Of a DNA stretch of 64,000 bases, positions 1 through 64,000 are shown one piece after another. Position numbers and translations under genes: made by a program. The stretch's first letter is position 1. Every line of letters starts with the position of its first letter. The stretch is taken from the NCBI GenBank assembly GCA_017427945.1, contig JAFRRT010000014.1:124001-188000 (forward strand). Reading direction: 5' to 3'. The DNA comes from Muribaculaceae bacterium. GTDB taxonomy: Bacteria > Bacteroidota > Bacteroidia > Bacteroidales > Muribaculaceae. A model generated the notes under the pieces. That model worked only from the letters and a program-made list of their open reading frames with translations. It ran no database searches and had not been told where the DNA came from.

Positions 1-1
1 T

Positions 2-1726
2 TACAAGTGGTTTTATGGCATGGATAAACTTAAGACCATCACTAACTTGAACATCCTCAACACTTCGGAGGTGACCAATATGGGCGGCTTGTTCAATAGC
101 TGCGAGAGTTTGACAAGCATCGACCTGAGCAATTTCAACACCGAAAAAGTGACAAGCATGTATAGTATGTTCGAACGATGCCATACTTTGACGAGTCTTG
201 ACGTGAGCGGCTTCAACACCTCAAAGGTGACTGATATGTGCAGCATGTTCTACGCTTGCGACGGTTTGACGAGCCTTGACGTGACCAACTTTAACACTGA
301 GAGTGTTACAGACATGGCGTTAATGTTCTATAAGTGTGAAAAACTAACGAGCCTTGACGTAAGCGGGTTCAATACTGCTAATGTGACGAACATGGACGGT
401 ATGTTCGGTTACTGTTATGTTTTGTCAAGCCTTGACTTGAGCAATTTCAATACCTCCAAAGTCAAAAACATGGGGGGCATGTTCTATCAGTGCTTAAACC
501 TGACAAGCCTTGACCTAAGCAGCTTCAACACTGCTAACGTGATTGATATGTCCTGGATGTTTGCAAGTATGAATCTGACAAGTCTCGACCTAAGTAACTT
601 CAACACCCAGAACGTGACAAGAATGGACTATATGTTCCAGAGTTGCAGCAACTTGACAAGCCTTGACCTAAGCAGCTTTAACACAGCAAATGTAAAAAAC
701 ATGCATAACATGTTCTGGGGGTGCAGCAGTTTGACAAGCCTTGACGTGAGCGGGTTCAACACGGCCCAAGTGACAGACATGGAAGGCATGTTCCATGTCT
801 GCAAAAGTTTGACAAGCCTTGACGTGAGTGGTTTCAACACGTCCCAAGTAACAAACATGTCGCGCATGTTCAATAGTTGCAGCAGCTTGACAAGTCTTGA
901 TGTAAGTAATTTCAATACCTCTGAGGTGACAAATATGAGCTCCATGTTCAATGGCTGTAAAAGCTTGACAAGTCTTGATGTAAGCGGGTTCAACACCAAC
1001 AACGTGACTAACATGAGCAGTATGTTCAGTAGCTGCAGCGGCTTGACAAGTCTTGACGTTAGTAATTTCAATACCTCTAAGGTGACAAATATTAGCTCCA
1101 TGTTCTCATATTGCAGCGGGTTGACGAGACTTGACCTGAGAAACTTCAATACCGAGAACGTGACAAGCATGGGCTCTGTATTCTCGAACTGCACTGGGTT
1201 GACAAGCGTTGACCTGAGCAGTTTCAACACTGCCAATGTGGAATACACTGCCAGCATGTTCTCATACTGTACCAGTTTGAGGAGTCTTGACCTGAGCAGT
1301 TTCAACACCCAGAATGTGACATATATGGAAAGTATGTTTTATGGCAGCAATAACCTTGTTACCATCAAGGTGAGCGATGGTTGGACGACCGATAACCTTG
1401 AAGAGGGCTATTCTTCCTATAGATTGTTCAGCAACTGCACCAGCCTCGTGGGCGGACAGGGCACGACCTATGATCCCAATCACACAAACAAGGACTATGC
1501 CCACATTGACGGTGGTCCCTCCAACCCGGGTTACCTCACCGACGCCAATGCCACCACGCCTGGCGACATGAACGGCGACGGACGTCTGAGCATCGCTGAT
1601 GTGACAGCACTTATCGACATGCTGCTTGAAGGTGGCGACATGCCCGATTATGCCGATGTCAATGGAGACACCAATGTGAGCATTGCCGACGTGACCGCAT
1701 TGATCGACATGCTGTTGGGTATTTGA
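2..1726 (+). CDS. BspA-family leucine-rich repeat surface protein with dockerin-like tail (5' partial)
   Basis: The reading frame is open to the left edge, so the N-terminus and any signal peptide lie outside the window; the first internal ATG is at 20. The visible protein is mostly 26-residue repeats of the DUF285/BspA type, consensus LTSLDxSxFNTxxVTxM followed by MFxxC. The C-terminus carries two dockerin-like calcium loops (DMNGDGRLSIADV and DVNGDTNVSIADV), each followed by ALIDMLL. BspA-type proteins of oral and gut Bacteroidales are surface adhesins, and such a role is inferred here. The dockerin-like tail is shared with four other proteins in this window. A strong hairpin terminator follows. 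The family call is secure; ligand and anchoring are unknown. Confidence 0.9.
   Translation, partial: YKWFYGMDKLKTITNLNILNTSEVTNMGGLFNSCESLTSIDLSNFNTEKVTSMYSMFERCHTLTSLDVSGFNTSKVTDMCSMFYACDGLTSLDVTNFNTESVTDMALMFYKCEKLTSLDVSGFNTANVTNMDGMFGYCYVLSSLDLSNFNTSKVKNMGGMFYQCLNLTSLDLSSFNTANVIDMSWMFASMNLTSLDLSNFNTQNVTRMDYMFQSCSNLTSLDLSSFNTANVKNMHNMFWGCSSLTSLDVSGFNTAQVTDMEGMFHVCKSLTSLDVSGFNTSQVTNMSRMFNSCSSLTSLDVSNFNTSEVTNMSSMFNGCKSLTSLDVSGFNTNNVTNMSSMFSSCSGLTSLDVSNFNTSKVTNISSMFSYCSGLTRLDLRNFNTENVTSMGSVFSNCTGLTSVDLSSFNTANVEYTASMFSYCTSLRSLDLSSFNTQNVTYMESMFYGSNNLVTIKVSDGWTTDNLEEGYSSYRLFSNCTSLVGGQGTTYDPNHTNKDYAHIDGGPSNPGYLTDANATTPGDMNGDGRLSIADVTALIDMLLEGGDMPDYADVNGDTNVSIADVTALIDMLLGI
110..1354 (+). repeat. 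Tandem 78-bp leucine-rich repeat array
   Basis: Sixteen in-frame units, each starting at the codons for LTSLD or a close variant. Spacing is 78 bp (26 residues), except one unit near 563-637 that lacks a codon. Units are similar at the DNA level as well as in protein, so copy number may vary by recombination. Confidence 0.9.
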
Positions 1727-1790
1727 CCCTTAAGGGAACGTCTTGATAGCCCATTACAATTCCTGTTGGGAATTTGACACCAATGCAACA

Positions 1791-1830
1791 TGCCCCCGAA
1801 AGTCAGACGAACTTTCGGGGGCATTCTATT
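1791..1830. terminator. Bidirectional intrinsic terminator
   Basis: A 13-bp perfect stem (TGCCCCCGAAAGT pairing with 1811-1823) around a 7-nt loop, followed by a T-rich run. It lies between convergent genes and probably serves both. Confidence 0.85.
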
Positions 1831-1852
1831 TCGGTTCTCTTTAATCGCTTGA

Positions 1853-4800
1853 TTACTGGAAGGCGTTCTCGCTCAGGCCCTTGCCGCCGATAGCGAGATC
1901 CTTCATGTATTCGGGAACGGGCTTGCCCAGATACTTGTCAACATAGAGTTTGGCAAGGTACTGACCGAGCATGAATCCGTGACCACGCAGACCAGTGAGC
2001 AGACCCACCTCGGGATCGATGATGTAGCGCGGCTCGATGTAGTAGCCTGCCCAAACGGCATGGAAGCCGACGGACGCCAGGTTAGGAATCCACTGGGCAA
2101 ACATCTCGCTCACAATCTTAAGGAAGGCCTGACTGTTGTACTTCAGGTTCTGGCGAGCCTCATAGGGATCGCAGTCGGGCGACGCGCAGCCAATGATTTG
2201 TCCGGTGTGCAGGAACTGCTGACCATAAACGGCGTTAAAGCCCTTGTAGTGACGGCGGTCGATAATCATGTCGAGCGAATCACCGTTGATACCCATGTTG
2301 GGCAGACGGCGCGTGATGAAGGCCTGATGCTTGACGGGGAAGAGTTGGGTGTCGATGCCGAGCATATCGGTGAACTTCTCAGAACCCCAACCCATGGCGT
2401 TGACAAAGTGGTCGCACGTGAATTCCACGTAATGCTTGTCGTGACGGCGCACCAGCACGCGGTACTTGTCTCCGGCGCGTTCTACATGCAGCACCTCGCA
2501 GTCCTCGAGCACTTCGCCGCCATGCTGCTTACCCACATTGCGCACATACTCGATGGTGCGTCCCGGTGTAGCCTGCCAGCAGTTCTCTGAAATCAGGGCG
2601 TGGCTGTAGATGTTATCGTTAGGATTCCAGTAAGGCGAGATAACCTTGGTGAAGTCCTTGCGGTCAATCATATAGGCTTCACTCCAGGCGCGTGATGCGT
2701 CGAGAGAGCGATAAGTAGCATCGTCATGGACGAGGTTGACATAGCGGGTCATCTTCAGGTCGATGTTGCAATGCTCCTGGTCGTCGCGGAAGATTTCCAG
2801 GTTGTGCATAGCTATGTCGCTGATGTCGGGGTTAGAGAAGGCAGGACGTCCGCCACCGATGCAGCGCCACGTCGAACCGCGGTCGTAGTTGACCAGAACG
2901 GTGCGCTTGCCAGCTTCGGAGAAGTAGCGGAAGGCTGCACTACCGGCCATACCGCCGCCAGCAACGAGGATTTCGGTCTCGGCTTTCTCGATGACTGAGC
3001 CATGCTCAAAGACGAAGGTTTCCTTGGTTTCGCCATTGTACAAATCGCCCAGAGTGACCTGGTTGGCCAGCGGTGCACGCGGGGTGCTGTCGCCGGTCAC
3101 TTCGATGCCATGGGCACGCAGGATTTGTTTCGCCCTCGACACGCAGCGCTTGCCACGGCAGGGCCCCATACCCATGCGAGTGGTGTGCTTGAGTTCATCT
3201 ACCGAGATGTACTTGCGATCGCCTACCAAAGCGAGCAGAGTCTTCACATCAACATCCTCGCAGTGGCATACGAAGGCCTTGCCTTCCTCGGGATTAGTGA
3301 GGGGGCGCAGGTTCAAGGGCTCGGGATAGCGCTCCTTGAGAATGAAACCTTTCACCTGGTTCAAGTCATCAACCTCGGTGGCCTGAACGCGGGCCACATC
3401 GGTCTTGTTATCTTTCTTGAGCACTTTCTCGATGACACCTTGTCCCACCTTGGCGCCGTTGTCATCGACCAAGAATACTTCCTTGCCCTCTTCTACTGCA
3501 TATTCTACCGGCAGGAATACCACATTCTTGCGCTTGTCGTAGCCGAAGATGGCCAAACCGGGGCAGTGGTTCACACACTGCATACAGCCGATGCACTTGT
3601 CATAATCGACAACAGGCACCGACGATGTGGTGGGCTTGGTGATGGCACCCTGCGGACAGGCAAAGGTACAGGGATTGCAGGCGAAGCCATAGAGACAGTT
3701 GATCTGCACATAGGGCTTCAGCGCCATGCGGTCATTATCGGGGAGATACGGTTTGTCGAGCAGACGCACGGGACGCTGCTGCGAGTCGATATACTGGCGG
3801 GAAACTTCCAGATAATCCTCATAGTTGAAACGGAGGCCTAACTCCTGAGCCACCTCATAAGCCACCTGCTTGCCACGCAACACGGCACTGGTACCCTCGC
3901 CGATGCGAACCGCATCGCCGGCGCCATACACGTTACGGCCAAAGACCGAGCGGCCCTTCACGAGCAACTGGTTATCGGGAATAAGACCCGTGCAGATGTT
4001 GATAATGTCGATGTCGTCAATCACCTGCTCGGTGCCCGGGATGGGCTGGAAATTCTTGCACTCGGCAATCACGGCACCTTTAACGCCGGTATAGTCGTCG
4101 TTGGGGATGGCGCGAATGAGCACATGTGAAGTCATGATGGGGATACCCAGACGGCGCACGCGGTTGGCCTGCACGGGGAAACCACCCTCATGGTCCATGC
4201 CCTCGATGATGGCCTTGATAGTTGCACCTGCCTGCATGGCCTGGTAACTGGTGAGGTAGCCGATGTTACCGGCACCCACAGTGAGCACGCGCTTGCCCAG
4301 CAGGGTGTGCTCCTGGTTCATCATCTTCTGGAACACTGCAGCGGTGTAAACGCCAGGCACGTCATCGTTCTCAAACACGGGCATGAAGGGCACGGCACCG
4401 GTGGCAACCACAAGATGGTCGGCATCGATGTAGCTCACTTCCTGGGTGACGATGTTCTTCAGGGCGATGCGGCGGCCTTCGAGCAGATCCCACACGGTGT
4501 TGTTGAGCAGGATGCCGTCATGGTTGTCGCCGGCAAGTGTCTTGGCGATGTCAAAACCGCGCATACCACCAAACTTCTGTTCCTTCTCAAAGAAGAAGAA
4601 CTGGTGCGTCTGCATATTGAACTGACCGCCCTCGGTAGCGTTGTTGTCCACCACGATGTTGGGAATGCCCAGTGCGGTGAGCTGCTCGCGGCATGCCAGT
4701 CCGGCAGGGCCTCCGCCGATGATGGCAACCGTGGTTTTGTAAATCTTGGTCTCGGTGACTGCACGGTCCTTGCCCTCGGGCATGTAGTCCTTGGGAATCT

Positions 4801-5074
4801 CGCGCACCTCTTTCACGCCGTCAACGCTGGTGATACAAATGCGGCGCACCTGACCGTCAACAAGCATCTCGCAGGCACCGCACTTGCCGATACCGCACTC
4901 CAAACTGCGGTTGCGGCCGGTAATACTGTGGCTGTGCACAATCAATCCTGCCTGATGAAGGGCGGCAGCAATGGTTTTGCCTTTCTGGCCGCGGACGGTC
5001 CTTCCTTCAAACTGGAATTCCACATATTCTTCTTTTGGAAGTTCAAGAATAGGATGGTTTTCAATTTTATACAT
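1853..5074 (-). CDS. Five-module Fe-S/FAD amine or amino-acid dehydrogenase (HcnABC/sarcosine-oxidase-like fusion)
   Basis: 1073 residues. Modules in order: plant-type [2Fe-2S] domain with Cys60, 65, 68 and 80; pyridine-nucleotide-disulfide oxidoreductase fold with GGGPAG at 120-125 and a second dinucleotide motif near 267-272; two [4Fe-4S] sets (Cys460, 466, 469, 473 and Cys494, 497, 500, 504); a BFD-like [2Fe-2S] site (Cys603, 605, 639, 644); and a DAO-type FAD domain with GGGMAG at 706-711. In hydrogen cyanide synthase, opine oxidases, sarcosine oxidase and dye-linked proline dehydrogenases these parts sit on separate subunits. Oxidation of an amino acid or secondary amine, with electrons passed through the Fe-S centres, is therefore inferred. 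No signal peptide, so cytoplasmic. It is monocistronic. The substrate cannot be read from sequence. Confidence 0.82.
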   Translation of the reverse strand: MYKIENHPILELPKEEYVEFQFEGRTVRGQKGKTIAAALHQAGLIVHSHSITGRNRSLECGIGKCGACEMLVDGQVRRICITSVDGVKEVREIPKDYMPEGKDRAVTETKIYKTTVAIIGGGPAGLACREQLTALGIPNIVVDNNATEGGQFNMQTHQFFFFEKEQKFGGMRGFDIAKTLAGDNHDGILLNNTVWDLLEGRRIALKNIVTQEVSYIDADHLVVATGAVPFMPVFENDDVPGVYTAAVFQKMMNQEHTLLGKRVLTVGAGNIGYLTSYQAMQAGATIKAIIEGMDHEGGFPVQANRVRRLGIPIMTSHVLIRAIPNDDYTGVKGAVIAECKNFQPIPGTEQVIDDIDIINICTGLIPDNQLLVKGRSVFGRNVYGAGDAVRIGEGTSAVLRGKQVAYEVAQELGLRFNYEDYLEVSRQYIDSQQRPVRLLDKPYLPDNDRMALKPYVQINCLYGFACNPCTFACPQGAITKPTTSSVPVVDYDKCIGCMQCVNHCPGLAIFGYDKRKNVVFLPVEYAVEEGKEVFLVDDNGAKVGQGVIEKVLKKDNKTDVARVQATEVDDLNQVKGFILKERYPEPLNLRPLTNPEEGKAFVCHCEDVDVKTLLALVGDRKYISVDELKHTTRMGMGPCRGKRCVSRAKQILRAHGIEVTGDSTPRAPLANQVTLGDLYNGETKETFVFEHGSVIEKAETEILVAGGGMAGSAAFRYFSEAGKRTVLVNYDRGSTWRCIGGGRPAFSNPDISDIAMHNLEIFRDDQEHCNIDLKMTRYVNLVHDDATYRSLDASRAWSEAYMIDRKDFTKVISPYWNPNDNIYSHALISENCWQATPGRTIEYVRNVGKQHGGEVLEDCEVLHVERAGDKYRVLVRRHDKHYVEFTCDHFVNAMGWGSEKFTDMLGIDTQLFPVKHQAFITRRLPNMGINGDSLDMIIDRRHYKGFNAVYGQQFLHTGQIIGCASPDCDPYEARQNLKYNSQAFLKIVSEMFAQWIPNLASVGFHAVWAGYYIEPRYIIDPEVGLLTGLRGHGFMLGQYLAKLYVDKYLGKPVPEYMKDLAIGGKGLSENAFQ

Positions 5075-5123
5075 AATGTCTGGTTCTATAGTTTAATGGT
5101 TAGTGTTTCAATTTCAGCAGTTT

Positions 5124-5151
5124 AGCCCCCATCGGAGTCAAACGATGCGGG
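5124..5151 (-). other. Hairpin in the 5' leader of the flavoenzyme gene
   Basis: Ten-base arms (5124-5133 and 5142-5151) pair with one mismatch around an 8-nt loop, inside the roughly 80-nt leader between the -7 element and the start codon. Could be regulatory; no riboswitch class recognised. Confidence 0.35.
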
Positions 5152-5162
5152 CTTGATGTCCA

Positions 5163-5170
5163 CAAAGATA
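5163..5170 (-). promoter_or_regulatory. Bacteroidetes -7 element for the flavoenzyme gene
   Basis: TATCTTTG on the minus strand matches the TAnnTTTG consensus. No clear -33 element at the usual spacing. Confidence 0.55.
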
Positions 5171-5475
5171 GCGTTTTTTTGCGTATCTTGCGTGAAACAA
5201 ACGAAATTATTGAGAAATTTTTCCACCCACCAAACATGAACATTTTTTACTTCAGGGACAATCCCCGCATGAATACCCATCGTTGCTTAGGGACATTTGA
5301 GAGACTAATGGAAACAATGAGCTAATACAATACTACCCCCCTGATTATTTCCATCATGCCAAAGCAAGAAGACAAACCGAAAAGGACCATAACGAGTTTT
5401 TGGTAAATTGTTCTTCTCTCTGTTTTGTTTGTAAGTGTTAGATTACAATATATTTTCAAGAATTGATTACAATCT
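5171..5475. other. Non-coding stretch between divergent genes
   Basis: AT-rich sequence between the promoters of the flavoenzyme gene (minus) and the BspA-like gene (plus). I see no plausible reading frame, hairpin terminator or RNA gene. Confidence 0.6.
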
Positions 5476-5507
5476 TTTGCATAATTCAAGTTTTTTGGTT
5501 ATATTTG
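5476..5507 (+). promoter_or_regulatory. Promoter of the second BspA-like gene
   Basis: TTTG at 5476-5479, a 20-bp spacer, then TATATTTG at 5500-5507: a full match to the Bacteroidetes -33/-7 consensus, 43 nt before the start codon. Confidence 0.8.
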
Positions 5508-5550
5508 CCGTCATATAATTGATCTTCACTAACAAAAACAAGTACGAGTC

Positions 5551-7524
5551 ATGAAACAAGAATTACTTAAAACAATGAGCCGGGCATTAGTATTGGCGTG
5601 CCTGGTGTGTACCGCTACATCGATGTCTGCCGAAAAGGTTCTCATCGATGGTCTCTATTACACCCTGTCGGGCAACTATGGCGGTGCGACAGTCGAAAAA
5701 CCCGATTCGGGACTGTATGTGGGTGACATCGACATCCCCGCCGAAGTCACCTACAATGGCGTCACCAGGCCAGTGAAGGCCGTGGGAGTTAGTGCGTTCT
5801 CTAATGACTCTCTGTTGACCAGTGTCACCTTCCATGATAACATGAAAGTCATCGACCTGTCTGCATTCAACAAATGCACACAGTTAAAGAGAATTGACTT
5901 ACCCAACACGGTCATTACTGTAATGGACTTCTCGTTTACTGGATGTACCAGCCTGGAGACCGTGACGTTGAGCAACCAGGTTGCCTACATTGGGTGGTCC
6001 GCCTTCCAGAACTGCAAAAGCTTGAAAAGAATCGATATTCCCAACTCGTGCACATCCATGGACCAAAGCGCGTTTCAGGGTTGCAGCAGCATGACAGACC
6101 TGGTCATCGGCAATGGGGTCAAGATTGTAAAGTCGAAAGCGTTCTCGGGTTGTTCTTCACTCCAAAATGTGACGATAGGGACAGGTGTCACGGAGTTTGA
6201 GTCGGGTGCATTTGAACAATGTAACAGCAACACGATCAAAAACATATATATATCTGACCTGACAAAATGGTGCAGTATTAAGTTTGGATCAATCACCTCC
6301 AACCCTTTCTGCTATGTCGGTTATATGTATATTAACGGCGAGAAAGTGACCGACCTCGAGATTCCGTCCGGCGTTACAGCCATCAAGGACTATGCTTTCA
6401 TGCGTTGCATCTTTGAAGGCAATCTAATCATTCCGAGTTCTGTCAAGAGCATTGGCACTTATTCATTTTACCTTTGTTCACGAATGAAGGAAGTGGTACT
6501 GCCCGAAGGCTTGCAAAGCATCGGCTCCTATGCCTTCGACTGCTGTTATCAGTTGAAAGAGGTGGTCCTGCCTGAGAGCTTGATATCGTTGGGCAGATCG
6601 TCATTCGAAAACTGCAGGGCTATGACCAAGTTGAAAATCGGCAATCAATTGACGAGCATTTCTGAAAATGCCTTTGAGTGGTGCATGGAGTTGGAGGATG
6701 TGCAGTTTGGCAGTTCCGTCAAAGACCTCGGTACGGCTTCATTCTTTGGCTGTTCGGCACTGGTGGTTCTTAATTTACCTGAATCGTTAAAGACAATAGG
6801 TGGATCAGCTTTTGGACAATGTGCAAAGCTCGAAACCATTCATCTGCCCGATTCGCTCTTGTCGATTGGAAGTAACGCTTTTGTTCATTGCGGTGTTTTA
6901 GACAATGTCATCCTGCCACCAGGGTTGACTAAAATTGGGCAAAACACATTCCAGTGCTGTTCCACGCTGACCAAGATTGTCATTCCTGACAATGTTACAT
7001 CGATTGGAAGTCAAGCGTTCGATGACTGTATTAGTTTAAAGTCCGTAAAGTTAAGCAAGTCACTCAAAACAATAGAAAACTATGCATTTTCTGACTGTCA
7101 TTCGTTAACGTCGGTGACCATTCCCGACTCGGTGACTTCAATCGGTTATGGTGCCTTTGCTGGAAGTAACGCATTAAGGCAAGTGAAGTCACTGGCTCTC
7201 GTCCCGCCAACGCTTAACAACCAGTCGTGTTTCACGGTGTATGATCAGGCAAGGTTGGTAGTTCCTCAAGACGCTCTTGAAGCCTACAACACCGCCCAGT
7301 ACTGGAAACTGTTTAACAAGATAATCGCCATCGAGCAGATTGGTGATACCAATGGCAATGGCGATATCAGTATTGCCGATGTCACGGCGCTTATCGACTA
7401 CCTGCTGAGCCACGATGCAACGGACATCAATCTCGATGCTGCCGACTGCGATGGCAACGGACAGCTGAGCATTGCCGATGTCACGATGCTTATCGACTAC
7501 CTGCTGAACCACTCCTGGGAGTAA
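5551..7524 (+). CDS. Secreted BspA-like protein (LRR_5 type) with dockerin-like tail
   Basis: 657 residues. A Sec signal peptide (hydrophobic core LVLACLVC, ending near TSMSA) is followed by an N-terminal all-beta region and about twenty LRR_5/BspA repeats of 22-24 residues, with forms such as AFxxCxxLxxIxLPxSVTSIG. This class differs from the DUF285 repeats of the first gene in the window. The C-terminus has two dockerin-like loops (DTNGNGDISIADV and DCDGNGQLSIADV), each followed by a hydrophobic helix. No lipobox. The repeat family is associated with adhesins in Bacteroidales and Treponema; surface binding is inferred. It has its own promoter and appears monocistronic. Confidence 0.9.
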   Translation: MKQELLKTMSRALVLACLVCTATSMSAEKVLIDGLYYTLSGNYGGATVEKPDSGLYVGDIDIPAEVTYNGVTRPVKAVGVSAFSNDSLLTSVTFHDNMKVIDLSAFNKCTQLKRIDLPNTVITVMDFSFTGCTSLETVTLSNQVAYIGWSAFQNCKSLKRIDIPNSCTSMDQSAFQGCSSMTDLVIGNGVKIVKSKAFSGCSSLQNVTIGTGVTEFESGAFEQCNSNTIKNIYISDLTKWCSIKFGSITSNPFCYVGYMYINGEKVTDLEIPSGVTAIKDYAFMRCIFEGNLIIPSSVKSIGTYSFYLCSRMKEVVLPEGLQSIGSYAFDCCYQLKEVVLPESLISLGRSSFENCRAMTKLKIGNQLTSISENAFEWCMELEDVQFGSSVKDLGTASFFGCSALVVLNLPESLKTIGGSAFGQCAKLETIHLPDSLLSIGSNAFVHCGVLDNVILPPGLTKIGQNTFQCCSTLTKIVIPDNVTSIGSQAFDDCISLKSVKLSKSLKTIENYAFSDCHSLTSVTIPDSVTSIGYGAFAGSNALRQVKSLALVPPTLNNQSCFTVYDQARLVVPQDALEAYNTAQYWKLFNKIIAIEQIGDTNGNGDISIADVTALIDYLLSHDATDINLDAADCDGNGQLSIADVTMLIDYLLNHSWE

Positions 7525-7544
7525 ACCTTCAACAAAGTCAACAT

Positions 7545-7578
7545 ATATCCCTCGTGCTCTCATGGGTGTGAGGGATAT
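7545..7578 (+). terminator. Possible terminator
   Basis: Nine-base perfect stem (ATATCCCTC with 7570-7578) and a 16-nt loop shortly after the stop codon; only a weak T-run follows. Confidence 0.45.
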
Positions 7579-7660
7579 TATATAAGTCTTCTTCAATCAC
7601 AACCCGCTCAAGAACCTATATACCCTATGGTTTTATTCATCTGCAATGTGAGCCAATTGA

Positions 7661-8923
7661 CTATGCGTTGCGGATTCTTGACAATGCCTCCTTCACGAGA
7701 CAGCGTGGACAACCAATATTCATGCGAACGAAACCTTCACCTCCTGGGCCATAGGCCGCTCCGTTGCTCAGGAGCAGTTTGGCCTTATTCGAGAAGAAGT
7801 TCATGAGTTCCTCCTGTGTGAGCCCCATTGAACGGCAGTCGAGCCAAACGAGAAAAGATGCTTCAGGCTTAATGGCCTTGATGCCTAAATTGTTTGCTGA
7901 GAAGAAATCAATGACTTCTTTGATATTGCCTTGCAGGTATTCCCGCAATGACTTAAGCCACGGCGCACCTTGGGTGTAGGCGGCAATGGTTGCGACGAGG
8001 CTTGCGAGAGGCGGCTCGTTGAGCTTGGTATCGTTGAGTTGCTTAAGGTAAGGCTCTCTCAAATCCTCGTTGGGGATGATGCAGTAGGCTGTCATTCCGA
8101 TTCCAGCGAGGTTGAAGGTTTTGGTCGGGCCAGTGAAAACAAGCCCTATGGATGCCGCCTCATCGCTGACACTGCAGAAGGGGATATGCCGTTTTCCCGG
8201 CAACGTGAGGTCGCCGTGAATCTCATCCGATATAATAATCACTCCCCTCTGGTGGCACATCGAAGCCAGACGACGGAGCGTTTCTTCGTCCCAGACGGTG
8301 CCGCATGGATTATGTGGATTGCAAAGGACCAGCATCTTGGTGGAATCATCAGCAAGGAGCCTGTCCAAACCGTCAAAATCCATCCTATAGCGTTTCCCGT
8401 CAAAGAGGAGCGGATTGTCGATGACATGACGGCCAAGTCGCTCGGCATACATTCGGAAATGATCATAAACTGGCGGCTGCACGATAATACTGTCACCTGG
8501 ACGGGTGAATGTCAGGTAAGCCTGGTTGATGGATGTGATGACACCAGGGCAATAGGCTACCCACTCCTTCTTGACCGGCCAGTGATGCATCTTCGTTTCC
8601 CAGTCCACGATGCTCTCATAGAATGCGTCGGGTATCGATGTATAACCTAACACATCCCGGTTCAACCTTTCCTTCAAAGCCGAAGAAATGGCTGGCGCAG
8701 TGCGGAATTCCATATCGGCAATCCACATGGGAATCTGCCCCTCATTGGCACGACCATGCTTAATGCTCCAAGTCCCCGAACGGTCAACGATTTCATCGAA
8801 GTCCCACTTGCCGTCAATGGTTGTGTTGGTGGAGCATCCAGACATCATGCTACCCGCAGATGGGAATAAAAGCGACGCCCCCGCTGCAGCCGAAACGCTT
8901 TTTATGAATTGTCGTCTTTTCAT
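7661..8923 (-). CDS. MalY/PatB-family PLP-dependent C-S lyase with Tat-type lipoprotein signal
   Basis: 420 residues. Fold-type I aminotransferase of the MalY/PatB group: NPHNPCG substrate loop, SDEIHGDL motif and PLP-binding Lys268 in TGPTKTFNLAG. Family members split cystathionine or similar C-S bonds, releasing a thiol, pyruvate and ammonia. The ATG at 8923 was chosen over an upstream in-frame start because a -7 element lies inside the longer version and because this start gives a clean export signal: MKRRQFIKS (twin arginine), a hydrophobic stretch, then SGC as a possible lipobox at residue 30. Most family members are cytoplasmic, so a Tat-exported lipidated form is unusual. Alternative: a Tat substrate without lipid. 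Confidence 0.85.
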   Translation of the reverse strand: MKRRQFIKSVSAAAGASLLFPSAGSMMSGCSTNTTIDGKWDFDEIVDRSGTWSIKHGRANEGQIPMWIADMEFRTAPAISSALKERLNRDVLGYTSIPDAFYESIVDWETKMHHWPVKKEWVAYCPGVITSINQAYLTFTRPGDSIIVQPPVYDHFRMYAERLGRHVIDNPLLFDGKRYRMDFDGLDRLLADDSTKMLVLCNPHNPCGTVWDEETLRRLASMCHQRGVIIISDEIHGDLTLPGKRHIPFCSVSDEAASIGLVFTGPTKTFNLAGIGMTAYCIIPNEDLREPYLKQLNDTKLNEPPLASLVATIAAYTQGAPWLKSLREYLQGNIKEVIDFFSANNLGIKAIKPEASFLVWLDCRSMGLTQEELMNFFSNKAKLLLSNGAAYGPGGEGFVRMNIGCPRCLVKEALSRIRNA

Positions 8924-9475
8924 AACCGAAGATTTATCACGATTGAGATTTTCTTTTGTCACCAATGCGATGATGACTACAAAATTGCAATTAATTCCGT
9001 TCCCCACAAAATTAATCGTTGGAAAAAACAAAGTTATAGTTCACTTTCTCGACACAAACCTGCCGAACTTGATGTAAAAATTCCACTACCGACAGAATAT
9101 AGAAATGAAAGTGGTCGCAAATGTATGCTTTTATGTACGCTTGCGCCCATTTTCATTTTATTAATGGCTGATTTTTGGGCGAAAAAGTGCTTTAATTTTT
9201 CTGGAAGTGGGGCTAAATTGGTAGTTCCAGAAAAATTAACGGTATTATTGGATGAATTGTACACCGATTTAGTGATAAGATTGCAGAACTGTAAACCCAG
9301 TTTAGGTGAACCATAAAATTAAGTGTAAACCATTTTAGCCAATCGCTCTCAAATCTGTCAACATTTTCTAGGGATAGTCAACAATGTAAGACATGAGATT
9401 AAATGTATTTTGTTTTGGTGTGCCGAAATATGGCATTGGGGCGTATTATTTTTGCTGCAAAATTGCCATTTGCTT
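8924..9475. other. Non-coding region between divergent genes
   Basis: Contains the -7 element for the PLP enzyme and TATTTTTG (9447-9454) close before the ATPase start. Open frames here have no recognisable composition or homology. Nothing else seen. Confidence 0.5.
9007..9014 (-). promoter_or_regulatory. -7 element for the PLP enzyme gene
   Basis: TAATTTTG on the minus strand, 84 nt upstream of the chosen start. A TTTG lies 14 bp further up, which is short spacing. It argues against the longer open frame that begins at 9031. Confidence 0.5.
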
Positions 9476-10207
9476 ATGAAAGAGAATATCTATTTGAGAA
9501 AAATCAGGAAACGCGAAGGAGACTGGGATAACAGCAAATACCCATTCTCCATTCCTGTGATTAGGGATTTTACTGAATTAAGATTTGAAAAGTCGGTGAC
9601 CTATATCATCGGAGGCAATGGATCGGGAAAATCAACATTACTTGAAGCTATTGCCGTGTTGCTACGCATCAATCCAGAGGGAGGTTCCCGTCATTTCAAT
9701 TTCCATACCGAGGAGACTCACTCGTCACTACATGAAGCGCTGATTGCTTCACAAGCCAGCCTGAGTTATCGCGACACTTACTTCTTCAGAGCCGAGAGCT
9801 ACTACAATGTCATCAGTGAAATCAATCGTCGTGATTTGAATATGTACTATGGCCACCTTAATTACCATGAATTTTCCCATGGGGAAGGCTTCATGAAGCT
9901 GCTTGAACACAGATTGACTGGTAAGGGAATTTACATCTTTGATGAACCAGAAGCGGCATTGTCTTTCCAAAACCAGCTGCTATTCCTGTTATGGCTCAAA
10001 GATGTGGTCAAAAAAGGAGCCCAAATCATCATAGCCACCCACTCGCCCGTCATTCTTTCTTATCCAAACGCTTCCATCAATGAGATCAAGGACGGTCAAC
10101 TGATACCCACGCGATATTGCGACTGCAGCGTCTATCGGGATTTATATGGATTTCTGTTAAATCGTGAAGGATGCCTCCGTGAACTCGGCCTCTTTAATGA
10201 CGGCTAA
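9476..10207 (+). CDS. Small AAA-type ATPase (COG3910-like predicted ATPase)
   Basis: 243 residues. ABC/SMC-like P-loop NTPase with every core motif: Walker A GGNGSGKST (46-54), a signature-like segment HGEGF, Walker B GIYIFDEPEAAL and the switch motif ATHSPV. It has no transmembrane segment and no partner permease, and length and layout match COG3910 predicted ATPases. Some relatives of this fold belong to defence or DNA-repair systems, but this one stands alone and its role is unknown. The ATG at 9476 is preferred over an in-frame TTG at 9410 because homology begins shortly after it and a -7 element lies 22 nt before it. Confidence 0.85.
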   Translation: MKENIYLRKIRKREGDWDNSKYPFSIPVIRDFTELRFEKSVTYIIGGNGSGKSTLLEAIAVLLRINPEGGSRHFNFHTEETHSSLHEALIASQASLSYRDTYFFRAESYYNVISEINRRDLNMYYGHLNYHEFSHGEGFMKLLEHRLTGKGIYIFDEPEAALSFQNQLLFLLWLKDVVKKGAQIIIATHSPVILSYPNASINEIKDGQLIPTRYCDCSVYRDLYGFLLNREGCLRELGLFNDG

Positions 10208-10409
10208 TGCCATTTAGTGTTTTTCTATATTTGGAGCATAAAGGATACAATCTAAATAGAGTCAACTTAATCGTCTCATACACTTGTTTTTAATAAATCT
10301 TATTGGCGTTATTGGCTGCTCTGGTACGGGGTCCGATTTATCCTCTATTTACATTTTTTGCGGAGGATTTAGTGTTTTTTTAGAATTCAAAATTAAAACG
10401 CAATTAAAC
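10208..10409. other. Non-coding stretch after the ATPase gene
   Basis: AT-rich, with one isolated TATATTTG at 10226-10233 that lacks a -33 partner. No gene or terminator recognised. The right side leads into the sigma-54-like element. Confidence 0.5.
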
Positions 10410-10426
10410 TTGGCACGGAAATTGTA
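10410..10426 (+). promoter_or_regulatory. Candidate sigma-54 (RpoN) promoter
   Basis: TTGGCACG, 4 bp, then TTGTA. This matches the -24/-12 consensus YTGGCACG-N4-TTGCW at all fixed positions except T in place of C in the -12 GC pair. A hairpin terminator lies about 45 bp beyond the expected start site, so the transcript would be short. Confidence 0.55.
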
Positions 10427-10480
10427 GTCTTAAAGGCGAACTCATAATTTTTGGAGGTTTTTTAGGGTTAAACATGATTG

Positions 10481-10516
10481 TCAGCATCCCTCGTGAGAGT
10501 CGTGCTGATTTTTTAT
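10481..10516 (+). terminator. Intrinsic terminator of a short transcript
   Basis: TCAGCA (10481-10486) pairs with TGCTGA (10503-10508). An inner CTC/GAG stem carries a GTGA tetraloop, and a T-rich run follows. No annotated gene ends here, so it would end a transcript from the sigma-54-like promoter or act as an attenuator before the acetyltransferase. Confidence 0.6.
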
Positions 10517-10551
10517 TTTGTCCTCCTGGCGGCTGTTGCGTGATTATTTTG

Positions 10552-10559
10552 TAATTTTG
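10552..10559 (+). promoter_or_regulatory. -7 element of the acetyltransferase gene
   Basis: TAATTTTG, with TTG 13 bp upstream. The predicted start site leaves about 20 nt before the ATG at 10588. Confidence 0.55.
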
Positions 10560-10587
10560 CCACAGACAACAAACAATGTGCAAGGCT

Positions 10588-11142
10588 ATGACCGAGAAAG
10601 AAAAAATGCTGTCAGGGCAGCTGTATAATGCTCTCGACCCTGATCTAATCAAAGAACTGAACGAGACCAAGGACGTCCTCCACCAATATAACCTGCTGAT
10701 GCCCACCAATCTGGAGGAGCGCAGGCGCATGCTGATTGAGCTGCTGGGCCATGTGGGCGATGACAAGGTATTTATCAACCAGCCGTTCTACTGCGACTAC
10801 GGCAAGCACATCAGCGTGGGCAAGCGGTTCTTTGCCAATTTCAACTTCACGGTGCTCGACGAGGCGAGGGTGACCATCGGTGACGATTGCTTCATCGGCC
10901 CCAATGTGGGCATATACACCGCCTGTCACAGCACCGACCCCGTGGCGCGCAACACGCGTCAGGAGTGGGCTCTGCCGGTAACTATCGGTGATAATGTATG
11001 GATAGGCGGCAATGTGGTCATCCTGCCTGGTGTAACCATCGGCGACAATGTGACCATCGGCGCTGGCTCGGTCGTCACCGACGACATTCCCAGCAATGTC
11101 ATTGCTGTGGGCAATCCTTGCCGCGTAATCAAGAAGTTATAA
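10588..11142 (+). CDS. Sugar O-acetyltransferase (maltose/galactoside acetyltransferase family)
   Basis: 184 residues. Left-handed beta-helix acetyltransferase of the Maa/LacA/NodL group: N-terminal TEKEKMLSGQLYNAL as in E. coli Maa, then hexapeptide repeats (IGDNVWIGGNVVILPGVTIGDN) and the catalytic-type His in the ACHSTD segment. It would move acetyl from acetyl-CoA to a sugar hydroxyl in the cytoplasm. The second in-frame ATG (10588) fits the family N-terminus better than the ATG at 10576, which would leave a leader of under 10 nt. Monocistronic, followed by hairpins. Confidence 0.9.
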   Translation: MTEKEKMLSGQLYNALDPDLIKELNETKDVLHQYNLLMPTNLEERRRMLIELLGHVGDDKVFINQPFYCDYGKHISVGKRFFANFNFTVLDEARVTIGDDCFIGPNVGIYTACHSTDPVARNTRQEWALPVTIGDNVWIGGNVVILPGVTIGDNVTIGAGSVVTDDIPSNVIAVGNPCRVIKKL

Positions 11143-11154
11143 GATGCAACAAAT

Positions 11155-11182
11155 GCCGTTACGGTCGTGAGACCATAACGGC
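11155..11182. terminator. Terminator hairpin between acetyltransferase and rpmH
   Basis: Twelve-base arms with one G-T mismatch around a GTGA tetraloop, between convergent genes. The T-tract is weak. Confidence 0.55.
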
Positions 11183-11196
11183 TTGATGCGTTTAAG

Positions 11197-11227
11197 TGCC
11201 GCGTGAGGCGGCAACCCTGTCACAGGG
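11197..11227. other. Two short hairpins downstream of rpmH
   Basis: TGCCGC/GCGGCA (11197-11213) and CCCTG/CAGGG (11215-11227) sit side by side just after the rpmH stop. Possibly mRNA 3'-end structure. Confidence 0.4.
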
Positions 11228-11229
11228 GA

Positions 11230-11382
11230 TTACTTGTAAACGGTGTCGCTGACAGTAAGGCTGTAACGACCCTTAGCGCGACGACGGGCGAGGACCTTGC
11301 GGCCATCGGCGGTGCGCATGCGATGACGGAAGCCATGCTTATTGGCTTTCTTGCGGTTCGAGGGTTGGAATGTTCTTTTCAT
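11230..11382 (-). CDS. rpmH: 50S ribosomal protein L34
   Basis: 50 residues, beginning [19 protein letters not shown] and ending VSDTVYK. The whole length matches the conserved small, strongly basic L34 of the large ribosomal subunit, including the [19 protein letters not shown] core. It is divergent from efp across about 200 bp. In many bacteria rpmH neighbours dnaA or rnpA, and neither is present here. Confidence 0.97.
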
Positions 11383-11492
11383 TGTTTATCTCTGTTTTTT
11401 AGTAATTCCGAAAAAATTTTCGCAAAATGCGGTGCAAAATTAGTGCTTTTTTTCAAAATACACAAATCCAAATGCTTTTTTGCAGAAAAGTT

Positions 11493-11523
11493 TTTGTTTT
11501 TTTTCTCAAAATCACTACTTTTG
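11493..11523 (+). promoter_or_regulatory. Promoter of efp
   Basis: TTTG (11493-11496), 19 bp, TACTTTTG (11516-11523); about 60 nt leader. Confidence 0.75.
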
Positions 11524-11585
11524 CACCCTCAAACGACTGACATTTAATAATATTCACATAAAACAATAGCACAAGATTTACAATT

Positions 11586-12149
11586 ATGATTAATGCTCAA
11601 GACATCAAGAACGGAACGTGCATCCGCATGGACGGCGATCTGTATTTCTGCATCGAATTCCTGCATGTAAAGCCCGGTAAGGGTAACACTTTCATGCGCA
11701 CCAAGCTGAAAAACGTGGTTGACGGCCGCGTGCTGGAGCGCCGTTTCAACATCGGCGAGAAACTCGAGGACGTGCGCGTTGAGCGTCGCCCCTACCAGTT
11801 CCTGTACATGGACGGCCAGGACGCCATGTTCATGAACAACGAGACCTTTGAGCAGATTCCCATTAGCAAGGACTTGATTACCGGTGCCGACTACATGAAG
11901 GAAGGTGATGTTGTTGAGGTTGTCAGCGACGCTTCGACCGAGACCGTTCTGTTCGCCGAGATGCCCATCAAGACCCAGCTGAAGATTACCTATACCGAGC
12001 CCGGCGTGAAAGGCGACACCGCCACTAACACCCTGAAGCCCGCTACCGTCGAGACTGGCGCCACCGTACGTGTGCCCCTGTTCATCGATACCGACGAGAT
12101 CATCGAGGTTGACACCCGCGACGGCAGCTACGTGGGCCGCGTGAGGTAA
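11586..12149 (+). CDS. efp: Elongation factor P
   Basis: 187 residues, the normal EF-P length. KOW-like N-terminal domain, two OB-type domains and the C-terminal signature around [23 protein letters not shown] enters the ribosomal E site and relieves stalling at polyproline stretches. The tip residue of the domain I loop is Lys32 in KPGKGN, the position modified by EpmA/EpmB or other routes in various bacteria; no modification gene is visible here. Own promoter and terminator; divergent from rpmH. Confidence 0.97.
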
Positions 12150-12174
12150 TCCGTAACACGATACACATTACAAC

Positions 12175-12210
12175 AAGGGATGTCCTTAACGGGATGTCCC
12201 TTTGTGTTTT
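12175..12210 (+). terminator. Terminator of efp
   Basis: AAGGGA pairs with TCCCTT, with inner TCC/GGA pairs and a symmetric TG/TG internal loop, followed by TTTGTGTTTTG. Confidence 0.6.
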
Positions 12211-12300
12211 GTTAATGCCAAGTCAGCAACACTTTGGAAAAACACAAACCTTGAGAGCCCACTAAAAATCATCCTCACATCATCTTTTACTGTAAGGTTG

Positions 12301-12332
12301 TTTGGTAGAGAGACAGAAAACCGCTATATTTG
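12301..12332 (+). promoter_or_regulatory. Promoter of the SusA-like gene
   Basis: TTTG (12301-12304), 20-bp spacer, TATATTTG (12325-12332); consensus match. Confidence 0.8.
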
Positions 12333-12367
12333 CGAAATAATTATTGACTACCCAACAAGAAACCGAG

Positions 12368-14233
12368 ATGAAAAAATTATTGCTGATAATGGCTGTGGCT
12401 TTAGGTGTACTTGCCGGCCATGCCGCGGTTAAGATCGACCGCATTGAGCCAACTAACTGGTATGTGGGCTTAAAGAGCCCTTCGCTGCAATTGATGGTCT
12501 ATGGCGATGGCATCCGTGATGCCGAGGTGACCACCGACTATGGCAGCGTGACCATCGACAGCCTTGTGCGTCTCGACTCCCCCAACTACCTGCTCATTTA
12601 TATCAACACCCGTCATGCCCAGCCCGGCACGATGGAGCTGACCTTCAAGCAGGGCCGCAGCAAGAAGAAAGTGAAATATGATTTGCTGGCACGTGAGATG
12701 AGCGGTGAACGCCGCATGGGTTTCACCAATGCCGATGTGTTGTACATGCTGATGCCCGACCGCTTTGCCGATGGCAACCCCTCCAACAACCAGATTGCAG
12801 GCATGGAGGCCTATAAGAACGACCGCACGAAGCCCAGCCTGCGTCACGGCGGCGACATCGAGGGCATTCGCCAACATCTGGACTATTTCACCCAGCTGGG
12901 CGTGACCGCGTTGTGGTTCACCCCTGTGTTGGAAAACAATTCACCTGACAGCCACAACGGCAACGTCTCGACCTATCACGGCTATGCCACTACCAATTAC
13001 TACCGCGTGGACCCGCGTTTCGGCACCAACGAGGAGTATCGCCGTCTCGTTGACGAGGCCCATAGCCGTGGCATGAAGGTGGTGATGGACATGATTTTCA
13101 ACCACTGCGGCGACTATCACCCCTGGCTCAAAGACATGCCCAGCCATGACTGGTTCAACCAACCCGACTACAAGAACAACTATTTACAGACCAGTTACAA
13201 GCTCACACCCGTGATGGACCCCTATGCCAGTGAAGTGGACCTCAAGGAGACCGTCGAGGGCTGGTTTGTCCCCTCAATGCCCGACCTGAACCACCACAAC
13301 GTGCACGTGATGAACTACCTTATTCAGAACAGCATCTGGTGGATTGAGACCGCAGGAATCGACGGTATACGCATGGACACCTACCCCTATGCCTACGCCG
13401 ACGCGATGGCACGCTGGATGAAGACGCTCGACAACGAGTACCCCAACTTCAACGTCGTGGGCGAAACCTGGGTCGAGAATCCCGCCTATACTGCAGCCTG
13501 GCAAAAGGGCAACAAAATGGGTAAGCCCGAGAGTTATCTGCCCACCGTGATGGACTTCTCTTTCTATGAGAAAGTCGATAGTGCCAAGCAAGAGGAGACC
13601 GACGGCTGGTGGCGCGGCTACAACCGCGTGTACAACAGCCTGTGCCACGACTACCTCTACCCCAACCCGTCAAGCGTGATGGCGTTTATCGAGAACCACG
13701 ACACCGACCGCTTCCTGGGCAACGGCCAGGATGTGCCGGCCCTGAAACAGGCCCTTGCCCTGCTGCTCACCATCAAGCGCATTCCCCAGCTGTACTACGG
13801 CACCGAGGTACTGATGAACGGCACCAAGGAGGTGACCGACGGCAACGTGCGTAAAGACTTCCCCGGCGGCTTCCCCGGTGACGCCCAAAACGCATTCACT
13901 GCAGCTGGCCGCACCGCAGCCCAAAACGAGATGTTTGACTGGCTGAGTGCATTGCTGCATTGGCGTCAAGGCAACAAACTTATCACTGAGGGCAAGATGA
14001 CCCAGTTCATCCCTGTCAACGGCATCTACGTCATCGCCCGCACCTATCAAGGCAGGCATGCCGTGACCATCATCAACGGCACCACCCAGCAACGACAAAT
14101 GAAACTCGACCGTTACAGCGAGGTGTTTGAGGGAGCAACTACCGCCCGTGACGTCCCCACAGGCATGACCGTGGACTTGACCAGCGGCACCATTACATTG
14201 CCTCCCCGTGGCACCCTCGTTCTCGATTTTTAA
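12368..14233 (+). CDS. GH13 neopullulanase/cyclomaltodextrinase, SusA-like
   Basis: 621 residues. Signal peptide (MKKLLLIMAVALGVLAGHAA), an N-terminal beta-sandwich (about 21-110) as in cyclomaltodextrinase-type GH13 enzymes, the TIM barrel with nucleophile Asp337 (GIRMD), acid/base Glu366 (VVGETW) and Asp445 (ENHD), and a short C-terminal beta domain. Such enzymes cut alpha-1,4 links in maltodextrins, pullulan or cyclodextrins. In Bacteroides the periplasmic SusA degrades imported malto-oligosaccharides, and the absence of a lipobox fits that location. The ATG at 12368 is used; an in-frame TTG 24 nt upstream does not add to the signal peptide. It lies 3 kb from the starch locus on the other strand and probably completes that pathway. 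Confidence 0.92.
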   Translation: MKKLLLIMAVALGVLAGHAAVKIDRIEPTNWYVGLKSPSLQLMVYGDGIRDAEVTTDYGSVTIDSLVRLDSPNYLLIYINTRHAQPGTMELTFKQGRSKKKVKYDLLAREMSGERRMGFTNADVLYMLMPDRFADGNPSNNQIAGMEAYKNDRTKPSLRHGGDIEGIRQHLDYFTQLGVTALWFTPVLENNSPDSHNGNVSTYHGYATTNYYRVDPRFGTNEEYRRLVDEAHSRGMKVVMDMIFNHCGDYHPWLKDMPSHDWFNQPDYKNNYLQTSYKLTPVMDPYASEVDLKETVEGWFVPSMPDLNHHNVHVMNYLIQNSIWWIETAGIDGIRMDTYPYAYADAMARWMKTLDNEYPNFNVVGETWVENPAYTAAWQKGNKMGKPESYLPTVMDFSFYEKVDSAKQEETDGWWRGYNRVYNSLCHDYLYPNPSSVMAFIENHDTDRFLGNGQDVPALKQALALLLTIKRIPQLYYGTEVLMNGTKEVTDGNVRKDFPGGFPGDAQNAFTAAGRTAAQNEMFDWLSALLHWRQGNKLITEGKMTQFIPVNGIYVIARTYQGRHAVTIINGTTQQRQMKLDRYSEVFEGATTARDVPTGMTVDLTSGTITLPPRGTLVLDF

Positions 14234-14271
14234 TAGTTTTTCATCAAGCGCGGTCAATACCGTTCAAACAA

Positions 14272-14302
14272 TTGCATGTTTGACAAAATAATTGTAAATT
14301 TG
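14272..14302 (+). promoter_or_regulatory. Promoter of the methyltransferase gene
   Basis: TTG (14272-14274), 20 bp, TAAATTTG (14295-14302). Confidence 0.65.
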
Positions 14303-14324
14303 CAGTCACAATAAAAAGTCATCA

Positions 14325-14951
14325 ATGGGTAATACTGTCAGATACTACATTCGCGGCAGACGTCCACAAGGTTTTTGGGGACGGCGAGCGTTGATGAAGA
14401 TGAACGGCAAGCAACATGCGGCGATGCCCGAGTGGGTGCTTTCAGAAGTGGACATCAAGGAAGATGACCACATTTTGGATGTGGGATGCGGAGGCGGTGC
14501 CAATATCGCCCGAATGCTCAAACGAGTACCCAAAGGCAAAGTCATCGGGTTGGATTACTCGCAACTCGCGCTCGAGATGGCCCAGGACTTCAACTACCGC
14601 GACTATGTTGACAAGCGATGCCTGTTTATGGGTGGCAACGCCATGCAGATGCCTCTGGCAAAAGAAATGTACAATATTGTCACGGCATTTGAGACCATCT
14701 ACTACTGGTTATCGCTTGAACTTGGTTTCGCCGACATCTACAGGCTGTTAAAACCAGGAGGCACCATTGTGATTGGCAACGAATTAGACGGCAAACAGGA
14801 AATCGACAGGAAGATTGAACGCGCCACCAACTACATGCGCATCTACAGCATCGAGGATATCGAGGCACACCTCAAACAAGCCGGTTTCACCAACATCAAA
14901 TCCCGTTACGACGAGGAACGCCACTTCGTGTGCGTCACAGCTACGAAATAG
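14325..14951 (+). CDS. Class I SAM-dependent methyltransferase
   Basis: 208 residues. Methyltransf_11-type Rossmann fold: SAM-binding motif I ILDVGCGGGANIARML at about 49-64, acidic residue in VIGLDYS, and the motif IV region NIVTAFETIYYW. The N-terminus (GFWGRRALMKMNGKQHAAM) resembles a frequent group of Bacteroidales and Clostridia small methyltransferases. The substrate is unknown. Own promoter; shares a terminator region with the convergent galactanase gene. Confidence 0.88.
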   Translation: MGNTVRYYIRGRRPQGFWGRRALMKMNGKQHAAMPEWVLSEVDIKEDDHILDVGCGGGANIARMLKRVPKGKVIGLDYSQLALEMAQDFNYRDYVDKRCLFMGGNAMQMPLAKEMYNIVTAFETIYYWLSLELGFADIYRLLKPGGTIVIGNELDGKQEIDRKIERATNYMRIYSIEDIEAHLKQAGFTNIKSRYDEERHFVCVTATK

Positions 14952-14978
14952 CGTTCAATCTCTATACGCCACAACAAG

Positions 14979-15013
14979 GAGGGCACTTCACAATGAAGCG
15001 CCCTCATATTTTT
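14979..15013. terminator. Bidirectional terminator
   Basis: GAGGGC/GCCCTC outer stem and CTTCA/TGAAG inner stem, then ATATTTTTAAT, between convergent genes. Confidence 0.7.
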
Positions 15014-15031
15014 AATAATGTAAACCTTCTT

Positions 15032-16399
15032 TTACTCTACAAATGACTTGAGCTCATCAAGTGCAGGCAGCGCCTTGCCTGTCTCATGGTCCCACAATCC
15101 GGCGTTATACCATGCGTCATTGACGTGAAGTGCACTCCAGTAGCTTCCACCCAGGCCATACTCATTGGCTTCGGGGAACCACCAGAACAAGCCGTTCAAG
15201 CGGGAATAAGGCTTGATTTTTGCAATCAGGTCGGCTGCGAACTTGCGCTGTCCCTCATAAGTCAACGGCCATGTCGAGGAAAAGTCCTGATCACCGACCT
15301 TGTAATGATAGCTATAGCCCGTCTCAACAATCATCATTTCCTTATCCTGGAAGGCATTATTCACGTTGTTCAGGGCATTGGCAAGCGTTAACAGGTCACC
15401 GTGGTAATAAGGATAGTAGCTCAGACCTATGATGTCATAATCTACTCCCCTACTGTTCATTTGATTGTAGAAGTTCAAGAGCACATTGACGCGCGGCACA
15501 CGTTCGGTGTGCAGGATGATTTTGGCCTTGGGACACTCCTCACGGCAAGCCCTGCCAGCCGCCTTCAAGAGATTGGCAAAACGCACCCAGTTTGCTTCAG
15601 GACTGTTGGTGAAACATTGCTTTAGCTGGGACTGCGGAGTTCCCACAGGTCCCCACAACATGCCGTAGCTGATTTCGTTACCTGTCTGAATATAGTCAGG
15701 CGTGGCACCTGCGGACTTGAGTTCACGCAAGCAGTCACGGGTGTATTCATAGACCTTAACCTCAAGCGCCTCATCGTCCAGTCCAGCCCACTCGGCAGGC
15801 GTGTACTGCATCGCAGGGTCAGCCCACGTGTCGCTGTAATGGAAGTCGAGCATGAATTTCATGCCGGCGGCCTTGATGCGCTGTCCCAGCACCTTGACAG
15901 TATCAAGATTTTGAATGACACCCTGCCCCCTGTGCTCACTCGAGGCATTCTCGGGATTGACAAAGAGGCGAACGCGCGCAGCATTCCATCCCTGTTGCTT
16001 GGTCCAGGTAATCACATCATCGATAATCTGGCCGTTACGGTCATAATAATGGGCAGTCCTAATGCCATAACCCAACGCCTTCTTCTGATGCGCTTCATAC
16101 TTGGTCAACATAGAGATGTCACCCCCCACGAGACGCTTAACCTCGGGTTCCGCACCTCCGCCAAAAATGATGTCGATGAGCGTATTGATGTCCGTAATGT
16201 TCACCTCGCCATCACCGTTCACGTCATGAGCGGCGCCGCTTCCATCGCCCAAAATATCATTAATGACGACATTCACATCATTGATGTTTACCTCACCGTC
16301 GCCATCCAGGTCACCCTGGACAACGGCATTGGCGCCGTGAGTTGTCAGCGCCAATGTCATTGTCAGGAAAATACCCTTGAACGATAATCCCTTCTTCAT
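15032..16399 (-). CDS. GH53 endo-beta-1,4-galactanase with N-terminal dockerin-like module
   Basis: 455 residues. Signal peptide (to about residue 25), two dockerin-like loops at 29-79 (DLDGDGEVNINDV and DVNGDGEVNITDI), then a full GH53 barrel from about residue 88. Acid/base Glu242 is in QTGNEISYGMLWG and nucleophile Glu359 in IVETGYSY. GH53 enzymes cut beta-1,4-galactan side chains of type I arabinogalactan and pectin. The module is N-terminal here but C-terminal in the amylases. Only 14 bp separate it from the amylase upstream, so co-transcription is likely. No lipobox; secreted. A galactanase in an otherwise starch-directed operon is unexpected. Confidence 0.93.
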   Translation of the reverse strand: MKKGLSFKGIFLTMTLALTTHGANAVVQGDLDGDGEVNINDVNVVINDILGDGSGAAHDVNGDGEVNITDINTLIDIIFGGGAEPEVKRLVGGDISMLTKYEAHQKKALGYGIRTAHYYDRNGQIIDDVITWTKQQGWNAARVRLFVNPENASSEHRGQGVIQNLDTVKVLGQRIKAAGMKFMLDFHYSDTWADPAMQYTPAEWAGLDDEALEVKVYEYTRDCLRELKSAGATPDYIQTGNEISYGMLWGPVGTPQSQLKQCFTNSPEANWVRFANLLKAAGRACREECPKAKIILHTERVPRVNVLLNFYNQMNSRGVDYDIIGLSYYPYYHGDLLTLANALNNVNNAFQDKEMMIVETGYSYHYKVGDQDFSSTWPLTYEGQRKFAADLIAKIKPYSRLNGLFWWFPEANEYGLGGSYWSALHVNDAWYNAGLWDHETGKALPALDELKSFVE

Positions 16400-16413
16400 C
16401 GTTTATCCAGAGA

Positions 16414-18468
16414 TTATCTTAGAATAGAGTCAATCACAAAATTGATGTCGGCAATGTTCACCTCACCGTCGTCGTTGACGTCGGCTGCAGTATTGACGGC
16501 ACCCGACAGAATCACGTCGATAATGAGGTTGATGTCGGCAATGTTCACCTCACCGTCGCCATTGGCATCGGCGGGATCTCTGTTAAGATAAGGCAGATAG
16601 ATGTCGGTCACATCCTTGACTTCATATTTGTTGGTCTGCGTGGTCACCTCAAAGAAGGAGGTCTGCTTCACGGCAGTCACATCTTCGGTCTGCACATCGG
16701 TGGGACCCTGATTGAATACGAAGTTCATGAAGAAGTTCCTGGAGGTGATCATATAGGTCTGGTAGTAGAACGTTTCCCCTTTCACCACCTTGGTGTCGGT
16801 GATTCTCTCACCAGGCCAGTTGCCGTTGTGCTGGTTATTGCTGCTGTCCCAAGTGTAGAAATTCACTGTGGACCAGTTATTGGGAGCGACCGTCGGATCT
16901 TTCAGGAAGACGGTAATCTCATAGGGCTCGAAATCGTCGTCCGGGCCAATAACATAATGGCGTGTGATAACACCGCTTACAGCATTTCCAATCAGCAGAC
17001 CGGCCTTGAGCGTAGCATTAGCAGCGACGACAACTGAACTGCCGCTGGAGATGACAGTGCCGTTGTTAGCGCTGGGCTCGCTGCCGTCAAGGGTATAGAC
17101 GATGCGGGCATCGGCGCTCTGGCTGACTGCAGTAAGGGTGATAGTCTGCTTACCTGCATACTCGCCGCTGGGCTTGCTGGCCCAAGCAGTCTCGGTCGTC
17201 TTGCTCAACGCCAGACGATAGTTGGTACCGCTGACTACCTCAACGTAGGTATCAGGGATATTATAGCTGGTGCTACCCATGGCAGCGAGTACAGCGCCAC
17301 GTGTTCCAGCCGAGCGGTGCACATAATAGTTGTTGACCGAGCTGTTGGCAATCACCTGATTGGTGCTCTGGTTGTGGATGCCAGCCAACTGACGCACATA
17401 AATCATCTGCTTGATGGCCTCCTTGTAGCTCATCCAGTGTTTGAGGAAGACGCACGGCGTACCTGGCATAATCATCATGAAGGCGTTACCAGCCTCGATA
17501 TTCTGGCGAATGGGATCCTGCGGAGCGCTGGCGCTGCGGTATTCAGTGTCGTGATTCTCGATAAACGTCACCGAGTAGCGGCGATAGTTGGCATCCTGGT
17601 TCAGGGTCCTGCCATTGGACGAGAGATTGGTCCACTTGTTGTTGTTGACAGCATCACGCACCACATAGCGGAAGGGGAAGTCAAACGCGGCACTCTGTAC
17701 CACGCCGTCAACCTTAGTGCCGTCAATCCAATTCTTCACAGCGCCCAGATTGCCGTCCCAGTACTCACCAACCGAGTAGGTGGGCTGCGAGTAAGCGTTA
17801 TACAGTCCCGTGAACGAAGCTGAGTAACCCTTGGTCATATCGTAGCGGAAACCGGCATATCCCAAGTCCTCGAGCAACATCTTCAGGTAAGCTTTGACAT
17901 TGGTCTGCACGTTCTCGCTCTTGTGATCCAAGTCGCGCATACCGCCCCAGTCCTCACCGGTGTCGTTGTTGCTGCTCAATTGGTAGCCGTTGGCATTAGC
18001 CCAAGCAAGGGCAGCACCGCCGTCATCGTTCTTGCAGATGTCGGTCGACTTGAGTCGATAGGTCACACCTTTATAGGTTTCGGAAACAAAGTCCACCCAG
18101 TTTGAGGCGTTCTTGCGGTGGTTGATAACCACATCGGCAATGGTACCGATGCCCTTGTCCTTAAAGGTGTTGATCATCGACTGTAACTGAGCCTTGCTAC
18201 CAAAGGAACTATTGTAATTGGTAAACCAATACTTAGCGTCATAACCCATCGACGTGCCGCCGCAGTTGGCACTCTGGGGGATCCAGACAAGTTGGAAAAA
18301 CTCAGCCAGCTCGTCGGCTTGTTCTTCGAGCACCGCCCATTTGGAATCGTTGAAGGAGTCCCAATAGAACCCTTGCAGCATCACGCCATTATAGTTTGCA
18401 GGCCACCCTTGGCCCAGCATGAGCAATGGCAACATAGCAACAAGTGCTGTAGTAAATAACTTTTTCAT
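16414..18468 (-). CDS. Secreted GH13 alpha-amylase with starch-binding module and dockerin-like tail (copy 1)
   Basis: 684 residues. Signal peptide (about 1-20, no lipobox), GH13 barrel with Asp210 (GFRYD), Glu235 (VGEYWD) and Asp307 (ENHD), a beta C-domain, a chitobiase-type C-terminal beta domain (TLDGSEPSANNG), a CBM26-like module (VFLKDPTVAPNNW, then NWPGERITD) and two dockerin-like loops at the end (DANGDGEVNIADI and DVNDDGEVNIADI). It hydrolyses alpha-1,4 bonds in starch outside the cell. It resembles the neighbouring amylase along its whole length, so the pair arose by tandem duplication, but the dockerin residues differ (NIADI here, SIADV there). It has its own promoter and leads into the GH53 gene. 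Confidence 0.94.
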   Translation of the reverse strand: MKKLFTTALVAMLPLLMLGQGWPANYNGVMLQGFYWDSFNDSKWAVLEEQADELAEFFQLVWIPQSANCGGTSMGYDAKYWFTNYNSSFGSKAQLQSMINTFKDKGIGTIADVVINHRKNASNWVDFVSETYKGVTYRLKSTDICKNDDGGAALAWANANGYQLSSNNDTGEDWGGMRDLDHKSENVQTNVKAYLKMLLEDLGYAGFRYDMTKGYSASFTGLYNAYSQPTYSVGEYWDGNLGAVKNWIDGTKVDGVVQSAAFDFPFRYVVRDAVNNNKWTNLSSNGRTLNQDANYRRYSVTFIENHDTEYRSASAPQDPIRQNIEAGNAFMMIMPGTPCVFLKHWMSYKEAIKQMIYVRQLAGIHNQSTNQVIANSSVNNYYVHRSAGTRGAVLAAMGSTSYNIPDTYVEVVSGTNYRLALSKTTETAWASKPSGEYAGKQTITLTAVSQSADARIVYTLDGSEPSANNGTVISSGSSVVVAANATLKAGLLIGNAVSGVITRHYVIGPDDDFEPYEITVFLKDPTVAPNNWSTVNFYTWDSSNNQHNGNWPGERITDTKVVKGETFYYQTYMITSRNFFMNFVFNQGPTDVQTEDVTAVKQTSFFEVTTQTNKYEVKDVTDIYLPYLNRDPADANGDGEVNIADINLIIDVILSGAVNTAADVNDDGEVNIADINFVIDSILR

Positions 18469-18500
18469 GTCCTTATACTATTTAATGGTTATATTTTCCA

Positions 18501-18531
18501 CAAAGGTAGTGAAAGCAGAGCGGAATCACAA
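18501..18531 (-). promoter_or_regulatory. Promoter of alpha-amylase copy 1
   Basis: Minus strand: TTG (18529-18531), 20-bp spacer, TACCTTTG (18501-18508). Both the element and its surroundings match the promoter of amylase copy 2. An imperfect palindrome (GAATCACAA with TTGTAATTC) overlaps the -33 side. Confidence 0.8.
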
Positions 18532-18574
18532 CAATAATAGCTTTTTTTTGTAATTCCCGGGGACGCTTCCAGCG

Positions 18575-20656
18575 TTATCCCATCGAGAGCAAGATATCGA
18601 TGAGAGCAGTCACATCGGCAATCGACACATTGTCGTCACCGCTGACGTCGGCATTCTCGAGAACTATCGCTGAGGCATCGTTCGACAACAAGTAGTCGAT
18701 GAGTGCCGTGACGTCGGCAATCGACACCTTGCCGTCACCGTTCACATCACCCGGCATGCCAGGCTCTTCGTCATTGAGATAAGGCAGATACAAGTCGGTC
18801 ACATCTCTCACTTGGTACTTGTTGGTTTGAGTTGTCACCTCAAAGAAGGACGTCTTGTTCACGTTCACGACATCCACAGTCTGGTGAGTGCTGGCTGTAC
18901 TGCCGCCCTGGCTGAAGACGAAATTAAGATAATAGTTCTTGTCGGTGATGGTGAACGTCTTGTAATAGAACTTGACGCCGTTCACGGTGCGGGTGTCGGT
19001 AATGACGGTTCCGGGCCAGTTACCGCACTGCTGCACACCATTGCTGTCCCAGCAGTAGTAAGTCACGCGGGGCCAGTTGTTGGGAGCGGTTGTCGGGTCC
19101 TTGAGATAAACAGTGATTTCACAAGGATAGACGGCATAATTGCGGGTGATGACACCGCTTACAGCGCCATCCTTCAACAATCCTGCCTTGAGGGTGCACG
19201 ATTCGTTGATGGTTATACTCGTGCCGCTGGCAACGGTCCTGCCGTTGTTGGCGCTGGGCTCACTGCCGTCGAGGGTATAAACGATTTGCGCTCCGGCAGT
19301 ATTACTAATGGCCGTGAGCGTCACATCAAAAGCTCCGTCATAATTGCCGCTTGGCTCGCTGGCCCATGCGGTCTCGGTGCCCTTACTCAACGCCAAGCGA
19401 TAGTTTGTGCCACTGGCAACGACCACGTAGGACGAAGAGACATTATAGGCGCTGCTACCCATCACTGCGAGCAATGAGCCGCGGGTGCCGACGGTGCGCT
19501 GAACAAAATAGTTAGAACTCGAATTACTCGTGACGGTGCTTGTCGAGCTTGTATTGGAAATCCCGGCCAACTGACGGGCATAAATCATCTGTTTGATGCT
19601 GTTCTTGTATTCCATCCAGTGCATGAGGAAGACGCACGGCGTGCCGGGCATGGCGAGCATGTAGGCATTGGCGGCCTCGACGTTTGTGCGGATGGGGTCC
19701 TGCACGTTATAGGAGTCACGGTACTGGGTGTCGTGGTTCTCGACAAAGGTGACCGAGTAACGGCGATAGGCCGTCTCAATGTTCAGTCCACGGCTGCTTG
19801 AAGAGCCCAAATAAGTCCAGTTGTTGTTATTGGCGGCATCACGCACCGTATAGCGGAAGGGGAAGTCAAAAGCGGCGCTTTGCACCGTGCCGTTGACCTT
19901 GGTACCGTCAATCCAACTCTTTACAGCCGACTGGTTACCATCCCAGTACTCACCGACTGAATAGGTGGGCTGAGCATAGTTGTTATACATTCCTGTAAAC
20001 GATGCGGCATAGCCCCTGGTCATGTCATACCTGAAGCCCGCATATCCCAGGTCATCGAGCAACATCTTCAAGTAGGCCTTCACCGTTGTCTGCACATTGG
20101 TGCTATTGTGGTCCAGGTCTCTCAATCCCGACCAGTCCTCGCCCGTGTCGTTGTTTGAGCTCAGCGTTTTTCCGTTCTGGTTGGCCCAAGTGAGCGTTGC
20201 CCCGCCGTCATCGTTCCTGCAGATGTCGGTCGGCAGCAGTTTATAGGTTGTCCCGTTATAAATCTCGGTAGTGAATGTCACCCAATCATTAATCGTTTTG
20301 CGGTGATTAATCACCACATCGGCTATTGTCCCGATGCCTTTGTTGTTAAACGTGTTAATCATTGAGCGCAACTGCGACTCGGTGCCGAATGAGCAGCTGT
20401 AGTTGGTGAACCAGTACAGGGGATCATAGCCCATTGATGTCCCGTTGCAGGAGGCACTCTGCGGAATCCAAACCAGCTTGAAAAACTCCGACAGTTCATC
20501 GGCTTGAGATTCGAGACTTGCCCAACTACTCGCGGTAAAGGAATCCCAATAGAATCCTTGCAGCATCACGCCCTGGTAAGAGGAGGGCCAGCCTTGACTG
20601 TGCAGTGGCAGCGGCAGCAAAATGGCCAGCGCCGCAATAAGTATCAACTTTCTCAT
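18575..20656 (-). CDS. Secreted GH13 alpha-amylase with starch-binding module and dockerin-like tail (copy 2)
   Basis: 693 residues, with the same architecture as copy 1: signal peptide (about 1-21), GH13 barrel with Asp211, Glu236 and Asp309, a chitobiase-type beta domain (TLDGSEPSANNG), a CBM26-like module and a C-terminal pair of dockerin-like loops (DVNGDGKVSIADV and DVSGDDNVSIADV). It lacks a lipobox, unlike the Bacteroides surface amylase SusG, so surface retention would need another route such as the dockerin-like tail. It is transcribed from a promoter inside a triplicated 90-bp repeat. Sequence drift between the copies suggests an old duplication kept for distinct roles. Confidence 0.94.
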   Translation of the reverse strand: MRKLILIAALAILLPLPLHSQGWPSSYQGVMLQGFYWDSFTASSWASLESQADELSEFFKLVWIPQSASCNGTSMGYDPLYWFTNYSCSFGTESQLRSMINTFNNKGIGTIADVVINHRKTINDWVTFTTEIYNGTTYKLLPTDICRNDDGGATLTWANQNGKTLSSNNDTGEDWSGLRDLDHNSTNVQTTVKAYLKMLLDDLGYAGFRYDMTRGYAASFTGMYNNYAQPTYSVGEYWDGNQSAVKSWIDGTKVNGTVQSAAFDFPFRYTVRDAANNNNWTYLGSSSSRGLNIETAYRRYSVTFVENHDTQYRDSYNVQDPIRTNVEAANAYMLAMPGTPCVFLMHWMEYKNSIKQMIYARQLAGISNTSSTSTVTSNSSSNYFVQRTVGTRGSLLAVMGSSAYNVSSSYVVVASGTNYRLALSKGTETAWASEPSGNYDGAFDVTLTAISNTAGAQIVYTLDGSEPSANNGRTVASGTSITINESCTLKAGLLKDGAVSGVITRNYAVYPCEITVYLKDPTTAPNNWPRVTYYCWDSNGVQQCGNWPGTVITDTRTVNGVKFYYKTFTITDKNYYLNFVFSQGGSTASTHQTVDVVNVNKTSFFEVTTQTNKYQVRDVTDLYLPYLNDEEPGMPGDVNGDGKVSIADVTALIDYLLSNDASAIVLENADVSGDDNVSIADVTALIDILLSMG

Positions 20657-20687
20657 ATTATACTCTTTTTAGTGGTTATTATCTCCA

Positions 20688-20719
20688 CAAAGGTAGTGAA
20701 AGCCGAGCATAATCACAAA
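20688..20719 (-). promoter_or_regulatory. Promoter of alpha-amylase copy 2
   Basis: Minus strand: TTTG (20716-20719), 20-bp spacer, TACCTTTG (20688-20695). The -33 element lies within one arm of a 12-bp perfect palindrome (20712-20723 with 20731-20742). Confidence 0.85.
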
Positions 20720-20935
20720 AAAATACATCGTTTTTTTGTGATAGTCGAGGCGCATCCTACCTTCGCCGCACACAGCGGCAACGGTAGTGAAAGCCGAGCA
20801 TAATCACAAGAAAATACATCGTTTTTTGTGATTATCGAGGCGCATCCTGCCTTCGCCGCACACAGCGGCAACGGTAGTGAAAGCCGAGCAGAATCACAAA
20901 AAATACATCGTTTTTTTGTGATAGTCGAGGGCGCT
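20692..20935 (-). repeat. Three tandem copies of a 90-91-bp promoter-bearing repeat
   Basis: Copies begin at 20692, 20783 and 20873; the last is partial. Each holds the hairpin core ATCACAAAAA to TTTTTGTGAT and GGTAGTGAAAGCCGAGCA. The minus-strand -7 reads TACCTTTG in the gene-proximal copy but TACCGTTG in the other two. The repeat fills most of the 367-bp gap between amylase copy 2 and the upstream gene. Confidence 0.9.
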
Positions 20936-20944
20936 CCAGCCCTC

Positions 20945-20989
20945 AAAAAACAGTTTGGGGCGGTTCCTCATATAGGGAACCACCCCAAA
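20945..20989 (-). terminator. Terminator of the sus operon
   Basis: Fourteen-base arms (20954-20967 and 20976-20989) with one G-T mismatch. On the minus strand these are followed by TGTTTTTT. It separates the susC-to-21024 operon from the amylase genes. Confidence 0.85.
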
Positions 20990-21023
20990 TCATCTGCGAT
21001 TAATATCGTCAAGAGTCAAGTTA

Positions 21024-23222
21024 TCACTTGATCACCTTCACAGCGCTGTGGCTACCGTCGGTGTAAGTGGTAACGATGATGGTGAGACCATTAGCCTCCT
21101 TCATCTCCTGACCCATGATGTTGTAGTAACGTACACCAGCAACGACCTTGTTGATGTTGTTATCAACAATCTCCTGAACATCGCCAGACTCCTTGGCCAG
21201 ACGATAAACAGTGATGTTGCCACCGGGATAGTACTGATAGATGGTAACACCATCCTTGTCAACCTCAGCATTCAGCCAGTTGGAGGTAAATGCATTGGCA
21301 TTGGCAGCAACAGTCGACTCAACCTCTACGAGAGGAGCATCGGCATTGGCCTCAGCAATAGCGAAACCATTCTGGTAGTTGGGCAGAGTGGGATATACAT
21401 AGTACTCCTTACCTTCCCAGATGAAGGGGAATACACCGTTGCAAGCACCCTTGTTGGGGAGACTGAATGCGGTAGCTTCCAGAGCCTCTTCACCAGTGAG
21501 CTTAGCGGGAGCAGCATTACGGGTTACGTACAGCAGAGCATGCTCGTCATTCACGTCTTTGTAATAGTTGATGACGGTTGAAGTGCTGGGAGTCAGACCG
21601 TCGCAAGGAGCAACAAAGCACTCATCGGTGCAAACCTCACCATTAGCAATGCTCATAACAGATACACCACTGGTATTGCCACCAGCCAAGTAGAGGAAGC
21701 CGTCCTCCATGAGGTCACCCTTGGCAAAGCCAATGAAGTCGCAACGACCTTCCAGACCCAACTCCTCAGGAATGATGTATTCCTTCATCTCGTTGGTCTC
21801 GGGGTTGATAACCCTAACGGCAGCAGTATCAACAACCCAAGCACCGGGGAATACAGCGTTGCTTACAATCAGGTTGCCTGCCTCATCGCGGCTGATACCG
21901 CAGTTGGCACCACCAGGATACTCAGTGTTAGTCAGACCGTTCTCATCGACAACAACGACCTTCTGGTCAGCCTTGTTGTTGATGTAGAACTTGCCACCCA
22001 TACCAAAGCCCTGACGAACGTCAGCGGTGGGCAAGAATGAGAGGTCGGTGATCTCCCAAAGTTTCTTCAGAGTGATGGTCTCTTGGGGCTCAGGAGTATC
22101 AGCCTTGGTGATAACCAGCGTCTGAGCGTCCAGATTTACGGTCAGCTGATAAGCGCCAGAGGGAACCTTGAAGCTGTTCGAGATACCGAAGCTGCTCAAG
22201 CCAAGTTCCATACCCAGCATGTCCTCGCTAACCAGGTAGCCATCCTCGATAGCACCCAAGCGGTTCATAGCGATGCCGCTCCAGTCGTCAGCAGCCTCAG
22301 CGAGCTTAGAGGTGAATGAGAAGTAGCTGTAAAGCGTCTCGTCACCCTCATCCTTGTTCTCACCGGTAGCAGTTACGTCGGCGGTGTAGATGTTCTTGTC
22401 CTCGGTGTCCATTTGAACGCCAACGTTGGGAGCCCAACCGTTGCCGTTAACCTCACCCAGGATGAAGAGGTCATCGGTGCGTGCGGGAGGCAGCTCACCA
22501 GCGATCTCAGCGATACCGTTCACCTCGTAGTTGGTGCTATCGAAGGTGATGTGAACATCATAGTAACCAGGCTGCTCAATGTAAACCTGATAGTTATCGG
22601 CGGGCCAAGCAAAGCCCCAGTCACGGTTGGCGACAATCTTGAACTCGAGATTACCCTCGGGCAGCTCGCAGTTGTACTTGTCGAGTGTCCACAGGCCATC
22701 AGCGTTCTGTACCATGTCGTTGTCGCTGTTGGTGGGATCCCAAGTGGTACCGAATACCGATGCAGCAGAACCGGCTACGGTGAAGATCTTGAAACCTTCA
22801 TCAGGGTCAACCGCACCCTCAACGATGAACTCCATGTTCTCGAGGTCGAAGGTGAAGGTAAATTCACTGGGTTCCATACCACAGGCAAGCTGATAGGCAC
22901 CGTTACCGTTGCCCTGCTTCTGGGTAGAGATGTACTGACCGATGGTCACCTTCTGGTCGGCACCGGTCGAAGGGCCAAAGCGGAACTCGTTGTTGAACTG
23001 GTCCCACTCGCCGGCATTCTCGGTCAGACCGTCAGCAAAGACGAACCAGATGGTTCCGCTGAGCTCTACAGTAACTGAATAGGTGCCGTCGCCATTGTCA
23101 TTCATCTCCATACCGGCATTGGTCTGCCAATCGCCGAAAGGATTACTGCCAACAATGTAGATGTTGGCCTGCATGCACAGTGCGAACACTGCCATTGCAA
23201 TAAGCGTAAAGACTTTTTTCAT
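21024..23222 (-). CDS. Secreted multidomain starch-locus protein with beta-propeller-like core and T9SS-like C-terminus
   Basis: 732 residues. Signal peptide (about 1-19, no lipobox). The N-terminal half has about three beta-sandwich modules resembling SusE/SusF starch-binding domains (IYIVGSNPFGDWQ, FTVAGSAAS, LFILGEVNGNGW). The region from about 380 to 660 looks like a beta-propeller, with motifs such as GNLIVSNAVFPGAWVVD. The final 40 residues (VRYYNIMGQEMKEANGLTI, then VKVIK) resemble C-terminal sorting domains of type IX secretion or related tails in Prevotella and Muribaculaceae. It is the last gene of the susCDEF operon. A role in surface starch binding is inferred from context; the middle domain is not assigned. 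Confidence 0.6.
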   Translation of the reverse strand: MKKVFTLIAMAVFALCMQANIYIVGSNPFGDWQTNAGMEMNDNGDGTYSVTVELSGTIWFVFADGLTENAGEWDQFNNEFRFGPSTGADQKVTIGQYISTQKQGNGNGAYQLACGMEPSEFTFTFDLENMEFIVEGAVDPDEGFKIFTVAGSAASVFGTTWDPTNSDNDMVQNADGLWTLDKYNCELPEGNLEFKIVANRDWGFAWPADNYQVYIEQPGYYDVHITFDSTNYEVNGIAEIAGELPPARTDDLFILGEVNGNGWAPNVGVQMDTEDKNIYTADVTATGENKDEGDETLYSYFSFTSKLAEAADDWSGIAMNRLGAIEDGYLVSEDMLGMELGLSSFGISNSFKVPSGAYQLTVNLDAQTLVITKADTPEPQETITLKKLWEITDLSFLPTADVRQGFGMGGKFYINNKADQKVVVVDENGLTNTEYPGGANCGISRDEAGNLIVSNAVFPGAWVVDTAAVRVINPETNEMKEYIIPEELGLEGRCDFIGFAKGDLMEDGFLYLAGGNTSGVSVMSIANGEVCTDECFVAPCDGLTPSTSTVINYYKDVNDEHALLYVTRNAAPAKLTGEEALEATAFSLPNKGACNGVFPFIWEGKEYYVYPTLPNYQNGFAIAEANADAPLVEVESTVAANANAFTSNWLNAEVDKDGVTIYQYYPGGNITVYRLAKESGDVQEIVDNNINKVVAGVRYYNIMGQEMKEANGLTIIVTTYTDGSHSAVKVIK

Positions 23223-23299
23223 AATTAACCTAAAGTATTTAAAAAGTGAATAAAATAAATAAATGTCTTGTTTGGTTGAAGCAAAACGACAGCTGCCCC

Positions 23300-23329
23300 G
23301 TGTGCCCTACCCGCAGAGGGCGGGCACAC
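23300..23329 (-). other. Intercistronic hairpin in the sus operon
   Basis: GTGTGCCC (23300-23307) pairs with GGGCACAC (23322-23329) in the 143-bp gap, the widest inside the operon. No T-run, so it may be an mRNA processing or stability element separating levels of the last gene. Confidence 0.5.
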
Positions 23330-23365
23330 AGGAAGCGGTCGCATTATTTTGCTTCTTGAGCATCA

Positions 23366-24457
23366 TTATTCTTGCTCCATGAAGTAGTAGTAACCCAGGA
23401 TGTCGTTAAACATCACAGTGTAGGTACCAATGTTCGCGTTGATGTTAGAACCGTCTTGGATACCAACGCCCAAGGGGAATGAATCTCCACCCCAGTTCAC
23501 GTCCCAAGAGCCGTTGGCGGCAAACTTGAGCAGTGCTGCCTGGGTAAAGGTCAGATCCTTAACAATCCAGTCGTGGTTCTCAGCCTTGGTGTTAACTGCA
23601 GTCATCAGGTTGTTGCTTACATCCCATCCCTGATAATCGCCAGGCATAGCAATCTGGCTATAAACGGCAGGCGTGATGTCAAGCTTCTCGATGGTCACCT
23701 CGTCCTTGTCGGTATCGAGCGTAATCTCGTAGTAGCCAGCCTCGGTAACCCTGATGTTGCCACCCTCGCCAGTGTTGCGAACGATAGCACCGTCAATCAT
23801 ACTGAACTGGTCGCTTGCGTCACCAGGAGTGTGGATGATCTTGAAGGTCCTGCGAGCAGCGATATAGCCCACATACTTCAAAATGGTTACAGCTCCGGGG
23901 GTGCCGTACATGGGCACCAGCGAAACGCCGACGTCTTCCATGCCACGGTTGTTCCAGCTACCATCACCAAAGCCGGGGCCAATGAGGTACCACAGGTCGG
24001 GAATGGTGACAGGAGTAAGAATCACATGCACGATGAACTCATCGCTCATCATCGTGGTGGCAGTGGTGCCGTTGGTCATCACCCATTTCACGCGGGCGGG
24101 GATGTCACGCTGCTCCAGTGCGCGGCCATAGTGGTCAACGACATACTGGTTAAGAGTAGCTGCATCCATGTAGCCATCGTTGGTGATGGGATATTCCTCA
24201 CCATTGAGGATGATGTAGGTTTCGGCATAGTAGTTGGTGTCATTGACACTGGGAATCGTCATGTCGCACACCTTGACAAGCGTCGTGCCCTCAGGCAGCT
24301 GAGCATAGTCAATCAGGTCAACGCCCGATACGGTGGCTGAGCCAAAGACGATTTCACTGCCTTGAGGATTACTCTGGGGCTCGGCCCAGTCTTTGTAGTC
24401 CTCGCTACAGCTTGCCATCAGCAGGGTCATTGCTGCGATATATAAAAACTTCTTCAT
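23366..24457 (-). CDS. SusF/SusE-like starch-binding outer-membrane lipoprotein
   Basis: 363 residues. Lipoprotein signal with lipobox MASC (Cys17) followed by acidic residues, a Bacteroides lipoprotein export cue for the surface. An N-terminal Ig-like domain is followed by two SusE/F-type beta-sandwich modules; the second contains MPGDYQGWDVSNN and KFAANGSWDVNWGGDSFP, typical aromatic-rich starch-binding surfaces. In the Bacteroides Sus system SusE and SusF hold starch at the cell surface. Twenty-six bp downstream of the SusE-like gene. E versus F is not decided by sequence alone. Confidence 0.85.
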   Translation of the reverse strand: MKKFLYIAAMTLLMASCSEDYKDWAEPQSNPQGSEIVFGSATVSGVDLIDYAQLPEGTTLVKVCDMTIPSVNDTNYYAETYIILNGEEYPITNDGYMDAATLNQYVVDHYGRALEQRDIPARVKWVMTNGTTATTMMSDEFIVHVILTPVTIPDLWYLIGPGFGDGSWNNRGMEDVGVSLVPMYGTPGAVTILKYVGYIAARRTFKIIHTPGDASDQFSMIDGAIVRNTGEGGNIRVTEAGYYEITLDTDKDEVTIEKLDITPAVYSQIAMPGDYQGWDVSNNLMTAVNTKAENHDWIVKDLTFTQAALLKFAANGSWDVNWGGDSFPLGVGIQDGSNINANIGTYTVMFNDILGYYYFMEQE

Positions 24458-24483
24458 ATTCTTTATCTTGTTTTAAGTTGTTT

Positions 24484-25674
24484 TTACTCTACTGCAATAA
24501 AGGTGTAAGTACCCATGATATCGTTGAAGAGTACATAGTACTTGCCTGCGGGAACCTTGATGTTGTCACCGCCTGCGACGCCAAGACCATAGGGGAAGGT
24601 GGTACCACCCCAGTTAACGTCCCAACCGCCGTTGGCAGCAAACTTGAGCTCGGCATCAGCAGCATAGGTCTCTTCAACAAACCAGTCGTGGTTGTATTCA
24701 AGGCCGTTCAACGTGCTGACAGCAGCCATCGGGTTGTTCTCGGGAGCCCATTCCTGATAATCGCCAGGCATTGAGATCATTTCATAAGTGTTGACAGCTT
24801 CCTCATACTTCTCGATGTCGATAGAGCCGTCAGGGCTAATCAAGATGGAGTAGTAACCAGCCTCGACGATGCCGATGTTGTGGTTGTCGCCATCCTCATC
24901 GCTCAAGAAGGCACCGGGATTCACCACGTTGGTGAAGTTGAGCTGCTCGCCCCAGTCACCAGCCACATGGACGAACTTGAACTGTCCGCCAGCGGGGAAG
25001 TAACCAACGTACATTGAACCAGCCACGAAGGAACCATCGGTGTCATAAGCGGGATACATCGGGATGAGACCCAGTCCGATTCCGCCGGCCTCATTGCTCC
25101 ATTCCTTGCTACCAATGCAGTTACCAACCATGTACCAAATGTCGTAAACCTCTGAAGTGCTGATGAAGTAGGGCTTCACCACGAGGCTCACAGGATTGGA
25201 ATAAATGGTCTTAGCACCAGGGGTTGATGCGCTCACACGGAACCATACGGTGAGTTCCTCAGGAATCACACTGGTCTCATCCCACTGCATAATCTTTACC
25301 AGCGACTTGGCGATTTCCTCAGCGCTCACTTCACCTGAGCAAGATGCGAAGATCTGCTTAAGTACATCGTAGGTGGGAACCGTAGCACCGGTTTCATCGG
25401 CTTTAGCCTCAGCAACCGAAGTGCTCCAATCGTTGTTGGGAGACAACTCAAACTGGTAGTCCACCGCTGCGGGCCAACCACCGTAGTCGGGCTGCGACCA
25501 AGTGAAAGGAATTGCCGAAGAGTTGAGCAGGTCAACCTTGGTATTCACGGGGTTGTTGAGCGTGAACGAAGTGGGCTGCACCAGCGTGGGGTTGGAATCG
25601 CGGTCATCCTCACACGCGGTGAACACAATCATCATGCTTAACAACATCAGTGATGATAAAAATATCTTTTTCAT
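24484..25674 (-). CDS. SusE-like starch-binding outer-membrane lipoprotein
   Basis: 396 residues. The ATG at 25674 starts a clean lipoprotein signal (MKKIFLSSLMLLSMMIVFTAC followed by EDD). A SusE N-terminal Ig-like domain (PFTWSQPDYGGW) is followed by two modules with MPGDYQEWAPENN and KFAANGGWDVNWGGTTFP, closely matching those of the next gene, so the pair arose by duplication. It binds starch at the surface alongside SusC/SusD. An in-frame ATG 12 nt upstream adds only four residues. Confidence 0.87.
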   Translation of the reverse strand: MKKIFLSSLMLLSMMIVFTACEDDRDSNPTLVQPTSFTLNNPVNTKVDLLNSSAIPFTWSQPDYGGWPAAVDYQFELSPNNDWSTSVAEAKADETGATVPTYDVLKQIFASCSGEVSAEEIAKSLVKIMQWDETSVIPEELTVWFRVSASTPGAKTIYSNPVSLVVKPYFISTSEVYDIWYMVGNCIGSKEWSNEAGGIGLGLIPMYPAYDTDGSFVAGSMYVGYFPAGGQFKFVHVAGDWGEQLNFTNVVNPGAFLSDEDGDNHNIGIVEAGYYSILISPDGSIDIEKYEEAVNTYEMISMPGDYQEWAPENNPMAAVSTLNGLEYNHDWFVEETYAADAELKFAANGGWDVNWGGTTFPYGLGVAGGDNIKVPAGKYYVLFNDIMGTYTFIAVE

Positions 25675-25713
25675 GTTCTTTGTCATTTTATAATGTTAGA
25701 CGTTGCTTCAGCA

Positions 25714-27375
25714 TCAATAACCCGGATTCTGAGTCAGCTTGGGATTAGCAATCAGGTCATCGGTGGGGATGGCAAACACGTTGCGCTCGGCTGAGAAGTT
25801 ACGGCCCTCATAGGCACCGCCCTTCCATTGCCACTGGTAATCGACATTGTAACCGCCGAACTTGCCGAAGCGGATCAAGTCAACGCGACGACGGCCCTCG
25901 AAGTAGAACTCACGGCCCCACTCAGCCAGAATCTGGTCGAGCGACAGGCTGCGGAGCTCGGTAGCGTGGGCACGACGGCGCAGGGTGTTGACAGCCTCAC
26001 GGGCCTCGTCGGGCTGCTGACCCAGACGGGTGAGAGCCTCGGCATAGGTCAAGTAGGCTTCGGCCTTGCGCATATAGAACAGGTGGGAGTCGGCAAAGGT
26101 AATGCTGCTGCCCTTGCTGCCGTCACACTTGAAGTTGTTGAACTTGGCAATGGCATAGCCATAGGTGAAGTCCGACTCATTCTCCACGTTCAGATGACGA
26201 CCAGCGGTCTCAAACAGGGCACGGTCATCACCAGCTGCCACAAACACCTCATAGGCATGAGCCTCGGGAGCGTCGTCGTTGGGGAAGAACAGGCGAATCA
26301 GCTCGGGACGTGCACGGTTACCACCCCAAGTGTTGTTGGAGTACAGACCGTTCACCTCACTTGCATCATACAGGTTGGGATGAACATCAGCGTCCACGGT
26401 AGAGCACATCAGGAAGTTGGTGCCGCCCCATGAAGTGGTGCGCAGACCGTCTTGAATAACGGGGAATACAGCCTCATAGGCAGCATCGGTAATACCGTTG
26501 TCACCCATGAACAACATCTGGTAAGCAGTGTACTCGCGGTAGATGCCGTCGATACCCTCATCAGCATAACCCTTGGTGTTAAGCTGGTAAGACGAGTCAA
26601 TGACCTTCTTGGCATACTTGGCAGCATCTTCCCAACGCGGGGTGCCGGTGTACACTTGCCAGTTCAGATAGAGACGAGACAGCAGCATCCATGCAGCAGC
26701 CTTGTCAACACGGCCGTAACCTGCCTGGCCATACTTCTTGGGAGCAGGATCGCTCAGGATGGTTTCGCCACTGCCCTCACCAATGATGTCAAGCAATTCC
26801 GACTCAATAAACTCGCACACTTCGGGGCGGGTCTTCTGCTCGGGATCATCACCCGAGACAATAGTCGAGAAGGGGATGTTGCCGAAGGCGTCGGTCAGCA
26901 AGTAGTACTGGAACGCGCGCAAGAAACGAATCTCGGCAGTCATCGTAGCATCGTGGTCGGCAAACTTCTCCATGTACTGGTTGCAGAAGGTAATGCCGAT
27001 ACACAGTCCATAGTAGTATCCGCGCAGCATCGGGTGGCTGGCGTCATAGGTATTGTGGCAATACTCGGGGATACCGGTATCACCCCAGCCGCAGATAGCC
27101 TCATCGGTCGTCAACTCGTTGGAGTTCCACATCTGGCGGTACTTGTGCTGGAAACCGCCGTCCAGGCCATCGACGTCAACGTTGTCATCACCGCCGTTGT
27201 TGCCCGAGGTGGCGAACACCGAGTAGCATTTGTTGAACATCTGCTCAACGCCCACATCGTTCTTCAGCGAGGGGTCAATAGGCTCGACATCCAGGTCGTT
27301 GATGCATGATGTCAATCCACCACCCATCAACAGAACTGCAGCAGCACTCAGTATATATTTGAAAATCTTATTCAT
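25714..27375 (-). CDS. susD: SusD/RagB-family starch-binding outer-membrane lipoprotein
   Basis: 553 residues. Lipobox LTSC (Cys24) in a standard lipoprotein signal; SusD family fold of TPR helices with the C-terminal RagB/SusD signature (FYFEGRRRVDLIRFG, then FAIPTDDLIANP). SusD forms the lid over the SusC transporter and binds malto-oligosaccharide helices. Position directly after susC and before two SusE/F-like genes with GH13 enzymes nearby supports a starch-type substrate. The gap to susC is 42 bp. Confidence 0.95.
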   Translation of the reverse strand: MNKIFKYILSAAAVLLMGGGLTSCINDLDVEPIDPSLKNDVGVEQMFNKCYSVFATSGNNGGDDNVDVDGLDGGFQHKYRQMWNSNELTTDEAICGWGDTGIPEYCHNTYDASHPMLRGYYYGLCIGITFCNQYMEKFADHDATMTAEIRFLRAFQYYLLTDAFGNIPFSTIVSGDDPEQKTRPEVCEFIESELLDIIGEGSGETILSDPAPKKYGQAGYGRVDKAAAWMLLSRLYLNWQVYTGTPRWEDAAKYAKKVIDSSYQLNTKGYADEGIDGIYREYTAYQMLFMGDNGITDAAYEAVFPVIQDGLRTTSWGGTNFLMCSTVDADVHPNLYDASEVNGLYSNNTWGGNRARPELIRLFFPNDDAPEAHAYEVFVAAGDDRALFETAGRHLNVENESDFTYGYAIAKFNNFKCDGSKGSSITFADSHLFYMRKAEAYLTYAEALTRLGQQPDEAREAVNTLRRRAHATELRSLSLDQILAEWGREFYFEGRRRVDLIRFGKFGGYNVDYQWQWKGGAYEGRNFSAERNVFAIPTDDLIANPKLTQNPGY

Positions 27376-27417
27376 AGTGATCTTTCTAATTATATATTCG
27401 TTAATTTATCAACTCAA

Positions 27418-30400
27418 TTAGAAGTTCAGACTCAAACCGAGGATGAACGAGATGGGACGCGGGAAGATGTCGCCGCCGATACCACCGAAGATCTCGGGAT
27501 CGATACCGTCATACTTGGTAATGCAGAACACGTTGCTTACAGTGCCGTAAACACGACCGGCAACGCCCTCATAGCTACCGTGCTTGAGCAAGCCGGCGAA
27601 GCTGTAACCCAGCGTGATGTTGTCACACTTGAGGAACGAAGCGTTCTGTACCCAGTAGTCGGTCATGATGGTGTTATTGTCGTAGGTCTGCCAACCCAGT
27701 TCAACCGACTTGACGGGACGGTTGTTCAGGTAGAAGCCCGAAACAGCCTCGAGTACCGATGCGGTGCTGGTGTTGTGGTAGCCCTGCATCACGTTGTTGA
27801 ACATGTAGTTGCCGATGCTGGCACGCAGGCTGAAGCCGAAGTCCCAGTTCTTCCAGTCGAGGCGCGAAGCCAGACCCATGGTCACGGGAGCGTGCGGTGA
27901 TTTGTAGAAGTACTTGTCCTCCTCGCTGATGACGCCGTCACCATTGCGGTCAACCACCTGGCCCTCGATAGGCTTGCCATTCACGTCATATACTTGTTGT
28001 AATACATAGAAGCTGTTAGCGGGATGTCCCACGGCGTGAGCCTGGACATTACCGTTGATGCCGATGCCACCAGTCATAACCTTGAAGGTCGGGTCTTTAT
28101 CGAGAAGCTCGGTAATCTTGTTGCTGTTGTAGGTCAAGTTGTAGTCGATGTTCCACAACAGGTCGGTGGTGGAAATGGCTTTCCAGTTCAGCGAGAACTC
28201 GATACCGGTGTTACGCAGTGAACCGATGTTCTTGTAGAACGCGTTCCTGAAGCTGGTCAATGCCGAGAGGGCAGTCCAGTTCAACAGGTCGGTGGTCTTG
28301 CGGTAGTACCAGTCGATGCTACCGCTCAAGCGCTGATTCATCACACCCCAGTCAAGACCGATGTTGGTCGTCGTGGTGGTCTCCCACTTGAGCTCGGGGT
28401 TGTAAACGTTGGGCCTGGCCTTATCACCAGTACCAACGAGGTCGTAGAACGAACCGACGCTACCGTTGCTGACAACGTAGTTGTTGAAGTAGTTATAGTC
28501 GCCGATGCCTTCCTGCTGACCGGTCTTACCCCAACCGAGGCGCAGCTTCAGGTCGCTGAAGGGACCATCCTTCAAGGCTTCTTCCTCGTTGAGTTTCCAT
28601 GCGAATGCTGCAGAGGGGAACATTGCCCAGTGCTTTTTGAAGCGGGATGAACCGTCATAACGCAGGGTGAAGGTCAACAAGTAGCGGTTGGCATAAGAGT
28701 AGTTGGCACGGCCGAAGAACGACACGAGGTAGTTCTCAGTGCGATAGCCCTGACCATTGTTCTGGAGATAAACACCGTCTCCATAGATCTTACCGGCCTT
28801 AGAGTCACCAATATTGTAATTGGCACTGGGAATCCAGATACCGGGAGCCACATGCAAGGCCTTTTCGCTATCCTCATCGGTGAAGAAGAGCGCCGAGTTG
28901 GTGGGATAGGTACCCCACGACTCGTTGTACTCCTTGCGCCAGTTGTGCTGCCACTCATAACCTGCCATGATGTCGAAGTGGTGCTTGTCATTGAAGTCCT
29001 TGTAATACTGAGCATAGGTACTCAGCTGCAGGTTCTCCTTCGACTGGGTGTAGTAGCTGTTGTTGCCGTAGTAGTTCGAGGTGTTGGAGATATTGGCACT
29101 GATGTTGTGGCCATGACCGCCGGTGAAGTCACCACCCAGCGTGAGGTGGAGCCTCAGGTCCTCGAAACCGTGAATCTTGTAGTCGATGTCGGCACTGCCG
29201 ATGAAGGCATGCGACCAACCGGTGTTGTCATGATTGTCGAGCATGGCAACGGGGTTGTAGGGAGCGTTGGTGTTCTTGGTGTAGGGCCAAGCGGGATCAG
29301 CGAGGTTGTCCTGCATCCAGTCAAAGTAACCACCCACAGCCGAATACTTCGGGTCGTTGGAGTAGATGGGCTGAGTCGGGTCCATACGCACTGCATTACC
29401 TACAGCGCCGGTGTCGGCCCAGCGTGACTTGGTCCATGCCAATTTACCGTTGAGGTTCAGCGTCAAGTGGTCCTCAAAGAACGACGGATTCAGGTTCAAG
29501 GCGGTAGTAAGACGCTTGAAGTCCGAAGTCTTGAGGATACCCTGCTGGTCGGTATAGCCCACCGAAATGCGATAAGGCAGATATTGGCCTACCGAACCTG
29601 CCAGCGTCACGTTGTGGTCGTGACTCAGCGCGGTGCGATAAATCTCATTCTGCCAGTCGGTGTTGGCGTTGCCCAGCAATGACAGGGCAGTCTCCTCGCG
29701 GGAGTCGCCAGCGAAGATTTCCTTCACGAAGGCACGGTACTCATTGCCGTCCATCACATCGATGGTTTTCTTCTTCTTGCTCCAGGTCACACTACCGTTG
29801 TAGGCTACCTGGGGACGCTGGCCGCGACGGCCCTTCTTGGTGGTGATGATGATAACACCGTTAGATCCACGGCTACCGTAGATAGCGGTTGCCGAGGCGT
29901 CCTTCAACACGTTGAAACTCTCGATGTCCTGGGGGTTAACCAGAGACAAGGGGTTCGACAGACCGCTCACACCATTGTTATCCATGGCGATACCATCGAT
30001 AACGATGAGGGGGTTGTTGCTGGCGTTCAGTGAAGAACCGCCACGGATGCGGATGGTGGAACCACCGCCAGGGCTACCGTCACCACTGGTGACGTTCACA
30101 CCGGCGATTTTACCACCGAGCATGTCCTGGGCGCTGACAACGACACCCTTGTTCTTGGCATCGGGCTTAAGCGCTGCCACCGAACCGGTCAAGTCGTTTT
30201 TCTTCACTACGCCATAACCGATGACCACTAGATTCTCAAGCATCTGGGTGCTCTCGGCAAGGGTAATAACTAAGTCGCTGGCTGCGGTGACCTCATGGTC
30301 CTCATAGCCGACAGACGAAACCAGGAGCTTGGCGCCCTGAGGCACGCCTTCGAGGGTAAAGTAACCGTCAAAGTCGGTAGCAGTACCCATCTGTGTGCCA

Positions 30401-30552
30401 ACGACGCGAACAGTCGCGCCGATTACAGGCTCGCCGGTAGCATCCTTAACAATGCCGTTCACAGTAATCTGTGCATAGGCTCCGAGTGACAGGAAAAGTC
30501 CCATCACAAGGGTAAGAATCCTAAACGGAATTCTGATTTTTACCTGCTTCAT
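27418..30552 (-). CDS. susC: SusC/RagA-family TonB-dependent oligosaccharide transporter
   Basis: 1044 residues. Signal peptide (ending near GAYA), a carboxypeptidase-regulatory-like domain (ITVNGIVKDATGEPVIGATV), a TonB box region (ENLVVIGYGVVKKNDLTGSV), a plug with IRIRGGSSLNASNNPLIVIDG, and a long beta-barrel ending in an aromatic residue (LGLSLNF). SusC forms the outer-membrane channel that, with SusD, imports malto-oligosaccharides using TonB energy. First gene of the operon; it has a leader of about 120 nt containing palindromes. No STN domain, so no sigma/anti-sigma signalling through this protein. Confidence 0.96.
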   Translation of the reverse strand: MKQVKIRIPFRILTLVMGLFLSLGAYAQITVNGIVKDATGEPVIGATVRVVGTQMGTATDFDGYFTLEGVPQGAKLLVSSVGYEDHEVTAASDLVITLAESTQMLENLVVIGYGVVKKNDLTGSVAALKPDAKNKGVVVSAQDMLGGKIAGVNVTSGDGSPGGGSTIRIRGGSSLNASNNPLIVIDGIAMDNNGVSGLSNPLSLVNPQDIESFNVLKDASATAIYGSRGSNGVIIITTKKGRRGQRPQVAYNGSVTWSKKKKTIDVMDGNEYRAFVKEIFAGDSREETALSLLGNANTDWQNEIYRTALSHDHNVTLAGSVGQYLPYRISVGYTDQQGILKTSDFKRLTTALNLNPSFFEDHLTLNLNGKLAWTKSRWADTGAVGNAVRMDPTQPIYSNDPKYSAVGGYFDWMQDNLADPAWPYTKNTNAPYNPVAMLDNHDNTGWSHAFIGSADIDYKIHGFEDLRLHLTLGGDFTGGHGHNISANISNTSNYYGNNSYYTQSKENLQLSTYAQYYKDFNDKHHFDIMAGYEWQHNWRKEYNESWGTYPTNSALFFTDEDSEKALHVAPGIWIPSANYNIGDSKAGKIYGDGVYLQNNGQGYRTENYLVSFFGRANYSYANRYLLTFTLRYDGSSRFKKHWAMFPSAAFAWKLNEEEALKDGPFSDLKLRLGWGKTGQQEGIGDYNYFNNYVVSNGSVGSFYDLVGTGDKARPNVYNPELKWETTTTTNIGLDWGVMNQRLSGSIDWYYRKTTDLLNWTALSALTSFRNAFYKNIGSLRNTGIEFSLNWKAISTTDLLWNIDYNLTYNSNKITELLDKDPTFKVMTGGIGINGNVQAHAVGHPANSFYVLQQVYDVNGKPIEGQVVDRNGDGVISEEDKYFYKSPHAPVTMGLASRLDWKNWDFGFSLRASIGNYMFNNVMQGYHNTSTASVLEAVSGFYLNNRPVKSVELGWQTYDNNTIMTDYWVQNASFLKCDNITLGYSFAGLLKHGSYEGVAGRVYGTVSNVFCITKYDGIDPEIFGGIGGDIFPRPISFILGLSLNF

Positions 30553-30613
30553 CTTTTAATTTTTAAAGTTAATATTATGTTGGTAATCAATTATTTAAAT
30601 TTCTCTTTTGGCA

Positions 30614-30633
30614 CATTCCGCAATTGTGGAATG
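30614..30633. promoter_or_regulatory. 20-bp dyad in the susC leader
   Basis: CATTCCG, CAATTG and TGGAATG form an inverted repeat in which 18 of 20 positions are symmetric. It lies between the predicted susC start site and the start codon. Candidate protein-binding site or RNA hairpin. Confidence 0.45.
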
Positions 30634-30648
30634 AATTCAAAAGGTTTC

Positions 30649-30660
30649 AAACGGCCGTTT
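30649..30660. promoter_or_regulatory. Candidate LacI-family operator at susC
   Basis: AAACGGCCGTTT is a perfect 12-bp palindrome with a central GC step. It lies about 13-24 bp downstream of the predicted susC start site, a place where bound repressor would block transcription. Confidence 0.5.
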
Positions 30661-30679
30661 TAAGGCAATTAAAACAAGG

Positions 30680-30687
30680 CAAAAATA
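30680..30687 (-). promoter_or_regulatory. -7 element of the sus operon
   Basis: TATTTTTG on the minus strand. No good -33 match, which would suit a promoter needing an activator. Confidence 0.5.
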
Positions 30688-30743
30688 GAAAAATTCAATA
30701 AAACTGCCTTTTTTTATAATGTTAAATTTTTTATTAATTAAAT

Positions 30744-30755
30744 GCAATCGTTTGC
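30744..30755. promoter_or_regulatory. Candidate LacI-family operator at the regulator's own promoter
   Basis: GCAATCGTTTGC: GCAA and TTGC half-sites around a central CG, as in MalR/CcpA-type operators. The TTTG within it is the -33 element of the regulator gene, so binding would block that promoter. Confidence 0.5.
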
Positions 30756-30782
30756 GCAATCCATTTTTTTGACATATCTTCG
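30751..30782 (+). promoter_or_regulatory. Promoter of the LacI-type regulator
   Basis: TTTG (30751-30754), 20 bp, TATCTTCG (30775-30782), one mismatch from TAnnTTTG. Confidence 0.6.
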
Positions 30783-30818
30783 CAGTCACAATATAGACTC
30801 TTAACCTGATAGAATAAG

Positions 30819-31850
30819 ATGAACGAGAAACGACAGATGACAATGAAAGACATCGCCCGCGAGCTGGGTGTGTCGGTCGCCACAGTGTCGAGAGCGTTAA
30901 GCGATAGCCCGAGCATTTCAAAGGAACGCCGCCAGGCCATTCAACAGTTTGCGCGTGAGCACAATTACTTTCCTAACGTCATAGCCGAGCAGTTAAGGCA
31001 CAGCCGCCGCAACCCGTCGCGCGCCATCGGAGTGATTGTCCCCGAACTGGTGCACTACTATTTCTCGTCAATCCTTGACGGCATCGAGGGCGAAGCCTCG
31101 TCACGTGGCTACCAGATCATGGTCGCCAAGAGCAACGAGAGCTATCAACGTGAGGTCGAGATATGTGAAGCGATGCTCAAAAACAAGGTGTGCGGCATCA
31201 TCGTGTCACAGGCCAAGGACACCGAACAATATGACCACTTTCTGCACCTTGAGGCAGCAGGCGTTCCACTGGTATTCTTTGACCGCATCTGCCCTGCCAT
31301 CAATGCAAGCCGCGTCGTGGTCGATGACTATATGGGCACCCTCAACGCCGTGTCCCATCTCATCACCACAGGCTGCAAGCGCATTGCCTTCTATGGCACA
31401 TCGATGAACCTGGTCATCGGCAAAAACCGCTTTAATGGCTACCGTGACGCCCTATACAAACACGGGTTGACACTCGACGAGAAACTGGTGCGCATCTGCG
31501 ACAACAGGGCCGACTCAGAGCGCATCACCCCAGCCATGATGCAGATGGAAGACAAACCCGATGCATTCTTTGCCGTTAATGACGAGACCGCCATCGGCAT
31601 CCTGTCGGTGGTTAAACGCATGGGCTATTCAGTCCCCGACGAGGTGAGCATCTGCGGGTTCACCAACGGCTTCCGCGCCACGGTGTGCGACCCGATGCTA
31701 ACGACCGTGGAGCAACGCGGTTCCCAAGTGGGCAAGGAGGCGGCTGACATCCTCATCGGACTAGTCGAAGGCACGCTCCCCAACGACCGTCCTGAGAAAC
31801 GCATCGTCAAGACCCGCCTCGTGGTCCGCGGCACCACCCGCCACCCTTAA
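30819..31850 (+). CDS. LacI-family transcriptional regulator of the starch locus
   Basis: 343 residues. N-terminal helix-turn-helix MKDIARELGVSVATVSRALS (residues 9-28) with hinge region IAEQLRHSR, followed by a periplasmic-binding-protein-like sensor domain ending in the usual GLVEGTLPNDRPEKRIVKTRLVVRG pattern (given here in overlap with the family C-terminus). Divergent from susC, so control of the sus operon and of itself is inferred; two operator-like palindromes lie between them. Bacteroides thetaiotaomicron uses the membrane protein SusR instead, whereas LacI-type control of maltose/starch loci is known in other Bacteroidetes. The inducer is presumably a malto-oligosaccharide or glucose derivative. 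Confidence 0.9.
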   Translation: MNEKRQMTMKDIARELGVSVATVSRALSDSPSISKERRQAIQQFAREHNYFPNVIAEQLRHSRRNPSRAIGVIVPELVHYYFSSILDGIEGEASSRGYQIMVAKSNESYQREVEICEAMLKNKVCGIIVSQAKDTEQYDHFLHLEAAGVPLVFFDRICPAINASRVVVDDYMGTLNAVSHLITTGCKRIAFYGTSMNLVIGKNRFNGYRDALYKHGLTLDEKLVRICDNRADSERITPAMMQMEDKPDAFFAVNDETAIGILSVVKRMGYSVPDEVSICGFTNGFRATVCDPMLTTVEQRGSQVGKEAADILIGLVEGTLPNDRPEKRIVKTRLVVRGTTRHP

Positions 31851-31995
31851 TTCTACGACCACAAGAAAGACAGAACAACATCAAAAATATAATCTATAAG
31901 CTTTTGTAAATCAATCATTTGATTAACTATTTGAGATTATTGTATTTATTGTTTTCTATTTAATAGAGCATAACTAAAAGATATACTGAATTTTT

Positions 31996-33462
31996 ATGGA
32001 GAAAATGAAGAGATTATTCCTTGTTGTGATGGCGCTTGTGGCTTTATGCGCCGCTGCTCAGGTGGAGAGGCCCAAACTGGTTGTGGGTATTGTCATTGAC
32101 CAGATGAGGTGGGACTACCTCTATACCTACACGTGGGGTGACCGCGGCTTCAACACCTTGCTCACCGACGGTTACCGTTGCAACAACACCATCATCGACT
32201 ATGTGCCCACAGTGACTGCTGCCGGTCATGCCAGCATCTTCTCGGGCACCACACCTGCCTTTCACGGCATTGCAGGCAACAGTTATTCCATTAACGGCAA
32301 GACCGTTTCCAGCGTCCAGGACGACACCGAGAAGGCTGTCGGAGGCAATGAGAAGACACGCGGCAAGTCACCGCGCAACCTCATCACCACCAACATTGCC
32401 GACCAGCTCTACCTTGCGACCGACTACAAGAGCCGCACCGTCGGTGTGGCGCTGAAAGATCGCGCCGCCATCCTTCCCTCGGGCCATAATCCCGTGGGAG
32501 CCTACTGGTTTGACAGCTATAGCAAGTCATTTGTCACCAGCACCTACTACTGCGACAAATTGCCCAAATGGGTCGCTGATTTCAACAAGAAAAACCGTGA
32601 CGTGCTCGCTGGTGACATCAACAACACACCGGCGGGAACCATCATCACCTTTGCCCTTGCTGAGCAGGCACTTATCAACGAACACTTGGGGCAGGGAGAA
32701 GCAACCGACATGCTCACCATCAGCGTCTCCAATACCGACATGGCAGCCCATAACACGGGTAGCCATTCGCCCAAGGTGGATTCCATCTACTGGCAGCTGG
32801 ACAAAGAGTTGGCCCGCTTTATCGGCATCCTCGATGAGCGCATCGGACGCGACAATTACCTGCTGTTCCTGACTGCCGACCACGGTGGCACACACGGATG
32901 TCCCCGCATGGAGTCCATTAACATGCCCAATGGCGCATGGGAGAGCGGAGAAGCACGCAATGTGGCCAACGAAGAACTGAAGAAACAATTCGGAGTGGAC
33001 CTCCTTCTCAAGAAGGACCACGGCTTTACCTTCTACCTCAATCACGAGGCCATCGACTCGGCAGGGCTCAACACCCATGAGGTAGCTCAAGCCGCCTGCC
33101 AGGCACTCGCAAAGCCTAATGAAGTTGAGTGGGCCGTCGAAGTAGCCGACCTCGACAACTACCCCATACCCAGCATTCTCAAGGAACGCATCAAGTTGGG
33201 CTATTACCCAGGACGCAGCGGTGACATCTACGTTATCCAACGCACTGGCGTTCAATTGGGTAAAACTGAGTGGGCGGGCTCGAACCACGGCACATGGAGT
33301 CAGAGCGACTCACACATTCCTCTCATCTTCATGGGATGGCACGTCACCCCCGGTGAGACCAGTCGCCTGACCCACATGACCGATATTGCCGCCACCGTCT
33401 GCGCCATGCTCCACATCCAGGCGCCCAACGGCTGCATCGGCACACCCATTCTGGAATATTGA
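31996..33462 (+). CDS. PafA-type alkaline phosphatase family protein
   Basis: 488 residues. Signal peptide (to about residue 21), then the alkaline phosphatase superfamily core: metal ligand Asp35 in GIVIDQMRWDYL, nucleophile Thr (about 74) in PTVTAAGHASIFSG, and later metal motifs LTADHGG and GSNHGTW. PafA enzymes are periplasmic phosphate-irrepressible monoesterases that use zinc. Slightly shorter than typical PafA. A second ATG 9 nt downstream could be the true start. Upstream sequence has no clear -7/-33 pair. Shares a terminator with the convergent murF. Confidence 0.88.
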   Translation: MEKMKRLFLVVMALVALCAAAQVERPKLVVGIVIDQMRWDYLYTYTWGDRGFNTLLTDGYRCNNTIIDYVPTVTAAGHASIFSGTTPAFHGIAGNSYSINGKTVSSVQDDTEKAVGGNEKTRGKSPRNLITTNIADQLYLATDYKSRTVGVALKDRAAILPSGHNPVGAYWFDSYSKSFVTSTYYCDKLPKWVADFNKKNRDVLAGDINNTPAGTIITFALAEQALINEHLGQGEATDMLTISVSNTDMAAHNTGSHSPKVDSIYWQLDKELARFIGILDERIGRDNYLLFLTADHGGTHGCPRMESINMPNGAWESGEARNVANEELKKQFGVDLLLKKDHGFTFYLNHEAIDSAGLNTHEVAQAACQALAKPNEVEWAVEVADLDNYPIPSILKERIKLGYYPGRSGDIYVIQRTGVQLGKTEWAGSNHGTWSQSDSHIPLIFMGWHVTPGETSRLTHMTDIAATVCAMLHIQAPNGCIGTPILEY

Positions 33463-33481
33463 TTCACAGACAACGACTTAT

Positions 33482-33516
33482 GATGAAGGGGGCCTCGAAT
33501 CGAAGCCCCCTTCATC
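33482..33516. terminator. Bidirectional terminator
   Basis: Perfect 12-bp stem GATGAAGGGGGC/GCCCCCTTCATC with an 11-nt loop, between convergent genes. Confidence 0.85.
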
Positions 33517-33533
33517 ATTTATAATAGGATGTA

Positions 33534-34850
33534 TTATAGCAGTTCAGGAATCTGGAACAGGCGGGTGCCGTTAGAACCCTTGATGAGGATGTAGTACCCC
33601 TCGGGGCGCTCGGTCCTTATCGCCTCCTTGACCTCCTCAACATCGTTGAGCTTGCGGTAGGGGCAGTCAATGTCCTTGAACTCGCCACCCACGAGCCAAA
33701 CGGTGTCAAACGGGCAGTTTGCCAACTTCTCCACCACGCGCCTGTGCTCTTCACTGCTGCTGTCGCCCAGTTCGCGCATCTCACCCAGAATTGCCATCTT
33801 GGGAGCAACTTCCATCAGGCTGAAGTTGTCGAGTGCCGCAGCCATCGAGGTGGGGTTGGCATTGTAAGCGTCCACGATGAGGTGGTTGTGGGGAGTCTCA
33901 GTGAGTTGGGAACGGTTGTTGGACGGCACATAGTTCTCAATAGCGTGGCAAATCTGCTCGGGCGTCAATTCAAAGTGCAGACCCACAGTCACTGCCGCCA
34001 GCACATTGTCGATGTTGTAACTGCCGATGAGGTGGGTGGCCACCTCGTGCCATTCTTCGTTGCCGTTGCTTTTCCATTTGAGGAGCAGGAACGGGTCGCA
34101 GGCAATGATTTGGCCATATACGTTGGCATCGGTCTTGTTCTCGTCGCGGGTGTAATACTCGGCCTTTACGCCCTTGGGCAGGATACCCATCAGGTGCTCA
34201 TTGTCGGCGTTGACAAAGATGACGCTACCCTCTCGTGTCGCCAGATTGTCGTAGAGCTCGCCCTTGGTCTTGATGACACCCTCCAGCGAACCAAAGCCCT
34301 GCAGGTGGGCCTTACCCACATTGGTAATCAGGCCGCAGGTAGGCTCGGCAGTCTCGGCGAGTGTCTTGATATCACCCGGGTGGCTCGCACCCATCTCAAT
34401 GACGGCAATCTCGTCCATGACACTCAGGCGGAACAACGTCTTGGGAACTCCCACATCATTATTGAAGTTGCCCTCGGTAGCCATCTCGTCATAACGCTCG
34501 GCGAGGACGGCACGCACGAGTTCTTTGGTCGTTGTCTTGCCGTTGGTGCCGGTGATGGCAATAACGGGAATGTCGAACCGACGGCGGTGCTCACGCGCCA
34601 TATCCTTGTATGCCTGCAACGTATCGGGGACAAGAATCATCTGCTTGTCACCGGTGTAGCTATTATATACCTGCTCGTCGCTGACAATGGCCACGGCACA
34701 GCCTTTTTCAAGGGCCTGGGCGGCAAACTGGTTACCGTCAAAAGACTCGCCTTTCAGGGCAATAAAGATGCTGCCCTCGGGACACTCGCGACTGTCGGTC
34801 GTGATGACAGGGTGCTGCTCGTAAATCGCGTAAAGTTCTTCGCTACTCAT
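33534..34850 (-). CDS. murF: UDP-N-acetylmuramoyl-tripeptide--D-alanyl-D-alanine ligase
   Basis: 438 residues. Mur ligase three-domain layout: N-terminal substrate domain (TTDSRECPEGSIFIALKG), central ATPase domain with P-loop TGTNGKTTTKEL and carbamylated-lysine region, and the C-terminal domain with DAYNANPTSM. MurF adds D-Ala-D-Ala to the UDP-MurNAc-tripeptide in the cytoplasm. It is divergent from ddl, which makes D-Ala-D-Ala, so the two consecutive steps share one intergenic region. Confidence 0.96.
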   Translation of the reverse strand: MSSEELYAIYEQHPVITTDSRECPEGSIFIALKGESFDGNQFAAQALEKGCAVAIVSDEQVYNSYTGDKQMILVPDTLQAYKDMAREHRRRFDIPVIAITGTNGKTTTKELVRAVLAERYDEMATEGNFNNDVGVPKTLFRLSVMDEIAVIEMGASHPGDIKTLAETAEPTCGLITNVGKAHLQGFGSLEGVIKTKGELYDNLATREGSVIFVNADNEHLMGILPKGVKAEYYTRDENKTDANVYGQIIACDPFLLLKWKSNGNEEWHEVATHLIGSYNIDNVLAAVTVGLHFELTPEQICHAIENYVPSNNRSQLTETPHNHLIVDAYNANPTSMAAALDNFSLMEVAPKMAILGEMRELGDSSSEEHRRVVEKLANCPFDTVWLVGGEFKDIDCPYRKLNDVEEVKEAIRTERPEGYYILIKGSNGTRLFQIPELL

Positions 34851-34883
34851 GTTCAGTCAGTTTTTCTGTTCTATTATTTGCCG

Positions 34884-34891
34884 CAAAAATA
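34884..34891 (-). promoter_or_regulatory. -7 element of murF
   Basis: TATTTTTG on the minus strand, 34 nt before the murF start. Confidence 0.5.
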
Positions 34892-34987
34892 CAAAAAAAG
34901 TGGTATTTTCTCTCCTTCATCACACAATTTTGCCCGGTCCTCAGCAATTAGTGAACTTTTTGCGCTCGGTTTGCACATTTTTTTGTG

Positions 34988-34995
34988 TAATTTTG
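34988..34995 (+). promoter_or_regulatory. -7 element of ddl
   Basis: TAATTTTG; TTTG lies 14 bp further upstream. Leaves about 22 nt before the ATG at 35024. Confidence 0.55.
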
Positions 34996-35023
34996 CACCC
35001 GATTTATTAATGTGTGCACCAAA

Positions 35024-36025
35024 ATGAACTTCACTAAAAGAACCATAGCCATCGTGTGTGGTGGCGACTCCTCAGAGTACGAGGTATCCCTGCGCTCTGC
35101 ACAAGGCATTTACTCAGCGTTTGACCATGACCGTTACAACGCCTACATCGTCGTGCTCAGGAAAAATGACTGGCACGTGAACCTGACTGAGGATTGCCAT
35201 CCCGCCATCGACAAAAACGACTTCTCGTTCATGAAGGATGGCGAGAAAATCCGCTTCGATTACGCCTACATCACCATCCACGGCACCCCTGGCGAGAACG
35301 GCGTGCTGCAAGGCTACTTCGACATGATTGACCTGCCCTATTCGACCTGTAATGTACTGGTCGAGGCGTTGACTTTCCACAAGTTTGCCTTGAACAACTA
35401 CCTGCGTGCTTTCGGTTGCTCGGTGCCCGACAGCATTCAGGTACGTCGTGGCGTGGAGCATGACTGGACCGAGGAAAAAATCGAGGAGTACTTGGGTATG
35501 CCTTGCTTTGTCAAGCCCGTTGCCGACGGTTCCAGCTTTGGTGTGACGAAAGTTAAAAGCCGCGACCAGCTGGCAGCCGCACTGGAGTTTGCTTTTAAGC
35601 AGTGCGAGAACGTGATGATTGAGCGTTTCCTCGACGGCACCGAAGTCACCGTGGGGTGCTATAAGACCAAGAACAAGGCTGTCGTGTTCCCTGTGACCGA
35701 GGTAGTGACCGACAACGAGTTCTTTGACTATGACGCAAAATACAACGGACAGGTAGAGGAAATCACGCCTGCCCGCATCAGCGACGAACTGACCGCCGAA
35801 CTGCAGGCCGAGACGCTGCGCATCTACGACATCCTGCATTGCAACGGCATCATCCGCATCGACTACATCATCACCAAGAACGAAGACGGTAGCGACCACA
35901 TCAACCTGCTTGAAATCAACACCACTCCCGGCATGACCGTGACCAGTTTCATCCCGCAGCAGGTGCGTGCCGCTGGCCTTGAACTAAAAGACGTTCTCAC
36001 CGACATCATCGAGAACCAGTTTTAA
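35024..36025 (+). CDS. ddl: D-alanine--D-alanine ligase
   Basis: 333 residues. ATP-grasp ligase: N-terminal CGGDSSEYEVS, ATP-binding loop PVADGSSFGVTKV, and the C-terminal metal and substrate motif LLEINTTPGMT. Joins two D-alanines with ATP for peptidoglycan precursors. The ATG at 35024 is chosen over an in-frame GTG at 35012, which would lie almost at the transcription start. Divergent from murF. Confidence 0.96.
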   Translation: MNFTKRTIAIVCGGDSSEYEVSLRSAQGIYSAFDHDRYNAYIVVLRKNDWHVNLTEDCHPAIDKNDFSFMKDGEKIRFDYAYITIHGTPGENGVLQGYFDMIDLPYSTCNVLVEALTFHKFALNNYLRAFGCSVPDSIQVRRGVEHDWTEEKIEEYLGMPCFVKPVADGSSFGVTKVKSRDQLAAALEFAFKQCENVMIERFLDGTEVTVGCYKTKNKAVVFPVTEVVTDNEFFDYDAKYNGQVEEITPARISDELTAELQAETLRIYDILHCNGIIRIDYIITKNEDGSDHINLLEINTTPGMTVTSFIPQQVRAAGLELKDVLTDIIENQF

Positions 36026-36050
36026 TAAAGAACCGCAACAAACCACATAC

Positions 36051-36080
36051 ACAGGATGGGCATGAGTCCATCCTGTTTTT
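36051..36080 (+). terminator. Terminator of ddl
   Basis: ACAGGATGG pairs with CCATCCTGT around an 8-nt loop, then TTTTATT. Confidence 0.85.
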
Positions 36081-36182
36081 ATTATTATATGTGATAGTCT
36101 ATATAAATCATGCTTTTGATAATTTATTGAAGTCCCCGTAAATTATTAGGTCATTGATAGCCGACAACTTGTCTTTTTTTGC

Positions 36183-36190
36183 TATATTTG
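36183..36190 (+). promoter_or_regulatory. -7 element of the esterase gene
   Basis: TATATTTG, 26 nt before the ATG at 36217; it sits inside the longer frame that begins at a TTG (36154), arguing against that start. Confidence 0.6.
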
Positions 36191-36216
36191 CCGAAACTTT
36201 TAAGTATCACCTAAAG

Positions 36217-37353
36217 ATGAAACGACTTTTTTTTCTGCTTTTTGCGCTCACGTCGCTGATTGTCGGAGCACAGGGATATTTCACACCATCGGTAAATAGT
36301 CCCGACATCGCCAAAAACGGAGCCGTCACGTTCAACATCAAAGCGCCCGGTGCCGACAGCGTAAAGCTGATCATCGACACACGCGTTGACACGCTGATGA
36401 AGCGCCAAGGTAATGACACGTGGAGCATCACGTTGCACGACCTGGAGTCGGACCTTTACATGTACTATTTCGTTGTCGATGGCATGAAGGTGCTTGACGA
36501 GAACAACGCCCATGTGCTGCGTGATGTCAAGAGCGTGATGAACACCTTTGTGCTCGACCCGCAAGGTGACTGCCCGATGGCGGTTCATGATGTGCCTCAC
36601 GGCAAGGTCGAAGCGGTGTGGTATGACTCCCCCACCCTCGCCGCCAAGCGTCGCATGATGGTCTATCTGCCCGCAGGCTATGACGATAGTCGCCAGCGTT
36701 ATCCTGTCTTCTACCTGCTGCACGGCACGGGAGGCGACGAGACAGTGAGGCTGGAGCAGGGCCGTGCCGCACAGGTGTTCGACAACCTCATTGCCAGCGG
36801 TAATGCCGAGCCGATGATTGTGGTGATGCCAAACGGACACACCGACACGCCTGCTGCCCCAGGCATGGGACCCGATTGCAACGAGCAGCCCACCTTTGTT
36901 CACAAGCAATGGATGGAAGGCACGTTTGAAAAGAGTTTCAACGACATCGTCAACTGGGTGGACAACAATTACCGCACGCGCGCTGCCAAGCGTTACCGTG
37001 CCATCGCCGGTCTGTCGATGGGCGGCTACCACTCGCTCTACATCAGTGCCAACCAGCCCGAAGATTTCGCTTATGTGGGTCTTTTCTCCCCTGCCATCGG
37101 CCGCATGGATAAAGGCAAAAGCAATATCTATGACAATCTGGAGGAAAAACTTGTCACCCAGTTCAAGCAACGTCCCAAAGTGTACTGGATGGGCATTGGC
37201 AAAGACGATTTCCTCTATAAAGATAACGCCGAGTTCAGGCAGTTGCTCGACAAGAACCGCTTGCGCTACACCTATCACGAGAGCGGTGCCGGACACGAGT
37301 GGGCCAACTGGCGCGACTATCTAGTCATCTTCACCCAACTTCTCTTCAAGTGA
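36217..37353 (+). CDS. Secreted CE1-type esterase (enterochelin-esterase-like)
   Basis: 378 residues. Signal peptide (MKRLFFLLFALTSLIVGAQG), an N-terminal E-set/CBM48-like beta-sandwich (about 22-130), then an alpha/beta hydrolase with Ser267 in the elbow GLSMGGYHS and a C-terminal His in GAGHEWANW. The family includes feruloyl and acetyl-xylan esterases and IroE-like trilactone hydrolases. The E-set plus CE1 layout is typical of polysaccharide-debranching esterases in gut Bacteroidetes, so removal of an ester group from plant polysaccharide is inferred. Followed by a 51-bp heptad-repeat spacer and the DedA gene. Confidence 0.85.
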   Translation: MKRLFFLLFALTSLIVGAQGYFTPSVNSPDIAKNGAVTFNIKAPGADSVKLIIDTRVDTLMKRQGNDTWSITLHDLESDLYMYYFVVDGMKVLDENNAHVLRDVKSVMNTFVLDPQGDCPMAVHDVPHGKVEAVWYDSPTLAAKRRMMVYLPAGYDDSRQRYPVFYLLHGTGGDETVRLEQGRAAQVFDNLIASGNAEPMIVVMPNGHTDTPAAPGMGPDCNEQPTFVHKQWMEGTFEKSFNDIVNWVDNNYRTRAAKRYRAIAGLSMGGYHSLYISANQPEDFAYVGLFSPAIGRMDKGKSNIYDNLEEKLVTQFKQRPKVYWMGIGKDDFLYKDNAEFRQLLDKNRLRYTYHESGAGHEWANWRDYLVIFTQLLFK

Positions 37354-37379
37354 TTTCCCATTCATAGACTATAAGCCAG

Positions 37380-37400
37380 GGACTAAAAACTAAAAACTAA
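37380..37400 (+). repeat. Heptad stop-codon spacer (GGACTAA-AAACTAA-AAACTAA)
   Basis: Three 7-bp units with TAA at 37384, 37391 and 37398, in the gap between the esterase and DedA genes. The period of 7 puts a stop in each frame. Confidence 0.6.
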
Positions 37401-37404
37401 TCGC

Positions 37405-37890
37405 ATGCTCGATACACTCATTCAATTCTTTGCCCATTGGGGGTACCTGGGACTGTTTCTGGGTTCATTCCTCGCAGGCAGCATCGTCCCGTTCAGCAGC
37501 GAGGCGTTGGTCGTCGCCTGTGTAGGACCCTTGCACATGGATCCCGTCATCAGCCTGTTTGTTGCGCTGGCTGGCAACGTGAGTGGAGGCATGACATGCT
37601 ACTACATCGGGCACTTAGGCAAGATTGAATGGATAGAGCGTTACGCCAAGGTAAGCGAGGAAAAGCTCAACCGCGCCCTCAAGTTCATGAAGAACCGAGG
37701 CGCGTGGATGGGATTCTTTGCTTTTGTGCCCATGCTGGGAACAGCCATCAGTGTTGCATTAGGCTATGTGCGTTCCAATCCCTGGATTGTCCTCATCACC
37801 ATGACCATCGGCAAACTCATCCGCTATGCCGTTGTCATCTGGGGCTCACTCAAAATCATCAATATGTGTTCTTTAGTTACTCTTTTCTAA
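37405..37890 (+). CDS. DedA/YqaA-family membrane protein
   Basis: 161 residues. VTT/SNARE-associated domain: N-terminal GYLGLFLGSFLAGSIVPFSSE, the central GNVSGGMTCYYIG motif and FAFVPMLGT re-entrant segment, with about four hydrophobic segments. DedA relatives act as lipid flippases or scramblases or affect membrane homeostasis. The short YqaA-like subgroup is poorly characterised. Only 14 bp precede the next gene, so co-transcription is likely. Confidence 0.87.
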   Translation: MLDTLIQFFAHWGYLGLFLGSFLAGSIVPFSSEALVVACVGPLHMDPVISLFVALAGNVSGGMTCYYIGHLGKIEWIERYAKVSEEKLNRALKFMKNRGAWMGFFAFVPMLGTAISVALGYVRSNPWIVLITMTIGKLIRYAVVIWGSLKIINMCSLVTLF

Positions 37891-37904
37891 TCATTATATA
37901 AGAT

Positions 37905-38543
37905 ATGACACCTACCGATATTCATAACGAACTGCTTGCAGGGCGCATCATCAAACATCTGGAGCGCCGCAACTTCAACGCGCACTACTGCGCCAACGCG
38001 ACTGAGGCCATCGCCCTCGTCAAGTCACTCATGCCTAAGGGCTCCAGCGTCACCTGGGGTGGCTCGCAGACCATCCGTGAGATGGGACTGACCCAACAAC
38101 TCATCGACAGCTGCGATTACAAGGTCATTGACCGCGACAAGGCTGTCACCAACGAGGAAAAGCGCCAATGCTACCTCGATGCGATGGCTGTGGACTACTA
38201 CCTGACCAGCGCCAACGCCATTACTCAGGACGGTGTCATTGTCAACATCGATGGTCGCGGCAACCGCGTCGCCGCCATCACATGGGGACCTGAAAACGTC
38301 ATCCATATCATCGGCATGAACAAGGTAGCCCCCACCATCGAGGCCGCTCTGGCGCGCGCCCGCAACACGGCTGCGCCCATCAACACGGCCCGCCTGGGCT
38401 GCGACACACCTTGTCGTTTTGACGGCGTGTGCCACAACTGCAACTCCCCGCAGTGCATCTGCAACTACGTCCACTTCACCCGCAACAGTTTCCCCGCACA
38501 TCGCCACACCGTCATCCTCCTCGGCGAACCCTGGGGCTACTAA
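37905..38543 (+). CDS. LUD-domain protein (LutC/YkgG family)
   Basis: 212 residues. LUD (DUF162) fold with VTWGGSQTIREMG and YYLTSANAITQDGVIVNIDGR, and a C-terminal cysteine cluster (CDTPCRFDGVCHNCNSPQCIC) that could bind a metal or Fe-S centre. LutC is part of the lactate oxidation complex LutABC, but no lutA or lutB is nearby. Orphan LUD proteins of this form are frequent in Firmicutes and Bacteroidetes and their role is unclear. Confidence 0.85.
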   Translation: MTPTDIHNELLAGRIIKHLERRNFNAHYCANATEAIALVKSLMPKGSSVTWGGSQTIREMGLTQQLIDSCDYKVIDRDKAVTNEEKRQCYLDAMAVDYYLTSANAITQDGVIVNIDGRGNRVAAITWGPENVIHIIGMNKVAPTIEAALARARNTAAPINTARLGCDTPCRFDGVCHNCNSPQCICNYVHFTRNSFPAHRHTVILLGEPWGY

Positions 38544-38557
38544 TTTCTTAGAAGAAT

Positions 38558-39028
38558 ATGATAGAAATCAAAAATAGAGTTATTGAACGCATCGATGACA
38601 TAACTATTGATGGACGTAATGGTGATAGCGAAGGTTTGACGCTTGAACATTGCCTCATTCATGAGCTAGACCTGACTGCTGTTAGATTCTTGGGCAGAGT
38701 GACCATCTGTAATTGTATTATTGACAAATTGGGTCTTCATTCGACTGTATTTGCTGGAGGTCTTACATTTACAGGAAATGTTGTTATGTCTGATATTGAT
38801 TACCAGATGGGCGGACATAATAATGAAGAAATGGTTATATCGAATAATCTCTTTCATGGCTTCTTCAGTTTCTTTGACTGCATCTTTGAGAAACAACTGA
38901 CAGTAAAGGAGAACATATTCTTGAAAGGGACAGATTTATTGACAAGAGAGAATAAAGGATTTGACAACTGTTTTTTTGGGGGTTTGGTCTTGTCTGGCAA
39001 TATAGGTAAATTGAATATTATGCCATAA
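38558..39028 (+). CDS. Uncharacterised right-handed-repeat-like protein
   Basis: 156 residues. I do not recognise a family with certainty. The sequence has loosely repeating beta-strand units (LTLEHCLIHELDLTAVRF, VTICNCIIDKLGL, GLTFTGNVVMSDI, LTVKENIFLKGT, LVLSGNIGKLNI) with stacked Asn, Cys and Phe positions, as in pentapeptide-repeat or small beta-helix proteins. No signal peptide. Codons are AT-richer than neighbours, as in the nuclease gene that follows 17 bp later, so the two probably arrived together. A role as partner or immunity factor of the nuclease is only a guess. Confidence 0.55.
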   Translation: MIEIKNRVIERIDDITIDGRNGDSEGLTLEHCLIHELDLTAVRFLGRVTICNCIIDKLGLHSTVFAGGLTFTGNVVMSDIDYQMGGHNNEEMVISNNLFHGFFSFFDCIFEKQLTVKENIFLKGTDLLTRENKGFDNCFFGGLVLSGNIGKLNIMP

Positions 39029-39045
39029 TACCTTTATTGAAGTAT

Positions 39046-40137
39046 ATGAACAAAGCTATTATTTCTATATTAGATAAAGACTATTCACAGTGGATTAAGG
39101 AACTGAGTCGCCGTTACCGCAGGAGCCAAATTAAAGCTGCGGTGAAAGTCAATGAAGAGGTTCTTAGATTCTATTGGGAACTTGGAAAGGATATTGTAGA
39201 ACGAGATGCTGAGAACCATTATGGAAGTAAGTTCTATACAACTTTAAGTCGAGATCTTAAGGCTGAAATCCAGAATGCTAGTGGACTGTCTGAACGTAAT
39301 TTGCGTTACACAAAACGATTCTATTTGCTTTATAATAAAGTAGTTAATATTTTGCAGCAAGATGTTGCAAATTCTGACGAATTAATTTTGCAGCAAGTTG
39401 CTGCAAAAATGTTCATGTTGCCATGGGGACATCATTTGATACTAATGGACAGGTTCTCAAATAATCCAGAAAAAGTTTGGTACTATGTCTGTGAATCTGT
39501 CAACCATGGTTGGAGCAGGAATATGCTTTTGAATTTCCTTGATACCAACCTGTATGAGCGCAACAGTAAGGCATTGACGAATTTCTCAAGAACTCTACCA
39601 GAAGAAACAAGTGACTTGGCGCAAGAACTGACTAAGGATCCATACAATTTTGCATTCACAGGGATAACTGGACGTTACAACGAACGACTGCTGAAAGATG
39701 GATTACTGAATAATATAACTCGATTTTTGGTGGAACTTGGGACTGGTTTTGCGTATGTTGGTAAGGAGTATCGAATCCAAGTTGGAAATACCGAAAATTA
39801 TATTGATTTGCTTTTCTATAATCTCAACTTGTCTTGCTATGTGGTCATTGAGGTAAAGATTGGTAAATTTGAATTTGCTGATGTAGGGCAAATAGGCGGC
39901 TATGTCGTGGCTTGTAATCATACGTTGCGAAAGGAAGGCCGCGACAATCCCACTATAGGTTTGCTTATCTGCAAAGAAAAAGACCGCATACAAGCCCAGT
40001 ATGCGCTAGAATCAAGCAGCCAGCCTATTGGCATCTCAGAGTACGAACTCGAAAAGTTCTATCCCGAGAAAGTGGAAGGCACCATACCTACAATTAAAGA
40101 GATTGAGGCAAAATTGAACGAAAAGGAATTTGAATAA
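39046..40137 (+). CDS. DUF1016/YhcG-family PD-(D/E)XK nuclease
   Basis: 363 residues. N-terminal DUF1016_N helical domain (WIKELSRRYRRSQIKAAVKV, FYWELGKDIVERD, LSERNLRYTKRFY, LPWGHH) and C-terminal PD-(D/E)XK nuclease domain with the catalytic pattern IDLLFYN and VVIEVKIGKF, then GQIGGYV. YhcG-like proteins are common in mobile and defence-associated regions; the biochemical target is not established. The ATG at 39046 is preferred to a TTG at 39037. AT-rich for the window, flanked by housekeeping genes, 5 bp before kdsB. The coding sequence holds a perfect 23-bp palindrome. Confidence 0.9.
   Translation: MNKAIISILDKDYSQWIKELSRRYRRSQIKAAVKVNEEVLRFYWELGKDIVERDAENHYGSKFYTTLSRDLKAEIQNASGLSERNLRYTKRFYLLYNKVVNILQQDVANSDELILQQVAAKMFMLPWGHHLILMDRFSNNPEKVWYYVCESVNHGWSRNMLLNFLDTNLYERNSKALTNFSRTLPEETSDLAQELTKDPYNFAFTGITGRYNERLLKDGLLNNITRFLVELGTGFAYVGKEYRIQVGNTENYIDLLFYNLNLSCYVVIEVKIGKFEFADVGQIGGYVVACNHTLRKEGRDNPTIGLLICKEKDRIQAQYALESSSQPIGISEYELEKFYPEKVEGTIPTIKEIEAKLNEKEFE
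39349..39408. repeat. Paired inverted repeats inside the nuclease gene
   Basis: The unit TTTTGCAGCAAG plus a TGCAAA end occurs twice, 36 bp apart. The second (39386-39408) is a perfect palindrome with 11-base arms around one G; the first is imperfect. They fall in the linker encoding LQQDVANS and LQQVAAK. Confidence 0.7.
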
Positions 40138-40142
40138 AATAT

Positions 40143-40895
40143 ATGGATAAGGATTTGACGTTTATTGGGATTATTCCGGCGAGGTATGCCTCGACGAGGT
40201 TTCCTGGCAAGCCGCTGGCAATGCTGGGCGGCATGACGATGATTGAGCGGGTTTACCGCCAGGTGAGCAAGGCGCTCGACCATGTGGTGGTCGCCACCGA
40301 CGATGACCGCATCATGCAGGCAGTGGAAGCCTTTGGAGGAAGGGCAGTGATGACGAGCACTGAGCACCGCAGCGGCACCGACCGCTGTCAGGAGGCATAC
40401 ATGAAGAATGGCGGCAACGAGGACATCATCATCAACATCCAGGGCGACGAACCGTTTATTCAGCCCGATCAGCTGCAAGCCATCATGTCGTGCTTTGACG
40501 ACGAGGACACCGATATTGCCACACTGGTACGCCCATTCGACCCCAGCCGTCCATATAATGAACTGGAGAATCCCAACACGCCCAAGGTCGTGCTGGACAG
40601 CCAGATGCGCGCCCGCTATTTCTCACGCTCGGTCATCCCTTACATCCGTGGCCGCGAACGTGAAGAATGGCCTGCTGCTACACAGTATTACACACATGTG
40701 GGCATGTACGCCTACCGTGCTGCCGTCTTGGCCGAAATCACACGCTTGCCACAGTCGCCGCTTGAATTGGCCGAGTCGTTGGAACAACTGCGCTGGCTTG
40801 AGAACGGCTACACCATCAAGGCGGGCATCACAACCACGGCAACCATCGGCATCGATACCCCCGAAGACCTCGCCCGCGCCGAGGAATATTTGAAA

Positions 40896-40904
<9 letters not shown>
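40143..40904 (+). CDS. kdsB: 3-deoxy-manno-octulosonate cytidylyltransferase (CMP-Kdo synthetase)
   Basis: 253 residues. Canonical KdsB: N-terminal nucleotide-binding loop IIPARYASTRFPGKPL, TSTEHRSGTDRCQEA, NIQGDEPFI and the C-terminal GIDTPEDL motif. Activates Kdo with CTP for lipopolysaccharide inner core. A second KdsB-like protein is encoded at 48.7-49.4 kb; this copy is closer to the standard family and is the likely Kdo enzyme. Its stop codon begins a short heptad repeat before lacZ. Confidence 0.94.
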
Positions 40905-44015
<3,111 letters not shown>

Positions 44016-44016
44016 T

Positions 44017-44337
44017 ATGGCAAGCAGTATTGATTTTGTACAATTCATTACCGATCAATGTGCCGGAGCAGGTGACATCACCACCCGCAAAATGTTTGGC
44101 GACTACGGTATTTATTGTGACGGCAAGATATTTGGCTTGATTTGTGATGATTGCTTTTTCATTAAGGTGACTGAAGCCGGCCAGTCGATGCTTCGTACGA
44201 TGGAATTACGTCAGCCCTACGAGGGAGCGAAGAATTACTTCTTCATCCCCGATGTCGATGACCGTGATTACATCAGTGCCCTCGTTCGCGCCACCTGCGA
44301 CGCGCTCCCGGCACCAAAGCCCAAAAAGAAGAAATAA
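44017..44337 (+). CDS. TfoX/Sxy N-terminal-domain protein
   Basis: 106 residues. TfoX_N domain: ITTRKMFGDYGIYCDGKIFGLICDDCFFIKV, quoted here as the family's KMFGxYGIYxxGxxFGLxxD pattern, and a lysine-rich end. TfoX/Sxy activates competence with CRP in gamma-proteobacteria, but stand-alone TfoX_N proteins are widespread and uncharacterised. The start at ATG 44017, just after the GH2 stop, gives exactly the domain. Confidence 0.85.
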   Translation: MASSIDFVQFITDQCAGAGDITTRKMFGDYGIYCDGKIFGLICDDCFFIKVTEAGQSMLRTMELRQPYEGAKNYFFIPDVDDRDYISALVRATCDALPAPKPKKKK

Positions 44338-44368
44338 CTTAACGGTTTGTTTTCAAGATAATAGCAAG

Positions 44369-44815
44369 TTACTGGTTTTCTTGCGGTTGCCACAGGAAAA
44401 GGCCTGAAGCAGTTGCCAGTTTTCCAAGCAATTCCAGCAGATCAGGAGACGGATTGTAAATCGTCATGTTGGTATCACCACCGCTGGCGGTGATTAAGGC
44501 TGTGCCATCATCTATCAGAGCGCAGAGGTGACTGTGTTTCAGTGCATCGGTCAACCACTCCACCAATGTGGCAGGCTCAGGATTCTTGACCCACTCATCA
44601 CCGTAATACACATGCAAATCATGGTAGCAGTTTAGTTTCAGCAGCACGTCAGCAAACTGTTGACGCAGCCGTTCATGCTGCTCATGCATATAATACTGCT
44701 CCACAGCAAAGAACTGCCCTCCACCATCTTGCGGCACCTGCATCGGCAAAAAGTCAATCACCCAATAAGGCTTTTCAAGCAGCCGCTCTACTATTTTATC
44801 AAAGTCTTTCTCCAT
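44369..44815 (-). CDS. Hypothetical cytoplasmic protein
   Basis: 148 residues. No family recognised. Acidic, with no signal peptide or membrane segment; aromatic-rich N-terminal half (PYWVIDFLPMQVP, FFAVEQYYMHE) and a C-terminal part (DGTALITASGGDTNMTIYN) that looks like beta strands. The ATG at 44815 is supported by TATCTTTG just upstream; a TTG-initiated extension would include the promoter. Convergent with the TfoX-like gene. Confidence 0.6.
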   Translation of the reverse strand: MEKDFDKIVERLLEKPYWVIDFLPMQVPQDGGGQFFAVEQYYMHEQHERLRQQFADVLLKLNCYHDLHVYYGDEWVKNPEPATLVEWLTDALKHSHLCALIDDGTALITASGGDTNMTIYNPSPDLLELLGKLATASGLFLWQPQENQ

Positions 44816-44824
44816 AAGCACTTG

Positions 44825-44832
44825 CAAAGATA
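44825..44832 (-). promoter_or_regulatory. -7 element of the hypothetical gene
   Basis: TATCTTTG on the minus strand, only 9 nt before the ATG, giving a very short or leaderless mRNA. Confidence 0.5.
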
Positions 44833-44972
44833 ATGTTTTTTCAAGAGACGAAAAAACAGAATGGCACATTTGTAATTTTGTCAAAACATCACCTTTGGGA
44901 ACTGATAATCTCGAAATTCGGCTTCTTCATAACAAAATCAAATCAAAATTTGCTTTTATGTTCTACTTGCAG

Positions 44973-44980
44973 TAATTTTG
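44973..44980 (+). promoter_or_regulatory. -7 element of the PASTA-protein gene
   Basis: TAATTTTG, 28 nt before the GTG start at 45009. Confidence 0.55.
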
Positions 44981-45008
44981 CAGATTGTAACCATTCATTT
45001 GAGAAACC

Positions 45009-45815
45009 GTGAGCAATAACAACGAAAAGAATAAGGGCGGCTTTGACCGCTTTCGTGACCGCCATCCCATCCTGGTAAACTCTGCCTTGATGGCATTGGC
45101 ACTGGTGGCGCTGGGCTACATCGCCCTGCTGTTTATCGACGTGTTCACCTCCCATGGTCAACAGGTGCAGGTGCCTGATGTGCGCAACATGCCACTCGAG
45201 AAAGCGATTGACATTCTGGAGGATGCCGGATTGCGCTGGGAAATTAGCGACTCGACCACTTTCTACGAGAATTACAAGCCTGGAACCGTCATTGACCAGG
45301 ATCCCAAAGCAAAATCCTATATCAAGAAAATACGTATCATCTACCTCAACGTGAATGCCATGCATGCCCCCATCATTCCGTTGCCCAAGCTGGTTGACCT
45401 GCCTGGACGACAGGGTATGGCGACATTGAAAGCGATGGGATTCAAGCATGTAGTCATGGACAGCGTTCCCAGTGAGATGGGTGGTCTGATTCTGCAAGTG
45501 ACTGTTGACGGCCACAATGTTGCCCCCGGTAAGCCCGTGAGCGTGAACAGCCAAATCAAGATTACCGTGGGCGACGGCTCCATCGTGGACCTCAACCCCG
45601 AACAGATTATCGACCCTGAGATGATGGACTCCATTGATGAGGCCAACTATCAGGATGCCCAGAAGACCTATGAGGAAGAGATGAAGGCAGCCCAAGCCCG
45701 TGCCGAGCAGGAACGCAAAGCCCAAGCAGCCGAAGAAAAGAAAGACCAGAATAAGGACAAGAAAAAAGACCAAGACAAGAAGGCTGACAAGGATAAGGAC
45801 AAGAAGAAAAACTAA
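45009..45815 (+). CDS. Membrane-anchored PASTA-domain protein (GTG start)
   Basis: 268 residues. Short basic N-terminus, one transmembrane helix (about 24-45, LMALALVALGYIALLFIDV), then two to three PASTA domains (VQVPDVRNMPLEKAIDILEDAG; IPLPKLVDLPGRQGMATLKAMG), and a charged Lys/Asp/Glu tail. PASTA domains bind muropeptides or beta-lactams in Firmicutes kinases and PBPs; here there is no kinase or PBP domain. The GTG is forced, because an in-frame TGA lies 9 nt upstream and the first ATG is inside the membrane helix. Six bp before rluD, in one operon. Confidence 0.88.
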   Translation: MSNNNEKNKGGFDRFRDRHPILVNSALMALALVALGYIALLFIDVFTSHGQQVQVPDVRNMPLEKAIDILEDAGLRWEISDSTTFYENYKPGTVIDQDPKAKSYIKKIRIIYLNVNAMHAPIIPLPKLVDLPGRQGMATLKAMGFKHVVMDSVPSEMGGLILQVTVDGHNVAPGKPVSVNSQIKITVGDGSIVDLNPEQIIDPEMMDSIDEANYQDAQKTYEEEMKAAQARAEQERKAQAAEEKKDQNKDKKKDQDKKADKDKDKKKN

Positions 45816-45821
45816 CCTGTC

Positions 45822-46925
45822 ATGGCACTGGATGACGAACTGCTGGATGACGAACTGGAGTCTGGCGGTAAGGACGAGATACAATATGAATACAGCGAAC
45901 CCGACTTTACCGAGGACGGGCGTGACTACTGGGAGCACTACCACTATGTGGTGGAGCCCGGTCAAGTCTTGCTGCGCATCGACAAGTACCTCGTAGAGCG
46001 CATCAAGGGCACCAGCCGCAACCGCGTGCAGAACGCAGCCGAAGCGCAGTGCATCCGCGTGAACGGCCGTCCCGTCAAGAGCAACTACCGCGTGCATCCC
46101 GGCGATGTCATCAGCGTAGTAATGGACCGTCCCCGCTACGAGTGCGAAATCGTCGCCCAAGACATCCCGCTGGACATCGTCTATGAGGACGCGAGCCTGA
46201 TGGTAGTCAACAAGCCCGCAGGCATGGTAGTACATCCAGGACACGGAAACTTCGACGGCACATTGGTCAACGCCCTGGCTTGGCACTTCAAGGACAATCC
46301 CGACTATGACGTGACCGACCCACGTTTGGGTCTCGTGCACCGCATCGACAAGGACACCAGCGGCTTGCTCGTCATCGCCAAAACGCCCAATGCCAAGACT
46401 TCGCTCGGTGCCCAGTTCTTCAAGAAGAGCACCAAGCGCCAATACATCGCCGTCGTGTGGGGCGAGATGAAACAAGTGGACGGCACCGTAACCGGCAACA
46501 TCGGGCGTGACCCGCGCGACCGCGTGCTGATGAAGGTATTCCCTGACGGCGACCAGGGCAAACATGCCGTTACTCACTGGCACACCCTCGAAAACCTCGC
46601 CCATGTGGCTGTGGTGCAATGTCAACTGGAAACGGGCCGCACCCACCAGATACGCGTACACATGAAGCACATCGGCCACCCGTTATTCAACGATGCCCGT
46701 TACGGTGGTGACCAGATTCTGCGCGGCAACCGCTCCTCAAGCTACGCTCAATTCATTCACAACTGCTTTGAGCTGTGCCCCCGCCAGGCCTTGCACGCCA
46801 AGACCTTGGGCTTTATACACCCCGAGACAGGCGAACAGATGGATTTCGACAGCCCTCTTCCCGCCGACATGGCTGCCCTCATCACCAAGTGGGAAGACTA
46901 CGCGCGCAACCTCGCCACCAAGTAA
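45822..46925 (+). CDS. rluD: RluD-family 23S rRNA pseudouridine synthase
   Basis: 367 residues. Acidic N-terminal extension, an S4 RNA-binding domain (LLRIDKYLVERIKGTSRNRVQ) and the RluA catalytic domain with catalytic Asp176 in GLVHRIDKDTSGL. RluD converts U1911, U1915 and U1917 in helix 69. The extension of about 40 residues is typical for Bacteroidetes. Co-transcribed with the PASTA gene and followed by a strong terminator. Confidence 0.92.
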   Translation: MALDDELLDDELESGGKDEIQYEYSEPDFTEDGRDYWEHYHYVVEPGQVLLRIDKYLVERIKGTSRNRVQNAAEAQCIRVNGRPVKSNYRVHPGDVISVVMDRPRYECEIVAQDIPLDIVYEDASLMVVNKPAGMVVHPGHGNFDGTLVNALAWHFKDNPDYDVTDPRLGLVHRIDKDTSGLLVIAKTPNAKTSLGAQFFKKSTKRQYIAVVWGEMKQVDGTVTGNIGRDPRDRVLMKVFPDGDQGKHAVTHWHTLENLAHVAVVQCQLETGRTHQIRVHMKHIGHPLFNDARYGGDQILRGNRSSSYAQFIHNCFELCPRQALHAKTLGFIHPETGEQMDFDSPLPADMAALITKWEDYARNLATK

Positions 46926-46943
46926 TCACCCCTAACAAGACAA

Positions 46944-46980
46944 AAAGCGGATGCCTTTTGAGACATCCGCTTTGTTTTTT
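46944..46980. terminator. Bidirectional terminator
   Basis: AAAGCGGATG pairs with CATCCGCTTT, then GTTTTTT; between convergent rluD and panB. Confidence 0.85.
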
Positions 46981-46995
46981 ATCAATTTGGTGGCA

Positions 46996-47817
46996 TCAAT
47001 ACTGTTCATCAGCATTGGGGAAGTCACCGCTCTTGACATCAGCGATGTAGTTGCCCACGCTGTCGATGATTTGCTCACCCAGGTTGTTATAGATGCGCAG
47101 GAATTTGGGTTTGAACTCGCGGTTCAGACCAAGCATGTCGTGCAGCACAAGCACTTGCCCGCTGCATGCGCCACCGCCACCAATGCCGATAGTAGGCACA
47201 TTTATCGACTGCGTAACCTTGGCTGCCAACGTGGCGGGAATCTTCTCAAGCACGATACCGAAACAGCCGATTTCGGCCAGCACCTTTGCGTCGGCCAGCA
47301 GTCGCGTCGCTTCGGCTTCGTCCTGAGCACGGGTGGAATAGGTGCCGAATTTATTGATTGACTGGGGCGTAAGTCCCAGATGGCCCATAACGGGAATGCC
47401 GGCACGCAGTATCATCTCGATAGCGCCACGCATTTCACGTCCGCCTTCAAGCTTCACACCGTCGGCGCCAGTCTCACGCATGATGCGAACAGCATTCTGC
47501 TGAGCCTCGATAGGATCTCCCTGATAGGTGCCGAAAGGCATGTCAACGATGACCATCGCACGCTTGACTGCACGTGCCACGGTGCGTCCATATACAATCA
47601 TGTCGTCGATGGTGATGGGAATTGTTGTCGCATTACCCTGCATAACATTGCTGGCGCTGTCTCCGACCAGGATGATGTCAATGCCGGCTTGGTCCACAAG
47701 GGTAGCCATGGTATAATCATAGGCAGTAATCATCGCGATTTTCTCACCTGCTGTACGCATATCGGCAATGCGTTTGGTTGTCACCTTGCGGGAATCCGTT
47801 ACTGTATAGGTTGACAT
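46996..47817 (-). CDS. panB: 3-methyl-2-oxobutanoate hydroxymethyltransferase
   Basis: 273 residues. PanB family: MITAYDYTMATLVDQAGID, ILVGDSASNV, VKLEGG and GIGGGGACSGQVLVLHDMLG. Transfers a hydroxymethyl group from methylene-tetrahydrofolate to ketoisovalerate, the first step of pantothenate and CoA synthesis. Magnesium-dependent, cytoplasmic. No other pan gene nearby. Confidence 0.95.
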   Translation of the reverse strand: MSTYTVTDSRKVTTKRIADMRTAGEKIAMITAYDYTMATLVDQAGIDIILVGDSASNVMQGNATTIPITIDDMIVYGRTVARAVKRAMVIVDMPFGTYQGDPIEAQQNAVRIMRETGADGVKLEGGREMRGAIEMILRAGIPVMGHLGLTPQSINKFGTYSTRAQDEAEATRLLADAKVLAEIGCFGIVLEKIPATLAAKVTQSINVPTIGIGGGGACSGQVLVLHDMLGLNREFKPKFLRIYNNLGEQIIDSVGNYIADVKSGDFPNADEQY

Positions 47818-47861
47818 GATTCTTCTGTTTCTTTATTGGATTAAGTATTTTTGAAATCGCA

Positions 47862-47869
47862 CAAAAGTA
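47862..47869 (-). promoter_or_regulatory. -7 element of panB
   Basis: TACTTTTG on the minus strand, about 45 nt before the panB start. Confidence 0.55.
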
Positions 47870-47953
47870 CACGTTTTATGTGCAATAATCAAAATTTCGG
47901 GCGAGATAAAACCAAAAAAAGTTTAAAATCTCCAATAATTCAATTTTTATACC

Positions 47954-47961
47954 TACTTTTG
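47954..47961 (+). promoter_or_regulatory. -7 element of the Cys-rich repeat protein gene
   Basis: TACTTTTG, 44 nt before the ATG; no clear -33. Confidence 0.55.
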
Positions 47962-48005
47962 TCGCTTTGAATACTATCTATTAACTAAAAAATAATCAAC
48001 GAAAA

Positions 48006-48578
48006 ATGAAGAAATTCTTAATGACTCTCATGGTGGCAGTTTTCGCTGTTGGCGCAATGTCTGCCCAGACCGCTAAGACCACCACACAACAGGTTGTTGT
48101 AGAGAAAAAACACGAATGCAAAGACCACCAGGACGGCAAACCTTGCACCAAGCCCGCCGACCAGCAGTGCGATGACTGCAAGGCTAAGGCTGCCGAGATG
48201 AAGAAGCACGAACGCAAAGAAGGCATGGGCAAGAAGTGTGACAAAGCCGAAGGCATGAAGCACGAGTGCAAAGAGGGCCAGGGCCACGACTGCAAGAAGG
48301 GCGAAGGCATGAAGCACGAATGCAAAGAAGGCATGGGCAAGAAGTGTGACAAAGCCGAGGGCATGAAGCATGAATGCAAAGAGGGCAAGGGCCACGACTG
48401 CAAGAAAGCCGAAGGCATGAAGCATGAATGCAAGGAAGGCATGGACAAGAAGTGTGATAAAGCCGAGGCCATGAAAAAGCATGAGCAGTGCAAGGATCAC
48501 AAGGATGGCCAGAAGTGCGACAAGCCCGCCGACCAGCAGTGCCCCGATTGCAAGGAGAAAGCTGCTAAAAAGAACTAA
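48006..48578 (+). CDS. Exported Cys/Lys/His-rich repeat protein, putative metal binder
   Basis: 190 residues. Signal peptide (MKKFLMTLMVAVFAVGAMSA), then an extremely Lys/Cys/His/Glu-rich protein: 17 cysteines, all after the signal. Five 18-residue repeats (67-156) follow the pattern KHECKEGxGxxCxKxEGM and alternate between a GKKCDK and a GHDCKK version. They are flanked by two copies of a 34-residue block containing KPADQQC and a CxxC pair (34-67 and 157-190). I do not recognise a family. The regular Cys and His spacing in an exported protein suggests binding of a soft metal such as Cu, Zn or Ni, or a disulfide-linked structure; both are inference. Confidence 0.7.
   Translation: MKKFLMTLMVAVFAVGAMSAQTAKTTTQQVVVEKKHECKDHQDGKPCTKPADQQCDDCKAKAAEMKKHERKEGMGKKCDKAEGMKHECKEGQGHDCKKGEGMKHECKEGMGKKCDKAEGMKHECKEGKGHDCKKAEGMKHECKEGMDKKCDKAEAMKKHEQCKDHKDGQKCDKPADQQCPDCKEKAAKKN
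48204..48473 (+). repeat. Five 54-bp tandem coding repeats
   Basis: Units of exactly 54 bp. Odd and even units are each more alike than neighbours, so a 108-bp pair was the recent duplication unit. Confidence 0.85.
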
Positions 48579-48613
48579 AGTTTCTCAGAGACCGCAAAGG
48601 TTATAACAAGACA

Positions 48614-48656
48614 AGAATATCCCCGATTTCAGTGTAAATCGGGGATATTCTTTTTA
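48614..48656. terminator. Bidirectional terminator
   Basis: Sixteen-base perfect stem (48614-48629 with 48636-48651) around a 6-nt loop, followed by TTTTATT. Between the repeat protein gene and the convergent glycan operon. Confidence 0.9.
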
Positions 48657-48695
48657 TTCAATAAAACTAACGTTACTCCTTCAAGAGAATATGCG

Positions 48696-49448
48696 TTAGT
48701 CGAGGTGGTTGTCTTGCATGTACTGGATAACGCGCTGCAGGTCGTTAGGAGTATCAACGGCAATGGTCTCGCTGTCCACCTCAATGTAATGGACATGGTA
48801 ACCATTCTCGATGAAGCGCAAAATCTCGATGTCCTCAACCGACTCAACCTTGGCTTTGCCATACTTCTTGCCGTAGTCACAATAGAACTTGAGTGCCTCG
48901 GGCCTAAAGCCATAGACACACACCTGCTTGTAGTACTTCACGTTGATATTTCCTTTGGGGAACGGGGCCGCCGAACGAGTCAAGAACACACCGCGTCCGT
49001 CACCCGAAGCGATGACCTTAGGAACAGTGAAGTTAATCAGGTCAACAGGGTCGTGAATCTCGGTCATCAGGTTGGTAACCATAATGGGCGTATCGGGATT
49101 CTCAAGATAAGGAACTATCGCTGCACGAATCGTCTCAGGCTCAATGAGCGGCTCATCGCCCTGAATGTTGACATACAGGTCGGCGGGAATCTTCTCGGCA
49201 ACTTCACCTATGCGGTCAGTTCCCGTGCGATGGGACGTCGATGTCATGACCACGTTGATGCCACGTTCCTGACAGGCGTTAAAGATGCGGGAGTCATCGG
49301 TCGCCACATACACTTCAGTAAATTCGGCCACTTTCTTTGCCTGAAGATAGACGCGTTCTATCATCAGTTTGCCACAAATCTCGGCTAACGGCTTGCCCTC
49401 AAACCTTGAGGACTGATAACGTGCTGGAATAACGGCTATGATTTTCAT
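48696..49448 (-). CDS. KdsB-like CMP-sugar synthetase (second copy)
   Basis: 250 residues. CMP-Kdo synthetase fold: IPARYQSSRFEGKPL, TSTSHRTGTDR, YVNIQGDEPLIEPE and IAVDTPNDL. It is clearly divergent from the kdsB at 40.1 kb: the middle region has NLMTEIHDPVDLINFTVPKV and TRSAAPFPKG in place of the usual motifs. As last gene of a glycan cassette whose previous gene is a pyruvate-type aldolase, it may activate a different 2-keto-3-deoxy sugar acid with CTP. Capsular KpsU-type Kdo activation is the alternative. Thirteen bp separate it from the aldolase gene. Confidence 0.85.
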   Translation of the reverse strand: MKIIAVIPARYQSSRFEGKPLAEICGKLMIERVYLQAKKVAEFTEVYVATDDSRIFNACQERGINVVMTSTSHRTGTDRIGEVAEKIPADLYVNIQGDEPLIEPETIRAAIVPYLENPDTPIMVTNLMTEIHDPVDLINFTVPKVIASGDGRGVFLTRSAAPFPKGNINVKYYKQVCVYGFRPEALKFYCDYGKKYGKAKVESVEDIEILRFIENGYHVHYIEVDSETIAVDTPNDLQRVIQYMQDNHLD

Positions 49449-49460
49449 ATTGTAAAGGTC

Positions 49461-50999
49461 TTAAAGGTATTGATAAATGGATTTAACATGCAGACTGCGA
49501 TAGATGCTCGGCGTGAGCGAAACCAACGGAATCGACGTGAACTTCTCGAACTGGCGGAAGAGTGTGCGGTTCTCGCTGCTCAGCTCCATCTCTTTGTCTG
49601 AGAGCACCTGGCCACGATAGCCGTCATATCCTACAACGAAGACATCGGTCGGGGACATCTCGATGGCCGTCTGCAACGCCACGGTGGTGCAGGAGTCGAC
49701 ATAATCGTCAGTAAAGCTGATTTTTTCCAGCTCATAAGTATCCTTGGTGGCATAGGAAGGCACCTCGGTTCCCATTGCCCTGGGATAGGGAGATAACACG
49801 CAAACCCCCTTGAACTCACCTGCAGGCATCACAGTTTCCATGCGTCTGGCCTCGTTACCCACAAGAACATAGTACTTGTCGTTCTTCACGTCCTTGAACC
49901 GGGCGGCATGACGTGCGGTGGCAAACACAACAGCCATATTGGGATGCATTTCGGTAAACTCCTTGATGGCCCTAACATGCTCGGCGGCACTCTCACCGCC
50001 ACCCACAATGAGCACCTCGTCATAATGGGCTGTCGGCAAAATGCCGAAATGGGCATTATCGGCAATGTGGTTGCGCTTGTTGTCCACGGCCCTGACAATG
50101 CTATTGAAGCTGTAGGCCCTGTTGGTACACCACGCCATCACCTCTTTTTGCGGGATGGAATTTGCTCCCGAAATCATATAGGGCAAAGTGGTACCCCAAC
50201 CATGCTGACGCAGCAACGGCATATAGGCGGTGATCGCATCGCCCAGCACATTGAAGTCAACCTCAAGCCCCTGCCGGTTCAGGCAAGTGAGCAGCAGCTC
50301 GATATTGAGGTTTCCGGCGCCACGTCCCATACCAAGTATTGTTCCGTCCACCGACTTAACGCCGCACTTAATGGCAGTAAGCGTGTTGATGAGCGCCATC
50401 TGCAGGTTGTTGTGACCATGGAAGCCCAATGGACAATCGGTAATCTCCTGAATCGCCGAAATGGTGCTGGCGACATCCTCAGGCATCATGCTACCAAAAG
50501 AATCCACCATATTGAAAATCGTCACCACATCTTTCAACTGCGCGAATTTCGGTAGCAGTCCTTCGTACTCTCCCCACTTGGACATATACATCAAGTTAAA
50601 GCCCACCTCAAAGCCAGCCTCCTTGATATGTTTTGCCAAGTTGATGGCGCGGTCTATGTTCTTCGGGTCAACAGCAATCCTGATCATGTCAACCACGCCC
50701 TCAATGGGGGCCACCAAATACGGCAGGTCCTCGACTCGAGAGCTCTTCTCGTTGATCATCACCGCAATCTTCTTGTCGCATCGCTCACGTATTCTTCTGA
50801 GCGACGACACGGGACAATAGCCATACTCTCCCATGTAAGTCTTATCAGGGTTATTGCGATAGCCCACCTCAATGTAATCTATGGGCAAAGTATTCACCGC
50901 ATCCAGGTAGGTCCCCACCACATCAGGGGCAAAGTCCCAGTCGGTGTAGTACCCGCCGTCACGCAGTGTACAATCGAGAATTTGAAATTTACGTTCCAT
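49461..50999 (-). CDS. DRE-TIM (HMGL-like) aldolase fused to a DUF115-like Rossmann domain
   Basis: 512 residues. Residues 1 to about 290 are a DRE-TIM metallolyase: LDCTLRDGG with Arg13 and Asp14, metal ligands His194 and His196 in GFHGHNNLQ, and GMGRGAGN at 223-230. This is the pattern of 4-hydroxy-2-oxovalerate aldolase and HMG-CoA lyase. The remaining 220 residues start with EVLIVGGGESAAEH (about 328-341) and resemble the nucleotide-binding core of DUF115/MptE-like proteins. By family chemistry the first part would join or split pyruvate and an aldehyde. In a cassette with a CMP-sugar synthetase, synthesis of a 2-keto sugar acid is inferred. I know of no characterised protein with this fusion. 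Overlaps the upstream gene by 11 bp. Confidence 0.75.
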   Translation of the reverse strand: MERKFQILDCTLRDGGYYTDWDFAPDVVGTYLDAVNTLPIDYIEVGYRNNPDKTYMGEYGYCPVSSLRRIRERCDKKIAVMINEKSSRVEDLPYLVAPIEGVVDMIRIAVDPKNIDRAINLAKHIKEAGFEVGFNLMYMSKWGEYEGLLPKFAQLKDVVTIFNMVDSFGSMMPEDVASTISAIQEITDCPLGFHGHNNLQMALINTLTAIKCGVKSVDGTILGMGRGAGNLNIELLLTCLNRQGLEVDFNVLGDAITAYMPLLRQHGWGTTLPYMISGANSIPQKEVMAWCTNRAYSFNSIVRAVDNKRNHIADNAHFGILPTAHYDEVLIVGGGESAAEHVRAIKEFTEMHPNMAVVFATARHAARFKDVKNDKYYVLVGNEARRMETVMPAGEFKGVCVLSPYPRAMGTEVPSYATKDTYELEKISFTDDYVDSCTTVALQTAIEMSPTDVFVVGYDGYRGQVLSDKEMELSSENRTLFRQFEKFTSIPLVSLTPSIYRSLHVKSIYQYL

Positions 51000-52137
51000 G
51001 AAGTATTAACTGTTTTGTTTTAGAAGCAAAAAATAACGCCCTATACTGGATAGCGCTTTTTAAATATTTTGGATATAACGAAGTACGTTTAATTGATTTA
51101 ACCAACCCATGTTGGGGATAGAGTGACAAGAACCTATCACGACCCGGGTGGCGACTACAGGAACCATTGAGCTGACCATTCTTCTTGAGTGCCATTTCAA
51201 GTGGCCGTTCCACATATCGAATACTGTTTCCACAATCCTTGAGGAAACGTTCTCCCTTAGCAGTGTTACACAACACAACCGATATAAAGCGATGGTTGGG
51301 CATCTCGGCAGTTCTTTCCAACCCCCAGAAATCCCCTACGGTCAAATCCCCGTAACGCTGAGTCGAGGCATAGGGGCACTGATAACAGTTCTCTCTGCTT
51401 ATCAATCCCTTGAGATAGGCCGTATAAAAAATATCCACCAATTTGTATTTCCGATAGAGAACATCCTCGCCAAGAGAAGCCACCATCGACATACCGTTTT
51501 TCCCTCGGAAAACTACATTATCGTAATCGTCGATTCCCTTTCCTTGCAGGTATTCATTCAGATAAGTTATGGGAGCCACACCATGACAAACCAAATCCAC
51601 CGCCAGTAAATTTTCATAATCCTTTTGTAAATACTGCCGAAGACCGTGAATCTGACAAGGTGTACCGGTAAACATCACCATCACTCCCTCATCCAGTTTT
51701 TGCTTGACTTCAGTATAAACATCACCAGCAAACGCATGTACATAGCGGCTTCCCTGGCATTTGAGATATTCATTGACTGACGTAGCACCCGTGAATACCA
51801 ATTGCTTCTCGTGTAGCTTCACACCGAATGCCGTCCCACCATTCCTGATGATGTGACAAGCCAAAGTTGTGACCACACCAGCTGAAGCTGCATTCTCAAT
51901 TAATTGTTTATCGGTCGACCAAGCAGCGAAGCATTTCTGGACACTATTCGAAGAGATAACATTTTGCGTCAGAGCAGGGCAGACCATTCGACACAAGCCG
52001 CACTCCACACAAGCGTTAGCGTCTATCACAGGATAAAGCGCACCACTTTCATCACTGCGAAATTGAATCGCATGATGCGGACAGACACTGTAGCAAGTAC
52101 AGCAACCTGTACATTTATTATGGTCGCATAGCTCCAT
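50989..52137 (-). CDS. Fe-S protein of the F420 hydrogenase/dehydrogenase beta-subunit family
   Basis: 382 residues. N-terminal double 4Fe-4S ferredoxin (CTGCCTCYSVCPHHAI; CVECGLCRMVCP), then FrhB/FdhB N- and C-terminal domains (GTPCQIHGLRQYL, LVCHGVAP, CPYASTQRYGDLTVGDFWG). In Bacteroidetes, which do not make F420, such proteins recur beside polysaccharide pyruvyl transferases in surface glycan clusters and are thought to be flavin-dependent redox enzymes. Overlaps its upstream neighbour by 20 bp, showing tight translational coupling. The substrate is unknown. Confidence 0.85.
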   Translation of the reverse strand: MELCDHNKCTGCCTCYSVCPHHAIQFRSDESGALYPVIDANACVECGLCRMVCPALTQNVISSNSVQKCFAAWSTDKQLIENAASAGVVTTLACHIIRNGGTAFGVKLHEKQLVFTGATSVNEYLKCQGSRYVHAFAGDVYTEVKQKLDEGVMVMFTGTPCQIHGLRQYLQKDYENLLAVDLVCHGVAPITYLNEYLQGKGIDDYDNVVFRGKNGMSMVASLGEDVLYRKYKLVDIFYTAYLKGLISRENCYQCPYASTQRYGDLTVGDFWGLERTAEMPNHRFISVVLCNTAKGERFLKDCGNSIRYVERPLEMALKKNGQLNGSCSRHPGRDRFLSLYPQHGLVKSIKRTSLYPKYLKSAIQYRALFFASKTKQLILHGT

Positions 52138-53245
52138 CTAAAAAGGCCTTGGAAAATTTGATCATTGGAGACAACTTCGACTCAACGGCGGTCCAGTCTA
52201 TCTCTTTACCCATCGACTCAGGATCACCCTCACGAAATACAATTCTATCAGCGAGTCCAAGTGTATCCATCAGGCTATAGATGCGCGATGCTGTTCCCTG
52301 TTCCGGTGTTCCATGAACAAAAACTTGGAAACTCTTTTTCAGAATGATAGATAACGCGGAACCATGGAATGAGTTGGTAAAAACATATTTTGCTCCGCCA
52401 AGTAAAGAGATAAACTCTGCAGGGCCAGCATCATATCGCTTGATGTTGGGATATAACCATTCACGTAGATTCTTGTCTACCACTACAACAGGAAGTTTAT
52501 ACCTCTTGGATACAGATTTGACATAATCTCTCATTTCAGAAGAGCCGCCATGAACTGAATAGAAAAAAATGTAGGGTTTTTTGATTTTCTTGTCATCCCT
52601 CATCACTTTTTGCCATTGCTCACTTGACAACAAGAAAACCGGATCCATAACCTGTACGGTTTCTTTCCCACTTATCGATGAAATAACATCGACTGCATTC
52701 TGTTCCCGGACAGACAACGCAGAAAAATCTGATAACTCTTCATGGAACTTAGAAACGAGATCAGGATGAACAGATGACATTCCCATACTGGCGGCATATG
52801 ATAATCTGACACCCTTGTCTTTTGCAAAAGCAAGGAGAAACGCGTCATCATAATTTTTGCAGAAAGTGTTCCAGATTTGATCACTGCCACAAATGTAGTA
52901 ATCATAGTCCAAATCGGCTTTGGCTAAGTCAGCATTGCTATAATACACGTCCTTGGACAACCGTATATTATCATTGATAAAACCTTTAACCCTCTCATTT
53001 CGACATTTAAGTTTCCTCAAGTGAATTAAAGTATCAATATTTCTAATTATATTCATCGGATGTTTCATTGGGCGCATAAAGTATTTATAGCTCATTGCAA
53101 CACGATATGTTCTGAAATCAATTGTCTCTGCATCAAAACCTAACGCATTCAAATAATAATTCAATGCATAAGCCTGCAAAACCGCACCATAATTATTTAT
53201 CATGTGAATCGTGACGATTCCTACCCGTTTCTTCTTGTTTTCCAT
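52118..53245 (-). CDS. Polysaccharide pyruvyl transferase family protein
   Basis: 375 residues. PS_pyruv_trans family (CsaB/WcaK-like): GIVTIHMINNYGAVLQAYALN at the N-terminus, YYICGSDQIWN and a C-terminal FTNSFHGSALSIIL. Characterised members add pyruvate ketals from PEP to sugars of capsules, exopolysaccharides or cell-wall glycans. More AT-rich than the housekeeping genes, as is usual for surface glycan loci. Cytoplasmic. The paired Fe-S protein gene follows with overlap. Confidence 0.88.
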   Translation of the reverse strand: MENKKKRVGIVTIHMINNYGAVLQAYALNYYLNALGFDAETIDFRTYRVAMSYKYFMRPMKHPMNIIRNIDTLIHLRKLKCRNERVKGFINDNIRLSKDVYYSNADLAKADLDYDYYICGSDQIWNTFCKNYDDAFLLAFAKDKGVRLSYAASMGMSSVHPDLVSKFHEELSDFSALSVREQNAVDVISSISGKETVQVMDPVFLLSSEQWQKVMRDDKKIKKPYIFFYSVHGGSSEMRDYVKSVSKRYKLPVVVVDKNLREWLYPNIKRYDAGPAEFISLLGGAKYVFTNSFHGSALSIILKKSFQVFVHGTPEQGTASRIYSLMDTLGLADRIVFREGDPESMGKEIDWTAVESKLSPMIKFSKAFLDGAMRP

Positions 53246-53258
53246 TGCTCAAAAAAAA

Positions 53259-54017
53259 TTATTTACGTAAGACCTCGTCAAGGTTGACACGTTCAAAGGC
53301 CTCGAGCTTTCCGCCACGCGTGGCATTGTAAACCGTGAAGCCCTCATGTGCATCGGCAAACTTCCTTGCCGTCATGTAGGCCATCGTGCTCTCGACTATG
53401 CGAGGCAGGTTCAAGCCCTTATTGCTCGCCTTAGAACCCTCAAAATAGTCCTTGACATCATCTTTCATGACAGGAACGCCTTTCTCGTTCAGGCTGATTG
53501 AGTAGTTGTGGTCAATACCCAAAAGATAGACCTCGCTGAAACCCATGTAGTAAGCCAACTGAATCGCGCCATAGGTCACGGTGAAACCCTGTCCCATATA
53601 TCGGTGAATGCGGGTACTGAAATCGGCGTCACCAGGATAGAAATCTTTGTGGCGCAGGACGAAATAGGAGATTCTGTCGTTATCGCCAAAATTTGGTTTG
53701 GTGTCAATAGGCAGGAAAATGCGGCGGCATTCAACCGTTTTGATATCCTCCTGGAATTTATCTATCAACTTAAAATCCTGATTGACGTAATAGGTCGGCC
53801 TCCAGGTAGTCTTCGGGAATATCTCAAAGATACGGTTGGAGCCAAAGGTTATCTCGCCTTTCAGGTTCTCAAGGTCTTCAATGGTCAAACTGGGGCCCGT
53901 CCCGATAACGAAACAACGCTTCCCTTGATGTATTCCCTTGAACTGTTTCAATTCATTGCAGAGGGAATAATTCTGATAATATTGTTTGAGAGAGAAAAAG
54001 TATTCTTTCTTACCCAT
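53259..54017 (-). CDS. DUF115 (Maf/MptE-like) protein
   Basis: 252 residues. Nucleotide-binding start CFVIGTGPSLTIEDLENLKG (about 35-54), then FGSNRIFEIF and VTYGAIQLAYYMGFSEVYLLGIDHNYS, typical of DUF115/MAF_flag10. Characterised relatives are the Maf transferases that move pseudaminic or legionaminic acid from CMP to flagellin, and archaeal 6-hydroxymethylpterin kinase MptE. In this cassette, with a CMP-sugar synthetase, a transferase role for a CMP-linked acid sugar fits best but is inference. First gene of the operon. Confidence 0.75.
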   Translation of the reverse strand: MGKKEYFFSLKQYYQNYSLCNELKQFKGIHQGKRCFVIGTGPSLTIEDLENLKGEITFGSNRIFEIFPKTTWRPTYYVNQDFKLIDKFQEDIKTVECRRIFLPIDTKPNFGDNDRISYFVLRHKDFYPGDADFSTRIHRYMGQGFTVTYGAIQLAYYMGFSEVYLLGIDHNYSISLNEKGVPVMKDDVKDYFEGSKASNKGLNLPRIVESTMAYMTARKFADAHEGFTVYNATRGGKLEAFERVNLDEVLRK

Positions 54018-54109
54018 CTTATTAAAGTTTTAATCATAATCGCGACCTGCCAGCATGATAATACAGACAAAATCGCATCCTGTTTCTTGAGTGAAGCAGG
54101 ATTAAATAG

Positions 54110-54141
54110 CAAAATTAGTATTAATCCATGAAATGGCCAAA
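54110..54141 (-). promoter_or_regulatory. Promoter of the glycan cassette
   Basis: Minus strand: TTTG (54138-54141), 20-bp spacer, TAATTTTG (54110-54117): full consensus. Leader of about 85 nt. The only strong promoter seen for the five genes. Confidence 0.8.
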
Positions 54142-54276
54142 AAAAATGCCTGTTTTTCATGGACCAACATTTTTCCATTATGCAAGAGCATATTTCTCTT
54201 TTCTTTTCATACCACAGTCAAACGTTTATTTTTGCAAAAATTGGGCTGAAATCGAGTTTCTTTTCAAGAAAATTGC

Positions 54277-54284
54277 TATCTTTG
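54277..54284 (+). promoter_or_regulatory. -7 element of the acyltransferase gene
   Basis: TATCTTTG, 67 nt before the ATG at 54352; the nearer of two candidates. Confidence 0.5.
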
Positions 54285-54351
54285 TGGGTTGACAGAACAT
54301 GAACCAAAAACCGAGAGGCGGTGACGCATCTCCCAAATCACTCAATTCATT

Positions 54352-55533
54352 ATGATAGAGAACGAGAACATACCCATTCCAGTAGAGTATAAGGACATCT
54401 GCCCGATTCCTGACAAGGACTTCCAGACAGCGATGACCATTCTGGTACAGGAGCCTGGTTTCCAGAACATTGTAGCCATGGCTTTGCCCAATTACAAGTA
54501 TTCTGAGTTGAAGCATCTGCTGTTGAGTCTGAACTCCAAGCATGAGTTCCAGGTCAAGGTGATGAAGCCCTTCATTGAGGGATTGATGGCCAAAACCAAC
54601 ACGACACTCACCACAAGTGGCGAAGAGAACCTTGGCAAGGAACAGCCTTACACCTTTGTCACCAACCACCGCGACATCGTGCTCGACTCGGCACAGCTGA
54701 GCTATCTGCTGCTGAAGGGCGGCCGTGACGCATGCGAAATCGCCATCGGCAACAACTTGCTTATCTACGACTGGATCACCAAGCTGGTGCGCTTGAACAA
54801 GAGCTTCATTGTCAAGCGCAATCTGGGCCGCATCCAGACGCTGACCGCTGCCGTGCAACTCTCGGGCTATATGCACTTCGCCGTCGAGCAGAAGCGCGCA
54901 TCACTGTGGATTGCCCAGCGCGAGGGACGTTGCAAAGACAGCAATGACCGCACCCAGGAGAGTCTGATCAAGATGCTCGCTTACGGCAACCGTGACAAGT
55001 CCTTCATCGAGAGCCTCAAGGAACTGAACATCGCCCCCATCTCCATCAGCTATGAGTATGATCCCAACGACTACCTCAAGGCCAAGGAGTTCCTTTGCAA
55101 GAGCAAGAACCCCAACTGGCGCAAGGCACCCGAGGACGACCTCATCAGCATGAAGACCGGCATCATCGGCCACAAGGGCGAGGTACACTATGCCTTCACG
55201 CCCTGCATCAACGAGGAACTGGACAAGATTCCCGAGGGTCTTGACAAATTCCTGGAGGTGGACCGCGTATGCGCCATTATCGACCACGCCATCCATCGTA
55301 ACTACAAGATCTACAAGACCAACTACATCGCCCACGACATCCTGTTTGACGACAAGCACTTTGCCGACAAGTACACTCAGGAAGAGCGCGAGGCGTTTGA
55401 GCAATACCTCTCGAGCCAAATCGACAAGACCGAGGGCCTGAAGCTGAGCGAGGCCGATCGCTTCTACATGTACAACAAGATGTTGCAGATGTACAGCAAC
55501 CCGCTCTCCAACTACCTCGAGGCAACGAAATAG
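54352..55533 (+). CDS. Glycerol-3-phosphate/lysophosphatidate acyltransferase-like protein
   Basis: 393 residues. PlsC/PlsB-type acyltransferase: the acceptor motif region FVTNHRDIVLDSAQL with its His and Asp, GNNLLIYDWITKLVRLNKSFIVKR, and ASLWIAQREGRCKD corresponding to the third conserved block. No transmembrane helix, so likely membrane-associated from the cytoplasm. Family members transfer acyl chains to glycerol-phosphate lipids; the exact substrate is not settled. Its stop codon TAG starts a heptad-repeat spacer. Confidence 0.8.
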   Translation: MIENENIPIPVEYKDICPIPDKDFQTAMTILVQEPGFQNIVAMALPNYKYSELKHLLLSLNSKHEFQVKVMKPFIEGLMAKTNTTLTTSGEENLGKEQPYTFVTNHRDIVLDSAQLSYLLLKGGRDACEIAIGNNLLIYDWITKLVRLNKSFIVKRNLGRIQTLTAAVQLSGYMHFAVEQKRASLWIAQREGRCKDSNDRTQESLIKMLAYGNRDKSFIESLKELNIAPISISYEYDPNDYLKAKEFLCKSKNPNWRKAPEDDLISMKTGIIGHKGEVHYAFTPCINEELDKIPEGLDKFLEVDRVCAIIDHAIHRNYKIYKTNYIAHDILFDDKHFADKYTQEEREAFEQYLSSQIDKTEGLKLSEADRFYMYNKMLQMYSNPLSNYLEATK

Positions 55534-55617
55534 GCGTTAGCAATTAGGCTTTAGGGGCATCCGCACCCTATCGTCTAAAACCCGATGCCTGACACCTGAA
55601 ACCTAAAGCCTGAAGAT
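55531..55617 (+). repeat. Heptad stop-codon spacer with self-complementary halves
   Basis: TAG recurs at 55531 (the gene's stop), 55538, 55545 and 55552; in the right half TAA or TGA occurs at 55576, 55590, 55597, 55604 and 55611, all on a 7-bp grid. TTAGGCTTTAGG (55544-55555) pairs fully with 55602-55613 if one G-U pair is allowed. Contains GGCATCCGCA, shared with the next spacer. Confidence 0.75.
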
Positions 55618-56796
55618 ATGAAGATTCATTGGGCAGGACTCATCATCATGGCGGTGCTCTGCATCGCCATGGATGTTTATATTTGTCGACGATTGCATCG
55701 CACCGGCTACCGCTGGACCTCACGCTTCAACGGTGTGCTGGCAGCACTGGCGGCAGTACTCGTTGCCGCCGTTACCTTGATGCCGCTATCGAGTGCCTCA
55801 ACGTCCAACAGCACCTTTGTCACGGGCCAGTACATGCTTTACACCTTCTTTGCCATCCTAGCACCCATAGCGCTGGGAATGTTGATATACGGCATTGGGC
55901 GCTGGCTCAAACAGCGTTGGATGACAATCATCGCCTTCATTGTGGCGGCACTGGTGTTCGGCGTGATGTGGTGGGGAGCCATTGTTACCCCTGGCAAAAT
56001 CGAGATTAAAGAGGTTGAACTGGCCTTTGAACGCCTGCCCGACGCCTTCGACGGTTACCGCATTGTGCAGTGGACCGATACCCACTTGGGCACATACAAC
56101 GGACATACTGCCATTGTCGAGAAGCAGATCAAGGCCATCAACGACCTGCACCCCGACATGATTTGCTTCACTGGCGACCTCGTGAGCCGCAAGACCGACG
56201 AAGCCATGCCTTACCGCTATCTGCTGGCACAGCTGCATGCCCCCGATGGTGTCTTCTCGGTACTCGGCAACCACGATTATGACAACTATGTGCAGTGGGA
56301 TGACGAGAAAGCCAAAACCGACGACCGCAAGGCCCTGTGCGACCTGCAGCAAGAGGTGGGCTGGCGCTTGCTCAACGATGATTATGCCCTCATCAAGCGG
56401 GGCGACGACCAAATTGTGATTATCGGCACCGAAAACTATGGCGACCACCCGTACGAGAAACGCGGCAACCTTGCCAAAGCCTATAGTGGCCTTTACGACG
56501 GCAACTTCAAGATTCAGTTGCAGCACAACCCCTATGCTTGGCGCGCCAACACGTTGACCAACAGCAACATCGACCTGATGTTGGCAGGCCACACCCACGC
56601 TTGGCAAATTATGCTCCAGATAGGCAGTTGGCGCTGGTCGCCCGCATGCCTGCGTTACCCCGAGTGGGGCGGTGCCTATAACGAGGGCGACCGTTGGCTC
56701 TACGTCAGCATCGGAACGGGCATGGTGGGCACGCCCATGCGCATCGGCGCCACACCCGAGATCACCGTTATCACCCTTAAGAAGAAAAGTCCTTAG
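55618..56796 (+). CDS. Membrane-anchored metallophosphoesterase (YkuE-like)
   Basis: 392 residues. About four hydrophobic segments in the first 130 residues, then a calcineurin-type phosphoesterase domain: WTDTHLGT, FTGDLVSRK, LGNHDYD, and the C-terminal LAGHTHAWQ and related His motif. YkuE-like enzymes are membrane-linked, metal-dependent phosphoesterases; some act on UDP-diacylglucosamine or unknown lipids. Lies in a series with the acyltransferase and tex, separated by heptad spacers. Confidence 0.88.
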   Translation: MKIHWAGLIIMAVLCIAMDVYICRRLHRTGYRWTSRFNGVLAALAAVLVAAVTLMPLSSASTSNSTFVTGQYMLYTFFAILAPIALGMLIYGIGRWLKQRWMTIIAFIVAALVFGVMWWGAIVTPGKIEIKEVELAFERLPDAFDGYRIVQWTDTHLGTYNGHTAIVEKQIKAINDLHPDMICFTGDLVSRKTDEAMPYRYLLAQLHAPDGVFSVLGNHDYDNYVQWDDEKAKTDDRKALCDLQQEVGWRLLNDDYALIKRGDDQIVIIGTENYGDHPYEKRGNLAKAYSGLYDGNFKIQLQHNPYAWRANTLTNSNIDLMLAGHTHAWQIMLQIGSWRWSPACLRYPEWGGAYNEGDRWLYVSIGTGMVGTPMRIGATPEITVITLKKKSP

Positions 56797-56868
56797 TCCT
56801 TAGTCCCTAGTCCCTAGTTGGCATCCGCAAAAAACTCCCCACTTCTAACTCCTAACACCTAACTTTAA
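56794..56868 (+). repeat. Heptad stop-codon spacer
   Basis: TAG at 56794 (the gene's stop), 56801, 56808 and 56815; then GGCATCCGCA; then TAA at 56846, 56853 and 56860. Units read TCCTTAG/TCCCTAG on the left and CTAACNC-like on the right. Confidence 0.75.
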
Positions 56869-56870
56869 AA

Positions 56871-59009
56871 ATGGCAACTCAACTCTCAACACTCATCTCC
56901 CAGGAGCTTAATATCCCTATCAATCAGGTGGCTGGCACCGTCAGCCTACTTGACGATGGAGCGACCATACCGTTCATCAGCCGTTACCGCAAGGAGGCAA
57001 CCGGCAACCTTGACGATTTCTCCATCCAGTCCATCGACCAGCGACTGCGCTACTACCGCGAGCTGGAGAAGCGTCGAGCCACCATCCTCAAGACCATCGA
57101 GGCGCAGGACAAGCTCACGCCCGAACTGGCTGACCGCATCAACAACTGCTGGGATGCCAACACGCTCGAGGACATCTACCTGCCCTACAAGCCCAAGCGC
57201 AAAACCCGCGCCGAAGCAGCACGACAGTTAGGCCTGGAGCCGCTCGCCAAAATCATCATGGCGCAGCACGGTGGCAATATCGAGGAGCGTGCCCGTCAGT
57301 TCGTTGACGGCGACAAAGTGCCCGATACCGATGCCGCCGTCACGGGAGCTCAGGACATCATCGCCGAGTGGGTGAGTGAGAACGAGGCTGTGCGCAACGC
57401 CGTAAGGCGCGGATTCAAATATGACGCGCGTCTCACGTCCCACTTCGTTAAGGGCAAGGAGATTGAAGGCCGCAACTACGAGAACTACTACGAATACTCC
57501 ATGCCGCTCAAGCGCGTTTCTAGCCACCAGCTGTTGGCCATCCGCCGTGGCGAGAAAGAGGGGTTCCTCAAAGTGGGCATCGAAATCAACGATGACCGCA
57601 CGCTCGACAACATCGCCCGCATCGTGGTCAAGGGCAACGGCGAGGCATCGCAACTCGTCGAGGAGGCCGCCGAGGACAGCTTCAAGCGCTTGGTAAAGCC
57701 CTCCATCGAGACCGAGTTTGCCACTGCAGCCAAAGAGAAAGCCGATGATGAGGCCATCGAGACCTTCGCCCAAAATGTGCGTCAGCTGCTGTTTGCCCCT
57801 CCCTTGGGCCGCAAACGTGTGCTGGCTGTTGACCCGGGATTCCGCACGGGCTGCAAAGTCGTCTGCCTTGACGAGCAGGGCAACCTTCTGCACAACGACG
57901 TCATCTACCCCACTGCGCCCCACAACGACATCGCGGGCGCGACAAAAAAAATACAGACGCTGACCGAGGCCTATAAGATTGACGCCATCGCCCTGGGTAA
58001 CGGAACGGCGAGCCGCGAGACCGAGCGGTTCCTGAAGAAAATCCGCTACCGCCGCAACATCGACGTGTTTGTCGTGAGCGAGAACGGCGCTTCCATCTAC
58101 AGCGCCAGCAAGATTGCGCGCGATGAGTTCCCCGACAAGGATGTGACTGTGCGCGGAGCCGTTTCCATCGGCCGCCGCCTGCTCGACCCGCTGGCCGAGT
58201 TGGTGAAAATCGACCCTAAGTCCATCGGTGTGGGACAGTACCAGCACGATGTGGATCAGACGCGACTCAAGGAGGCACTCGACTTCACCGTGCAGAGCTG
58301 CGTGAACAGCGTGGGCGTGAACGTCAACACCGCGTCCAAGGAACTGCTTACTTATATCGCAGGCCTTGGTCCCACCCTCGCCCAGAACATTGTCGATTAC
58401 CGTGCAGCCAACGGACCTTTCACATCTCGCCAGCAACTGCTCAAGGTGCCCAAACTCGGTCCAAAGACCTTTGAACAGGCAGCAGGCTTCCTGCGTGTGC
58501 CTGAGAGTGACAATCCGCTGGATAACAGCGCCGTCCACCCCGAGCGTTACGCTCTCGTGGAGCAGATGGCACAGGATTGTGGCTGCAGCATTGCCGACCT
58601 CATTCGCGACAAGGAGCAACGCGACAAGATTGACCTGCGCCGCTACCTCTCCGACGACGTAGGCGATCCAACCCTGCGCGACATCATGAGCGAGTTGGAG
58701 AAACCCGGACGTGACCCGCGTTCGACGGTTCAGGTATGGGAGTTCGACGAGAACGTTAACGACATTAAGGACCTGCGCGAAGGCATGGAACTCAACGGCA
58801 TCGTCACCAACGTCACCCAGTTCGGCGCCTTCGTTGACCTAGGTATACATAAGGACGGACTCGTCCACGTCTCCCAAATGCCACAAAAAGGTCTGCCCGC
58901 TGCCCGCCAGGTCCACGTCCACCAGCACGTCCGCGTCCGCGTCACCAGTATTGACCACGACCGTGGCCGCATCGCCCTCTCCATGCGCGACATCGACCAA
59001 CCAAAATAA
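56871..59009 (+). CDS. tex: Tex family RNA-binding transcription accessory protein
   Basis: 712 residues. Standard Tex order: helical Tex_N (ISRYRKEATGNLDD), the YqgF/RNase H-like domain (LAVDPGFRTGCKVVCLD), helix-hairpin-helix units (GLGPTLAQNIVDYRAANGPF) and a C-terminal S1 domain (GMELNGIVTNVTQFGAFVDLGIHKDGLVHVSQM). Tex binds nucleic acids and influences transcription; the precise role varies. Ends without a clear terminator. Confidence 0.95.
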   Translation: MATQLSTLISQELNIPINQVAGTVSLLDDGATIPFISRYRKEATGNLDDFSIQSIDQRLRYYRELEKRRATILKTIEAQDKLTPELADRINNCWDANTLEDIYLPYKPKRKTRAEAARQLGLEPLAKIIMAQHGGNIEERARQFVDGDKVPDTDAAVTGAQDIIAEWVSENEAVRNAVRRGFKYDARLTSHFVKGKEIEGRNYENYYEYSMPLKRVSSHQLLAIRRGEKEGFLKVGIEINDDRTLDNIARIVVKGNGEASQLVEEAAEDSFKRLVKPSIETEFATAAKEKADDEAIETFAQNVRQLLFAPPLGRKRVLAVDPGFRTGCKVVCLDEQGNLLHNDVIYPTAPHNDIAGATKKIQTLTEAYKIDAIALGNGTASRETERFLKKIRYRRNIDVFVVSENGASIYSASKIARDEFPDKDVTVRGAVSIGRRLLDPLAELVKIDPKSIGVGQYQHDVDQTRLKEALDFTVQSCVNSVGVNVNTASKELLTYIAGLGPTLAQNIVDYRAANGPFTSRQQLLKVPKLGPKTFEQAAGFLRVPESDNPLDNSAVHPERYALVEQMAQDCGCSIADLIRDKEQRDKIDLRRYLSDDVGDPTLRDIMSELEKPGRDPRSTVQVWEFDENVNDIKDLREGMELNGIVTNVTQFGAFVDLGIHKDGLVHVSQMPQKGLPAARQVHVHQHVRVRVTSIDHDRGRIALSMRDIDQPK

Positions 59010-59073
59010 TTTTTTAATGCGAATTTCACGAAATTGACAAGTGTCGCGCTCCCATTTATAGAGCCATAATGAT

Positions 59074-59607
59074 ATGAATAAGAGTATCTCGACTATATTA
59101 TTTACTCTAGCCTTGTTTCTCATTGTTTCTGCAAAAGCAAAAGGCCAAACCACAAACGATTATCAAGGCTCTATCAATGCCGAGTTTTCGGTTGGATTGA
59201 CAGGGTATGCAAAAGACTATAGCTATAAATCCATTGGCTTCGCTGCTGGTTATGGTAAGACAATAAACAATTCATCATATATCGGCATTGGTCTAAAACC
59301 AAACTATATTTTTTCAGATGGTGATTTCGACGGATTTTTCATGCCTATATATGGTGAATATAAATATCAGCCTATTAGTGAAGCTGGCGTTCGAGGCTTT
59401 TGCGATGCTCGCATAGGTTATAGCCCAATTTCCAAAATGGGGCTGTACGCCCATATTGGTGGTGGAATCATCATCTACCAAAAATGGGAAGTAAGCATTG
59501 GGGCAAGTTATCAATTCACAAAGTTTTCTGATTCTTATTATGGCGAGCCTCAGAAGTATGACTATAATTTAGTTTTTGCCACATTATCTGTTGGTTACAA
59601 ATTTTGA
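59074..59607 (+). CDS. Small outer-membrane beta-barrel protein
   Basis: 177 residues. Signal peptide (ending SAKAKGQ), then alternating hydrophobic strands with Gly/Tyr/Phe pattern and a C-terminal aromatic residue (VFATLSVGYKF), typical of an OmpW/OmpX-size eight-stranded barrel. No closer family recognised. AT-richer than neighbours. Confidence 0.75.
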   Translation: MNKSISTILFTLALFLIVSAKAKGQTTNDYQGSINAEFSVGLTGYAKDYSYKSIGFAAGYGKTINNSSYIGIGLKPNYIFSDGDFDGFFMPIYGEYKYQPISEAGVRGFCDARIGYSPISKMGLYAHIGGGIIIYQKWEVSIGASYQFTKFSDSYYGEPQKYDYNLVFATLSVGYKF

Positions 59608-59642
59608 GAGTTTCAAATATTGACGACTAAAAATATCACGAT

Positions 59643-59942
59643 ATGGAGAAGAATAAGAAGGAGCAAGTGGAAGTGAGCACGGGATTGAAGGTGTGCCGTG
59701 TGATTGGTGTTGTGCTAGTGGTGGCGGCCATCGCCTATCTGGTGTGGCGCGGAGATTTTGACCACAAGGGTGTCGTGGGCTATATCGACGATTTCATGAT
59801 TTTTATGGCGGCTTTCACGTTTGCTCACGGCAGCTTCCAGAAGCCGGAGCGCCGTTACATCCGTCGGCAGCTTTACATGCTGTCGTCGCTGTTCGCACTG
59901 TTGGCCCTGTGTTGGGTCTTGATGCTCGCCTTCATGAAGTAA
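59643..59942 (+). CDS. Small membrane protein of unknown function
   Basis: 99 residues with three hydrophobic segments (VIGVVLVVAAIAYLVW, DDFMIFMAAFTFAH, LFALLALCWVLMLAF) and a basic loop (KPERRYIRRQ). No family recognised. Its end overlaps the 3' end of the convergent acyltransferase gene by 70 bp. Confidence 0.6.
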   Translation: MEKNKKEQVEVSTGLKVCRVIGVVLVVAAIAYLVWRGDFDHKGVVGYIDDFMIFMAAFTFAHGSFQKPERRYIRRQLYMLSSLFALLALCWVLMLAFMK

Positions 59943-61027
59943 GCACGCAGGGGGCGGTCATAGAAGCGCCAGCATAGCCACGCCAACAGAATGCAAGCGA
60001 AGGGCAGGGCTACGGCAACGTGCCACACGTCATTCATCCTTGCAATGGGCACTAGGTCACCGTCAAAACCGATGTGGTCATAGAAGAGATACATCAAGGG
60101 ATAATGGACGGCATAGAGCGGGTAACTCAGTTCGCCCAAAATATGACTCACACGCCGCGTAGCGTCACCGACCGATAACTGCGAAGCGCCCAGCCATACA
60201 AGGCACGGGAACACCACGATGACAATCAAAGCATCGTACAGGCCGTTTTGCCACGGCAGCAAGTCGCCGAACATGAGCGGGACACATCCTACCAGAAGAA
60301 TAATGACCGCACAAATCCAGAAGGCTCCTTTTGCCCCCTTCAAGGGGCGGAACACCCGTGCCATGAGCATACCCACCGTGTAGGGGAACAACATACGCAC
60401 CAGGCCCGTCCACAAGCCGCCGTCGGCCATCGTCCACCCCACACCCAGATAACCATCTCCCACAGCTATATAAGCAAGAATGGAACCTGTCAAAACAGCA
60501 AGCAACGCTAGCCACCTTGTGGGAAGGCGGCGCAGCAGCAGGGCATAAAGGATATTACCGATATACTCAAAAAACAGCGACCACGTCGGACCATTCAAAG
60601 GGAACATTTCGCCGTTGCCGCGCACATCGGCAGCGGCTCCAGGCCATAAGGGCAACATCAACATACCCAACAGCATGGCCACCATCACCCACCCGACCGA
60701 AACATGGGTACCGTCCCAACGCACACCTCCCTGCAAAAAGTAGCACAAGACACCTATCACCGCCCCAATCACCACCATGGGATGCAGGCGAATGAGGCGC
60801 CGCTTGAAGAAGCGCCCCACCGTGAGGCCTTCGCTCCAACGGCTGTCATAGGCATAACCGATGACAAATCCCGACAGCACAAAAAAGAAATCCACGGCAA
60901 GGTAGCCGTGGGGCACAGGCGTCCAGTCGAAGCACTCGAACACATGATACACAATCACCATCAAGGCTGCAACACCTCGTAACCCGTCAAGGATATCATA
61001 ACGTGGCTTGGACTGGAACTGCTGCAT
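59873..61027 (-). CDS. Acyltransferase 3 (OafA-like) membrane protein
   Basis: 384 residues. Acyltransferase_3 fold with about ten membrane helices: DGLRGVAALMVIVYHVFE (family RGxxA and His), DFFFVLSGFVIGYAY, RRLIRLHPM and LSYPLYAVHYPLMY. Such proteins O-acetylate lipopolysaccharide, peptidoglycan or exopolysaccharide, with acyl groups taken across the inner membrane. The likely target is a surface glycan, but no glycan gene is adjacent. Confidence 0.92.
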   Translation of the reverse strand: MQQFQSKPRYDILDGLRGVAALMVIVYHVFECFDWTPVPHGYLAVDFFFVLSGFVIGYAYDSRWSEGLTVGRFFKRRLIRLHPMVVIGAVIGVLCYFLQGGVRWDGTHVSVGWVMVAMLLGMLMLPLWPGAAADVRGNGEMFPLNGPTWSLFFEYIGNILYALLLRRLPTRWLALLAVLTGSILAYIAVGDGYLGVGWTMADGGLWTGLVRMLFPYTVGMLMARVFRPLKGAKGAFWICAVIILLVGCVPLMFGDLLPWQNGLYDALIVIVVFPCLVWLGASQLSVGDATRRVSHILGELSYPLYAVHYPLMYLFYDHIGFDGDLVPIARMNDVWHVAVALPFACILLAWLCWRFYDRPLRAYFMKASIKTQHRANSANSDDSM

Positions 61028-61051
61028 GGCGGGTCCAAACGGAATAAGGCA

Positions 61052-62155
61052 TCACACGGGGACGACAAGCATCGGCGTGTCGGTCTGGAACAGCACGCGG
61101 TGGGCAATGCTGGGGTTGAACAGACGCGAGAAGATGCTTAGCTTCTTGTTGGGCACAGCAATGAGCTGCACGTTCTCTTCTTTGGCGAACTGTTCAAAAC
61201 TCTCCATAAACGTCTTGGCCGCGATGCGCTTGGTCTTGAAGTTGCACTCGGGATAATGCTCGCGGCAATACTGCAACAGCTGCTGCACTGACTGGTCCAC
61301 GAGTTTGCGGTCCTTCTTCTCGACCACTGGAATGATGGTCACGTCCACACCGCGCATGTTGAACAGACGCGCGAAGCGGTCAAACGACAAGAGGTCCTGC
61401 TGGATGAGGTTGGAGAAAAACGCCACATGGGTGATATCAGTCAGGCCGATGTCGGGCATACCGATGGGAACGGTAAAGATGGGGAACTTGCAAGCATCCA
61501 TCACCTCGCCCGCCACACTGCCGATGAGGTTCTGACGACGACGGTTGGTGCCGCTGGTGCCCATCACAATGAGCGAGACGTCATATTTTTGGGCATAGTG
61601 CAGAATCTGCTCCTCAGGAATGCCCTCGGCCACCTTGGTCTCGATCTTCACCTTGGGCAACTCTCCGGCAGCAATCATGTCCATGAGCATCTTCTTGAAC
61701 TCATCCATGCGCTGACGGGCATTCTTCTTGATGTTCTTGAAGTCATCCTCGGGAGTTTCGTAGCGGTCACTGCCAAAGGGCAACGACATCGTGTGGCGCT
61801 CGTTGATGTAGGTGTGTAGCAACACCACTCGGCCACGGCTACGACGGGCATACTCCATGCCCAACTTAACCGACTTGAGGGAATATTTGCCGAAGTCCAC
61901 CGGCAGCAGCACACACCGCTGGTCGCTGGTCAGTGTCTCGGGCGACTCGATGATCTGCAAAGCCTGGGGCAGGTCACGCTCACGTATGCGCACCCTCACG
62001 CCCGAAGCAAGCACCTTCTCGTCGAGGTTCACGTTGTGCAGCTTCACCTCGATGCCCTCTTCTTCAAGCGTATTCTTGAGCTCCACCGCACGGTCAAAGG
62101 TGTGGATGGCAACGGTAATCAGCCTGTTGGGGTCGTTATTGTTCTTGTTGTCCAT
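61052..62155 (-). CDS. Universal stress protein with N-terminal DUF2007-like domain
   Basis: 367 residues. A short N-terminal ferredoxin-like domain (about 10-70, IHTFDRAVELKNTLEEEGI), then a UspA domain (VLLPVDFGKYSLKSVKLGMEYA, IVMGTSGTNRRRQNLIGSVAG) and a second, more degenerate Usp-like half ending APNKKLSIFSRLFNPSIA-like residues (family HRVLFQTDTPMLVVPV). The ATP-loop-like GTSGxxxxxxxxxGS is present in the first Usp half. Role in stress physiology is inferred. Thirty bp after a small helix-turn-helix-like gene, likely one operon. Confidence 0.88.
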   Translation of the reverse strand: MDNKNNNDPNRLITVAIHTFDRAVELKNTLEEEGIEVKLHNVNLDEKVLASGVRVRIRERDLPQALQIIESPETLTSDQRCVLLPVDFGKYSLKSVKLGMEYARRSRGRVVLLHTYINERHTMSLPFGSDRYETPEDDFKNIKKNARQRMDEFKKMLMDMIAAGELPKVKIETKVAEGIPEEQILHYAQKYDVSLIVMGTSGTNRRRQNLIGSVAGEVMDACKFPIFTVPIGMPDIGLTDITHVAFFSNLIQQDLLSFDRFARLFNMRGVDVTIIPVVEKKDRKLVDQSVQQLLQYCREHYPECNFKTKRIAAKTFMESFEQFAKEENVQLIAVPNKKLSIFSRLFNPSIAHRVLFQTDTPMLVVPV

Positions 62156-62185
62156 AGCGAGGAGAGGAGTTTTAGTGGTTATGAA

Positions 62186-62443
62186 TTATTGCACGGTCTG
62201 ATTCTCAAGGATTTCGAGTGCCATGTCAAGAATCTGCGGATCGTCGAGAACGACATATCCGCCGTCCGGTCCGGGCTCCAAATGGAAACCCATGTTGGTC
62301 CCGAATTCATAGTTTGACCCGCCAAAGTAGTTTCTCACCGACTGAACCGGCAGGTTGAGTTTGTCGGCGATAACGTGGATGGAGCCTTCGGGCAGGCGAT
62401 TCTTTATGCGTCGCAGTTCATTGAATGTGATGGTTCTTGACAT
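62186..62443 (-). CDS. Small helix-turn-helix-like protein
   Basis: 85 residues. N-terminal helix-turn-helix-like region (IKNRLPEGSIHVIADKLNLP, then SVRNYFGG) and a C-terminal acidic helix (LDMALEILENQ). Frequent in Bacteroidales as a small conserved protein. DNA binding is plausible but unproven. First gene of the operon with the universal stress protein. Confidence 0.7.
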   Translation of the reverse strand: MSRTITFNELRRIKNRLPEGSIHVIADKLNLPVQSVRNYFGGSNYEFGTNMGFHLEPGPDGGYVVLDDPQILDMALEILENQTVQ

Positions 62444-62483
62444 AGCAAAAGTGTATTAAGTAGTGTTAGTTCCTAATTTTCCC

Positions 62484-62514
62484 CAAAGATACAACATTTC
62501 GCCCATCCCACAAA
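62484..62514 (-). promoter_or_regulatory. Promoter of the small HTH-like gene and the stress-protein gene
   Basis: Minus strand: TTTG (62511-62514), 19 bp, TATCTTTG (62484-62491). Confidence 0.75.
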
Positions 62515-62637
62515 ATAAATTATTCATTATTAACCAATCCGCCACATCGGCCAAAGCACATTTGGAGTCGAAAAATCACAATCACCGTTTGTTGCAATAA
62601 TTACAACCCAAATAATGGGAATATGAAAAAAATGAAG

Positions 62638-62645
62638 TAAATTTG
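62638..62645 (+). promoter_or_regulatory. -7 element of the deacetylase gene
   Basis: TAAATTTG, 22 nt before the ATG at 62668; no clear -33. Confidence 0.5.
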
Positions 62646-62667
62646 TGACGAATAAAAACCATCGATT

Positions 62668-63432
62668 ATGAACCGACGAGAAATGATCAAGATGACGGGG
62701 GCCGCTGCTGTAGGCGCCACCGTGCTGGGTGTGCCCGTGGGGGCAAGTGCCCAAGGACAGACGAGTGATAAAACCGCTAATGCCAAACGGCGCCTCAAGG
62801 TGTTGGCCATAGGTGCCCACCCCGACGACCCCGAGACCTGCTGCGGCGGCACCATGATACTGCTCAAGGATGCAGGCCATGACGTCGTTTGCGTCTATCT
62901 CACACGCGGCGAAGCAGGCATCGCCGGCATGAGCCACAGCGATGCGGCAGCCATCCGCGTGGTCGAGAGCGAGAACGCCTGCAAGGTGACCGGAGCGCGC
63001 CACATCTTCATGAGCCAAGTGGACGGAAACACCGAGGTGAACCTGGACCGCTACAAAGAGATGCGTGAACTCATCGACCGCGAGAACCCCGACATCGTGA
63101 TGACGCACTGGCCCATCGACGGCCACCGCGACCACGCCGCCTGCGGTATGCTCGTGCTCGATGCCTGGCGCAGACTGGATCGACGTTTCAAGCTTTTCTA
63201 CTTCGAGGCGATGTCAGGCACGCAGAGCCAGTTATTCCACCCCACCCACTGGGTGAACATCGAGAGCGTGCTGGAGCGCAAACATGAGGCCTGCAACTGC
63301 CATGTGAGTCAGCACATGGAGGACATCTACGAGTGGCACGGCGCTATGGAGAAATTCCGCGGTCTGGAGTGCCGCTGCAATGCCGCCGAAGCCTTCGTCC
63401 AGCACATCGACAACCTCCCCACCCTCCCGTAA
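62668..63432 (+). CDS. Exported PIG-L/LmbE-family deacetylase
   Basis: 254 residues. Tat-like signal (MNRREMIKMTGAAAVGATVLG, with RR near the start and a mild hydrophobic core), then the PIG-L zinc site GAHPDDPETCCGG and MTHWPIDGHRDHAAC. Members remove N-acetyl from GlcNAc-containing lipids or glycans. An exported version points to an extracytoplasmic glycan. Monocistronic with its own -7 element and terminator. Confidence 0.9.
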   Translation: MNRREMIKMTGAAAVGATVLGVPVGASAQGQTSDKTANAKRRLKVLAIGAHPDDPETCCGGTMILLKDAGHDVVCVYLTRGEAGIAGMSHSDAAAIRVVESENACKVTGARHIFMSQVDGNTEVNLDRYKEMRELIDRENPDIVMTHWPIDGHRDHAACGMLVLDAWRRLDRRFKLFYFEAMSGTQSQLFHPTHWVNIESVLERKHEACNCHVSQHMEDIYEWHGAMEKFRGLECRCNAAEAFVQHIDNLPTLP

Positions 63433-63453
63433 CCTTTTGGCATAATAAAAAGC

Positions 63454-63493
63454 AACAGGTTGACTTTCAAATCAAGTCAACCTGTTATTTTTA
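63454..63493. terminator. Bidirectional terminator
   Basis: Thirteen-base perfect stem (63454-63466 with 63474-63486), then ATTTTTAG; between convergent genes. Confidence 0.85.
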
Positions 63494-63518
63494 GTGTTGT
63501 CTTTGTTGTCTGACTAAA

Positions 63519-64000
63519 TCAGAAGGTGAAGCCGGCGCCGAGCATGAATCCGATGCGCTGGGCTCCCATGCCGTACAGCAGGTCGTAGCGGCGGTTCAGC
63601 AGGTTGTGTGCCTGCAACCACAGGTTGATGTTGCTGTTGAGGCGGTAGTTAGCCCCTGCATGCAGGTTCATCACGTCGTCCATCTTCTGAAACACGAAGG
63701 GCGAGTAAACGATATAAGGCTCTCCAGTTGACGGCTCGACGTCAGTGTAGGGCTGGTTGCCGAACAAAGCCATGCGCCCACCACGATACTCGAGGCCAAG
63801 ATTAACGGTGAGGGGCCTCCAGGGATTTACCTTGAGGTCAATATTTGCGACTGTCGATGCACGGTCAACACCCAACTTGTAGTTGTTGTAGTGCTTGTCG
63901 GTGGCATAGAGCTCATCATCATGAGGCGCATACTTGACACTTGCCGTTGCCTCGATGAGTGAACGGTACTTGTAATTGAGTTCAGCACCCAACCAGTAGC
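63519..64000 (-). CDS. TonB-dependent receptor, C-terminal part (5' end outside window)
   Basis: About 160 residues visible. Alternating beta strands of an outer-membrane barrel (LTVNLGLEYRGGRMALF, MNLHAGANYRLNSNINLWLQAHNLLNRRYD) ending in a terminal Phe (GAGFTF). HNLLNRRYD is the usual near-C-terminal motif of TonB-dependent receptors. The frame is open through the window edge. Ligand unknown. Confidence 0.85.
   Translation of the reverse strand, partial: YWLGAELNYKYRSLIEATASVKYAPHDDELYATDKHYNNYKLGVDRASTVANIDLKVNPWRPLTVNLGLEYRGGRMALFGNQPYTDVEPSTGEPYIVYSPFVFQKMDDVMNLHAGANYRLNSNINLWLQAHNLLNRRYDLLYGMGAQRIGFMLGAGFTF

Follow-up and report, generated by a model that had tools for sequence, protein, structure and literature searches.

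A conserved pair of aldolase fusion and CMP-sugar-acid synthetase, and a candidate route to a CMP-linked ulosonate

An aldolase fusion (Ald) and the adjoining CMP-sugar-acid synthetase are the recurring unit, smaller than five genes, within a five-gene cassette of the window (the whole 64,000-nucleotide stretch of DNA analysed). The original prediction held that these two genes belong together, and they indeed form a conserved pair in 41 of 43 loci. The cassette as a whole is suggested to build a CMP-linked 2-keto-3-deoxy sugar acid (ulosonate) in a pathway started by Ald, with a probability of roughly 0.55. Within this reading, the strongest support is for a shared pathway of Ald and the CMP-transferase. 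Gene context thus favours a path to CMP-ulosonates that uses neither NeuB nor KdsA, for which the sugar, pyruvate as the donor, the acceptor and the transfer step are inferred.

The cassette consists of five adjoining minus-strand ORFs; at two of their junctions the genes overlap, by 11 and 20 bases, and at the other two they are 12-13 bases apart. A same-strand run of this kind had been described at this place, and its gene labels are each backed by a Pfam match above the curated cut-off (MptE-like/DUF115, PS_pyruv_trans, FrhB_FdhB_C, HMGL-like and CTP_transf_3). The features are as follows.

53259..54017, minus strand: DUF115/MptE-like protein, 252 aa, candidate transferase for a CMP-linked sugar acid (PF01973, 51.8 bits, cut-off 34.6)
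52118..53245, minus strand: accessory member of the polysaccharide pyruvyl transferase family, 375 aa (PF04230, 115.4 bits, cut-off 25.3)
50989..52137, minus strand: FrhB/FdhB-like Fe-S protein, 382 aa, accessory (PF04432, 75.3 bits; PF04422, 36.9 bits; two 4Fe-4S stretches)
49461..50999, minus strand: Ald ORF
50040..50999, minus strand: DRE-TIM barrel at the N-terminus of Ald (residues about 1-320), a candidate pyruvate aldolase for a 2-keto-3-deoxy sugar acid (HMGL-like, 92.6 bits)
49461..50036, minus strand: Ald C-terminal domain, residues 322-512, likely distantly MptE/DUF115-like
48696..49448, minus strand: KdsB2, KdsB-like CMP-sugar-acid synthetase of the Ald-linked clade (PF02348, 153.5 bits)
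48613..48652, no strand: terminator-like inverted repeat of 17 pairs after the last gene, between the cassette and a convergent gene (48006-48578)
40143..40904, plus strand: canonical kdsB paralogue outside the cassette, grouping with non-linked KdsB (PF02348, 191.1 bits)

Survey loci were retrieved by an aldolase query alone, so sampling was not biased by the partner gene. Of the 43 fusion loci, many of them close kin and many from metagenome bins, 41 had a same-strand CMP-transferase no more than 5 kb away, versus 1 of 13 homologues without the C-terminal domain (Fisher p 2e-9). Three of these 13 loci (L064, L084 and L089) end near the gene, and leaving them out gives 1 of 10 (p 1.2e-7). The gap between Ald and the CMP-transferase was at most 120 bases in 33 of the 43 fusion loci. 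L066 carries a fusion without a CMP-transferase and L061 has its CMP-transferase on the opposite strand, while L091, within the 41, is counted on a 29-bit match. To define the rows, L098 was left out (same contig as L049), as were L067-L070 (repeats of L033, L035, L036 and L040), and L090-L097, which are longer (8 places in 7 genomes), took the place of L004-L010. Of the 10 plasmid records, all but H2, H5 and H8 were used, and L171 and L172 stand outside the counts. The Ald fusion family was found in seven phyla, as judged by the titles of the sequence records. A phage collection gave two partial matches, neither spanning 80% of the query. Single-domain homologues on plasmids (L079-L082 and L171) occupy other gene contexts, which speaks against assigning every HMGL-like aldolase to the pathway.

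Ald is a fusion in which a barrel reaching to near residue 320 is followed by about 190 more residues, and its Pfam scan matched nothing but HMGL-like. The barrel matched PDB 3dxi with 434 bits over residues 5-317, and the next-nearest structures were 4-hydroxy-2-oxovalerate aldolases. The 3dxi protein, a putative aldolase, is presumably Bvu_2661 of Bacteroides vulgatus, whose function we take to be given as unknown in its conserved-domain entry; it shares signature motifs with Ald, although the solved chain spans the barrel only. R13, D14, R107, H194 and H196 were invariant in all 43 fusions, and four of them, the metal and enolate residues R13, D14, H194 and H196 (aligned to 1nvm), were also kept in 13/13 homologues without the fused domain. 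Ald thus shares with DmpG/BphI the barrel, the Arg-Asp and the His-X-His, which we take to be catalytic and metal residues in 4-hydroxy-2-oxovalerate aldolases. The earlier label of a 'DmpG-type' aldolase is too strong: Ald scored 106.2 against a cut-off of 286 for the 4-hydroxy-2-oxovalerate aldolase equivalog TIGR03217, and every one of the 43 fusions has a tyrosine (Tyr17) in place of DmpG His21, presumably a catalytic residue, so the acid/base chemistry of Ald must differ from that of DmpG/BphI. The C-terminal domain is also a different one.

The acceptor pocket is a further point of difference. According to PMC3962088, Leu-89 of BphI faces the aldehyde tail. The aligned position is Asn or Asp in all 43 fusions, and K85 and R48 are each present in 40/43 fusions versus 2/13 and 1/13 homologues without the fused domain, respectively. 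As judged from these residues, a polar acceptor would fit. In a first step, the metal-dependent DRE-TIM barrel would add pyruvate to a polar aldehyde, probably a sugar or sugar-phosphate, a job that KdsA and NeuB do with phosphoenolpyruvate. It is unlikely that the barrel instead works without pyruvate, by using another donor (acetyl-CoA or another 2-keto acid) or by cleavage, and yields a different acidic sugar that is then CMP-activated. Such chemistry would be consistent with the loss of His21 and with the NCBIfam scan, which gave 29 matches to the aldolase, the 25 listed all falling under their own cut-offs. It would also agree with the second aldolase, of the HpcH/HpaI type, that occurs in 4 of the 43 clusters and may perform the pyruvate step there. 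However, an HpcH-type gene was not found in the other 39 clusters, the nearest structures after 3dxi are pyruvate aldolases, and the CMP-transferase partners are of a kind that activates 2-keto acids.

A phosphatase may follow. An HAD phosphatase was found nearby in 20/43 fusion loci (L043 and L044 being weak) versus 0/13 homologues without the fused domain, in a neighbour survey that scanned 111 representatives from 159 clusters of neighbouring proteins. For example, annotated Leisingera plasmids show the order aldolase, KdsB, HAD among polysaccharide genes. Three HAD neighbours were scanned by family, and none scored above any KdsC cut-off. Where the product of Ald is phosphorylated, an HAD enzyme would dephosphorylate it as a second step; the cassette has no gene for this, and KdsC or another HAD could serve in the window genome, with about half of the related loci encoding their own.

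The third step, strongly supported by context, would be the joining of the sugar acid to CMP by KdsB2. This protein scored above the cut-off of the Kdo-cytidylyltransferase subfamily PRK13368 (278.6 over 255) and of the subfamily PRK05450.1-5, these two broader families being its sole passes, and did not reach the kdsB equivalogs TIGR00466 (149.4 of 155.2) and NF003948 (170.3 of 281). It falls within a clade of 17 Ald-linked rows that is split from 28 non-linked KdsB rows (SH-aLRT 99), and the genome also carries a normal kdsB, in line with the earlier description of the gene as a KdsB paralogue. Of the 27 extra KdsB matches (L102 and L104-L129), 24 were used in the CMP-transferase tree; the trimming rule removed L109, L110 and L126, and the L091 match was too weak to be included. 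Ald-linked synthetases come from either a KdsB-like or a PseF-like clade, with 24 of the 41 in the tree being PseF-like. Across the Ald tree the partner clade switches 7 times, and at least 4 of these switches are forced by firm branches. Three PseF-like synthetases were scanned, and their scores of 54.7-76.6 fall short of the PseF cut-off (205.7). By family, the trait common to both partner clades would be CMP activation of a sugar acid; partner swapping therefore gives an assay-free reason to put CMP activation first. Neither the swapping nor the HAD partner had been noticed in the original prediction.

These observations place the cassette beside two known kinds of pathway. Nonulosonates are made by the enzyme sets NeuB/NeuA, PseI/PseF and LegI/LegF, and the route proposed here would share with them a CMP-activated 2-keto-3-deoxy acid. 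However, a NeuB family synthase gave 0 matches in the window genome (96% complete), the one genome searched for it; a control search found the family in 9/14. The Kdo pathway (KdsA-KdsC-KdsB) has the same proposed order of chemistry, namely C-C bond formation, phosphatase and CMP activation, and KdsB2 is a KdsB homologue. In contrast, the cassette holds no KdsA, a PEP-using synthase, and starts with a DRE-TIM aldolase fusion, and the Ald-linked CMP-transferase is from a separate clade or PseF-like. KdsA was searched for in the window genome and ten others: it was without a match in 4 of the 10 Ald-positive genomes tested (those of 98-100% completeness). Kdo synthesis is therefore not required for the route to exist. 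A KdsB2 query (E<=1e-25) in these four genomes found no match in three and the linked copy alone in G123. As a correction to the original prediction, the window genome itself also carries the normal Kdo genes, with one kdsA outside the cassette (377.7 bits), kdsC and a normal kdsB.

Could the cassette simply be a second route to ordinary Kdo, with Ald in place of KdsA and KdsB2 as a further CMP-Kdo synthetase? The PRK13368 score, the parallel between HAD neighbours and KdsC, and the four KdsA-negative genomes would all be compatible with this. Nevertheless, it appears quite improbable: the window genome is already equipped with its own kdsA, kdsC and kdsB, the cassette is limited to 5 of 37 genomes of the genus, KdsB2 lies under both kdsB equivalog cut-offs in its separate clade, and elsewhere PseF-like synthetases partner the same aldolase family. 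Duplication of the ordinary Kdo pathway was rejected as the main reading given the resident kdsA/kdsC/kdsB and the separate clade of KdsB2.

In the preferred reading, a CMP-ulosonate made by Ald and its partner, a fourth step would see the DUF115/MptE-like protein pass the sugar to a glycan or protein. By score this protein is a member of the Maf/MptE-like family (PF01973), which together with Cst-II-like CMP-sialic acid transferases is among the closest known systems. A profile built from 15 relatives matched PDB 5mu5, an entry named 'uncharacterized protein' that we take to be a Maf protein, with E 0.0014, and the CMP-Neu5Ac sialyltransferase 9c08 weakly (E 0.03). PMC11339370 describes the Maf domain (pfam01973) as resembling Cst-II and Maf enzymes as accepting CMP-Neu5Ac and CMP-Kdo; the window protein is not of the three-domain flagellin Maf form described there. 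As proposed earlier, a DUF115 gene does accompany the pair, recurring beside Ald in 15 of 43 fusion loci. A same-strand DUF115 gene within 5 kb was not found in the remaining 28, some of which are short.

The C-terminal domain of Ald is likely a distant MptE-like member as well, judging from profile comparisons, a point that had been missed. PF01973 matched 32 of 40 members at E<=1, with 7.1e-6 as the best value and 0.035 for the domain in the window, and the L097 domain aligned to profile positions 23-165 of 171 (E 5.2e-5). An hhalign comparison with unlinked MptE-like proteins covered 128 columns with E 5.7e-5, versus 0.37 and 0.023 for controls. Against solved structures, the domain profile gave chance-level matches alone (best E 0.54). 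This raises the question of whether the fused domain is itself the transferase, with the separate DUF115 gene contributing something else where present. In support of this, the motif residues D459, Y461, E476, T496 and Y500 are each kept in at least 40/43 fusions, and the domain is in all 41 same-strand pairs whereas a DUF115 gene was found in 15/43. However, the PF01973 scores listed for the domain are all under the Pfam gathering score (top 23.5 vs 34.6), and MptE itself is named a pterin diphosphokinase, so membership of the family does not imply transfer. Acceptors must also vary among polysaccharide clusters, an awkward fit for a domain fused to the enzyme of the first step. This role for the fused domain is accordingly doubtful, and rather improbable overall.

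The other two genes are add-ons. Recurrence elsewhere had been set as the test for the cassette, and the core pair recurs while the five-gene set nearly fails: all five genes occur jointly in the window and two further loci (L033 and L034), and in L033 an additional 518-aa ORF lies between the genes for the DUF115 protein and the pyruvyl transferase. Of the 10 loci with the DUF115-Ald-KdsB set, 3 include the genes for the pyruvyl transferase and the Fe-S protein, which contradicts the five genes as one unit; with both genes missing from 7/10, the five-gene set was rejected as the unit. One pathway in which both proteins are essential is very improbable: each is the sole match in its own genome and both lie inside the run in all three loci, but the seven loci with neither gene and the GC contents of 0.392 (pyruvyl transferase) and 0.445 (Fe-S protein), unlike Ald (0.517) and KdsB2 (0.503; window 0.511), stand against it. 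Both are suggested to be a later addition, probably modifying the product or the glycan; the pyruvyl transferase did not reach the CsaB equivalog (15.1 of 213.1). Among the 5 carriers in 37 genomes of the genus the cassette occupies more than one site; it is a small and movable accessory islet, an aspect absent from the original prediction.

Sialic acids, Kdo and similar surface acid sugars are usually predicted via NeuB or KdsA. If Ald makes a sugar acid, glycans of gut Bacteroidota, marine bacteria and others would be invisible to such prediction, and the conserved pair would provide a genetic marker for finding the sugar, together with a short list of genes. The pair also suggests a concrete function for the solved aldolase fold 3dxi. 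In open-licence PubMed Central full text (preprints excluded), no title or abstract start names an Ald-type aldolase in a CMP-sugar pathway, and a function for 3dxi was not found in print by title or abstract start in the same open-licence collection. More tentatively, Ald could represent a third CMP-ulosonate route beside KdsA and NeuB, in which one polypeptide would combine a C-C-forming aldolase with an MptE/Cst-II-like domain that holds or transfers the CMP-sugar, synthetases from two clades would be interchangeable, and a class of surface acid sugars would have been missed for want of marker genes. As a separate observation, DRE-TIM is mentioned in papers on glucosinolate enzymes, none of which, by title or abstract start, is on the Ald family.

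The 'one consensus promoter' described for the cassette did not stand out, as sigma-70-like matches in the region (16 vs 10.8 +/- 2.7 in shuffles) were not above chance. A match 5' of the first gene at 54061-54033 scored 9/12 in a scan that is not modelled on Bacteroidota promoters. Across the region, terminator-like sites showed no excess in total (5 vs 4.9 in shuffles), and among those listed the 17-pair stem at 48613-48652 is by far the longest.

The five open reading frames of the cassette were located at 48696-54017 of the window, on the minus strand, exactly where the original prediction had placed them, and all five family labels exceed their curated Pfam cut-offs:

53259-54017 (-): DUF115 protein
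52118-53245 (-): pyruvyl transferase
50989-52137 (-): Fe-S protein
49461-50999 (-): Ald, a fusion of a DRE-TIM aldolase barrel (residues ~1-320) and a C-terminal domain (residues 322-512)
48696-49448 (-): KdsB2, a KdsB-like CMP-sugar-acid synthetase

The central idea of that prediction, a cassette that makes, CMP-activates and transfers an unusual 2-keto acid sugar, survives in sharper form: Ald and a CMP-transferase (a KdsB-like or PseF-like synthetase) act in one pathway (probability about 0.95), as indicated by linkage and partner swapping. The five-gene unit did not stand, nor did the single consensus promoter, which does not exceed chance expectation. A long terminator-like stem lies 3' of the last gene. 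From its gene context, the cassette can be read as a new form of CMP-ulosonate synthesis.

A contig scan with the aldolase alone as query returned 34 loci (33 fusion-type, 1 incomplete); whole-genome searches added 8 fusion-type places in 7 genomes and a plasmid search the Leisingera locus, giving 43 fusion-type loci with the window included. By record titles, these loci (numbered with L) span seven phyla, with Leisingera counted as a plasmid; several are metagenome bins, while the Leisingera, Chitinophaga, Prevotella and Megasphaera records carry strain names. A CMP-transferase lies within 5 kb on the same strand in 41/43 fusion-type loci versus 1/13 homologues without the C-terminal domain (1/10 once three incomplete loci are omitted). 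The exceptions are L061 (opposite strand) and L066 (none nearby), and the L091 match is weak (29 bits). Under the same distance and strand rule, HAD proteins were found in 20/43 versus 0/13 (with low scores for L043 and L044, 42 and 48 bits), DUF115/MptE-like proteins in 15/43 versus 0/13 (L094 at 54 bits), HpcH/HpaI-type aldolases in 4/43 versus 1/13, and PfkB kinases in 2/43 versus 0/13. Pfam scans of example partners matched CTP_transf_3 in three PseF-like proteins, HAD_2 in three, and HpcH_HpaI and PfkB in one each. PF01973 was matched by 14 of 15 aligned DUF115 relatives, the L051 protein being without a match; MptE-like genes are rare in the phylum, with matches in 6/80 genomes (the window's included), 4/80 above cut-off. 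In a scan of 111 neighbour representatives, other neighbours included glycosyltransferases (two families, 6 each) together with epimerases, flippases and O-antigen ligases (3 each).

The partners fall into two clades. In a tree of 69 CMP-transferases, a branch with SH-aLRT 99 splits off the 17 KdsB-like Ald-linked rows, which come from the window, Prochlorococcus, Patescibacteria and Alphaproteobacteria among others; the 28 non-linked rows lie outside this group. A further 24 PseF-like Ald-linked rows form another group (support 86), joined by one non-linked row, a second gene of L048. Mapped on the aldolase tree, the partner type switches 7 times, with 4 or more of the switches on firm branches; both trees were built by quick methods, and L066, L062 and L090 sit on very long branches. 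Two clades swapping beside one aldolase is what would be expected if both CMP-activate the aldolase product. At L061, the KdsB-like protein (10287-11618, minus strand, 443 aa) is longer than usual and falls inside the Ald-linked clade.

The barrel's nearest solved structure is PDB 3dxi, a 'putative aldolase' (434 bits), followed by 4-hydroxy-2-oxovalerate aldolases (71 to 56 bits); Ald scores far under the equivalog cut-off of the latter (106.2 of 286). R13, D14, R107, D166, H194 and H196 are invariant across the aligned 43 fusion-type and 13 domain-less proteins, and the DmpG His21 position is Tyr17 in 43/43 fusions. K85 and R48 each occur in 40/43 fusions, versus 2/13 and 1/13 of the domain-less homologues. 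The position aligned to BphI Leu-89, placed using a one-residue BphI-to-DmpG offset, is Asn in 38/43 and Asp in 5/43. In BphI, Leu-89 faces the aldehyde tail (PMC3962088). Ald would thus resemble a pyruvate aldolase with a polar acceptor, and formation of a 2-keto-3-deoxy acid from pyruvate is a fairly likely candidate activity. KdsB2 is predicted, with somewhat greater likelihood, to use an acid other than Kdo. The DUF115 protein is, on balance, a putative transferase of the CMP-linked acid, by analogy with Maf (PMC11339370).

The C-terminal domain is likely a distant MptE/Maf-like domain, judging from PF01973 matches and profile comparisons. PF01973 (MptE-like) was matched by 32/40 C-terminal domains at E<=1 (strongest match 7.1e-6; 0.035 for the domain in the window), the runner-up family by 2. 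In single scans of ten domains, 7 matched at E<=0.1 and none above the gathering score; the L097 domain covers nearly the whole profile (23-165 of 171, E 5.2e-5). Compared with four MptE-like proteins picked by family search, independently of the aldolase, the domain profile gave E 5.7e-5 over 128 columns. Controls gave 0.37 (HAD set) and 0.023 (KdsB set, spanning 20 columns within the same motif), and the linked DUF115 set gave 5.1e-6 but over just 28 columns. No match was found among solved structures.

The cassette adds to Kdo synthesis in the window genome and does not replace it, as KdsA (377.7 bits), KdsC (111.4, cut-off 106.95) and a canonical kdsB (40143-40904) are all present; NeuB had no match there. 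Directly upstream of this kdsB lies a YhcG/DUF1016-type PDDEXK nuclease gene (39037-40137, plus strand). KdsA was detected in 6 of 10 further Ald-positive genomes and not in G054, G112, G123 and G203. A KdsB2-query search at E<=1e-25, a threshold that a more distant KdsB could escape, matched 220/296 genomes, none of them G054, G112 or G203; in G123 the Ald-linked KdsB is the sole match.

The cassette is a movable islet. Ald occurs in 5/37 genus genomes searched, its own included, many being incomplete. Among 30 genus acyltransferase loci, the cassette adjoins the acyltransferase in two (L148 and the window itself, listed as L139), and six (L143, L147, L152, L153, L159, L162) have a cassette-free site, with rluD <=0.8 kb from the acyltransferase and no aldolase match in their genomes; the remaining flanks are too short or different. 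Ten loci combine DUF115, Ald and KdsB (window, L033-L040, L047). The acyltransferase-side site is shared by the window, L033 and L034, the only three of the ten with the pyruvyl transferase and Fe-S protein, whose genes have the lowest GC of the cassette run. In L037 the cassette sits between GH2 and PASTA genes; L035 has both with other genes in between, L036 the PASTA side only and L038 the GH2 side only. In L039 it adjoins a family-2 glycosyltransferase gene that, by clustering, L040 also has.

Several other arrangements were seen. The Megasphaera aldolase of L066 (7989-9596) has the C-terminal domain but lacks a neighbouring CMP-transferase, and its branch is very long. L099 (3643-6549) encodes a 681-aa Ald-like barrel protein without the fused domain; next to it, a CMP-transferase is matched weakly (53 bits), and the locus may be a third, divergent arrangement. 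HpcH/HpaI-type pyruvate aldolases lie directly downstream in the Ald clusters of L054 (Pfam match), L090, L091 and L093. Single-domain Ald relatives on Mesorhizobium (L079) and Paraburkholderia (L081) plasmids stand beside SDR and HAD-IA genes, the Paraburkholderia one also beside a phosphoserine aminotransferase gene, and apparently belong to another pathway.

The genes flanking the window's cassette are not a capsule cluster: panB and the acyltransferase, both family-scanned, are among the nearest neighbours, along with genes that we take to be rluD-like, metallophosphatase-like and tex-like. At 48006-48578 (plus strand), a 190-aa protein with family matches only below cut-offs has, by eye, an export-signal-like start and Cys/His/Lys-rich repeats, and could bind metal.
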